From Clostridia bacterium (GTDB lineage: Bacteria; Bacillota; Clostridia; Christensenellales; QALW01): a DNA stretch of 35,980 nucleotides. The notes below the pieces were generated by a model. That model made no database searches. It saw nothing but the letters and a program-made list of their open reading frames with translations, and was not told the origin of the DNA. The position numbers were made by a program, and so were the translations under genes. The stretch's first letter is position 1; each line of letters starts with the position of its first letter. Location: the NCBI GenBank assembly GCA_017516345.1, contig JAFXDC010000015.1:1-35980 (forward strand). The letters are read 5' to 3'. Positions 1 through 35,980 of this stretch are shown one piece after another.

Positions 1-8
1 AAATATTA

Positions 9-1064
9 TTATCCCATATTATTTATCAGACTCAGCACCCAGGGGAGCAGAACCGCAACGCCGGCTATTACTCCCATCATTATGCCGTCGGAGCGCTTAA
101 AGTGGAAGCCGCGACGGTATATAACGTAGCCCACGAAGGCAATGACGGTAACAAGGCCTATAAGGATGACTTGGGTAAAATTCGCGCTTGAGGACTTAAA
201 GAAGGCTATTGTCACTATAAGGCTTATGGCATACACAGGTATCAGGGTCTTGTAGCAGAACCAGGAATCAGAGTTCTCCTGAACCTTTTCCGGTCGATTC
301 TTTCCGAACATGAAGATATTGCCCGCCGTTGCGGCGGCACCCAATGCACAGGTAACGGCAGATCCGATACCGTGATGGGTCATCATCATCTCTAAAAAAT
401 ATCCGATCTTTTGCCTCATCATTGTGTTCTCTGCGTCCAAGGTGGCCTCTGTGATACTTGAAAAGAGAGTGGTTCTGAATACCATGGCACCAAGGTCGCT
501 GTTTTTAAAAATTATGCTCAGTGCCGCAAATACTGCAGGCAGCACGAACGCCCAAAGCGCCATATTGATGATGCCGTCCACAATGGAGCTTGCGCGATTA
601 AATACGAACGCGAACACCGAGTACATGGCAAGGCCAAGCATCAGACACTCGGGGTAATGCAGCAGCACCGGAAGCATATTAAGCTCCTGCGCTCCGCCAT
701 TGATCACAAGCATCATTATATTTTGAAAATAGCATGCCGTAAAGGGTATTATCATCATCAGGTAGCCCACCGCAAAATGAACAAGCCCGATATCCCGTCT
801 TGAAATGGGCAGATTATACCACATATCAAGGTTTCTTCTGCGCTTAAAGGTGGAAAATTGCAGGATGGGTGCAAGCACGCTCATAACGCAAAGCACCGTC
901 ACCGAGGTTCCAAGGTTCGGAAGCACCTGCTCTATAGCGGCAGAAAATAATTTGATAAAGGGGGCAAAGGCCATCATGGATATAAGACAGCTCACCGCCG
1001 TGATTATCAAAACGGTTTTAAGGTTTGATATGAAATGCATTTTAAAATAGGACCAAGCGTTCAT
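9..1064 (-). CDS. ABC transporter permease, ABC-2 type (paralogue 1)
   Basis: This polytopic membrane protein of 351 aa has about six or seven hydrophobic helices and is the likely permease partner of the ATPase two genes upstream. I placed the start at 1064, where the protein begins MNAWSYFK. A GAGGTG ribosome binding site lies 7 nt upstream, and the start matches that of the neighbouring permease (MNAWPYFK). The longer reading frame to 1109 adds residues with no counterpart there. It shares long blocks with the next gene, including ILQFSTFKRRR near residue 70, RASSIVDGIINMALW near 160 and YRRGFHFKRSDGI near the C-terminus. The two therefore arose by duplication and may form a heterodimeric channel. 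The stop codon is TAA at 9-11. The substrate is unknown. YtrA-linked transporters in Bacillus respond to cell-wall antibiotics, but extending that role here is inference. Confidence 0.8.
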   Translation of the reverse strand: MNAWSYFKMHFISNLKTVLIITAVSCLISMMAFAPFIKLFSAAIEQVLPNLGTSVTVLCVMSVLAPILQFSTFKRRRNLDMWYNLPISRRDIGLVHFAVGYLMMIIPFTACYFQNIMMLVINGGAQELNMLPVLLHYPECLMLGLAMYSVFAFVFNRASSIVDGIINMALWAFVLPAVFAALSIIFKNSDLGAMVFRTTLFSSITEATLDAENTMMRQKIGYFLEMMMTHHGIGSAVTCALGAAATAGNIFMFGKNRPEKVQENSDSWFCYKTLIPVYAISLIVTIAFFKSSSANFTQVILIGLVTVIAFVGYVIYRRGFHFKRSDGIMMGVIAGVAVLLPWVLSLINNMG

Positions 1065-1122
1065 TTTTAACACCTCGATTCTTATTTTTACGCCGTTGCC
1101 GCGCCCCATTAATAAGGTTTCC

Positions 1123-2235
1123 TTATATCATCATGGGCGCAAAGGTTGCAAGGAATCCGATTATACCCATAATGATGCCGTCAGAGCGCTTGAAATGGAA
1201 GCCGCGACGGTATATGATATATCCAACGAATGCAACCACGGCAACAAAGCTGGTAAAGGTATATCCGAAAAGAAATCCGATGATAAATTCTATTATTGCT
1301 ACTCCGGAGGAGCTATCTCCCTGTTGTGCAAGAAGCCCGAAGCCTCCGGTTATACCCATAATAAGGCTTATGGCATACACCGGTATCAAGGTGCGGTAGC
1401 AAAAGAACGAGCTTGACACCTCCTGTACGGTCTCAACACGTCTTTTCCCAAACAGCAGAAAATTTCCCACCGCAGCGGCGACGCCCAGAACGGTATTTAT
1501 TATAAAGCCTATACCCTCAGGGCTTGATATATTGGCAAAATACTTGGCAAGATCGATCCTTCCCACACCCCTCATTGTTACCTCGGTTGCCGAGGTAATG
1601 CTTATTATTGGGGAAAAGGTGGGTGTGCTGAGGGTCATTTTAAGCATATCCATGCTTTCAAATACCGCAGAGCCGCAAAGCATCAAGGTGGGGATAAGGA
1701 CCATCCACAGAGCCATGCATATTATGCCGTCCACAATGGAGTTTGCCCTGTTAAATATAAAGGTATTTACCGAATACATGGTAAAGCCGGAAAGCAGTCC
1801 AAGAAAATAAAACGGAATAAGCGGGGGCATATAAAGGTTAGAAGCCGCACCGTTTATATAAAGCAAGGCTATATTTTGCAAAAAGCAGGCGGTAAACGGA
1901 ATTATCACCATAAGAAGGCCGATCATAAAATGTACAGCGCCGAGAGCTCGCCTTTTGATGGGCAACGCCCCCCACATATCAAGATCCCTTCTGCGCTTGA
2001 AGGTGGAGAACTGCAAAATCGGGGCAAGTATGCTCATAACGCAAAGCACAAAAACCGACATTCCCAGAGTAGGATGGTATGTGTAACTCACTTCTCCGGT
2101 TTCAATTCCCACATGCTTTTGCACCTGGAAGGTGGCGGTAAAGAGCATGCACAGCATTAAGCACAGGGCTGTAATTATAATGATGGTCTTAAGGCTTGAG
2201 CGAAAGTGCTGTTTAAAGTATGGCCAAGCATTCAT
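1123..2235 (-). CDS. ABC transporter permease, ABC-2 type (paralogue 2)
   Basis: A 370-aa integral membrane protein and paralogue of the gene downstream at 9-1064. An N-terminal helix follows the conserved MNAWPYFKQHF start, a second hydrophobic stretch follows the HPTLGMSVFVLCVMSIL block, and a C-terminal pair of helices ends in YIIYRRGFHFKRSDGI. It carries a longer extracytoplasmic segment after helix 1 (residues about 35-55) than its paralogue. Its ATG overlaps the ATPase stop by one base (TAATG), so translation is probably coupled. It is most likely one half of the membrane channel driven by the ATPase at 2235-3116. The substrate cannot be read from the sequence. Confidence 0.82.
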   Translation of the reverse strand: MNAWPYFKQHFRSSLKTIIIITALCLMLCMLFTATFQVQKHVGIETGEVSYTYHPTLGMSVFVLCVMSILAPILQFSTFKRRRDLDMWGALPIKRRALGAVHFMIGLLMVIIPFTACFLQNIALLYINGAASNLYMPPLIPFYFLGLLSGFTMYSVNTFIFNRANSIVDGIICMALWMVLIPTLMLCGSAVFESMDMLKMTLSTPTFSPIISITSATEVTMRGVGRIDLAKYFANISSPEGIGFIINTVLGVAAAVGNFLLFGKRRVETVQEVSSSFFCYRTLIPVYAISLIMGITGGFGLLAQQGDSSSGVAIIEFIIGFLFGYTFTSFVAVVAFVGYIIYRRGFHFKRSDGIIMGIIGFLATFAPMMI

Positions 2236-3116
2236 TACAGCACACCTCGATCCTTATTTACGTCGTGTATGAAGGCCTCCTCAAAGTCCACCGCCACCTG
2301 ATCCATAATGACCGGGGAAAGGCTACGCAGAAGCTCCATGCACTTCTCAGGCTCTCCCTCCATAACCACGGTGGCAAACTTACCGCGCACGTTTACCGAG
2401 CAGGCGGGGATATCTGCAAAAAACTCATTTGTCACGGTGTGGGTAAAGGCAAGCTCAAACTTACAGAGCCTCTCCACGTGCTCGGAGATATCTCCGTAGC
2501 TCTTGACGGTATGGTCGTCTATCAGCACAAAGCTGTCGCAGAAGTCCTCAAGCTCGCGCAGAGAATGGCTGGAGATGAGCACCCCTGTGCCGCTTTGGTC
2601 CACAAGGGCGGCGATATGCTCCTTGAACACCTTGCGTGCAAGGGGATCAAGGCCGTCAAATGCCTCGTCAAGCAGCAGATATCTCGGCTTTAATGCAAGA
2701 GCAAGGGCGACAAAGGTCTGTCTGCGCATGCCCTTTGAGAAATTGCGCATTGCCTCGTTGCCTTCAATGCCGTATATCTTAAGAATTTTATGATATTGCT
2801 CCTTATCGGCATTGGGATAGAAGGTCTTATAAAACTCAAATATGGAATCGGGTGTGGAATGAGCGGTATAGTATGGCTCATCGGGCAGAAAGAATATACC
2901 CTGACGCACCTTGGGGTCGGTGGGAGGCTGACCGTCATAGGTAATGCTTCCGCTGTCGGGAATATACACGCCCGCAAGCAGTCTCAGAAGCGTGGTCTTA
3001 CCCGCGCCGTTTATGCCCACTATTCCCATTATTCCGCTATCGTGTACAGTAAGGCTTACGTCCTTAAGTACCGTCTTATTACCTAGCTTATGTGTAAGCG
3101 AATCAATACAAAGCAT
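2235..3116 (-). CDS. ABC transporter ATP-binding protein (YtrB-like)
   Basis: A 293-aa nucleotide-binding subunit. Walker A GINGAGKT is at residues 34-41. The Q-loop region reads FFLPDEP (75-81), the form typical of the YtrB/EcsA-like branch. The signature is FSKGMRRQ (126-133) rather than LSGGQ, Walker B is YLLLDE (146-151), and the switch histidine is in SSHS at 174. About 90 C-terminal residues after the ATPase core have no obvious motif. The start at 3116 has a GAGGAGG site 9 nt upstream inside the GntR gene, which it overlaps by 14 nt. Gene order GntR-ATPase-permease-permease is that of ytrAB-type operons. It should power the two downstream permeases at the cytoplasmic face; whether the pump exports or signals is not visible. 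Confidence 0.92.
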   Translation of the reverse strand: MLCIDSLTHKLGNKTVLKDVSLTVHDSGIMGIVGINGAGKTTLLRLLAGVYIPDSGSITYDGQPPTDPKVRQGIFFLPDEPYYTAHSTPDSIFEFYKTFYPNADKEQYHKILKIYGIEGNEAMRNFSKGMRRQTFVALALALKPRYLLLDEAFDGLDPLARKVFKEHIAALVDQSGTGVLISSHSLRELEDFCDSFVLIDDHTVKSYGDISEHVERLCKFELAFTHTVTNEFFADIPACSVNVRGKFATVVMEGEPEKCMELLRSLSPVIMDQVAVDFEEAFIHDVNKDRGVL

Positions 3117-3450
3117 CCTTGTAAACCTCCTCTACCACTTCTAACAGGACCTTTTTGTCTACACCGGATTTTCTGATGGTGTACACAGCCTCATAGACAT
3201 CATTGGTGCTTTTTTCTTCACCGTAAATAACGTAGACACCCTTCTTTGGAACCGCTCTTAAAAGATTCTTGCTCTCAAGATATACGTATGCCTTTTGTAC
3301 GGTGTTGGGGTTTATGCCCATATCCTCCGCAACGGCTCTGACCGACGGAAGCTTATCACCGTTTACCAGTATTCCCAGACGGATATACCTCTCGAAGCGC
3401 TCCACAACGTCCATATATACGTCGCGTCTGCCGCTAAGATACTTTGGCAT
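3103..3450 (-). CDS. GntR family transcriptional regulator, YtrA subfamily
   Basis: A short (115 aa) GntR regulator. The winged helix-turn-helix covers residues about 10-75, with the family motif GDKLPSVRAVAEDMGINPNTVQKAY, followed by the wing KNLLRAVPKKGVYV. Only about 35 mostly helical residues remain after the wing, as in the YtrA subfamily, so there is no large ligand-binding domain. It is first in the operon and overlaps the ATPase gene. An AGGAGGTGT ribosome binding site precedes the ATG. A 14-bp-arm inverted repeat lies over the -10 box of its own promoter (3477-3507), which strongly suggests that it represses its own operon. In known YtrA systems release follows exposure to cell-envelope stress, which is unproven here. 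Confidence 0.9.
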   Translation of the reverse strand: MPKYLSGRRDVYMDVVERFERYIRLGILVNGDKLPSVRAVAEDMGINPNTVQKAYVYLESKNLLRAVPKKGVYVIYGEEKSTNDVYEAVYTIRKSGVDKKVLLEVVEEVYKDALY

Positions 3451-3476
3451 ATTAACACCTCCTATATTTTTTATTC

Positions 3477-3518
3477 TGTACTAATTGTATTTTATACTAT
3501 TGATACAATCCTTGTCAA
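3477..3518 (-). promoter_or_regulatory. Promoter and palindromic operator of the GntR/ABC operon
   Basis: Read on the minus strand, a -35 TTGACA (3513-3518) and a -10 TATAAA (3491-3496) are separated by 16 bp. An inverted repeat of arms TGTATCAATAGTAT and ATACAATTAGTACA, with 11 of 14 positions matching around a 3-bp centre, spans 3477-3507 and covers the whole -10 box. This is where a GntR dimer would block RNA polymerase. The ribosome binding site follows at 3455-3463. Confidence 0.75.
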
Positions 3519-3540
3519 CAGTTTTTTTATTTTTATTTGT

Positions 3541-3764
3541 TTTTTCAGAGAAGCATCATGGCAAAAACCCACCCGCACCGCTTTTTTTGCAAAGGAGCAA
3601 GTACGGTCGCCGCGGCGGAAGGGCGAAGCGCAAAAGTCGCGGCGCGTGCTTGCGATAAAATACCCACAAGACAACAGTTCGGTCAAAATTAACGAAATAT
3701 TCACACATATCCCCATTGCACCCTGCATTTTTCGATATTTTTTTCTCAGCAATTATATTTTTAA
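3541..3764. other. Intergenic stretch without a convincing gene
   Basis: This divergent spacer separates the GntR operon from the oxidoreductase operon. A GC-rich block at about 3595-3660 (several GCCGCGGC-like short palindromes) contrasts with AT-rich flanks. An open frame of 86 codons exists on the minus strand (3492-3752), but it runs into the GntR promoter and has no ribosome binding site that I can see. I see no RNA gene. Confidence 0.4.
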
Positions 3765-3793
3765 TTGACGGATTTACACAAGATTATTATAAT
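3765..3793 (+). promoter_or_regulatory. SigA-type promoter of the 2-oxoacid oxidoreductase operon
   Basis: A -35 TTGACG (3765-3770), a 17-bp spacer and a perfect -10 TATAAT (3788-3793). The predicted transcript has an untranslated leader of roughly 115 nt before the ferredoxin start. The leader holds a small hairpin (CTTGC, loop, GCAAG near 3862-3878) but no recognised riboswitch. Confidence 0.8.
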
Positions 3794-3914
3794 AATAAAA
3801 ATAAGAAAGGGCATTATTAAAGCACCATCGGCTTTTGCCATTCTTATAGCTTTCAATGCCTTGCTTTTTTAGCAAGCACAAATTAAATGATATCAACGGA
3901 AAGGGGCGATAATT

Positions 3915-4118
3915 TTGGCTAAACTGACTTTTCTTAAGGACGTATGCAAGGGTTGCTCTTTATGCATCGAGGCTTGTCCCAAGAATATAATCAAGTTATC
4001 CAAATCCATTAACGCCAAGGGCTACAATTACGCTGAGCTTACCGATGAGGCAGCCTGCATAGGCTGTGCATCGTGTGCCCGTATGTGCCCCGACTGCGTA
4101 ATTACGGTGGAAAAATAA
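3915..4118 (+). CDS. 2x[4Fe-4S] ferredoxin subunit of 2-oxoacid:ferredoxin oxidoreductase (delta)
   Basis: A 67-aa ferredoxin with two clusters of the form CxxCxxCxxxC-P: C11, C14, C17, C21 and C48, C51, C54, C58. An additional C61 follows the second cluster. It passes electrons from the TPP-bound intermediate of the oxidoreductase to soluble ferredoxin in the cytoplasm. The start codon is TTG, with AAGGGG 8 nt upstream; no in-frame ATG precedes the first cysteine. It is the first gene of an operon with the alpha, beta and gamma subunits, the order used by VorD/KorD-type enzymes. The weak start may lower its translation relative to the other subunits. Confidence 0.9.
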   Translation: MAKLTFLKDVCKGCSLCIEACPKNIIKLSKSINAKGYNYAELTDEAACIGCASCARMCPDCVITVEK

Positions 4119-4119
4119 C

Positions 4120-4161
4120 AAGTCCTAAGGACTTACGCTTGCCGCCTCAAGGGGCGGCGAA
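4120..4161 (+). other. Two intra-operon stem-loops between the delta and alpha subunit genes
   Basis: The 69-nt gap holds two consecutive hairpins: AAGTCC-taa-GGACTT, then GCCGCC-tcaag-GGGCGGC. Neither is followed by a run of T, so they are not terminators. They sit just upstream of the strong AAAAGGAG site of the alpha gene and could act as mRNA-processing or stabilising structures. Confidence 0.55.
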
Positions 4162-4187
4162 ACATCAAGTAAAAGGAGATACGCAAA

Positions 4188-5246
4188 ATGGAAAAGCATT
4201 TAATGAAGGGCGCCGAGGCCATTGCTGAAGCCGCTATACTTGCAGGCTGCAGACAGTTTTTCGGCTACCCCATTACACCGCAGAACCAGATCCCTGAATA
4301 TATGAGCAAGCGTATGCCTCAGATAGGCGGCTGCTTCCTTCAGGCAGAGAGCGAGGTTTCTGCAATAAATATGGTTTACGGCGCGGCAGGCAGCGGCGCC
4401 AGGGTAATGACCAGCTCGTCAAGCCCCGGAATATCCTTAAAGCAGGAGGGAATCAGCTACATAGCTTGTGCGGAGCTCCCCTGCGTAATAGTCAACATCG
4501 TGCGCGGCGGCCCCGGTCTTGGCGGCATTCAACCCGCACAGAGCGACTACTTCCAGTGCACCAAGGGTGGCGGACACGGCGACTACCGTCTTATCGTGCT
4601 TGCTCCCGATTCGGTTCAGGAGGCTGTGGATTTCACCTATAAGGCATTCGATCTTGCCGACAAGTACCGCAACCCCGTTCTTATTCTGGGCGACGGTATG
4701 ATCGGTCAGATGATGGAGCCCGTGGTGCTTCCCGAGGCAAAGACCGAATTTGTCGACAAGCCCTGGGCGACCACAGGAAGAAAGGGCAAGGACAGAAGAA
4801 TAATCAACTCTCTGTACATAGATCCCGCCGTGCTTGAGCAGATCAACCTCGAGCTTATGAAAAAGTACGAGCTTATTGCCAAAAACGAGACCGCCTGCGA
4901 GGAGTATATGGCAGACGATGCCGACATCATCATCGCCGCCTACGGCACCACCGCCCGCATTGCAAAGAAATCCATCAAGGAGCTTCGCGCAAAGGGCATC
5001 AAGGCAGGTCTTATCCGTCCCATCACCCTGTGGCCCTTCCCCTCCGAGGCATTCAGCAAGGCGGCAGATCACGCCAAGTGCATGCTCACGGTGGAGATGA
5101 GCTGCGGACAGATGGTAGAGGACGTTCGTCTTGCAGTAAACGGCAAGGTGCCTGTTGATTTCTTTGGCAGGGTCGGCGGTATGATCCCCTCCTGGAAGGA
5201 GATCATGGCTGCGGCGGAAAACACTCTTAAAGGGGGTAAAAACTGA
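4188..5246 (+). CDS. vorB: 2-oxoacid:ferredoxin oxidoreductase alpha subunit (VorB-like)
   Basis: A 352-aa subunit that binds the pyrimidine side of TPP and the substrate. The N-terminal domain has [12 protein letters not shown] (residues 24-35), AESEVSAI (53-60) and [14 protein letters not shown] (75-88), all standard in the KorA/VorB family. The central block [19 protein letters not shown] is the form I associate with the 3-methyl-2-oxobutanoate (2-oxoisovalerate) enzyme VorB, so branched-chain oxoacids are the favoured substrate. A 2-oxoglutarate (Kor) enzyme is the main alternative. The reaction is oxoacid + CoA + oxidised ferredoxin to acyl-CoA + CO2 + reduced ferredoxin. A strong AAAAGGAG site precedes the ATG. 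The stop overlaps the beta gene start by one base (TGATG). Confidence 0.88.
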
Positions 5247-5992
5247 TGGCTGTTGTATTTAAGAAGACCGATATGCTTACCGATGCACCCCTGCACTACT
5301 GCCCCGGCTGCACCCACGGTATAATCCACCGTCTGGTAGCCGAGGTTTTGGAGGAGCTTGGCGTTGGCGATAAAACCATCGGCGTAGCTCCTGTAGGCTG
5401 TGCGGTATTTGCTTATAATTATTTTAACTGTGATATGCACGAGGCGTCCCACGGACGTGCTCCGGCGGTTGCCACCGGCATCAAGCGCACCCATCCCGAT
5501 GCCTGCGTATTTACCTATCAGGGCGACGGCGACCTTGCAAGTATCGGTACCGCCGAAATAGTTCACGCCTGCACCCGCGGCGAGAAATTCACCACGATAT
5601 TTGTAAATAACGCCATCTACGGCATGACGGGCGGACAAATGGCGCCCACCACCCTGCCCGGTCAGGTCACCACCACCTCCCCCTACGGAAGAGACACCGA
5701 CCATTGCGGATATCCCGTAAAGGTCAGCGAGATGCTCTCCACACTGGACGGCGCATACTACATCGCCCGTGTTTCGGTGGACAGCGTTAAAAACGTTATC
5801 CAGGCCAAGAAATGCATCAAAAAGGCCTTTGAGTATCAGCTTGCGGGCAAGGGCTTTACCCTTGTTGAGGTCATCTCAAGCTGTCCCACCAACTGGGGCA
5901 TGACCCCCGTTGAGGCTCTTAACTGGGTTCGCGAAAAGATGCTTCCCTATTATCCTCTGGGTACTTATAAAGATAAGGGGGCGAATGAGTAA
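5246..5992 (+). CDS. 2-oxoacid:ferredoxin oxidoreductase beta subunit, TPP-binding
   Basis: A 248-aa subunit that carries the diphosphate-Mg part of the TPP site. CPGCTHG (19-25) opens the domain. The TPP motif runs from GDGD (93-96) to NN (121-122) in [17 protein letters not shown], the usual KorB/VorC sequence. The length agrees with stand-alone beta subunits (about 245-290 aa). Translation is coupled on both sides: the start overlaps the alpha stop by one base and the stop overlaps the gamma start by one base (TAATG). AGGGGG at 5231-5236 serves as ribosome binding site. It works in the cytoplasm as part of the four-subunit complex. Confidence 0.92.
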
Positions 5993-6525
5993 TGACACAT
6001 GAGCTTATAATTGCAGGCTTTGGCGGTCAGGGCGTTCTTTCCATGGGACAGCTTTTGGTTCGCGCGGGTCTTATTGAGAATAAAGAGGTATCCTGGCTTC
6101 CCAGCTACGGCCCCGAAATGCGTGGCGGCAGTGCAAACTGCTCGGTCATCATCTCCGACGAACCCGTAGTGGCGCCCATCGTTACCGATGCAAGCTGTCT
6201 GATGGCAATGAACCGTCCCAGCCTTGAGAAGTTCGTCTCCAGCGTTGTTCCGGGCGGAATGGTGTTTGTAAACTCCTCCCTTATAGATATTAAGGTGGAG
6301 CGCACCGACGTTACCGTCTACTACGTTCCCTGCAACCAGATCGCCGCAGAGCTTGGCAACACCAAGGTAGCGGGCAACGTAATGCTCGGCGCATTTATTG
6401 CCGCAACAGGAGCAGTAAGCGTTGAAAACGTAATGCAGAGCCTTTCCCAGACCTTCAAAAACAAGCAGCATCTGCTTGGAGTAAACCGCGAGGCACTTGA
6501 GGCCGGGGGCGCACTTGTAAAATAA
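5992..6525 (+). CDS. 2-oxoacid:ferredoxin oxidoreductase gamma subunit
   Basis: A 177-aa subunit of the gamma family. GFGGQG (9-14) starts the Rossmann-like fold and SYGPEMRGGSANC (38-50) is the family hallmark. Length and motifs match VorA/KorC-type gamma subunits. It is the last gene of the operon, directly followed by a strong intrinsic terminator at 6551-6576. The four genes fdx-alpha-beta-gamma give a complete enzyme, so this organism probably ferments amino acids or makes acyl-CoA reductively, depending on direction. Confidence 0.92.
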   Translation: MTHELIIAGFGGQGVLSMGQLLVRAGLIENKEVSWLPSYGPEMRGGSANCSVIISDEPVVAPIVTDASCLMAMNRPSLEKFVSSVVPGGMVFVNSSLIDIKVERTDVTVYYVPCNQIAAELGNTKVAGNVMLGAFIAATGAVSVENVMQSLSQTFKNKQHLLGVNREALEAGGALVK

Positions 6526-6550
6526 TCAGAATAATGATCAAAGCACTTTA

Positions 6551-6576
6551 GGGAGACCTCGGTCTCCCTTTTGTTT
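6551..6576 (+). terminator. Intrinsic terminator of the oxidoreductase operon
   Basis: Stem GGGAGAC / GTCTCCC with a 4-nt loop (6551-6568), followed by TTTTGTTT. It lies 25 nt after the gamma subunit stop. Confidence 0.85.
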
Positions 6577-6700
6577 ACCGTTTTTTACCGATGCTCCCCA
6601 ATGCCGCTTGATACTATATCCCACTGCTTAACATCTAAAAACACGATATCAGCATCGCAAATTACTATCATCCTTCAACCTTCAAAATTCAAAGTGTGCA

Positions 6701-6729
6701 TTGACTTTGAAGTTTCGATGATTTATAAT
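6701..6729 (+). promoter_or_regulatory. Promoter of the first surface-protein gene
   Basis: TTGACT (6701-6706), a 17-bp spacer and TATAAT (6724-6729). The following leader (TATAATTATATTA, an A-rich stretch, AAAGGAG, TTTGTATT, ATG) closely resembles that of the next gene at 7849-7877. Confidence 0.82.
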
Positions 6730-6768
6730 TATATTACAAAATAAAAATCAAAAAGGAGATTTTGTATT

Positions 6769-7725
6769 ATGAAAAAGTTACTTACACTGGTTCTTTCCGT
6801 ACTTATGGTAGCTTGCTTCGGTATTACCGCTATGGCGGCTGATACTCCCGTTTGCGCATTTGACGCAGAGGATATCGCTACCTTCATGAGCTACAACACC
6901 GGTCTTGCCGCTTACGGCGTTGCCGAGCCCGTTATCACCGCAGTTGACGGCGACGACGGAAAAGGCGTTCGCGTTCAGGGCGAGACTGCAAGCGCTTGGG
7001 TTCAGGGCTTCAACATTCAGGACGAGGCCACCATCGCCGCTCTTCGCACCGGCGTTACCACCAACAAATACCTTAAGCTGTACGTTAACAACACCTCTGA
7101 TTACGATCTTGGCCTTCGTCTGACCTTTATCGATGAGGCATGGCTTAACGTTGCTTCCTTCGAGACCACCCATTGCGTGCTTGCCGCAAAGGACGGCTAC
7201 AAGCGCGAGATACTCACCGCTGACGGCGGCGGAATGGGCGCAAACTCCGCAGTCGTAATTCCCGCAGGCTTTGATGGCTACGTTTACTTTGATTGTGCAA
7301 ACATAACCATCCCCTATCCCTATACCAATGGCGAAGGCGCAGAGGTTGCTCTTATGACCGACTTCACCGCCATCCATACTCTTGAGATCGACCTTCGTTG
7401 GAACGTAACCGGCCAGTTCCAGGGCGGCGCCGACGTTATCTTTGACAGCCTTACCGCTGTTGACGAGATCACCGAGGAGCTCATCGATCCCACTCCCGAG
7501 CCCACTCCCGAGCCCACCCCCACTCCTGACGTGACCGAGGCTGTAACCGAGGCTCCCACAGAGGCTCCCGACCTGGCTGTAACCGAGACCCCCTCTGAGA
7601 CCGTAACCGAGACCCCCACCGAGCCTGCAGGCAACAACGGTTGGATCATCTGGGTTGCCATCGCCGCAGCAGTTGTAGTGGTAATCGTTGTAGTGGTTAT
7701 CATCTCCAAGAAAAAGAAGGCTTAA
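6769..7725 (+). CDS. Secreted surface protein with Thr/Pro-rich stalk and C-terminal membrane anchor
   Basis: A 318-aa exported protein of unknown function. A signal peptide (MKKLLTLVLSVLMVACFGITAMA) ends near residue 23 at an AMA-A site. Residues about 25-240 form a probably beta-rich extracellular domain with many Gly, Asp and aromatic residues. Then comes a stalk rich in Pro, Thr and Glu (about 243-288, with repeats such as PTPEPTPEPT and TEAPTEAP), a single transmembrane helix (about 291-313) and a short KKKK cytoplasmic tail. There is no LPxTG sortase signal, so it is anchored by its helix. A carbohydrate-binding or adhesive role would fit the fold-like pattern but is only a guess. It has its own promoter and terminator. 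Confidence 0.78.
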   Translation: MKKLLTLVLSVLMVACFGITAMAADTPVCAFDAEDIATFMSYNTGLAAYGVAEPVITAVDGDDGKGVRVQGETASAWVQGFNIQDEATIAALRTGVTTNKYLKLYVNNTSDYDLGLRLTFIDEAWLNVASFETTHCVLAAKDGYKREILTADGGGMGANSAVVIPAGFDGYVYFDCANITIPYPYTNGEGAEVALMTDFTAIHTLEIDLRWNVTGQFQGGADVIFDSLTAVDEITEELIDPTPEPTPEPTPTPDVTEAVTEAPTEAPDLAVTETPSETVTETPTEPAGNNGWIIWVAIAAAVVVVIVVVVIISKKKKA

Positions 7726-7743
7726 TGGATAATTAAGCATTTT

Positions 7744-7770
7744 CCCAAGGCGAGCCTTGGGGATTTTTAT
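7744..7770 (+). terminator. Intrinsic terminator after the first surface-protein gene
   Basis: Stem CCCAAGG / CCTTGGG with a CGAG loop (7744-7761), followed by a gATTTTTAT tail, 18 nt after the stop codon. Confidence 0.8.
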
Positions 7771-7848
7771 TGCATTGCGTTATAAAAAATGCGTCATTCT
7801 TGCCGTGCTCGCGTAGGCAAAATTACTATTTTCTAAACGTTTTCACCA

Positions 7849-7877
7849 TTGACTTTACCGGTTCAATGTTCTATAAT
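7849..7877 (+). promoter_or_regulatory. Promoter of the second surface-protein gene
   Basis: TTGACT (7849-7854), a 17-bp spacer and TATAAT (7872-7877). Both hexamers, the spacing and the following TATAATTATAA-type start region match the promoter at 6701-6729, which implies shared expression level or a shared origin. Confidence 0.82.
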
Positions 7878-7915
7878 TATAATATAAAATAATATTTATT
7901 AAGGAGTTTTGTACT

Positions 7916-8653
7916 ATGAAAAAATTCTTTGCTTTAATGGTTTCCATCGCAATTATCTGCGCTCTTGGAATCACCGCAATGGCCGCTCCTGTTTCGGTAG
8001 GCTATACCACCGTATTTTTAGGCGACCTTTTTGTAAACGTACCCGAATCCGCTACCACTGTTGCTCAGGCAGGCTTCTGGGCTATCGACGGCGGTCTTCA
8101 GTCCCTCTCTGTTTCCAACGGTAAGATCACCTTTACAAGCGCCGGTTGGGGTTCCTTCGGCAGCTTTAGCGATCCCACTGTAGGCAGAGGTCAGGACGGT
8201 TGGTGCTACTATTTGGAGAACGGCGGCGATGACGTTGCAATTCTTGCTTCCGGCTTTAACGGCGAGGACGGCAAGGGCTTCAAGCTCATCAACGAGGCCT
8301 CCTACGTTCTTGTTGATCTTCAAGGCAATGTTGACGAGAAGGTCGGCGTTTGGGCTAGCAACTTCTCTCAGGGCGCCATCGAGCTTCCCTCCGGCTTCAA
8401 GGGCTGGGTATACATTCCCTTTGATCAGTACGAGATAAACGACGAATCAGGATCGGGCGCTAAGTTCGACAACGCAAACCAAGGCGTAGCCGCTGCAAGC
8501 TTTGCCATCTCTTCTGCTACAAACGTTACCTTCGGCGGTGAGTTCTATGCTTACTCCGGCGAGATGAACAGCACTGCTGACGTAAGCGTTCTTGCTTATG
8601 CCGCTGTTGCTCTTACAGGTCTGGGCGCTCTCGTAGTTGCGAAAAAGAGATAA
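7916..8653 (+). CDS. Secreted membrane-anchored protein
   Basis: A 245-aa exported protein of unknown function. The signal peptide (MKKFFALMVSIAIICALGITAMA, ending AMA-A) resembles that of the preceding gene, including the GITAMAA end. The mature part (about 24-215) is rich in Gly, Ser, Phe and Asp, and probably beta. Residues about 222-241 form a hydrophobic C-terminal helix followed by KKR. That arrangement resembles a sortase-substrate tail but lacks an LPxTG motif; the segment before the helix reads EMNSTADVSVLAY. The site AAGGAG, spacer TTTTGTACT, ATG mirrors the upstream gene. The two proteins look like companions on the cell surface. Sequence similarity between the mature domains is weak by eye. 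Confidence 0.76.
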   Translation: MKKFFALMVSIAIICALGITAMAAPVSVGYTTVFLGDLFVNVPESATTVAQAGFWAIDGGLQSLSVSNGKITFTSAGWGSFGSFSDPTVGRGQDGWCYYLENGGDDVAILASGFNGEDGKGFKLINEASYVLVDLQGNVDEKVGVWASNFSQGAIELPSGFKGWVYIPFDQYEINDESGSGAKFDNANQGVAAASFAISSATNVTFGGEFYAYSGEMNSTADVSVLAYAAVALTGLGALVVAKKR

Positions 8654-8672
8654 TTATTAAAACCATAATATT

Positions 8673-8704
8673 ACAGCACTTATTTGCATAAGTGCTGTTT
8701 TTTA
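8673..8704 (+). terminator. Intrinsic terminator after the second surface-protein gene
   Basis: An 11-bp stem ACAGCACTTAT / ATAAGTGCTGT with loop TTGC (8673-8698) and a TTTTTT tail. Confidence 0.88.
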
Positions 8705-8710
8705 GTATAC

Positions 8711-8746
8711 AAAAAAGGATCACCCCGGCAAAGCCAAGGTGATCCT
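8711..8746 (-). terminator. Intrinsic terminator of the lipoprotein cluster
   Basis: On the minus strand, GGATCACC, a 12-nt loop and GGGTGATCC are followed by TTTTTT (plus-strand A run at 8711-8716). It closes the three-gene lipoprotein cluster and faces the terminator at 8673-8704. Confidence 0.85.
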
Positions 8747-8763
8747 TAATACTATTTCATTTA

Positions 8764-9852
8764 TCAATATCCGTAATGGATGCAAACGCGCTCCAGGGTC
8801 TGCTCGTCTATGCGAAATACCTTGCTTTGCTCGTTGGGACTTGTGTAATAGATATAACCGTCGATAATATACGTTCTGCCGCTGAGGGGCACCGTTGCAG
8901 TAACTATCTCGGTGTGCTTATCCTCAAGGCGTATTCTATAGAGGAAGTTGTTATCCGAGGCATTGGTAAAGTAGAGATATTTATCGGTCAAAATGAAATC
9001 TCCGCCCGCATAATCGTTAAGCTTTACCTTTTCGCCGGTCTGCATATTGTGTCTGTAAATGCCGCCGTCCTCAAGCGAGCCGTAGGCTATGCCGCTTTCG
9101 TCGTCAATGCAGTATTCGGCATAAAGGGTAAATATCATCTTATAGCTCTTGTCGTTTGAGCCGTTAAGCAAATACAGCACCGAATCCTCACGGCTGAGAT
9201 AATACACGCCTTCCTTGCCGCTTCCCATCATGTAGCACTCGGTATCCTTTATTACCGTCGGCTCCTCTGAGCCGTCGAGCGATATTTTCTCAAGGCTGGC
9301 AATGCCTGTCTGCTCATCGGCAAAGGTGCAATAGATGTAATCTCCCCACACCGACGTGCTTACAGGGGTTCGCGGGTCAAGCACGATCCTGCCGCTTCCG
9401 TCGGGGAAAGTGCGCACGATGCCCTCCTCCGTCTGAAAGTAGAGGTAGCCCTGCATATACTGGAATACACCGTCCTGCATCTCGGCTATCCGCTTACAGT
9501 TTCCGCCCTGCATATCACAGCTTATGATTATATATTTATCCTCATAATTGTTCATTACGGCATAGATGGTGTCATCGGCTATCTGATATGTAGCTATAAC
9601 CATCGGAAGGATGATCTCTCTGTTGGTGCCGTCCTTATTCATGCGGCAAAGGGCGCCCTGCTCTATCTGATACTGATAATCCTCTCCCGGAGTGCTTCCT
9701 ATACCGTTTATGTAATAGATATATTCTCCCCACACGGTAACGGCATTATCCGTGCCGTTAACCAGAGGACCGCGCTCGCCCGCGCAGGCGCAAAGCAAGC
9801 ACAGACAGACTATTAAAGCAAAAACAATGGCGCTTGAGCACTTATTCTTCAT
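8764..9852 (-). CDS. DUF5050-like beta-propeller lipoprotein (third of three)
   Basis: A 362-aa predicted lipoprotein. The hydrophobic signal ends in LLCAC, with the lipid cysteine at residue 23. The mature part has repeating beta-strand blocks: GEYIYYINGIG, ALCRMNKDGTN, GDYIYCTFADEQTG, SLEKISLDGSE, KYLYFTNASD and DGYIYYTSPNEQ. This W/Y-IYY plus R-(I/M)-xxDGxx pattern is that of DUF5050/LRP1-like propellers. I chose ATG 9852 over the TTG six bases upstream because the AAGGA site is then 8 nt away. It overlaps the preceding gene by 11 nt, so the two are coupled. It sits on the outer face of the membrane. Its ligand is unknown. Confidence 0.82.
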   Translation of the reverse strand: MKNKCSSAIVFALIVCLCLLCACAGERGPLVNGTDNAVTVWGEYIYYINGIGSTPGEDYQYQIEQGALCRMNKDGTNREIILPMVIATYQIADDTIYAVMNNYEDKYIIISCDMQGGNCKRIAEMQDGVFQYMQGYLYFQTEEGIVRTFPDGSGRIVLDPRTPVSTSVWGDYIYCTFADEQTGIASLEKISLDGSEEPTVIKDTECYMMGSGKEGVYYLSREDSVLYLLNGSNDKSYKMIFTLYAEYCIDDESGIAYGSLEDGGIYRHNMQTGEKVKLNDYAGGDFILTDKYLYFTNASDNNFLYRIRLEDKHTEIVTATVPLSGRTYIIDGYIYYTSPNEQSKVFRIDEQTLERVCIHYGY

Positions 9853-10966
9853 TTGCAAGATCCTTAACCTCTCCGCTTACAAGATCTATCATGTGCACAG
9901 ATTCCTTGTTAAGGGCATCAAACATGAACACCTTATCCCCTACGACATCAAGGTAATAGTTGGGATCGGTGGTGCCGGGACCGTCAAGGGCCTTGATCTC
10001 AGCAAGCTTGGTCTTGTTGTTGCCGTCAAAATCAATGCTGTAGAGCGCACCCTCGCTGTTACTGCAATAGAAGATGCGATCCTTGCCGATGGCATAGGTA
10101 TCTACCCTCTCCTCAAGGATGGGAACGCGCTTGGATTCGCCGTCAAGGTGCATGTAGTAAAGGGTGCTCTTCTCAGAGGAATATGCCACCATCAGCTTAT
10201 CTGCCACAGAGAGCAGCATGGTATCGTATTCCGAGGTGGAAAGGGTGGTATGGGTCTTTGCCTCAAGGTCGTAGCGGGAAAGCTTGGGATAGTCGCCCTC
10301 GTTGCGCATGTAGTAAAGGTACTGGCTTGTTACCGCCATGATCCTACCGTTACGGTCGGTTACCTGCTCGGGCTCGCCACCCTCCCAGGCAATGCTGAAT
10401 ACGCCTGCCTTGTTACCAATGTAGTAATAAAGCTTGTCTGCACCGTACATCTGTGCTACGTTGCCAACATCCTTTATATCGGTCCTTTTCTCGGTCTTGA
10501 AGGAGTACACCGCTATGCCACCATCCACCTCTGCGGCTACGCCGTAATCGGAAAAGGCGTACTCGCCGTTGGCGCTGAACTCGATTATTCTGCGCTCGTT
10601 TCCGCCGTTGATGGATACTCTGAATAAGCAAAGCTTGTCAGCAGACACGGGGGAAACAAAGTAGATGTTCTCCTTTACAACGTACATAGCATATGCTTTT
10701 CTTGTGGAAAGCTGCTGACGGTCTGTACCGTCGGCGTTCATACGGAAGATGGATGCAACCGGGTCGTTTTTAAGCGCCTCGTTAAGGTACGCGGGCATAG
10801 AGCCGTTTATGTAGTAGATATAATCTCCCTGCTTAACCGCAATGCCGTTATTGCCCACCACCTCGCCGTCGGGCTGTCCGCCCTGAAGGGAGTATCCGCC
10901 GCAGCCGCTTAAAAGCAGACACGACAAAAGTACAACTGTTGTCAAGATTAGACTGATCTTTTTCAT
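9842..10966 (-). CDS. DUF5050-like beta-propeller lipoprotein (second of three)
   Basis: A 374-aa lipoprotein with a clear lipobox LLLSGC (Cys22). After a Gly-rich linker it shows the same propeller blocks as its neighbours: GDYIYYINGSM, SIFRMNADGTDRQQL, ENIYFVSP, LCLFRVSINGGNERR, DKLYYYIGNKAG, SQYLYYMRNEGD and ALYSIDFDGNN. The start ATG has GAGGAC 5 nt upstream. The 68-nt gap to the upstream paralogue contains only a weak promoter-like sequence, so transcription is probably from 12214-12242. Such proteins are abundant in Clostridia and their function is not established. Confidence 0.83.
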   Translation of the reverse strand: MKKISLILTTVVLLSCLLLSGCGGYSLQGGQPDGEVVGNNGIAVKQGDYIYYINGSMPAYLNEALKNDPVASIFRMNADGTDRQQLSTRKAYAMYVVKENIYFVSPVSADKLCLFRVSINGGNERRIIEFSANGEYAFSDYGVAAEVDGGIAVYSFKTEKRTDIKDVGNVAQMYGADKLYYYIGNKAGVFSIAWEGGEPEQVTDRNGRIMAVTSQYLYYMRNEGDYPKLSRYDLEAKTHTTLSTSEYDTMLLSVADKLMVAYSSEKSTLYYMHLDGESKRVPILEERVDTYAIGKDRIFYCSNSEGALYSIDFDGNNKTKLAEIKALDGPGTTDPNYYLDVVGDKVFMFDALNKESVHMIDLVSGEVKDLANEE

Positions 10967-11034
10967 ATAGTCCTCATTTCTCCACTTAGGATTTTATATT
11001 TTAAGTATTTTATACTTTATTTACCGTTTTGATA

Positions 11035-12171
11035 TCAGCCTATGCTCATATCCTCATATTCAATACAAAAGCTTCTAAGGGTGTTGATATTCACCCTGTA
11101 TATGCGGCTTTCATCGTCATCGTTGAAATAATACAGCCAGTCCCCCACGATGTCAAGCAGGTCAATGCTGCTTATCATGTTGTCCGCCACCTGCTCGGTC
11201 TGTTTGGTGTCCACGTTTACCCTCCAAAGTGAGTAAAGGGCGGAGTCGTTGATATAATACACGAACCCATCGTGGTAGAGCATTCTTTCGGCGCGATGGT
11301 CGCACAGCATTTCTCTGGTGCCGCTCGCAATATCTATGCTGAATATTCCCTGCTCCTTCTCCTCGGAAATATAGGAGGCGTATATCTTGCCGCGGTCGGT
11401 GAAGCAATAATCCTCATACCCAAGATGAGTAACAGAGGTGCTTGCTCCGCTAACGGCGTCATAGGAGTAGCAAAAGCCGTTTTCAAAGCGATAGTAGTAG
11501 ACTGCATCCCCCACCGCTCCAAGTGCGTAGGAGGGCTCCTCGGTCACCGTCTCGGCAACCGTAGCGCCGTGGCGCACATGCATAAGAGCGCCGTATTGCC
11601 CCGAGCCGTAGTCGGTAAAATACACCCCGCTGTCACAGCAAAGTAGATTACATATTCTGTTTTCCGTAAGCTTAAGCTTGTTAGCCCCGTCGCGGTCCAT
11701 ACGGTAGAGCGCACCGTTGTAGGTATAATATATATAATTCTTGCTAAAGCCGTAGCCGCCCCCGTCAAAGGTGCTGTCAATATCGGCAAGCTTTCTTCTG
11801 CCGCTTCCGTCGGTCTTGATGGTATAAACACGGGAAACGTTATTATCCCACGCCACGTACCATACGGTATCCCCCTCAAGATTAAAGATGGACACGTCGT
11901 CGTTGCACAGCACCGCTTTGTTTGAGCCGTCACTGTCCATTCTGCATATGGCGCCTCGGTAGGGATGCAGTCTCAGCTTGTCCTTGCGGACGTAATTGTC
12001 ACCGTTAAGGTAATAGACGTGCCCACCCTGTGCGATCGCCCTTCCGCCGTCCGAAATCACCGGCGCCTCGGGATCGGCACCCTCAAGGCGGAAATCCGCA
12101 GACCCGTCAGAGCATCCGATAAGAAGCAGACAAGCCATCAATACAGCTATTATGCCGCGTGATCCCTTCAT
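11035..12171 (-). CDS. DUF5050-like beta-propeller lipoprotein (first of three)
   Basis: A 378-aa lipoprotein, promoter-proximal in the cluster. The lipobox is LLLIGC (Cys20). Propeller blocks include GGHVYYLNGDNY, AICRMDSDGSNKAVL, DTVWYVAWDNN, KNYIYYTYNGALYRMDRDGANK, DAVYYYRFENG and DGFVYYINDSALYSLWRV. The start is ATG 12171: AAGGAGG lies 5 nt upstream, while the in-frame GTG at 12177 would sit inside that ribosome binding site. The three paralogues share architecture but have diverged strongly, so the duplications are old. Possible roles are extracellular sensing or ligand binding; nothing in the neighbourhood narrows this. Confidence 0.83.
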   Translation of the reverse strand: MKGSRGIIAVLMACLLLIGCSDGSADFRLEGADPEAPVISDGGRAIAQGGHVYYLNGDNYVRKDKLRLHPYRGAICRMDSDGSNKAVLCNDDVSIFNLEGDTVWYVAWDNNVSRVYTIKTDGSGRRKLADIDSTFDGGGYGFSKNYIYYTYNGALYRMDRDGANKLKLTENRICNLLCCDSGVYFTDYGSGQYGALMHVRHGATVAETVTEEPSYALGAVGDAVYYYRFENGFCYSYDAVSGASTSVTHLGYEDYCFTDRGKIYASYISEEKEQGIFSIDIASGTREMLCDHRAERMLYHDGFVYYINDSALYSLWRVNVDTKQTEQVADNMISSIDLLDIVGDWLYYFNDDDESRIYRVNINTLRSFCIEYEDMSIG

Positions 12172-12213
12172 GGGCACCTCCTTAAGCTTACAAGCAAATC
12201 GTATATCTTATAT

Positions 12214-12242
12214 ATTATATAGTAAATCCCGAAAAATATCAA
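12214..12242 (-). promoter_or_regulatory. Promoter of the lipoprotein cluster
   Basis: Minus strand: TTGATA (12237-12242), a 17-bp spacer and TATAAT (12214-12219), about 42 nt before the first lipoprotein start. Confidence 0.75.
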
Positions 12243-12399
12243 CGGTGAAGCGATGTTTTTCTGTGAAATTTACGCTTTTTTAACTTTTATACAGGATGCA
12301 GAGGAGCTTTTGGTTATAAAGGGTATATAGTCATGCATATTTTTAAGCAATACTGCATAGCATTTAGCAAAGATCATCAAAAAAGGCGGAGGAGACAAT

Positions 12400-12639
12400 A
12401 TGTTGAAATTCAATTTTTCCAATTTAAATAACAAATTTAAAAGCGCTCTGCTTCCCAAGGAAAGCCCATCCGAGCCCCCTCAGGCCGCACCCGAAACGGC
12501 AATTCTGCGCTCAAAGCCGCGCTACAGTGCATACCGCACGGTGGTGATGCGTCACGAGGAGCTCTCTGCACGCTTAGCCTGTGCGGGCAGTGATGCGGCC
12601 GCAGAGCTTGACGAAGTCTCTGAGAATATGCAGGACTAA
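12400..12639 (+). CDS. Small protein of unknown function (79 aa)
   Basis: An unrecognised 79-aa protein. The amphipathic N-terminus (MLKFNFSNLNNKFKSALLP) is followed by a Pro-rich linker and a helical C-terminal half with RTVVMRHEELSARLACAGSDAAAELDEVSENMQD. There is no signal peptide or membrane helix. The case for a real gene is a GGAGGAG site 5 nt before the ATG and an intrinsic terminator right after the stop (12645-12675). No clear promoter was seen. The 17 bases at 12368-12384, just upstream of its ribosome binding site, recur in the tandem repeat at 21420-21513. Confidence 0.5.
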   Translation: MLKFNFSNLNNKFKSALLPKESPSEPPQAAPETAILRSKPRYSAYRTVVMRHEELSARLACAGSDAAAELDEVSENMQD

Positions 12640-12644
12640 AGCAA

Positions 12645-12675
12645 AATACCACCCCCTTGGGTGGTATTATTTTAA
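12645..12675 (+). terminator. Intrinsic terminator after the small protein gene
   Basis: Stem AATACCACC / GGTGGTATT with a 6-nt loop (12645-12668), then ATTATTTTA. Confidence 0.75.
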
Positions 12676-12702
12676 AACCCGATCCACACCTTTAAAACCG
12701 TA

Positions 12703-12751
12703 TTGACACTGCGACTCGGGGATGCTACAATATCCTCAGGCGCATATGCGC
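12703..12751 (+). promoter_or_regulatory. Promoter with palindrome at the start site, XRE-membrane regulator gene
   Basis: TTGACA (12703-12708), a 17-bp spacer and TACAAT (12726-12731). Eight bases further on, a perfect 12-bp palindrome GCGCATATGCGC (12740-12751) lies over the predicted transcription start. It is a candidate operator for the XRE protein encoded immediately downstream. Confidence 0.72.
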
Positions 12752-12776
12752 AAAAACACGAAAGCGGGTAGATAAA

Positions 12777-13370
12777 ATGGAATTTAGTCAAAAGCTGCAA
12801 ATGCTAAGAAGGAGAAAGGGACTTACTCAGGCAATGCTCGCAAGGGAGCTGTACGTATCCCGCACCGCGGTATCTAAATGGGAATCGGGCAAGGGATATC
12901 CAAGCATAGATACTCTAAAGCAGCTGGCAGGCTTTTTCTCTGTCACGGTGGACGAGCTCATCTGTACAGAATCGGTCAACCACGCCGACGAAAGCACGCG
13001 CTCTCATCGCATTTTTCCTCTGCTTTTGTGCATTTCAGACCTTTTGACACCGCTTTTGATGCTTTTACCCCTATTTGCCTCAAGAACCCCGCACGGCGCC
13101 CTTTCGGTATCACTTTTTGCCTCAAGCCTTCAGCCGTATTTAAAGGCATTACTCCTCGTGCTAATACTGTGTACGGCACTTTTGGGGATCGGCAACGCCA
13201 TACTGCGGCTTTTGCGTAAGGAGCGTTGGCAGAACAAGGGCGCGCTTATCTGTACCCTTCTTTCCCTTATTACCTTTACGTTGCTTGTGCTTTCATCTCA
13301 GCCCTACGCCGCAATTTTTGCCTTTATCTTGCTTTCTGTAAGGTCTCTCGCCCTATTTAAGGGCAGGTGA
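12777..13370 (+). CDS. XRE-family regulator with C-terminal membrane domain
   Basis: A 197-aa protein. Residues 5-60 are a classic HTH_3 domain (LQMLRRRKGLTQAMLARELYVSRTAVSKWESGKGYPSIDTL), and the following VDELI is typical. From residue about 78 on there are four hydrophobic segments: PLLLCISDLLTPLLMLLPLF, YLKALLLVLILCTALLGIGNAIL, GALICTLLSLITFTLLVL and YAAIFAFILLSVRSLAL. The protein is thus a DNA-binding domain tethered to the membrane, a layout common in Firmicutes. The ribosome binding site is weak (GCGGGTAG), consistent with low expression. Autoregulation through the palindrome at 12740-12751 is likely. The downstream PAP2 gene is a candidate target. Confidence 0.85.
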   Translation: MEFSQKLQMLRRRKGLTQAMLARELYVSRTAVSKWESGKGYPSIDTLKQLAGFFSVTVDELICTESVNHADESTRSHRIFPLLLCISDLLTPLLMLLPLFASRTPHGALSVSLFASSLQPYLKALLLVLILCTALLGIGNAILRLLRKERWQNKGALICTLLSLITFTLLVLSSQPYAAIFAFILLSVRSLALFKGR

Positions 13371-13402
13371 CAAAAGGTGTCACCGTTGTCACCTCGGGTC
13401 GC

Positions 13403-13431
13403 TTGACCGTTTCTCCGCCCTCCATTATGAT
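13403..13431 (+). promoter_or_regulatory. Promoter of the PAP2 phosphatase gene
   Basis: TTGACC (13403-13408), a 17-bp spacer and TATGAT (13426-13431). Just upstream, AGGTG-tcaccgttgt-CACCT (about 13374-13394) is an inverted repeat with no T run, either a weak end to the XRE transcript or a regulator site. Confidence 0.62.
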
Positions 13432-13460
13432 GCTGTCAAGCACGTTAAGGAGGGCTTTTT

Positions 13461-14165
13461 ATGAATGATCACCACAGAATAAAACAAAATAATATCTTTA
13501 AACGCCGTATTTTTACGGCTATCCTTTTTCTTTTGGCATTTGCGGTGTGGACCGCAGCGGTCATGACCTTGGACGTATCCCCCATAGGCCCAAACGGCTC
13601 GCGGGTGGGTCTTAGCGGTATGAACGGCTTTTTCGCAAGGGTAATAGGTGTGGATCAGGACCTTTACATTGTTACCGATTACCTTGGCCTCATTCCCATT
13701 GCCGTGGCCTTTTTCTTTGGCACGGTCGGGCTTATCAAGTGGATAAAGCGCAAGCGTATCACAAGGGTGGATCGCGATATTCTCGCCCTTGGAGGGCTCT
13801 ACCTTACGGTAATTGCCTTTTACGTTCTGTTTGAGTTGGTGGTTATAAACCGCCGTCCCGTGCTTATAGATGGGCAGCTTGAGGCGTCATATCCGTCCTC
13901 CACCACAATGCTCGTGCTTTCGGTAATGCCCGCCGCCGCTCTGCAATGCCGCGCGCGCATAAAGCACAAGCCCCTTGGCACCGCCTTATCCCTTTTGATA
14001 ACGGCATTTACCGCCTTTATGCTTATAGGCAGGCTGATGTCCGGAGTTCACTGGGTAAGCGATATCGTGGGCGGTGTCCTTCTCAGCACGGGTCTTTCCC
14101 TTGCATACCGCGCCGTGTTTTATTATTTTATTGATATAACCACCACGTCCGAGACCGCACAATAA
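13461..14165 (+). CDS. PAP2-family membrane phosphatase
   Basis: A 234-aa protein with five or six membrane helices and PAP2 motifs. Motif 1 is reduced to INRRP (129-133). Motif 2 reads YPSSTTM (144-150), where the family consensus is PSGH. Motif 3 is GRLMSGVHWVSD (180-191), with Arg181, nucleophile His187 and Asp191 in place. Family members remove phosphate from phosphatidic acid, undecaprenyl diphosphate or similar lipids on the outer membrane face. The missing motif-2 histidine (the proton donor) may weaken or alter catalysis, although I believe other clostridial members share this PSSTT form. GGAGGG precedes the ATG. A lipid phosphatase role is inferred from the family. Confidence 0.82.
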   Translation: MNDHHRIKQNNIFKRRIFTAILFLLAFAVWTAAVMTLDVSPIGPNGSRVGLSGMNGFFARVIGVDQDLYIVTDYLGLIPIAVAFFFGTVGLIKWIKRKRITRVDRDILALGGLYLTVIAFYVLFELVVINRRPVLIDGQLEASYPSSTTMLVLSVMPAAALQCRARIKHKPLGTALSLLITAFTAFMLIGRLMSGVHWVSDIVGGVLLSTGLSLAYRAVFYYFIDITTTSETAQ

Positions 14166-14171
14166 AGAAAA

Positions 14172-14215
14172 CAAAAGCCAAAGCACCGTTGGTATGCCTT
14201 GGCTTTTGTTGTTGA
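14172..14215. terminator. Bidirectional terminator between the PAP2 and ClC genes
   Basis: A long stem AACAAAAGCCAA / TTGGCTTTTGTT around a GC-containing loop. T-rich runs follow on the plus strand and also on the minus strand (TTTTGTTTTCTTT), serving the two convergent genes. Confidence 0.82.
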
Positions 14216-14234
14216 TATTTTTTAGCTGATCCCT

Positions 14235-15824
14235 TTATTTTGTCGGACGCATGATGCTTCGTACCTCTTCAGATTGCTCACCCACCAACGCCTCAAGCTC
14301 CTCTGCAGTGGCGATCGGGTCGCAGGTACGGTATCTTACCGTCAGCACGTCCCCCTCGCCTATGGCATGCTTGCCCTCGTTGACGGCGGCCTGCTCCTTG
14401 GAGAGCACCACACAGGCTGCGGGCAGTAAAATGTCGCCGAGCTCCTTGCCTACTGCAAATGAGCCCTTGGTGGCGGTCAGCGCCACCTCTATGGTATATT
14501 GCTCCTTATTGGCGTTTATGTGCTTTTCCTTTGTGGATATCACGGTATCGGTAAAATCACCTATGCCCGACATTTCCACCATAAAGAAGGACACCGTCAC
14601 CGCTATTATCATGGCGGGCAGATTGCTGAGTCCCCCAAGCGCCTCCATGGCAAAAACCGCGGCGGTTACGGGAATGCGCGAGCTGGCACCGAGAAATGAC
14701 ACCATACCAAGCACCACCATAAGGGGATAATGGCTCTGCTCCATAATGCCAAGAGCCACGAAGCACTCCCCGCAAAGGGCTCCCATCAATGCCCCAAAGG
14801 CAAGAGTGGGCAAAAATATACCGCCCGTTATGCCGGAGGTATTGGAGATCATCATAATGATCGCCCGCGCAAGCAGAGTTATAAGCAAAGCATACCATAC
14901 TCCTCGCGCAGAGAGCAGCTCCTGCACAAGATGATGTCCCGTGCCCATTATCTCGGATGCAAAATATCCTATAAGGGCAACGCAGGCAAAAATTATGGGG
15001 AATTTTATATTTATGGATAATTTCCCAAGCTTATGGCGCATAAAGCGGTCCACAGCTTTATAAGATCCGGTAAACGCCACCGCACCCAAGCCGCATACAA
15101 GCCCTATTATAAGGGGCAGATAAAGCTCTGAGAGCGGAAGCACCTCAAGCTCCTGAAGATGGAACATTGCGCCCGTCCCTATACCCAAAAGGGACAGCAA
15201 CCTTGAGATAATATGGCATACCAACACCGAGACCGACACCACCGATATCACAAGGGGAGAAAAGCCTCTGTGGAGCTCCTCAATGGAAAACAGTATGGCG
15301 GTCACGGGCGCTCCGGTCACCATGGCAAAGCCGCTTGCCGCGCCCCCCGTCATCATGTATCTGCGCCATCCGGCGTACCTTTTTCCGCCGAGCAGGCTTA
15401 CCGTACCGTCGCCGATCGCGGCACCCATCTGCACGCATGGGCCCTCGGTGCCAAGGGGTACTCCGCCAAGAAAGGTAAGAAGTGCTGATATCGGAAGCAC
15501 CACCACGCTCTTTATCCATTTGAAATACGCTATCCCGCGTATCGCCGCAATGGTGGTGGGTATACCTCCTCCGCGGCAGTTTTTGGCATTTTTAACAAGA
15601 AAGCTCGCCGCAAGCCCCACCGCCGCCGCACCGAGGATCAATATTGGAAGACCTATCGGCTCAAGCCTTGCAAGCTTATACACTTGACCCGAAACGGATA
15701 TCACCTCTTGCGCCGCAAGCTTAAACAGAGTTATTAATACCGCGGAAAGTATGCCTGTAACGACGCTAAAAACAAGACACGGTAACAGCAGATCCTTTAT
15801 ATAATTGGTTTGATGCTTGTTCAT
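14235..15824 (-). CDS. ClC-family chloride channel / H+ antiporter with C-terminal TrkA-C domain
   Basis: A 529-aa membrane protein. ClC selectivity motifs are visible: GGGIP (85-89, the GSGIP position), GTEGP (125-129) with the gating glutamate Glu127, and GITGGIFLPTLAFGALMG for the GxFxP motif. The glutamate points to an H+/Cl- exchanger rather than a channel. Residues about 445-527 after the membrane part look like a TrkA-C/RCK-type cytoplasmic domain (KGSFAVGKELGDILLPAACVVL, then EGDVLTVRYR), a combination known in bacterial ClC proteins. GGAG lies 6 nt before the ATG. It has its own promoter (15866-15894). Likely roles are acid or osmotic stress, or counter-ion movement. Confidence 0.92.
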   Translation of the reverse strand: MNKHQTNYIKDLLLPCLVFSVVTGILSAVLITLFKLAAQEVISVSGQVYKLARLEPIGLPILILGAAAVGLAASFLVKNAKNCRGGGIPTTIAAIRGIAYFKWIKSVVVLPISALLTFLGGVPLGTEGPCVQMGAAIGDGTVSLLGGKRYAGWRRYMMTGGAASGFAMVTGAPVTAILFSIEELHRGFSPLVISVVSVSVLVCHIISRLLSLLGIGTGAMFHLQELEVLPLSELYLPLIIGLVCGLGAVAFTGSYKAVDRFMRHKLGKLSINIKFPIIFACVALIGYFASEIMGTGHHLVQELLSARGVWYALLITLLARAIIMMISNTSGITGGIFLPTLAFGALMGALCGECFVALGIMEQSHYPLMVVLGMVSFLGASSRIPVTAAVFAMEALGGLSNLPAMIIAVTVSFFMVEMSGIGDFTDTVISTKEKHINANKEQYTIEVALTATKGSFAVGKELGDILLPAACVVLSKEQAAVNEGKHAIGEGDVLTVRYRTCDPIATAEELEALVGEQSEEVRSIMRPTK

Positions 15825-15865
15825 TTATTGCTCCGAATGCATTTTCGCATAATTTTTCAAGCGGT

Positions 15866-15894
15866 ATTATATCACATTTTATGTTTTTTTGCAA
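15866..15894 (-). promoter_or_regulatory. Promoter of the ClC gene
   Basis: Minus strand: TTGCAA (15889-15894), a 17-bp spacer and TATAAT (15866-15871), about 42 nt before the start codon. Confidence 0.72.
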
Positions 15895-15967
15895 ATTTGA
15901 TACCCCTTTGTATCCCTTCTCCGACCGCCCCAAAAAATAAATTTTAACTCATTAAGGAAAATTTATA

Positions 15968-15997
15968 TTGATTTTAACCCGCCGAGCATGCTATAAT
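15968..15997 (+). promoter_or_regulatory. Promoter of the AllA-like gene
   Basis: TTGATT (15968-15973), an 18-bp spacer and TATAAT (15992-15997), followed closely by the TTGGAGGA ribosome binding site, giving a very short leader. Confidence 0.7.
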
Positions 15998-16023
15998 ATA
16001 AAAAAATCAATTTGGAGGACAAT

Positions 16024-16515
16024 ATGAGAACCGTAAAAGCCATACCCCTTGATCATGCCGATTTTGCACCCTTCGGTCAGTTTTATACGATGGACAAGCC
16101 TCAGGGCTACTCACTTAACGGCGAGCTTCACAGCTTCTTCCCCGACAGACTTGTTGCCGACAGCAACCACAGAGTGGGCTATTCCCCCATCACGGTAAAA
16201 AGACCCGAGGAGATGGTCATCACTAAGCAGGAGTACCACACCACCACCTGGGAGATGATCCTTCCCCTTAACGACGATATGATACTTCACTGCGCTCCCG
16301 CCTCGGCAGGAACCCCGGTTCCCGAGCACGTTATGGCCTTCATCGTACCCAAAAACACCCTTGTTAAGATGAACGCCGCCATCTGGCACCTCGCTCCCCT
16401 TCCCGCAACCAAGGACGAGCTCAACGCCATCATCATTCTGCCCGAATGCACCTACGCCAACGACTGCACCGTGGTGGATCTTAAGCCCGAGGAGCAGTTT
16501 AAAATAGTTTTATAA
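16024..16515 (+). CDS. Ureidoglycolate lyase (AllA)-like cupin protein
   Basis: A 163-aa soluble protein that resembles the AllA/ureidoglycolate hydrolase cupin family. It starts with a RTVKAIPLDHADFAPFGQF segment, the usual family opening. It then has EYHTTTWEMILPLNDDMIL and a late IWHLAPLPATKDE block, where the family has a conserved W-H. The start is ATG 16024: GGAGGA sits 5 nt upstream, whereas the in-frame TTG at 16012 overlaps that site. No other purine or allantoin degradation genes are near, so the substrate may differ from ureidoglycolate. It is monocistronic, with its own promoter and terminator. The family call is moderate and rests on pattern only. Confidence 0.6.
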   Translation: MRTVKAIPLDHADFAPFGQFYTMDKPQGYSLNGELHSFFPDRLVADSNHRVGYSPITVKRPEEMVITKQEYHTTTWEMILPLNDDMILHCAPASAGTPVPEHVMAFIVPKNTLVKMNAAIWHLAPLPATKDELNAIIILPECTYANDCTVVDLKPEEQFKIVL

Positions 16516-16533
16516 GCCGCTGCGCATAAGTTA

Positions 16534-16570
16534 AAGGCGTTACACTTTAGGTGTAACGCCTTGTTTTTAT
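16534..16570. terminator. Terminator after the AllA-like gene, shared with the convergent peptidase gene
   Basis: A 12-bp stem AAGGCGTTACAC / GTGTAACGCCTT with a 5-nt loop (16534-16562), then gTTTTTAT on the plus strand. On the minus strand the T run is weaker (TTAACTTA). Confidence 0.85.
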
Positions 16571-17697
16571 CTTGTTATCTCAAGCATTGCCGCCACCAGC
16601 ATGGGAGCAACGTGCGCGTATATCTCGTCAAACTGCTCTATGGGCAGAGGATTTACCCCACGCCCGCACTCGGGAGTGTAGCCGGGGCGATTATAGTTGA
16701 GTAAAAACCAATCCTTATATCCCGCGTAAGAGGAGAACTCACCCGGCACGTCAAGGGCGTACCCGCTTGCCCGCTCCATGGCAAGCCCTATCTCGCGGGC
16801 ACGGGGCGGCATAATATCCTCAAAGGTCCAGAATATCACCTGTCCTTGAGTGTGCAGACTTACGGTCAAAAGATAATTCCCCGCCTCGGTCTGCCTTACC
16901 ATTGCCTCGGTCTCGGGCTCACTTAATGGGTAGGGGCCTACGTAATCCCGTGGCCCGGGCGAGGTATAGCCCGCGGCATACTTAAGCTCACGGGCGCGGT
17001 CCCACCCCGCAGGATAGTTAAGGTTAAGGTCTACCCCCTTAATATTTGCCTTCCATCCGTCGGGAAACGGAGTACCCGGCGTGTTCAGCCCAAGCGCGCG
17101 GTTGTATATCGCAGAATCCTTGCGCACCTCCCCCGTTACAAGGTCCACGCCGTCAGGATTGACCATCATAATGCAGTCAAGCCCGACGATCTCAAGAAGC
17201 TCGCCTATATTTACTCCGTACAGCTCGCCGCCCCGAGCCTGCGCACTCAGCAGATCAAACAAAAGCTTGACCAAAAGCGGCGTTGTTATCCATTCGTTTG
17301 CATGGTGCGATGCATTAAACATCACCTTATTGCTCCTGTTTCCCACCTTTACCATGTGTATAGGCTCGCCCAGCACCGAGGCTCCTATTATTTCACTTTT
17401 CGCCCCGGGATACTGAAGCTTCAGCCCCTCAAGATTGATCTTAAGCACCTCCGAGGAATACGGGATGGTGGAAAACACCCCTTGAGTGTACAAAAACGGC
17501 AGTAATTCCTCCCACGTCCCGGGCCAAACCACCCCACTTTGCTCAAGTGCGCGACTGCCCTGAAATGCCTTTACCGCTCTTAATGTCCTATCTCCGAATA
17601 TCCCGTCCTCAGCCCCCGCATCAAAGCCAAGCCTGTTTAGCGCAAGCTGCAGCAGCGCCGTCATCGGTCCTTGTGATGAATAATAAAGGATCTCCAT
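16567..17697 (-). CDS. M14-family gamma-D-glutamyl-L-diamino acid endopeptidase-like protein with peptidoglycan-binding domain
   Basis: A 376-aa zinc peptidase. Residues 5-70 are a PG_binding_1 domain (LLQLALNRLGFDAGAEDGIFGDRTLRAVKAFQ). Residues about 85-375 are an M14 carboxypeptidase fold, with zinc ligands His132 and Glu135 in SHHANEW, His282 in SLHTQG, and the catalytic Glu343 in TPECGRG. Relatives cleave the gamma-D-Glu-diaminopimelate bond of peptidoglycan stem peptides. No signal peptide is present, as in the Bacillus sporulation enzyme ENP1, so it may act inside the mother cell or spore, or on recycled muropeptides. AAAGGA precedes the ATG by 9 nt. The gene stands alone and no sporulation sigma promoter could be identified. 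Confidence 0.88.
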   Translation of the reverse strand: MEILYYSSQGPMTALLQLALNRLGFDAGAEDGIFGDRTLRAVKAFQGSRALEQSGVVWPGTWEELLPFLYTQGVFSTIPYSSEVLKINLEGLKLQYPGAKSEIIGASVLGEPIHMVKVGNRSNKVMFNASHHANEWITTPLLVKLLFDLLSAQARGGELYGVNIGELLEIVGLDCIMMVNPDGVDLVTGEVRKDSAIYNRALGLNTPGTPFPDGWKANIKGVDLNLNYPAGWDRARELKYAAGYTSPGPRDYVGPYPLSEPETEAMVRQTEAGNYLLTVSLHTQGQVIFWTFEDIMPPRAREIGLAMERASGYALDVPGEFSSYAGYKDWFLLNYNRPGYTPECGRGVNPLPIEQFDEIYAHVAPMLVAAMLEITR

Positions 17698-17934
17698 ATG
17701 TAATCATCCTTTCACCCTTCGCTTCTTTTATATTATGCTCCGCAATTACATTATGTTAGTATATTCATTTTCTTTTTTTATTATTATGATCATATTTTGT
17801 CCAAACGCAAGCCTCATTAACCACCGCGCGACGCGTCCCCGACTGCCCTCGCACCCGCAGAGCGCACCAATACGCGCACACGCGCTCCCATCTCGCCGCA
17901 GGTGTGCATATCATCATTCCCGCAAGGATCGCAT

Positions 17935-17960
17935 GAAAAAAGCGCCCTCTCGGGCGCTTC
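17935..17960 (-). terminator. Terminator of the lone lipoprotein gene
   Basis: On the minus strand GAAGCGCCC-gaga-GGGCGCTTTTTT: a 7-8-bp GC-rich stem followed by six T. The rest of the gap 17698-17934 contains no gene that I can support. Confidence 0.85.
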
Positions 17961-17967
17961 ATATCTC

Positions 17968-18846
17968 TTATTTGGGCAGATCCTGCTCTAATATGGGAGG
18001 CTCAATACTCTCTATTGATTGTACGATAACGAAATGCTGTATAGTCTCTTGATTTACCACTTCGTATTCGGCCTTTATTTCCTTTCCTTTCTCGTCATAC
18101 AAAGGATCCATAAATTCATATTGGATTCTATACCAATTTCCCTCTTTTGTATAATGAATACTCGTAAAAACTATTTGAATCTGAGGCCGAGGTTTAGCAG
18201 ACATGCCCCATTCAATGTCTTCCCTTAAATAGCAATCCCATGGGTCAAATACCTTTTCTGCTGATGGATCTATTTTTATAACATCTGCTAACGAGCCACC
18301 CTCCTGTATGGCCGATATCGCTTCGTCGGTTAAAGTCGTATCAACAGGCAATACTATATTATAACGAGGATCTTTAAATATAATGCCGTTTTTTATATCT
18401 TGGAGATAGATAGTGTACAACAGGTATTTATCATCAAATCTATGTATGCTGTAATATGTTCCGTTGTTATTCCTCAAGCATTGTATTGGAAATGCCTTAT
18501 TTATGGATGTTATAACGTTTTCTTGTTGGATTTGATCTATAATACACTTGCCTTCCGAATATATTACAGCCGTCGGATACTTTTCCACACAGTCTTCATC
18601 GTCGTATGCTTCAGCAATCTCTTCATAGGTTGCAGAATGTATTATTCTGTCTTCCCATTCCAGCTCATCATAGTATTTTAAATACTCACTCATTTCCTCC
18701 GTGGTATACACCTTGGTAATAAGCTCTTCATACGGCTTGTCGCTTACCCTTTTCATTATCTCCTCTTGGGTCGCATTCGAAGGGTCGCACGCCACTAATG
18801 TAATTAATAGTACAAAAACAGTAAAAAGAATCGCTACTTTTTTCAT
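17968..18846 (-). CDS. Lipoprotein of unknown function
   Basis: A 292-aa predicted lipoprotein. The signal MKKVAILFTVFVLLITLVAC gives lipid Cys20. The mature part is acidic and rich in Tyr, Ile, Glu and Asp, with no domain I recognise; blocks include YTTEEMSEYLKYYDELEWED and YNIVLPVDTTLTDEAISAIQ. The gene is visibly more AT-rich than its neighbours, with many AUA, AAU and UAU codons, which may mean recent acquisition. GAGGT lies upstream of the ATG. A promoter is not clear. It is monocistronic, with a good terminator. Confidence 0.72.
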   Translation of the reverse strand: MKKVAILFTVFVLLITLVACDPSNATQEEIMKRVSDKPYEELITKVYTTEEMSEYLKYYDELEWEDRIIHSATYEEIAEAYDDEDCVEKYPTAVIYSEGKCIIDQIQQENVITSINKAFPIQCLRNNNGTYYSIHRFDDKYLLYTIYLQDIKNGIIFKDPRYNIVLPVDTTLTDEAISAIQEGGSLADVIKIDPSAEKVFDPWDCYLREDIEWGMSAKPRPQIQIVFTSIHYTKEGNWYRIQYEFMDPLYDEKGKEIKAEYEVVNQETIQHFVIVQSIESIEPPILEQDLPK

Positions 18847-19033
18847 ATTATGTTACCTCATTTACCTGTTAGTAGAAACAGCAAAATATATTGTATCACT
18901 ATTATAAAATTTCCCTTTGCAATTTTATTATATCACCGAGCATTTCCAAAGTCAATATTTGTTTGTAAACGTTTTGTGAAGATTGAAGCCGTTATGATTA
19001 TGCGTTTTGGTTAATAATTATGCAGTTTTCGGG

Positions 19034-19073
19034 ACAAAAAACAAAACGCAACCGAAAATTCGGTTGCGTTTTG
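19034..19073 (-). terminator. Terminator of metG
   Basis: Minus strand: AAAACGCAACCG, a short loop and CGGTTGCGTTTTG, then TTTTTTG. The stem of at least 12 bp lies 15 nt after the metG stop. Confidence 0.88.
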
Positions 19074-19087
19074 CATTGTCTTATATA

Positions 19088-21055
19088 TCAGCCTATTTCG
19101 CTTCCTGCGGGCATATCCTTTTCGGGGCTGATAAGGGCGAGATTGCCGTCCTTATCCTCACTGCAGAGCACCATACCCTCGGAGAGAACTCCGCGAAGCT
19201 TTGCGGGCTTGAGGTTTACCACCACGGTAACCAGCTTGCCCACCATCTCCTCGGGGGAATACCACTTTGCTATGCCCGAAACGATGGTGCGCTCGCGGTC
19301 GCAAAGTATTTTGGAGACAAGGAGCTTATCCGAGCCCTCGAGACGCTTGCACTCAAGCACCTTACCCACCATAAGCTTGACCTTTGCAAAATCGTCAATG
19401 GTGATAAGGCCCTCTGCCGCAGGCTCAGGCTGCTTCTCCTGCTTTTTCTCCTGCTTCTTTTCTTTTTTATCCTTCTTTTCTTCCTTCTGCTCGGAGTCGC
19501 CGCCAAGCTCTGCGAGCTCTTTTTTGATATCTATTCTCGGAAACAGCACGGGCTGCTTAACCACGGTTTGTCCCGACTGAAGCAGACCGTAGGTGGATGC
19601 GGCCTCAAAGGTAAGAAGCTCATCGCTAATGCTGAAGGCCTGTGCGATGGCTTTGCAGGTGGTGGTCATTACCGGGGAGATGAGCACCGACACGATGCGC
19701 AGACACTCTGCAAGGTTATACATTACGCTACCAAGGCGTGCCTTTTTGCTCTCATCCTTCGCAAGCACCCAAGGCTCGTTCTGGTCGATATACTTATTGC
19801 AACGGCTGATAAGGCGCCATACCTCGCTTAACGCCACCGAGAAGCGAAGGTTATCCATATTCTCGCAATAATTATTATATACCTCCTTGGAAAGGTCTAT
19901 AAGCTCGTTATCAAGCTCGGTGACCTCACCCATGGGGGGAATTACGCCATCGAAGTATTTTTCTATCATTGCAACGGTTCTTGAGATAAGGTTACCAAGG
20001 TCGTTGGCAAGGTCGCTGTTCATGCGGGAGAGCAGAGCCTCGTTGGTAAAGTTACCGTCCGAGCCGAAGGGCATCTCGCGCATCAGGTAATAACGGATGG
20101 CATCCACTCCGTAGCGGTTGCAAAGGAACACGGGATCCACCACGTTGCCGCGGGATTTGCTCATCTTCTCGCCGCCGATGACCAGCCAGCCGTGACCGAA
20201 TACCTGCTTGGGCAGGGGGAGGTCAAGCGCCATAAGTATGGCGGGCCATATGATGGCATGGAAGCGGACTATCTCCTTACCCACAAGATGAAGATCGGCG
20301 GGCCAGAATTTGTCGTAAAGCTCGGTATTGTCCGTGCCGTAGCCAAGCGCGGTGATATAGTTGCTAAGGGCATCTATCCAAACGTACACCGTATGCTTTT
20401 CATCAAAGGTGACCGGAATGCCCCACTTTACCGAGGTACGGGAAACGCAGAGGTCCTCAAGACCCGCGCGAAGGAAGTTGTTGAGCATCTCGTTCTGCCT
20501 TGAGGTGGGCTGAAGGAACTCAGGGTTGTCCTCGATGTGCTTGATGATGCGATCCTGATACCTGGAGAGACGGAAGAAATAGCTCTCCTCCTTGGTCTTT
20601 ACCACCTCGCGTCCGCAATCGGGGCAGCAGCCGTCCACGAGCTGACTCTCTGTCCAGAAGCTCTCGCAGGGGGTACAATACCAGCCCTCGTATTCGCTTT
20701 TGTAGATATCTCCCTTGTCGTAGAGCTTTTTGAATATCTGCTGAACGCTCTTAACGTGGAAATCGTCGGTGGTGCGAATGAATTTATCGTACCTTACGTC
20801 CATAAGCTCCCAAAGCCTTTTGATGCCCGCAACGATATTGTCAACGTAAGCCTGAGGGGTGACCCCCGCATCAAGCGCCTTCTTCTCTATTTTCTGACCG
20901 TGCTCATCGGTACCCGTTAAAAAGTATACGTCATAGCCGCGCATCTTTTTGTATCTTGCCATGGTATCGGCGGCAACCGAGCAATAGCTGTGGCCGATAT
21001 GGAGATTATCACTTGGATAATATATTGGGGTCGTGATGTAATACTTTTGTTTCAT
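19088..21055 (-). CDS. metG: Methionyl-tRNA synthetase
   Basis: A 655-aa class I synthetase that charges tRNA-Met. HIGH signature HIGH at 19-22 (DNLHIGHSY), KMSKS at 297-301 (GEKMSKSRGN). A zinc knuckle with Cys127, Cys130, Cys143/144 and Cys147 (WYCTPCESF and GCCPDCGREV) shows the four-cysteine form. After the anticodon-binding helices comes a highly charged Lys/Glu linker (about 530-550). The final 105 residues are an EMAP/TRBD tRNA-binding domain (FAKVKLMVGKVLECKRLEGSDKLL and NLKPAKLRGVLSEGM). I prefer ATG 21055: GAAAGG is then 9 nt upstream, while the earlier in-frame ATGs at 21064 and 21061 lie on or too near that site. Expression is controlled by the upstream T-box. Confidence 0.96.
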   Translation of the reverse strand: MKQKYYITTPIYYPSDNLHIGHSYCSVAADTMARYKKMRGYDVYFLTGTDEHGQKIEKKALDAGVTPQAYVDNIVAGIKRLWELMDVRYDKFIRTTDDFHVKSVQQIFKKLYDKGDIYKSEYEGWYCTPCESFWTESQLVDGCCPDCGREVVKTKEESYFFRLSRYQDRIIKHIEDNPEFLQPTSRQNEMLNNFLRAGLEDLCVSRTSVKWGIPVTFDEKHTVYVWIDALSNYITALGYGTDNTELYDKFWPADLHLVGKEIVRFHAIIWPAILMALDLPLPKQVFGHGWLVIGGEKMSKSRGNVVDPVFLCNRYGVDAIRYYLMREMPFGSDGNFTNEALLSRMNSDLANDLGNLISRTVAMIEKYFDGVIPPMGEVTELDNELIDLSKEVYNNYCENMDNLRFSVALSEVWRLISRCNKYIDQNEPWVLAKDESKKARLGSVMYNLAECLRIVSVLISPVMTTTCKAIAQAFSISDELLTFEAASTYGLLQSGQTVVKQPVLFPRIDIKKELAELGGDSEQKEEKKDKKEKKQEKKQEKQPEPAAEGLITIDDFAKVKLMVGKVLECKRLEGSDKLLVSKILCDRERTIVSGIAKWYSPEEMVGKLVTVVVNLKPAKLRGVLSEGMVLCSEDKDGNLALISPEKDMPAGSEIG

Positions 21056-21075
21056 TTTCATCATCCTTTCAAAAT

Positions 21076-21310
21076 AAAAAAAGCCGTTTGATCGCAGGGG
21101 CGACCAAACCGCTGTACCACCCTGATTCTCCGCTTTGGATCTCCAAAGCAGACTCTAGCACCCGATAACGCAGGCATGCGGCACGGACTGTTTGCCCGCG
21201 CAGGCTCCACAACCATATTCGGCATCGGCTTATCTGTCGGCTTTCACCTTACCCGACTCTCTTTAAGACCGCCCTTACGCTTACTCATTGCTTCCTTGCC
21301 TTATTGATCT
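21076..21310 (-). promoter_or_regulatory. T-box riboswitch, methionine (AUG) specifier, upstream of metG
   Basis: Minus-strand leader. Stem I shows AGTA (21282-21285) opposite GAA (21218-21220), the loop-E pair of the specifier loop. The apical AGAGAGTCGG...GGTGAAAGCCGA motif lies at about 21236-21262. After GAA-T the specifier triplet is ATG (21214-21216). The antiterminator bulge sequence GGGTGGTAC (21114-21122) carries TGGT, complementary to the ACCA end of tRNA-Met. The sequence then reads AGCGG where CGCGG is canonical. A terminator follows: GTTTGGTCGC, loop, GCGATCAAAC, then seven T (21076-21082). Uncharged tRNA-Met should allow read-through into metG. Confidence 0.9.
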
Positions 21311-21316
21311 TTTGAT

Positions 21317-21345
21317 ATTTTACCCTTTTATTACGCTTTTGTCAA
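21317..21345 (-). promoter_or_regulatory. Promoter of the metG T-box transcript
   Basis: Minus strand: TTGACA (21340-21345), a 17-bp spacer and TAAAAT (21317-21322). Transcription would start near 21310, just before Stem I of the T-box. Confidence 0.8.
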
Positions 21346-21419
21346 CCCTGAATTATTCTGCTTTATAATTAATTATTCTTATTATATTATTATGCTCCGA
21401 TCCGATTTTATAATTAAAC

Positions 21420-21513
21420 AAAGATCATCAAAAAACCAATAATAAAGATCATCAAAAAACCAATAATAAAGATCATCAAAAAACCAATAATAAAGATCAT
21501 CAAAAAACCAATA
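21420..21513. repeat. Tandem repeat, 24-bp unit, nearly four copies
   Basis: Three perfect 24-bp copies begin at 21420, 21444 and 21468, followed by 22 bp of a fourth (21492-21513). The unit is AAAGATCATCAAAAAACC followed by AATAAT. It lies between the metG promoter and the terminator of the opp operon. There is no spacer variation, so it is not a CRISPR array. The first 17 bases (with the preceding C) also occur once at 12368-12384. Confidence 0.9.
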
Positions 21514-21537
21514 AAAAAACGGACACCGAGGTGTCCG
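21513..21537 (-). terminator. Terminator of the opp operon
   Basis: Minus strand: CGGACAC-ctcg-GTGTCCG followed by TTTTTTT (plus-strand A run 21513-21519), directly after the last gene of the operon. Confidence 0.88.
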
Positions 21538-21543
21538 CAATGC

Positions 21544-21963
21544 TTAAAGTGTGTTATAGATAAGCAATATTATTCCCGCTATTAAAATAAAGGCAAGGCC
21601 TATAAGCAGTATATACAGCACAGGCTTGGGATTCTCCATACGCTGCTTACGGTAGTCGTAAAAGGTTTGGCGCCCCTTTGAGAGATCCTTCTGGCTGAAG
21701 GTCCTTACCACCTGCTTTACACCAAAGAAGAGCATATCGAACGTGCCCTCGTTACCGCAGTAGGAAAGGCCCGCCATGCCCGCAAGTATGACACCCGCGA
21801 TGAAGAAGCCGTCACACACCGTGTGGAGCACGGCCTTGGCCTCGGTAAGGGTAAATATACCCTTAAGAGCCATTATTCCAAGCGCAACCGCAAGCCCCAG
21901 GCAGGAAACTATAATATAATCCTTCAGGGTGGCCTTTGGCTTGATGTTTTCGTTATCCTTCAT
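21544..21963 (-). CDS. Small membrane protein, possibly DUF3899
   Basis: A 139-aa protein with three predicted helices: residues about 16-36, 46-66 (CDGFFIAGVILAGMAGLSYC) and 115-137 (VLYILLIGLAFILIAGIILLIY). The middle part FDMLFFGVKQVVRTF after the second helix resembles DUF3899 proteins, but this is a weak match from memory. The start overlaps the oppF stop by 11 nt, so it is co-translated with the transporter. It may be an accessory or stability factor, or simply the last gene of the transcript. Confidence 0.65.
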   Translation of the reverse strand: MKDNENIKPKATLKDYIIVSCLGLAVALGIMALKGIFTLTEAKAVLHTVCDGFFIAGVILAGMAGLSYCGNEGTFDMLFFGVKQVVRTFSQKDLSKGRQTFYDYRKQRMENPKPVLYILLIGLAFILIAGIILLIYNTL

Positions 21964-23212
21964 TTGCTTCTCCTGCTTTGGCGGTGTCTATAGCGGCGGC
22001 CTCTGCCTGATAGCGCTTCATCTCCTCGGTGTTACACAGCACGAAGTGGCCGGGCAATACCTCGCGGAAGGTGGGGCCCTCCTCGTTGTAGTCGTGGTCG
22101 CGAAGCTTGTTGTAGGACAGACGCACCCTGGTCTTCTCCGAGATGGGATCGGGACGGGGAATATCCGAAAGCAGACTCTTTGTATAGGGATGCAAGGGGT
22201 GCGCAAACAGTTCCTCGCTGTCGGCAAGCTCCACCATCTGTCCGAAATACATAACGCCGATACGGTCGGAGAAGTACTTAACTACAGAAAGGTCGTGGGC
22301 AATAAAGAGTATGGTAAGACCCATTTCCTTACAAAGCTCGTTCATAAGGTTGATGACCTGTGCCTGGATGGAAACGTCCAAAGCGCTTATAGGCTCGTCG
22401 GCGATGATCAGGTCGGGGTTCATTATAATGGAACGGGAGATACCGATACGCTGTCTCTGTCCGCCCGAGAACTCGTGGGGATAGCGTCCCGCGTGCTCGC
22501 GAACAAGACCCACGCGCTCAAGCACGGCATACACCTGCTCGTCGATATACTTTTTATCCTTAACGCCGTTGATGATGAGTCCCTCGCTGATTATCTCCCT
22601 GACCGTCATACGGGGGTTAAGGGATGCGATGGAATCCTGGAAGATCATCTGAATACCTGTAACAAGGCGTCTATGCTTTGCCTCGTGCAGATCTTTTTTA
22701 TATTGCTTTTGCAGCTCCGCCTTCCTTTCGGGGTCGGTCTCCTCGCTTAAGAGCTGCTTATACTGCTCGTGTACCTGTTGCTGACGCTCCAGAGAATACT
22801 GCTTATCGCAGTTCTTCTGGTCGAACTTGGCAAGCTTGATCTCTTTCTTCTGCTGTGCAATATACTCTGCAGCCTTTGCCTTTTCGGCGCTTATCTCCTC
22901 AGCCGAGGCACCCTGCTCCTTAAGCTCGTTAAGCTTTTTCTTAAGCTCCTTTTTGCAGTTTTCTATGTTTTGCTTGTATTCAAGAGTACCTGCAACAATT
23001 CTCTTGCCTTTAAAATATACGTTTCCGCCGGTAGCGTCATAGAGCTTTATAACGGTTCGTCCAATGGTGGTCTTGCCGCAGCCCGACTCTCCAACAAGGC
23101 CGAATACCTCGCCCTTATGGATATCAAAGGATACCTTATCTACCGCCTTAAGCCTTCCGAAATGCTGAGAAAGGCTCTCCACGCGGAGCAGAACTTCATT
23201 ATTGTTTTTCAT
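21953..23212 (-). CDS. oppF: Oligopeptide ABC transporter ATPase OppF-like, with coiled-coil insertion
   Basis: A 419-aa ATPase; OppF proteins are usually about 310-330 aa. Walker A GESGCGKT (41-48), Q-loop MIFQDSIASLNPRMTV (189-204), signature FSGGQRQR (248-255), Walker B LIIADEP (268-274) and the IAHDLSVV switch are intact. The oligopeptide-family C-terminal part HPLHPYTKSLLSDIP is also present. The extra length is residues about 74-183, between the GGNVYFKGKRI strand and the Q-loop. It is rich in Lys, Glu and Gln and reads as a long helix pair or coiled coil (KKELKKKLNELKEQ, KAAEYIAQQKKEIKLAKF). It partners OppD at 23199-25310, with a 14-nt gene overlap. Confidence 0.9.
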   Translation of the reverse strand: MKNNNEVLLRVESLSQHFGRLKAVDKVSFDIHKGEVFGLVGESGCGKTTIGRTVIKLYDATGGNVYFKGKRIVAGTLEYKQNIENCKKELKKKLNELKEQGASAEEISAEKAKAAEYIAQQKKEIKLAKFDQKNCDKQYSLERQQQVHEQYKQLLSEETDPERKAELQKQYKKDLHEAKHRRLVTGIQMIFQDSIASLNPRMTVREIISEGLIINGVKDKKYIDEQVYAVLERVGLVREHAGRYPHEFSGGQRQRIGISRSIIMNPDLIIADEPISALDVSIQAQVINLMNELCKEMGLTILFIAHDLSVVKYFSDRIGVMYFGQMVELADSEELFAHPLHPYTKSLLSDIPRPDPISEKTRVRLSYNKLRDHDYNEEGPTFREVLPGHFVLCNTEEMKRYQAEAAAIDTAKAGEANEG

Positions 23213-25310
23213 TTTGCTCCTCCTGCATCTTTGCGTATTTTTCCATTTTCTCTCTGATCATCTTGGGAGGCTCGACCTTCGGTGCATCGGGATGCAACAG
23301 CCACGTTGCGGCATAGTGAGTGTCGCTGATCTTAAACATGGGAGGCTGAAGCTCGAGATCTATCTTAAGCGCGTACTTATTGCGGGGAGCAAACGCATCA
23401 CCCTCAGGGGGATAGATCATATTCGGGGGAGTACCGGGAATTGCCTCCAGCTTATCGTGGGTATCAAGGTCGGGCATTGAGGAAAGCAGTGCCCAGGTGT
23501 AGGGATGTGCGGGGGTGTAGAAGATGTCGTTTACATCGCCGTATTCCACTATCTTGCCCGCATACATTACCGCTACCTTGTCCGCCATGTTGGCAACTAC
23601 GCCAAGGTCGTGGGTTATGAAGATTACCGTAAGCTTACGCTCTTTCTTAAGATTGTTTATAAGCTCCAGGATCTGGGACTGAATGGTAACGTCCAGCGCG
23701 GTGGTAGGCTCATCGCAAATGAGGATGTCGGGGTTTGCCGCCAGAGCGATGGCGATAACGATACGCTGACGCATACCGCCCGAGAACTCGAAGGGATATT
23801 GCTTATATCTCTTTCTGGGCTCAGGGATACCTACCTCCTCCATCAGCTTGAGCGCCTTAAGCTTTGCCATGCGGGGGGTCACCTTGTAGACCACGCGGGA
23901 GTTGCACTCCTTAAGATAATCCACAAACTCCACCGCACGTCCGGTGTAATCCACAGCGGCGGTGCTTTCAAGCTGAGCGGTATACAGAGCTACGATATTG
24001 TCCGTAAGGGCGTTGATATTGCTTTGTGCAAGCTCGAGGTCCACAAGCTGAGCGGGGGTCACCTTCCAGTCGGGAGTCTTGCCGCGCGCGATAAGGGCAT
24101 CGTACTTTGCCTTCTGCTTGTCGTACTTTTTCTGTGCCTTGGGGTTGTTTTTTAAACCCTGCTTATACTTATTAATGGCATTTACCATGCTTTTTGCGTA
24201 GGTATAGGATGCCGATTCCTTATTGATCTGCAAGGGATCAATGGTAGCGGTGATGGTCTTGGATATGGCGGAGACCGAAGCAACATCCGAGGCGATCATT
24301 TCAAGGGCAACCCTTTTGATCTCCCTGCTTCTGTTCTCGCTATACTCAAGGCCGAGCTTGATATGCTCTATGAAATCAAGCATGAACTCCTCGTCGATGA
24401 CCTTGCGGGCAAGAGCGTTGAGCTCGTCAACGTCCTTTTTGTAGATATCCTCCCCGGGATATGCCATATTGTAATATCCGATGGTGAAGAAGTTGGGTTC
24501 AGACTTGCCTGCGGCGGCGTCAAAGGCCTTAACAAAGGTGCCAAGAGCCACTGCGGCGGCATCCGTGTCGCTGCTTGCAAGCACGCCGTTTATTGCCTCT
24601 GCAAGCTCGCCGTTAAGAACGAAGCCATCCTTTACCTGAGCAAGATGCTTGCTAAGCGCCTTAATGCTCTTGTTGAAGTCCATCTTCTGCTTTTTCTCGT
24701 AGTTGAGCAGGAAGAAGTCCGCCTCATCCTTTGCCTGAGCAAGTGCAGACCTGCTATCGTTATAGCTATCCTCAAGCTTGATGCTTACAAGGGTAAATTT
24801 CTTAAAGGTGTCAATGAGCTTATCCACCTTAGCGCTTGCCTCGGAGGCGCTTACGCCCTTGAGCTCCATGGCCGCCACAATGGCTGCACGAAGCTCACTC
24901 AACAGGAATTTAAATTCCTTTGCCGCCGCCTTACGGCTTGCACGGTTTTTAAGGATCATTGCCTCGGTGAGCTGCTTACCTATCTTAACGATGGGGTTAA
25001 GGCTGGAGAGGGGATCCTGGAATATCATGGCTATTTTATCGCCGCGGATCTTGTGGAAATCGTCCTCGGAGATCTGGAGCAGATCCTGACCGCCGTAGAG
25101 GATGTTACCGCCCTCAACGATGGCGTTACCCGCCAGTATGCCAAGAATTGCACGGCTGGTAACCGACTTGCCCGAGCCCGACTCTCCCACTATACAAAGT
25201 GTTTCGCCGCGCTCCATGTCAAAGCTTATATCGCGTACCGCCTGTACCTTACCGTTGGCGGTTCTGAAGGATATACGAAGATCCTTTACTTCTAATATTT
25301 TCTGTGCCAT
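23199..25310 (-). CDS. oppD: Oligopeptide ABC transporter ATPase OppD-like, with very large insertion
   Basis: A 703-aa ATPase, about twice the family length. The N-terminal core has Walker A GESGSGKS (42-49) and Q-loop MIFQDPLSSLNPIVKIGKQL (95-114). The C-terminal core resumes with KALKLMEEVGIPEPRKRYKQ (about 485-504), then signature FSGGMRQR (509-516), Walker B ILICDEP (529-535), the THDLGVV switch and the HPYTWALLSSMP tail. Residues about 125-480 are an insertion in the helical subdomain. It is mostly helical and charged, with KYKQGLKNNPKAQKKYDKQKAKYD near 381-404. The frame is uninterrupted and all catalytic motifs are present, so it should be active. It has a GGAGGA ribosome binding site and lies 1 nt from oppC. 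Confidence 0.92.
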   Translation of the reverse strand: MAQKILEVKDLRISFRTANGKVQAVRDISFDMERGETLCIVGESGSGKSVTSRAILGILAGNAIVEGGNILYGGQDLLQISEDDFHKIRGDKIAMIFQDPLSSLNPIVKIGKQLTEAMILKNRASRKAAAKEFKFLLSELRAAIVAAMELKGVSASEASAKVDKLIDTFKKFTLVSIKLEDSYNDSRSALAQAKDEADFFLLNYEKKQKMDFNKSIKALSKHLAQVKDGFVLNGELAEAINGVLASSDTDAAAVALGTFVKAFDAAAGKSEPNFFTIGYYNMAYPGEDIYKKDVDELNALARKVIDEEFMLDFIEHIKLGLEYSENRSREIKRVALEMIASDVASVSAISKTITATIDPLQINKESASYTYAKSMVNAINKYKQGLKNNPKAQKKYDKQKAKYDALIARGKTPDWKVTPAQLVDLELAQSNINALTDNIVALYTAQLESTAAVDYTGRAVEFVDYLKECNSRVVYKVTPRMAKLKALKLMEEVGIPEPRKRYKQYPFEFSGGMRQRIVIAIALAANPDILICDEPTTALDVTIQSQILELINNLKKERKLTVIFITHDLGVVANMADKVAVMYAGKIVEYGDVNDIFYTPAHPYTWALLSSMPDLDTHDKLEAIPGTPPNMIYPPEGDAFAPRNKYALKIDLELQPPMFKISDTHYAATWLLHPDAPKVEPPKMIREKMEKYAKMQEEQNEKQ

Positions 25311-25311
25311 A

Positions 25312-26871
25312 TTAATCCTCCACTCCTCTCAAAGACGGGTTGAATGCGTCGCGCAGACCGTTACCGAAGAGGTTGAACGAGATCATCAGCAACGAAATAA
25401 CAAGTGCGGGGAAGAATATCTCGTGGGGGTACTTGGTGAACAGATCGCTTGCACTGGAGAGCATGGTTCCAAGGCTGGTACCTGCGTCGCCGTGGATGGC
25501 AACTATACCCAGGTAGGAGAGCATACTCTCAGAGAAGATAACGCCCGGAATTACAAGCACCGACGAGGTGATTATGGTACCGAGGGAGTTGGGGAAGATG
25601 TGCTTGAACATCAAACGGCTGTTTGATGCACCAAGTGTTCTTGCCGCGAAAACGTACTCGGAGTTTTTAAAGCGATAGAACTGGGTACGAACTCTGTAGG
25701 CAGTACCGAGCCATCCGGTAAGCACGAAGGAGAACAATAGCGAGGGAATGGGTCCTACCTTTGCGGAAAGATGCAGCTGGAACAGGGTTGCCACTACTAT
25801 GAAGGGCACGCCGCTGAGTACGTCGGATATACGCTCCATTATGATGTCCACCCAACCGCCGAAGTAGCCCTCGATGGAGCCGTAGACGGTACCGATGACA
25901 AGGTTGATCACAGAAACGCATACGGCGATGAGCAGGGACAGACGGATACCGTAGGCAAGACGAACGCAGATATCGTATCCGCTGTTGTCGGTGCCCAGAA
26001 GGTGATAAGGCTCCTTGCCCTCGTGCGCCCACTGATAATAGTTATAATAAAGCACGCGGACACGCCACATGGTGCTGTCGCTGGGGGTCGCATATATCGC
26101 ATTGCCCTGAGAATCGTAGAGATAGTTGGGCACAAGCTTGTCCCCCGCAGTAATATCAAGGGGTGTTGTTACAACGCCGCCGATAACCTGCTTTACAGAT
26201 ACGGGCTGGAGAGTACCGCTCTTGGTCTTATACCATACGTTGGCATCCTCCGTGCCGGGGTGATCGTTTTTGGTGTCTATCATGGGATAGAGCAGCTTTT
26301 TGCCGGTCGCCTGCTCCCAAGCCTTCATGCTTTCAAGCTCTGCCTCGGTAACGCGGAAGAAGCGGAAGCCCTCCTCAAGGTAAACGTCCACCGAAACGTC
26401 GCGGTATACCGCATCCTGAGACATATACGGATCGCCGATCACCTTTACCGAGGAATACTCGTTAAGGTAGCCATCCTCGTATGTGACATCGCCGGTTCCG
26501 TTCACGTCTGCGGCGCCCATACCAACGGCCATTGCCTTGGTAAAGGCGTTAAGGTTCATTTTTCTTGTGGTCTGGCCCGTGGCAATGCCAAACTGCATAA
26601 GGAACTTATCCTTAGGAAGCTTATTGCTGTAGCCTGTTTCGGAATAGTTTATCTCATAGGGTGATACAAGAGGTACTACTATGGAAAACAGCAGAATGAA
26701 AAGGATTATGCATGCCGCGGCAACGCTTGCCTTGTTTTTGCGGAAGCGGATCCACGCATCCTGGAAATATCCTATGGGCTTTGTGTCGAACTTAACGTCG
26801 TGCAGATCGCGCTCCCCTATAAGCTCGAATTTTTCCTTGGGGATGTTGTTTATATCAATATTGTTTTTCAT
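25312..26871 (-). CDS. oppC: Oligopeptide ABC transporter permease OppC-like, with extended outer loop
   Basis: A 519-aa permease; OppC is normally about 300 aa. The first helix is at about 50-70. The family motif HLLGTDNSGYD appears only at 290-300, followed by five helices and the EAA loop (VFAARTLGASNSRLMFKHIFPNS). Thus residues about 71-289 lie on the outer face, some 180 more than usual. Within it, DVNGTGDVTYED (122-133) resembles an EF-hand/dockerin calcium loop. The segment could dock the enlarged binding protein. The start overlaps the oppB stop by one base (TAATG). Confidence 0.92.
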   Translation of the reverse strand: MKNNIDINNIPKEKFELIGERDLHDVKFDTKPIGYFQDAWIRFRKNKASVAAACIILFILLFSIVVPLVSPYEINYSETGYSNKLPKDKFLMQFGIATGQTTRKMNLNAFTKAMAVGMGAADVNGTGDVTYEDGYLNEYSSVKVIGDPYMSQDAVYRDVSVDVYLEEGFRFFRVTEAELESMKAWEQATGKKLLYPMIDTKNDHPGTEDANVWYKTKSGTLQPVSVKQVIGGVVTTPLDITAGDKLVPNYLYDSQGNAIYATPSDSTMWRVRVLYYNYYQWAHEGKEPYHLLGTDNSGYDICVRLAYGIRLSLLIAVCVSVINLVIGTVYGSIEGYFGGWVDIIMERISDVLSGVPFIVVATLFQLHLSAKVGPIPSLLFSFVLTGWLGTAYRVRTQFYRFKNSEYVFAARTLGASNSRLMFKHIFPNSLGTIITSSVLVIPGVIFSESMLSYLGIVAIHGDAGTSLGTMLSSASDLFTKYPHEIFFPALVISLLMISFNLFGNGLRDAFNPSLRGVED

Positions 26872-27902
26872 TATTTCGCCCCCATTCTGATTCTGGGATC
26901 AATAAATCCGTAGCTAAGGTCTATAAGTATGGATGCAGACAGACCTATCAAGGTATAGAACATACCCACGAACAGGAAGACGTCGTAGTCAAGCAGATTT
27001 ATACTGGACAGATACAGCGCACCGACACCGGGAACACCGAATATCTGCTCGATGATAAGCGATCCCGAAAGGACCGATGCAAATTCACCGATTATCATGG
27101 GAAGTATGGGAACCATGGCATTACGCATGGCGTGGCGCACTGTCGCCTGACGCTTGGTAAGACCCTTGGCGCGTGCAAGCAGCATAAAGTCGCTGGTAAG
27201 CACCTCGGTAAGCTCGGCACGGGTAAAGCGCGCAAGTCCTGCGATGGTACCGAAGGCAAGTGAGAGTATGGGCAGTATCATGGATACGAACATAGGACCT
27301 GAAAGATAAATCTTCCACGCCTCGCCGTTTGCTATCATTTGCTTGATCACCTCAGCAGAGTAACCAAGCTTGGTGCCCGCTTCGGTTATTGAGTATATAT
27401 CCGACTCGAATATACCGCCCACCTTGAAGTATAGCAGATATTGCACCAAGAACGCGTAAATATACGACGGTACCGAAACGAACAGCATTACCACGGTGGA
27501 TATAAGATGATCCTGCCATTTGTTTTTCTTAAGCGCCGCTATTATACCCAGAATTATACCCAAGGGTATGGCAAATATAAGGGAGTATATATTAAGCACC
27601 AAGGTCGGCGTTATGCGGGAAAACAGAACGTCGGTAACGTCGGCGAATTTTTCAATTTTCCAGCTGGTACCCCAATTGCCCTCGGTTAAAATATTCTTCA
27701 AATAGATGCCGTATTGCTCCATAATGGGCCTATTGTAGCCCAAACGGTCGCGGAGCTCAAGCTCAAGCTCGACCTGATCCGCATTACCCACCGGAGGTGG
27801 CTGTGGCAAGGATTTGATAAGAACAAAGCAGATGGTGAAGATGATAAACACAGTCAACAGCATCAGCAATATTCTTTTGATAATGTAGGTTAACATTTGC
27901 AT
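26871..27902 (-). CDS. oppB: Oligopeptide ABC transporter permease OppB
   Basis: A 343-aa permease of near-normal family length with six helices. The first helix begins at residue 8 (IKRILLMLLTVFIIFTICFVL). A conserved outer-face segment with the LRDRLGYNRPIMEQYGIYL block follows. The EAA loop reads RAELTEVLTSDFMLLARAKGLTKRQ, and the last helix ends in the family tail YGFIDPRIRMG. It forms the membrane channel with OppC and imports peptides using OppD/OppF. AGGGTG lies before the ATG. It is the first gene after a 319-nt spacer that separates it from oppA. Confidence 0.93.
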   Translation of the reverse strand: MQMLTYIIKRILLMLLTVFIIFTICFVLIKSLPQPPPVGNADQVELELELRDRLGYNRPIMEQYGIYLKNILTEGNWGTSWKIEKFADVTDVLFSRITPTLVLNIYSLIFAIPLGIILGIIAALKKNKWQDHLISTVVMLFVSVPSYIYAFLVQYLLYFKVGGIFESDIYSITEAGTKLGYSAEVIKQMIANGEAWKIYLSGPMFVSMILPILSLAFGTIAGLARFTRAELTEVLTSDFMLLARAKGLTKRQATVRHAMRNAMVPILPMIIGEFASVLSGSLIIEQIFGVPGVGALYLSSINLLDYDVFLFVGMFYTLIGLSASILIDLSYGFIDPRIRMGAK

Positions 27903-28221
27903 AGAATCACCCTTTGTTGTAGTATAATTTAGTATTTGTTAATACTTGCGTATTATTTTTATATTTTAATGCTCGCAATAAATTGCGGCGAGCCTGCACG
28001 GTTATACGACTTGTGATGCGGGATCATGACCTCGATCCTTACTATGGTCAGGATACATTTTTGATATATATCTTGAGCATAATAAAAACCAAAACAAACG
28101 CATCTTAAAATGCGCGTTTTTTTACAAATTTAAATACGGACAATGGGAGTACGGGAATCCCGTACTCCCTTTGCCGTTATTTATGTTTTAATAGACAATA
28201 TTAAACTGTTAAGCCGCAATA
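27903..28221 (-). promoter_or_regulatory. oppA-oppB spacer with two hairpins and a possible internal promoter
   Basis: This is a gene-free stretch of 319 nt. First, 28145-28169 is a near-perfect palindrome (arms GGGAGTACGGGA / TCCCGTACTCCC), extended by ACGGCAA / TTGTCCGT. No T run follows it, so it looks like an mRNA-protecting stem after oppA. Second, 28097-28118 has AACGCAT / ATGCGCGTT, a weak terminator-like stem that has a T7 run only on the plus strand. Third, a possible promoter on the minus strand, TTGCGA (27973-27978), 17 bp, TAATAC (27950-27955), could drive oppBCDF. The pattern would give more OppA than membrane components. Confidence 0.5.
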
Positions 28222-30816
28222 TTACTCGTAGCTCAAGGTGCCGTTGTTGTCTTCAACATACTGAGCCCACTCATAGTCAGAGTAGTTGTAGGTCATAAGA
28301 CGGGTTCCGCCGTAACCATACATCATGTTGTAGTTAAGGGTTGCGTACTTGATCTGCTTGGAGTACATAGCAACGCTTGCAGTAACGGTGATGGGGAAGC
28401 AGTGACCGGCCTCAAGGATGTTTCTCTCGATAGCGGAGAGAACGGTAAGCTTAAGGTCGTGGTCAGCAGCGAAGTATTCGCCGCCCTCGGTGATGGAAGC
28501 GTTCCAATCAAACATGTTCTTGGTAAGAGTCTCAGCAGTGCCGTCGCCGTTGAAGTCGTAGGTGATCTCAAAGGAAACTGAATAGGGATCGAAGTTACCC
28601 TCGGTGATCTTGCCGCCTACAGCCTGGGTCTCATCAATGTAAGAGTTGAAGCATCTGTAGGGATAGAAAGCAGCACCGCCAAGTCCGCCGTAGCAGCACT
28701 CACGGGTACCGTCGGAGCAATCGCCGTAACGGTCGTTAAGGTTGTAGAAGTACTTAACGGAAACCTTGTCTTCAAGGGGAGTGCCTACAGTGGCAGCCTT
28801 AAGGAAGTCGTTGAACTTCTTCTCCTGCTTGGTAAGCTCAGCAGTCTCTGCGGTCTTAGCAGCACCAACGTGGATAACGATGGGGGTGCCGTCTACATAG
28901 GTACCGTCAGCGATAGCCTCGTTGTAAGCGGTGGTGAAGAGCTCCTTAGCCTTCTCAAGGTCATAACCGCTGATAGCACCATAAGCCTCTTCAAGGGTAG
29001 CGTAACGCTCGCCCTCGCCATACTTGATGCCGTAGTAATCTACGATACCCTGCATAGCCTGCTTGCTGTTACGGTATACCGAGTTGGGGTTGTTCTCTAC
29101 GTCATAGAAGTAGAGGTTGGAAAGAAGTGCAAGCTGGGGAATCTCGCCTGCGGTAACCTCTTTACACCAGGTCTCTCTGTCGAAAGCCCAGCTCATAGCC
29201 TTACGGAAGTTGTCGTTAGCAAGGATCTGGATGGTGGTGCCATCGTTACGCTCCTGCTCGAGCTTCTTAAGAACGTCGAGGTTGGTGTTGAAGGAGAACT
29301 TCATGGTGTAGGTCTCAGGGGTCTTGAGGAGGTAATCCGAAGCACCGTAGGTCTCAAGGTCGCTGGAGGTAAGGGATACGCCGTCAAGCTCGCCCTTAAG
29401 GAACATCTGGAGAATGGTCTCCTGCTTGGTAAGGATGTCTACCTTGATGTTGGTGGTCTGATACTGACCCTCGTGCTTACCGTCGGTCCAGCCGTACCAG
29501 TTCTCGTTCTTCTCGAAGGTGAACTGCTTGTCACGCTCGAAGGAAGCAAGCTTGTAGGGGCCGTAGGACATATAGCTGTCAAGGCTGGTGCCGTACTTGG
29601 TGATGGTAAGACCGGTGGCCTCGTTGGTCTCCTTGTACTGCTCGTAAAGATCCTCATAAACGATCCAGTTGGAACCGGCGGAAATGAGGAAGTTGAACAT
29701 GCTCTGTACGTTGGCGGTTACGTAAACTACGGTGTAGTCGTCAACCTTGTAGAATCCAACGTCCTCCCAATCGATCTTCTCGATGGTGCCTGCAACGTAG
29801 TAAACGTAGTCGGCAGCGTAGGACTCATATGCAGCGCCGGGAGCAAAGTAAGCGTCATAGATCTCCTTGGAGGAAACCCAATCGCCTGCTTCACCTTCGG
29901 GAACAGCGGGGTCGCGGATGAGGGTCTCATCGGTGATGCCACTGTACATGCTGCCATCCTCGGTCTTAATGCCCCAGAAGTTATAAATGTCAACGTAGAG
30001 ATCATATCCTGCAGCGATGGCCTCGGTAGTGGTCATGCCAAGGTTGCCGAGCTTAGCAAAGCTCTTAGCACCGATCTGGTCCTGCTTGAACCACTGCTCA
30101 CCGTTGAAGATGGCGTTCTCGCCGGACCAATAAAGGTCTGCACGGGTGTTCTTCATCTCGCTGGAAAGGAGCTGCTTGGTGGAATAAACGTAAGTGTCGG
30201 CGTTAATGGGGGTACCGTTAGCCCACTTAGCAGCGGGGTTAAGGCTGATCTTGAACATACGGCCGGAGGTCTGACCCTCGGTGATGTTCCATTTAGCCTT
30301 TTCAGCGTCGGTAGCGCTTGCGGTGATATCCTCGATGTTGGTTGCCATCTCGTATACCCACTCGTACTCGCCCTCAGACTTCATAGCGACGTCTACAAGG
30401 CCCATTTCTGCATAGCTGTGAATGTACTGGTCACCGTTGGTCTCCCAGGTGTGTACGTTCCAGTTGTTGGGGCTTGCACCTACATAATCGTTAAGGGTAA
30501 AGGTCTTTTCGCCTACCTTGGCGATCTGATCAAGAGCATTCTTAGCGGCGGCAAGTGCATCCTGTGCAGTTGCTTCGTTCTCTTCGATGTTCTTGATACC
30601 TGCCTGATATGCGGCGTCAAGGGCAACCTTATTGTCCTTGGTGTAGTCGTATTTGCCTACAAGGCTGTTGTAGTAAGCAACAAGCTCCTGAGCTACAGCG
30701 CTCTCGGTGCCCTGGCTGGTACCGGGAGTTACTGTGGCGCCGGGAGTCTGGCAGCCGGCAAGCATAACAACTGCAAAAGCCAATATCAGAACTACTGAAA
30801 TAATGCTTTTTTTCAT
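28222..30816 (-). CDS. oppA: Oligopeptide-binding lipoprotein OppA-like, enlarged
   Basis: An 864-aa solute-binding protein of family 5; typical members are 520-600 aa. The lipobox MLAGC gives lipid Cys22, so it is anchored outside. After a short Thr/Gly linker, residues about 40-97 form a helical hairpin (ALDAAYQAGIKNIEENEATA) that resembles FIVAR/DUF1542 modules. SBP_bac_5 features follow: RMFKISLNPAAKWANGTPI, DSYMSYGPYKLASFERDKQF, FEKNENWYG, ILQMFLKGELDGVSL and DNFRKAMSWAFDRE. DFNGDGTAE at 754-762 resembles a calcium loop. It delivers peptides to OppBC. AGGAGAG precedes the ATG, and a consensus promoter is at 30903-30931. Confidence 0.9.
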   Translation of the reverse strand: MKKSIISVVLILAFAVVMLAGCQTPGATVTPGTSQGTESAVAQELVAYYNSLVGKYDYTKDNKVALDAAYQAGIKNIEENEATAQDALAAAKNALDQIAKVGEKTFTLNDYVGASPNNWNVHTWETNGDQYIHSYAEMGLVDVAMKSEGEYEWVYEMATNIEDITASATDAEKAKWNITEGQTSGRMFKISLNPAAKWANGTPINADTYVYSTKQLLSSEMKNTRADLYWSGENAIFNGEQWFKQDQIGAKSFAKLGNLGMTTTEAIAAGYDLYVDIYNFWGIKTEDGSMYSGITDETLIRDPAVPEGEAGDWVSSKEIYDAYFAPGAAYESYAADYVYYVAGTIEKIDWEDVGFYKVDDYTVVYVTANVQSMFNFLISAGSNWIVYEDLYEQYKETNEATGLTITKYGTSLDSYMSYGPYKLASFERDKQFTFEKNENWYGWTDGKHEGQYQTTNIKVDILTKQETILQMFLKGELDGVSLTSSDLETYGASDYLLKTPETYTMKFSFNTNLDVLKKLEQERNDGTTIQILANDNFRKAMSWAFDRETWCKEVTAGEIPQLALLSNLYFYDVENNPNSVYRNSKQAMQGIVDYYGIKYGEGERYATLEEAYGAISGYDLEKAKELFTTAYNEAIADGTYVDGTPIVIHVGAAKTAETAELTKQEKKFNDFLKAATVGTPLEDKVSVKYFYNLNDRYGDCSDGTRECCYGGLGGAAFYPYRCFNSYIDETQAVGGKITEGNFDPYSVSFEITYDFNGDGTAETLTKNMFDWNASITEGGEYFAADHDLKLTVLSAIERNILEAGHCFPITVTASVAMYSKQIKYATLNYNMMYGYGGTRLMTYNYSDYEWAQYVEDNNGTLSYE

Positions 30817-30902
30817 GTGTATCTCTCCTATACTATTTTTTTGGATATACTTTTAAATATGTGTTAACCACGCACTTATTTAAAGGTACATACTCATGAT
30901 AT

Positions 30903-30931
30903 ATTATAGACTCAAGATATCAAAAAGTCAA
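30903..30931 (-). promoter_or_regulatory. Promoter of oppA
   Basis: Minus strand: TTGACT (30926-30931), a 17-bp spacer and TATAAT (30903-30908). The leader to the oppA start is about 80 nt. No known riboswitch was recognised in it. Confidence 0.82.
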
Positions 30932-31026
30932 GACGTAATGTTTTATTTTTTAACAAATTGTGTACAAAACATGCCCAAAAACCGCGATTTTTAAAAAAAC
31001 CCTCCCTTTTTAACACCTGTGGTTGA

Positions 31027-31055
31027 TTGACACGGCAATTAAATTCTATTATAAT
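31027..31055 (+). promoter_or_regulatory. Consensus promoter of the membrane protein gene
   Basis: Perfect TTGACA (31027-31032), a 17-bp spacer and perfect TATAAT (31050-31055). A hairpin AAAACGG-tcgg-CCGTTTT plus T run (31060-31080) sits at the predicted start of the transcript. Confidence 0.88.
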
Positions 31056-31115
31056 ATGCAAAACGGTCGGCCGTTTTTTTATGAAATAATTGTGATTTTT
31101 AAAGGAGATCAAGCT

Positions 31116-31700
31116 ATGCAACAGCAAACAGTTAATACCCCCTCTTCATTCCTTAAGGGCTTGCTCGGCGCGGCACTCGGTGCGCTTCTCGGAGCAATAC
31201 CGTGGTTTCTTGTCAGCACGTTCCTTGAGTTTTACGTAGGATGGTTGGGCTTCATAGTAGGCTTTGCCGCCTTCTTTGGCTATAAGCTCCTTAAGGGCGC
31301 AAGGGTAAAATGGTACGGTATCACCGTAATGATACTGCTTTCCACCGTTGCGATCTACATAAGCGAATTTTTCAGCTACGTATACGTATTTGCTAACGAT
31401 CCCGAGTGGATACAGTACGCCGCGCTTGAGGGCATGGACGTAGTACCTTACGTTATTCTCAGCCTGATCATGCCGGAAAATCTTCTGCTCCTGCTTCAGG
31501 ATACTGCGGTAGGCATCATAATAGGCATCCTGGGTGTTTGCAGTAATATCAAGGCCATTAATCAGTACTGCTCCCCCAAGGCGGAAAACCCGCCCGTTAT
31601 GCCCGAGGATGTCAATGCACCCTTTGACTCACCCGCCGACGCCGCCACCAAGCAAGGCGTTACCATGCTTAACGGTGAGGAAATGGACCCTGACGACTGA
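31116..31700 (+). CDS. Membrane protein of unknown function
   Basis: A 194-aa protein with a short N-terminal soluble part and four hydrophobic segments: about 12-34 (LLGAALGALLGAIPWFLVSTF), 38-55 (GWLGFIVGFAAFFGY), 66-90 and 118-140. A polar acidic C-terminal tail ends EEMDPDD. I do not recognise the family. The start at 31116 has AAAGGAG 9 nt upstream. The longer frame from 31023 would begin before the -35 box of the consensus promoter and is impossible on that transcript. A terminator follows at 31719-31742. The strong promoter suggests substantial expression. Confidence 0.75.
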   Translation: MQQQTVNTPSSFLKGLLGAALGALLGAIPWFLVSTFLEFYVGWLGFIVGFAAFFGYKLLKGARVKWYGITVMILLSTVAIYISEFFSYVYVFANDPEWIQYAALEGMDVVPYVILSLIMPENLLLLLQDTAVGIIIGILGVCSNIKAINQYCSPKAENPPVMPEDVNAPFDSPADAATKQGVTMLNGEEMDPDD

Positions 31701-31718
31701 TCTTAAAAAAAGCATCTT

Positions 31719-31742
31719 AAAGCCGCGCTCTGCGGCTTTTTT
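31719..31742 (+). terminator. Terminator after the membrane protein gene
   Basis: Stem AAAGCCGC / GCGGCTTT with a 5-nt loop (31719-31739), ending in TTTTTT. Confidence 0.87.
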
Positions 31743-31924
31743 GTTCCCAAATACGCTGTGATCGCCCCAAAAGCACCAAGATACCATATATCATATCTCG
31801 TATGCACCACAAGCCGACACCCGCCATTATTCCGAATTAACCCTTTCATTTGACAATAGATTTACGCTTCATTCATATTTTCTTTACAAGCACTGCTTTT
31901 GTAGCCACAAATGCAAATTTAGTT

Positions 31925-31966
31925 GCGTAGTGTCCTTAAGGGCACTACGCATATGCAAGTGCCTTT
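31925..31966. other. Overlapping, mutually exclusive hairpins downstream of the VWA gene
   Basis: GCGTAGTG-t-CC-ttaa-GG-g-CACTACGC forms one long stem (31925-31950). The second half of it can instead pair in GGCACT...AGTGCC (about 31940-31962), which on the plus strand is followed by TTTTTTATTT, an intrinsic terminator. No plus-strand gene ends here. It may close a small untranslated RNA starting in the AT-rich region near 31850-31890, or serve as the minus-strand 3' end. Confidence 0.5.
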
Positions 31967-31967
31967 T

Positions 31968-32792
31968 TTATTTACTTTTGCCCCCTTTGCTTTTGCCCCC
32001 TTTGCCGCGCTGTTGATAATCCGCAGCTATCTCATCGCACCATCCTTTGCTAAGAGATGCATTTTTTCGCAGGCCGCACATGGCGTTTGATACCGCCTTG
32101 TACACCACCCTCGTGCCCTCGCTGTCGGCGTTGTAATTTACCGCTCTGTCCTCCTGTATGCCGTAGCGCGCCGCCGTCTTTACCGCGTCAATGTTGGCTC
32201 CGATGAACAGAAACTCCCATCCGCACTTCTTTTTCTGCTCGATAAGCCTCTTTACCTGCTTATCCGTATATTTGCGGCTTGCATTTTCCTGCCCGTCCGT
32301 GGTAATTACAAACACAGTATGCCTCGGCACATCCTCTCTGCGAGCGTATTTGTGGATGCTTGCAATATGATGCACCGCGTCACCTATTGCGTCGATAAGA
32401 GCAGTGCATCCCCCCACCTCGTAGTCCTCCTCGGTCATGGGCGGCACCTCACACAGCCTGATGCGGTCGTGAAGCACCGTGCTTTCGTCATCAAAAAGCA
32501 CCGTGGACACGTAGCACTCCCCATCCTGCTTCTTTTGCTTTTCTATCATGGCGTTAAAGCCACCCACCGTGTCGCTCTCAAGCCCCGCCATGGAGCCGCT
32601 TCTGTCAAGAATGAATACAAGCTCGGTGATGCCGCCCTCCTTTTCAGAGCCCGCCTTCTCACCCTCCGACTCCTGCGCATCCGGGTCAAGCTCGGGCATT
32701 AACGGCTCGTGAATATAAACCGTGTCCGACTCCATCGCAGAAATGGGCTTAATGCCGCCGCAGCTGGTTACAAAATTCTCTCTTTTTTTCAT
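31968..32792 (-). CDS. Cytoplasmic VWA-domain protein
   Basis: A 274-aa protein with a von Willebrand factor A domain from about 56 to 240. The metal site is complete: DRSGSM (63-68), Thr130 in GGCTALIDA and Asp166 in TTDGQE. An acidic N-terminal region (about 30-52) precedes it, and the C-terminus is a basic repeat KGGKSKGGKSK. There is no signal peptide or membrane helix. Clostridial genes of this type often sit beside macro-domain or HTH proteins. Here the partner is the regulator upstream at 32884-33786, and the two are probably co-transcribed. The ribosome binding site GAGAGG is enclosed in a hairpin (32798-32849). Function is unknown; metal-dependent protein binding is the family role. 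Confidence 0.82.
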   Translation of the reverse strand: MKKRENFVTSCGGIKPISAMESDTVYIHEPLMPELDPDAQESEGEKAGSEKEGGITELVFILDRSGSMAGLESDTVGGFNAMIEKQKKQDGECYVSTVLFDDESTVLHDRIRLCEVPPMTEEDYEVGGCTALIDAIGDAVHHIASIHKYARREDVPRHTVFVITTDGQENASRKYTDKQVKRLIEQKKKCGWEFLFIGANIDAVKTAARYGIQEDRAVNYNADSEGTRVVYKAVSNAMCGLRKNASLSKGWCDEIAADYQQRGKGGKSKGGKSK

Positions 32793-32797
32793 AATAA

Positions 32798-32849
32798 AAA
32801 CCTCTCTTTCATTTGGTGTCTTTATTTTACACCGTCTTAAGAGAGGTTT
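32798..32849 (-). promoter_or_regulatory. Hairpin masking the ribosome binding site of the VWA gene
   Basis: On the minus strand AAACCTCTCTT (32839-32849) is fully complementary to AAGAGAGGTTT (32798-32808), which includes the GAGAGG ribosome binding site. A nested stem GGTGT / ACACC (32829-32833 with 32815-32819) stabilises the loop. The stem ends 5 nt before the ATG. It would block initiation unless opened by temperature, a protein or translation of the upstream gene. Confidence 0.7.
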
Positions 32850-32883
32850 GGTCGCCCATCAAGCGACAAATATTTATTTGTTT

Positions 32884-33786
32884 TTATACGCTCAGCAGCG
32901 TCTGATCAAAGGCAAAGAGCACCTCGTTTATCTGGAAGATATCATACCTGCCGTTAGTAATGAAATACTCGATTATAATATCAAACTTATTACTGTGCGA
33001 TAGAGCAAAGCCCGCCTTTTTAAGCATCTCCTCGGTCTCGTCAAGGGAAAGCCTGAGCGCTATGGCAAAGGATATCACCGTGGACTTACTGGGACGGTAA
33101 TTAATGTCACTTCGTATCTTGGAGAACAGCTTTCTGTCCACGTGCGCCCTCTTATAGCACTCGGTATCGGTCATGCCGCTTTGATCTATCTTGCGCAAAA
33201 GCATCTGGGAAAAGCTCTCGTCAAGCACGCTGAGCCTTCTGCCAAGCTCCTCCGGCATAAGGCAAGCATCCTCGCACTCGCAGTACTCCTCTCTCGCCCG
33301 ACTTGCACCCATTGCGGGCGCGCTTGCCTGTATGCGCTCGGTCCGCTCAATAATTAAATTATCCTCAATATATTGGGATATCTCACGCAGCATCTCATCG
33401 CTTACCCTTTGCTCCGCAGATTCCACTATCATATCAAATGCGATCTTATTCATGCTCCCCTCTCGGCCTAAATATTCCTTGGAGGTGCTATCGGTAAAAT
33501 AAATATCCGAATTAAACAAGCTCCTCCTGATCCTTTCATGCTTGGGAAATTTGCGGATGACAAGCAGCTCAAGAAGCAGATACACGACCGCCAAGGCAAT
33601 GAATATCACACCAAGGGAGGCCACAAGCAAGCGCTCGCCGCAGGAGTTGGGCGCCATTCCCCAGACCGATGTACACAAGCACAATACACCTATACCCGCA
33701 AAAAGCAAAGTAATAAAGATCATATATCCAAATATGTACGAAACAAATTCTTTTTTGATCTTTCCGCGAAAAATGTCCTTTTTCAA
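32884..33786 (-). CDS. Membrane-anchored regulator with clostridial HTH-like C-terminal domain
   Basis: A 300-aa protein with two membrane helices (about 15-39 and 52-76), then a charged middle. The C-terminal domain (about 188-300) reads DESFSQMLLRKIDQSGMTDTECYKRAHVDRKLFSKIRSD, then LSLDETEEMLKKAGFALSHSNKFDIIIEYFI. I know this domain as the tail of many clostridial macro-domain (ADP-ribose-binding) proteins and as a helix-turn-helix-like module. Here membrane helices replace the macro domain. The start is TTG 33786, with AAAGGCGG 7 nt upstream; an ATG at 33885 lies upstream of the promoter (33812-33840) and cannot be used. It precedes the VWA gene and is probably in the same transcript. Confidence 0.75.
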   Translation of the reverse strand: MKKDIFRGKIKKEFVSYIFGYMIFITLLFAGIGVLCLCTSVWGMAPNSCGERLLVASLGVIFIALAVVYLLLELLVIRKFPKHERIRRSLFNSDIYFTDSTSKEYLGREGSMNKIAFDMIVESAEQRVSDEMLREISQYIEDNLIIERTERIQASAPAMGASRAREEYCECEDACLMPEELGRRLSVLDESFSQMLLRKIDQSGMTDTECYKRAHVDRKLFSKIRSDINYRPSKSTVISFAIALRLSLDETEEMLKKAGFALSHSNKFDIIIEYFITNGRYDIFQINEVLFAFDQTLLSV

Positions 33787-33811
33787 TGCCTCGCCGCCTT
33801 TCTTTGGGATA

Positions 33812-33840
33812 ATTATAGCATGCAAACAATAAAAAATCAA
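33812..33840 (-). promoter_or_regulatory. Promoter of the regulator-VWA operon
   Basis: Minus strand: TTGATT (33835-33840), a 17-bp spacer and TATAAT (33812-33817), about 25 nt before the TTG start codon, so the leader is short. Confidence 0.78.
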
Positions 33841-33847
33841 TAGTATT

Positions 33848-33957
33848 CCGACGCTGCGACACTCTCGCCTCGCCTGATCCTGCACTGCAGGCGCTTCGGC
33901 GACAATGCAGTTAACAGCTTCGGCTGTTAGTTACGGGTCTTCATTTGTTTGCGTCGG
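33848..33957. repeat. Dispersed structured element, copy flanked by 7-bp inverted repeats
   Basis: A 110-bp element bounded by CCGACGC (33848-33854) and GCGTCGG (33951-33957). Inside, 33852-33923 is about 85-90 percent identical to 35651-35723, including CTGCACTGCAGG and ATGCAGTTAACAGCTTCGG. On the minus strand it begins ACCCGTAACTAACAGCCGAA. It then folds into AACAGC-cgaa-GCTGTT, a CTGCA...TGCAG stem and a GCGAGGCGAGAGTGTCGC segment. There is no open frame. The tRNA-like features are discussed in the findings. Confidence 0.8.
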
Positions 33958-33968
33958 CAAGATAAGCC

Positions 33969-34003
33969 AAAAGAAAAACCACCCCGATGGGTGGTTTTCT
34001 TTT
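33969..34003. terminator. Strong terminator beyond the XRE/TPR-like gene
   Basis: A stem of about 15 bp, AAAAGAAAAACCACCC / GGGTGGTTTTCTTTT, with loop CGAT. The U-rich arm is present on both strands, so it can end the minus-strand regulator transcript. Confidence 0.85.
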
Positions 34004-34037
34004 GGGCTCGTAGTATAAAAATGCAACTCTGAATTGA

Positions 34038-35108
34038 TCACATAATTGCCACAGGAGTCAGCATTTCAATTATTTTCATCATACGAGGATCTTTCTGCAA
34101 GTGTGAAAAAGTATCTTTTCTTAAAGTTTTCAAAAGCAACCCACATTGATTTTCGGTATGAGTCTTATATGCATCGTTTACAGATAGCTCAACCTTGTTC
34201 ACCATAAATGATGTATACATACCATCTTTACGGCTATCGTATTTAACAGCATGTTCTGCAGCCTTTTCAAGGCAAGTAAACATATTGTCTTCTTCCATGA
34301 GTTTTAGATAACTGTCTGCCATTTCCTTATAGCATTGCGAAATTCTTTCGTGATAAAACCCAAAATTCCCATCGGAATACAGCAAATTAAAGCAATCAAT
34401 TACAAATTCAAATGCTTTTATGCGATCCTCCAAGGAATAATTTCCCTTCCAACACATAATACAAGTGTTGCCCCAAATCATCTCAACAAGGGTTTGAATG
34501 TTTGTCTGGCATAATTTGACTGCCTCATTACCTTCAAGAAATCGCGTCATCATCTCATTCGAAGTAAGTGCATAGCCGTTAGCCATTTTAGCATGTTTTT
34601 TTGCTGATTCAGCATCTCCCTTGGCAAAATAGTAGGTAAAGCTCAAACATTGGATAGCACCGCCTCTTAGTGAATTATCGGTGGATTCTGCAAGAATTCT
34701 TTTGCCATACTCGATTATTTCGTCAGCGTATTTCTTTTCATCCTCTGCATCTAAAGCATACATCAACTCAAAAATGACAGATAAATCATTGGGGAATTCC
34801 TTTTGCGCTTCTCTCCACAAGGCAACGCGCTCCGAACTTTTGCCCGCGCGGAACAGTTCTGCATTTTTATCACTATATTCGCGTAATTTTTTCTCTTTCT
34901 CAATTTCTCCAACGCCAAGAAGGTCATCAACACTTACATTGTAATAGAATGCAATTGCAGGTAAAATCGTAATATCCGGATACCCCTCGTCACGTTCCCA
35001 CTTGGAAACGGCTTGGGTAGTAATTCCAAGATGCATAGCCAAATCTTCCTGTGTGTTTCCCTTCTCTTTACGCAGCTTTTTCAGTTGCTCACTTAAAAAT
35101 ATGTTCAT
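34038..35108 (-). CDS. XRE-family regulator with C-terminal TPR-like helical domain
   Basis: A 356-aa protein. The HTH_3 domain is at residues 5-60 ([41 protein letters not shown]), followed by VSVDDLLG. From about 80 on it is helical, with TPR-like repeats ([78 protein letters not shown]). Such proteins often respond to peptides or other partners. The start is ATG 35108 with GGAGGG 6 nt upstream; ten further upstream codons lack a site. Lower GC than the metabolic genes nearby suggests transfer. A palindrome over the predicted start site supports autoregulation. Confidence 0.85.
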
Positions 35109-35133
35109 TATGTTCCCTCCAAAAAAATAAAGT

Positions 35134-35183
35134 AACAAGCGCTTGTTCCGATTATATTATAACAAAAATACGTAACAATACAA
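35134..35183 (-). promoter_or_regulatory. Promoter and palindromic operator of the XRE/TPR-like gene
   Basis: Minus strand: -10 TATAAT (35156-35161, overlapping a second TATAAT at 35151-35156) with -35 TTGTAT (35178-35183) 16 bp upstream. A perfect 14-bp palindrome AACAAGCGCTTGTT (35134-35147) begins 8 bases after the upstream -10, the same offset as the palindrome in front of the XRE gene at 12777. Confidence 0.68.
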
Positions 35184-35360
35184 TAACCGCGTTGTTCAAT
35201 TTTGGTTGTTTTTGTAAACGATTGGTTTAACATTGTGCCCAAAAAATTATCGCACATTCAAATCCAAAAGATCGGGAAAAAGGTGAGATGGCGGAAGAAA
35301 GGGTATTTTACCCCAAAAAACATGAAAAGCCCTTGAAAATCAATGACTTGTAGCTATTTA

Positions 35361-35535
35361 GTGAAATATTCGGCAATGCCGAATGTGAAATAATTTTCTT
35401 GCGAAAATTGTGAAATATCTCACTTCGTTCGATGTGAAATGAAATAAATCCCCTCACGCGCCGCAGCGCATTTCACACGCGAAGCGTATTTCACGCACGA
35501 AGTGCATTTCACAAATCCCGCAAGGGATTTATTTC
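35361..35535. repeat. Modular hairpin array punctuated by GTGAAAT / ATTTCAC
   Basis: Four GTGAAAT boxes (35361, 35385, 35410, 35434) alternate with hairpins (ATTCGGC-aat-GCCGAAT; AATTTTC-ttgc-GAAAATT; a third imperfect one). These are followed by three inverse ATTTCAC boxes (35470, 35488, 35506) separated by ACGCGAAGCGT and GCACGAAGTGC. The ATTTCAC half is bracketed by GAAATAAATCCC (35441-35452) and its complement GGGATTTATTTC (35524-35535). It contains no coding sequence. Upstream, 35184-35360 holds nothing that I can name. Confidence 0.88.
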
Positions 35536-35540
35536 GTTGA

Positions 35541-35570
35541 AAAAAGCACTTGCTTTCGCAAGTGCTTTTT
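35541..35570. terminator. Symmetric terminator-like hairpin in the repeat region
   Basis: AAAAAGCACTTGC-tttc-GCAAGTGCTTTTT, perfectly paired with a run of A before and of T after, so it can terminate transcription in both directions. It separates the hairpin array from the tRNA-derived repeat. Confidence 0.75.
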
Positions 35571-35572
35571 TC

Positions 35573-35723
35573 TGGCTCCCCGTGCTGGGCTCGAACCGCT
35601 TGCGCTTGCGGTGCCCGAAAGCTTTTGCGGCTTTGCCTTAAGCTTTCGACCGCTGCGACATTCTCGCCTCGCTTATTCCTGCACTGCAGGCGCGTGAAGC
35701 GACAATGCAGTTAACAGCTTCGG
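35573..35723 (-). repeat. tRNA-derived repeat element, copy 1
   Basis: The minus-strand 3' end (35573-35597) is the T-loop, 3' T-stem half, acceptor strand and CCA of a tRNA: GGTTCGAGCCCAGC, then ACGGGGAG, then CCA. It fits tRNA-Asn best, from memory. The 5' half of the tRNA is absent: the bases before GGTTCGAG cannot pair to make a T-stem. The rest contains CGAAAGCTT / AAGCTTTCG inverted repeats and, at 35651-35723, the element shared with 33852-33923. Positions 35573-35674 recur unchanged at 35879-35980. Confidence 0.8.
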
Positions 35724-35731
35724 ATGTAAAA

Positions 35732-35879
35732 CAAAAAGAGCAAGGCAAAGCCTTGCAAAAACTTATTACCTCTTACTTCTTACCTATTACTTCCCAAAGC
35801 CCCAAGGACTTTTCGAGGTAAGAGTGAAGAGGTAAGAAGTAAAAAGTAAGCCCCAAGAACTTATCGTCCTTGGGGCTTT
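35732..35879. repeat. Large inverted repeat between the two tRNA-derived copies
   Basis: GCAAGGC-aaa-GCCTTGC forms a hairpin (about 35740-35756). AAAGCCCCAAGGAC (35797-35810) is complementary to GTCCTTGGGGCTTT (35866-35879). The enclosed and flanking parts contain short iterations of TTACCTCTTACTTC on one side and GAGGTAAGAAGTA on the other, which also pair. It is non-coding. Confidence 0.75.
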
Positions 35880-35980
35880 GGCTCCCCGTGCTGGGCTCGA
35901 ACCGCTTGCGCTTGCGGTGCCCGAAAGCTTTTGCGGCTTTGCCTTAAGCTTTCGACCGCTGCGACATTCTCGCCTCGCTT
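35879..35980 (-). repeat. tRNA-derived repeat element, copy 2 (cut by window end)
   Basis: 102 bases identical to 35573-35674, including the tRNA 3' end (35879-35903 on the minus strand). It lies in direct orientation 306 bp from copy 1 and runs off the window, so its full length is unknown. Confidence 0.82.

Follow-up and report, generated by a model that had tools for sequence, protein, structure and literature searches.

The bipartite hairpin array and its neighbours

The window, that is, the whole stretch of 35,980 nucleotides analysed here (contig JAFXDC010000015.1 of Clostridia bacterium assembly GCA_017516345.1), ends in a bipartite hairpin array at 35361-35538 that reads 5' to 3' on the minus strand (Table 1). 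Four GTGAAAT boxes on the plus strand are followed by three inverted boxes and a degenerate eighth, the orientation of the box switching halfway, and the spacers between the boxes are perfect or near-perfect hairpins, each of a different sequence. A sequence-only reading of this DNA had described such fixed boxes, differing hairpins and a flip at the midpoint; all were located, and the array end that it gave, 35535, was right. Seven copies of one 7-mer per 180 bases were equalled or exceeded in 4 of 5,000 dinucleotide shuffles, in which hairpins were not required, and the array folds with z = -9.2, the same value with RNA and with DNA parameters. Tandem GA/GA mismatches, as in hairpin 5 (35417-35433), are frequent in the first hairpin past the midpoint (also in L221) and are conserved across box types.

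Immediately 5' of the array lie a tRNA 3'-like end and a terminator hairpin, H0, which adjoins the array and accompanies many of its copies. ARAGORN calls no full tRNA at 35573-35604. The second element in the window is of the same type as the heptamer tract upstream of a PF05635 gene in L229. It is bracketed by identical 102-nt direct repeats (35573-35674 and 35879-35980) that start with the tRNA 3'-end-like sequence, and the contig end falls inside the second copy.

Table 1. Coordinates of the array and adjoining features in the window.
Feature	Coordinates	Strand	Basis
Whole bipartite hairpin array	35361..35538	-	
Box GTGAAAT (box' on minus strand)	35361..35367	+	
Hairpin 7	35368..35384	none assigned	
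Box GTGAAAT	35385..35391	+	
Hairpin 6	35392..35409	none assigned	
Box GTGAAAT	35410..35416	+	
Hairpin 5, stem broken by tandem GA/GA (ATC GA AC GAA GT GA GAT)	35417..35433	-	reading of sequence
Box GTGAAAT	35434..35440	+	
Far copy of arm (GGGATTTATTTC on minus), complementary to box 1 + arm	35441..35452	-	
Hairpin 4	35458..35469	none assigned	
Inverted box	35470..35476	-	
Hairpin 3	35477..35487	none assigned	
Inverted box	35488..35494	-	
Hairpin 2	35495..35505	none assigned	
Inverted box	35506..35512	-	
Arm hairpin AAATCCC ttgc GGGATTT; 3' arm recurs at 35446-35452	35513..35530	-	
Degenerate first box CGAAAT (ATTTCG on +); kept in relatives as (A)ACGAAAT	35531..35536	-	
H0, terminator-like hairpin GAAAAAAGCACTTGCGAAAGCAAGTGCTTTTTTC	35539..35572	-	
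tRNA 3'-end-like sequence GGTTCGAGCCCAGCACGGGGAGCCA, directly 5' of H0	35573..35604	-	
Second element, hairpin-free class: inverted heptamer tract (CTTACTT/CTTACCT/CTTCACT ...), best lag 7	35727..35878	-	

A dispersed family with exchangeable modules

There are four full GTGAAAT elements in the host genome (G000; 1.6 Mb, 70% complete) and dozens in its relatives, and elements are common in ruminant-gut Clostridia genomes. The copies on contigs C13, C18 and C47 of G000 are nearly identical and their flanks differ. Elements L180 and L186 share 98.9% identity over 368 bp in unrelated flanks, with neither a target-site duplication nor IS-like terminal repeats visible at their boundaries. Elements with the GTGAAAT/ATTTCAC box form class A, from which non-clostridial matches to the GTGAAAT pattern (Flavobacterium and others) were left out. 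Weak matches in the host genome to Gut-1, the Rfam family discussed below, are built to the same plan, with one other box used at all sites (TGATGT, GATGATAT or GCGATAT), and relatives add the box sets GTGAAGT and GTGATAT. At least six different boxes occur in the one architecture, with 0 matches in shuffled controls.

Read on the Gut-1 strand, the first half consists of H0, an AACG-box, the arm hairpin and then box plus hairpin three times, and the second half of the far arm copy followed by inverted boxes alternating with three hairpins. This 4+4 layout is constant. Across 63 elements with 18 box/arm combinations, the near arm and its two partner copies co-vary, and the far copy lies 60-63 nt from the near arm in the middle half of cases. 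The identity of the far copy suggests that one and the same 5' arm could pair in two alternative ways. Hairpins also change place: ATGGCTTCGCCAT occurs four times at position 2 and three times at position 3, ACGCTTCGCGT two and three times, and AGCTCCGCT is likewise found at both positions in different elements. Ambiguous orientation of symmetrical elements accounts for some of the remaining position changes in the hairpin table.

The modular, dispersed non-coding family of gut Clostridia with swapped hairpins that the sequence-only reading had proposed is thus borne out, and the array is multi-copy. Its fixed box holds within an element; across the family the box set changes from element to element. 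The family, for which it knew no name, already has one for one half, Gut-1, an entry annotated as RNA rather than as repeat or IS end. A search for an associated transposase, which it had suggested, found none in the host genome (70% complete), and the associated gene belongs to PF05635.

Three further observations concern the surroundings of the copies. A 3' module, GAGTTCGAATTC...AAAAATATCTTTTTTG, follows directly after the last box in L010, L173, L176, L086, L144 and L158; it is common to elements with different boxes and resembles a degenerate tRNA T-arm with a weak terminator. An array of 72% identity is present in a phage record from human faeces that has no annotation (MT835590.1, 14814-14980; H38), which suggests a possible route of transfer. 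At positions 1-100 of contig C47 of the host genome (L003), the element is adjoined by a second dispersed-looking repeat, GGCTCCCTTGTGTAAAGGGAGC...CAATCCCTC, which we take to be one that occurs in gut Clostridia.

Gut-1 covers one half of the element

The minus-strand half at 35465-35539 matches Gut-1 (RF01706) as the 5' half with 68.1 bits, against a gathering score of 50 (cmscan). The other half (35336..35421, plus strand) gives a weak match of 37.9 bits, below the gathering score and in the opposite orientation. Gut-1 was reported from the human gut only and classed as a probable non-coding RNA (Weinberg et al. 2010, PMC2864571), and Rfam files it as an RNA of unknown function. A structured, trans-acting RNA made from the minus strand would account for the Gut-1 match, the strong folding and that classification, and the position near a tRNA would supply its transcription. 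The Gut-1 model, however, spans one half of an element that is symmetrical and inverted; the matches of the other half, on the opposite strand, are weaker, and details of the hairpins also speak against such an RNA.

On the Gut-1 strand, the loops in the 5' half are C(TNC)G or C(TNNC)G (56:0) and those in the 3' half C(GNA)G or C(GNNA)G (55:1), a dependence of loop type on half and box orientation with Fisher p = 3e-31. Since the loop type flips with the orientation of the box, the hairpin-plus-box unit is directional and flips as a block. The tetraloops are GNNA with an unrestricted third base (about 26 R and about 25 Y), unlike the GNRA loops of RNA. C-G-closed GNA and GNNA loops are extra-stable DNA loops; the ViennaRNA DNA parameters do not distinguish triloops and give -4.7 for GNNA tetraloops versus -4.3 for TNNC. 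The stems covary, and 4 G.T and 7 A.C among about 960 pairs amount to no G.U excess, although the events are too few for a strong verdict on strand. The loop and wobble data favour a DNA-level element, with which transcription is compatible. Box sets that change as a whole between elements and tandem versions without hairpins also argue against the trans-acting RNA, which we consider unlikely. Near-identical copies at unrelated loci, together with the change of box set and the loop flip, favour a dispersed, modular element that acts at the DNA level.

Elements sit behind tRNA genes and inside terminators

Class A elements start 34-48 nt past a tRNA gene in 16 of the 49 with enough upstream sequence, the tRNAs being Ser, Thr, Pro, Asn, Ala, Trp, Leu and others, and at L204 the tmRNA gene has an element outside class A behind it. 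The window array, behind its tRNA 3'-like end and terminator, has the stable-RNA hairpin siting of the IVS-type elements (intervening sequences of rRNA). Other copies lie inside a terminator, so that their flanks are its two arms, for example L178, L185, L186, L191, L221, L077 and L129; in L191 the left flank is AAAAGCACcTATGGATA and the right flank TATCCATAaGTGCTTTT. In an automatic comparison of flank complementarity over all elements, 4 of 47 reached the 99th percentile, a result diluted by the tRNA-type copies. When the comparison was redone on dispersed units, 7 of 17 scored higher than 99% of 258 mispaired flanks, and 10 failed. In the convincing cases the right terminator arm begins at +334 to +390. 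For the window locus, a search for an empty site by way of the downstream XRE gene found no true orthologue in relatives, the matches covering the HTH region only.

PF05635 genes accompany the arrays

The gene right downstream of several arrays encodes a PF05635 protein (23S_rRNA_IVP, IVP/S23), a relative of PDB 2RLD. Only about 5-8 class A elements have such a gene downstream; none adjoins the window copy, and the host genome, which is 70% complete, yielded no class A IVP. In an order-level sample of 27 regions upstream of PF05635 genes, a tRNA is present in 14, compared with 7 of 364 control ORFs (p = 1e-13), at a distance of 213-286 nt in 13 of the 14. Words repeated at least five times occur upstream of 17/27 PF05635 genes versus 29/363 controls, a conservative comparison because the control loci are themselves array-rich. 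Hairpin-free arrays, in which heptamer tracts are followed by inverted heptamers, were found at L228, L229, L234 and L244. The linkage of arrays to PF05635 is well supported.

The heptamer period extends beyond the host. Autocorrelation of the 180 nt upstream of the gene is best at lag 7 in 25 of 30 PF05635 loci from across the phylum, as compared with 2 of 30 in the far-upstream control, and inverted heptamer copies often lie downstream of the gene. PF05635 loci inside 23S rRNA were recognised by reading at L272, L278, L283 and L284, the last also by Rfam. At L281 (G110:C1, about 403844-404161), the RNase P RNA gene harbours a PF05635 gene with heptamers, and the RF00010 alignment there is 775 nt long for a model of 367 positions. 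Plasmid PF05635 genes with heptamers in Nostoc, Euhalothece, Planktothrix, Treponema and Bernardetia add three more phyla (cyanobacterial, spirochaete and Bacteroidota). In Coxiella, the 23S rRNA IVS has three tandem heptamers ahead of the start of S23p, a protein family of unknown function (PMC4990558). The best period upstream of PF05635 is 11, not 7, at L277 and L280 (for example AACGATAGTTA units), and the repeat period is 8 at L257/L259. Judged from these sequences, repeat-unit length seems to differ between IVP lineages. An open-access literature search on Gut-1 repeats, on IVP with tRNA and on heptamers with IVP returned as relevant PMC2864571, PMC10053308 and PMC4990558 only.

Box class follows IVP phylogeny

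We built a tree of 29 IVPs, each labelled with the class of box found in its own array; the classes were set by eye before the tree was made, some were lumped, and class A includes near-copies. The tree requires 9 changes for 10 box classes, which is the minimum, while shuffled labels required a mean of 19.7 and 0 of 200 shuffles were as low. Every box class is thus compatible with a single origin on the IVP tree. Box classes cross bacterial families, and a single genome, that of the host, holds unrelated classes; box and IVP therefore travel together. This co-sorting would fit an IVP that recognises its own heptamer. Established here are the dispersed modular architecture, the hairpin-site context, the PF05635 linkage, the heptamer periodicity and the co-sorting of IVP and box.

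Neutral debris, formed at terminators by slippage and palindrome correction with neither mobility nor a protein function, would explain the variable repeat numbers and the perfect stems with hardly any wobble pairs, which fit template-switch correction. It would not lead one to expect the constant 4+4 layout, the 60-63 nt arm spacing, flanks that are halves of a split terminator or co-sorting with IVP phylogeny across bacterial families, and we regard it as improbable. Arrays often lie just upstream of a promoter and IVP genes close behind arrays, as would be expected if the array were a regulatory leader, an attenuator or operator of the downstream gene, IVP autoregulation included. The promoter (TTGAAA..TATAAT) lies after the array, however, which places the array outside the leader; the downstream genes are otherwise unrelated, and near-identical copies stand at unrelated genes. 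We consider a leader unlikely. A REP/BIME-like element moved by a transposase of the RAYT or IS200 type (Y1), or a MITE derived from a conventional IS, is very improbable despite the resemblance to BIMEs, in which hairpins scattered between genes share a conserved foot sequence and are combined as inverted pairs. L180/L186 have no IS-like terminal repeats or target duplications, and the search that detects Y1_Tnp (PF01797) in five control genomes found none in the host genome (70% complete).

A proposed mechanism

We conclude that the window array is probably a gene-less, hairpin-interrupted relative of IVS-type mobile elements, in which the box is the recognition unit of a cognate IVP. The window copy, which has no IVP gene, is best seen as non-autonomous or decayed. 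We infer that the IVP binds the box and drives movement in trans, and that movement passes through a single-stranded DNA stage. Inverted repeats of a unit of 7 bases, or in some cases 8, would define the superfamily. In most lineages tandem units would enclose a PF05635 (four-helix-bundle) gene; in the clostridial branch perfect mini-hairpins would part the units, with the gene, if any, just downstream. Each IVP lineage would recognise its own heptamer. In single-stranded DNA or a cruciform, the mini-hairpins would fold out, so that the heptamers come to lie side by side in tandem, and IVP bound to the heptamers may help to place elements in hairpins. Placement would be at the hairpins of stable RNAs, namely tRNA, tmRNA and intergenic terminators and, for gene-bearing members, 23S rRNA and RNase P RNA, where it would do little harm. 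We know of no catalytic activity of PF05635, and another enzyme would therefore have to cut and join.

A wider proposal, which we offer tentatively as a possible generalisation, is that PF05635 proteins are box-specific mobilisers of cross-phylum inverted-heptamer elements that target stable-RNA hairpins. The 23S rRNA IVSs, the cyanobacterial heptanucleotide repeats and Gut-1 would be members, and the mini-hairpins a clostridial elaboration. For decades no function has been known for the rRNA IVSs or for the S23/IVP protein (PMC4990558). The co-sorting of box and IVP makes a sequence-specific interaction between IVP and heptamer directly testable, and with it a function for the protein family. 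If the proposal is true, what Rfam lists as an RNA family would belong to a mobile DNA element, and IVS, Gut-1 and probably STRR would be joined in one class with a distinctive target, terminators and the hairpins of stable-RNA genes.

Comparison with known systems

On the best reading, the Gut-1 half was known and the whole is new, a hairpin-interrupted variant of IVS-type elements. The array resembles Gut-1 (RF01706) in its minus-strand half, which scores over the gathering score, and differs in that the model describes one half and one box type, whereas the array family is bipartite and inverted with many box types. REP/BIME sequences with RAYT share intergenic hairpins, inverted combination and a conserved foot with the array, which differs in its 7-base box repeated eight times, its siting at terminator hairpins and a host genome with no Y1 transposase. 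The accessory protein Avd of diversity-generating retroelements (DGRs) is a structural homologue of PF05635 (PMC10053308). Retromobility of DGR type, with a reverse transcriptase in cis, was set aside, no reverse transcriptase (PF00078) having been found in the host genome (70% complete) or its closest relative (G004).

The 23S rRNA IVS with S23p/IVP of Coxiella (PMC4990558) resembles the array family in its inverted stem, heptamers, stable-RNA hairpin site and PF05635 protein. The window copy has the inverted heptamers of such IVS/S23p elements. It differs in encoding no PF05635 protein, in lying after a tRNA-like end and terminator instead of in 23S rRNA, and in having hairpins between its heptamers. 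The cyanobacterial STRR heptanucleotide repeats are reportedly tandem heptamers in rnpB and in tRNA-Leu intron hairpins. They resemble the array family in their heptamer repeats, and the IVP genes of Nostoc plasmids are flanked by heptamers; the link between STRR and IVP is a putative one, drawn from these plasmid loci. STRRs lack hairpins between units, whereas the tandem of the window array is interrupted by them. The second window element has tandem heptamers, as STRRs do.
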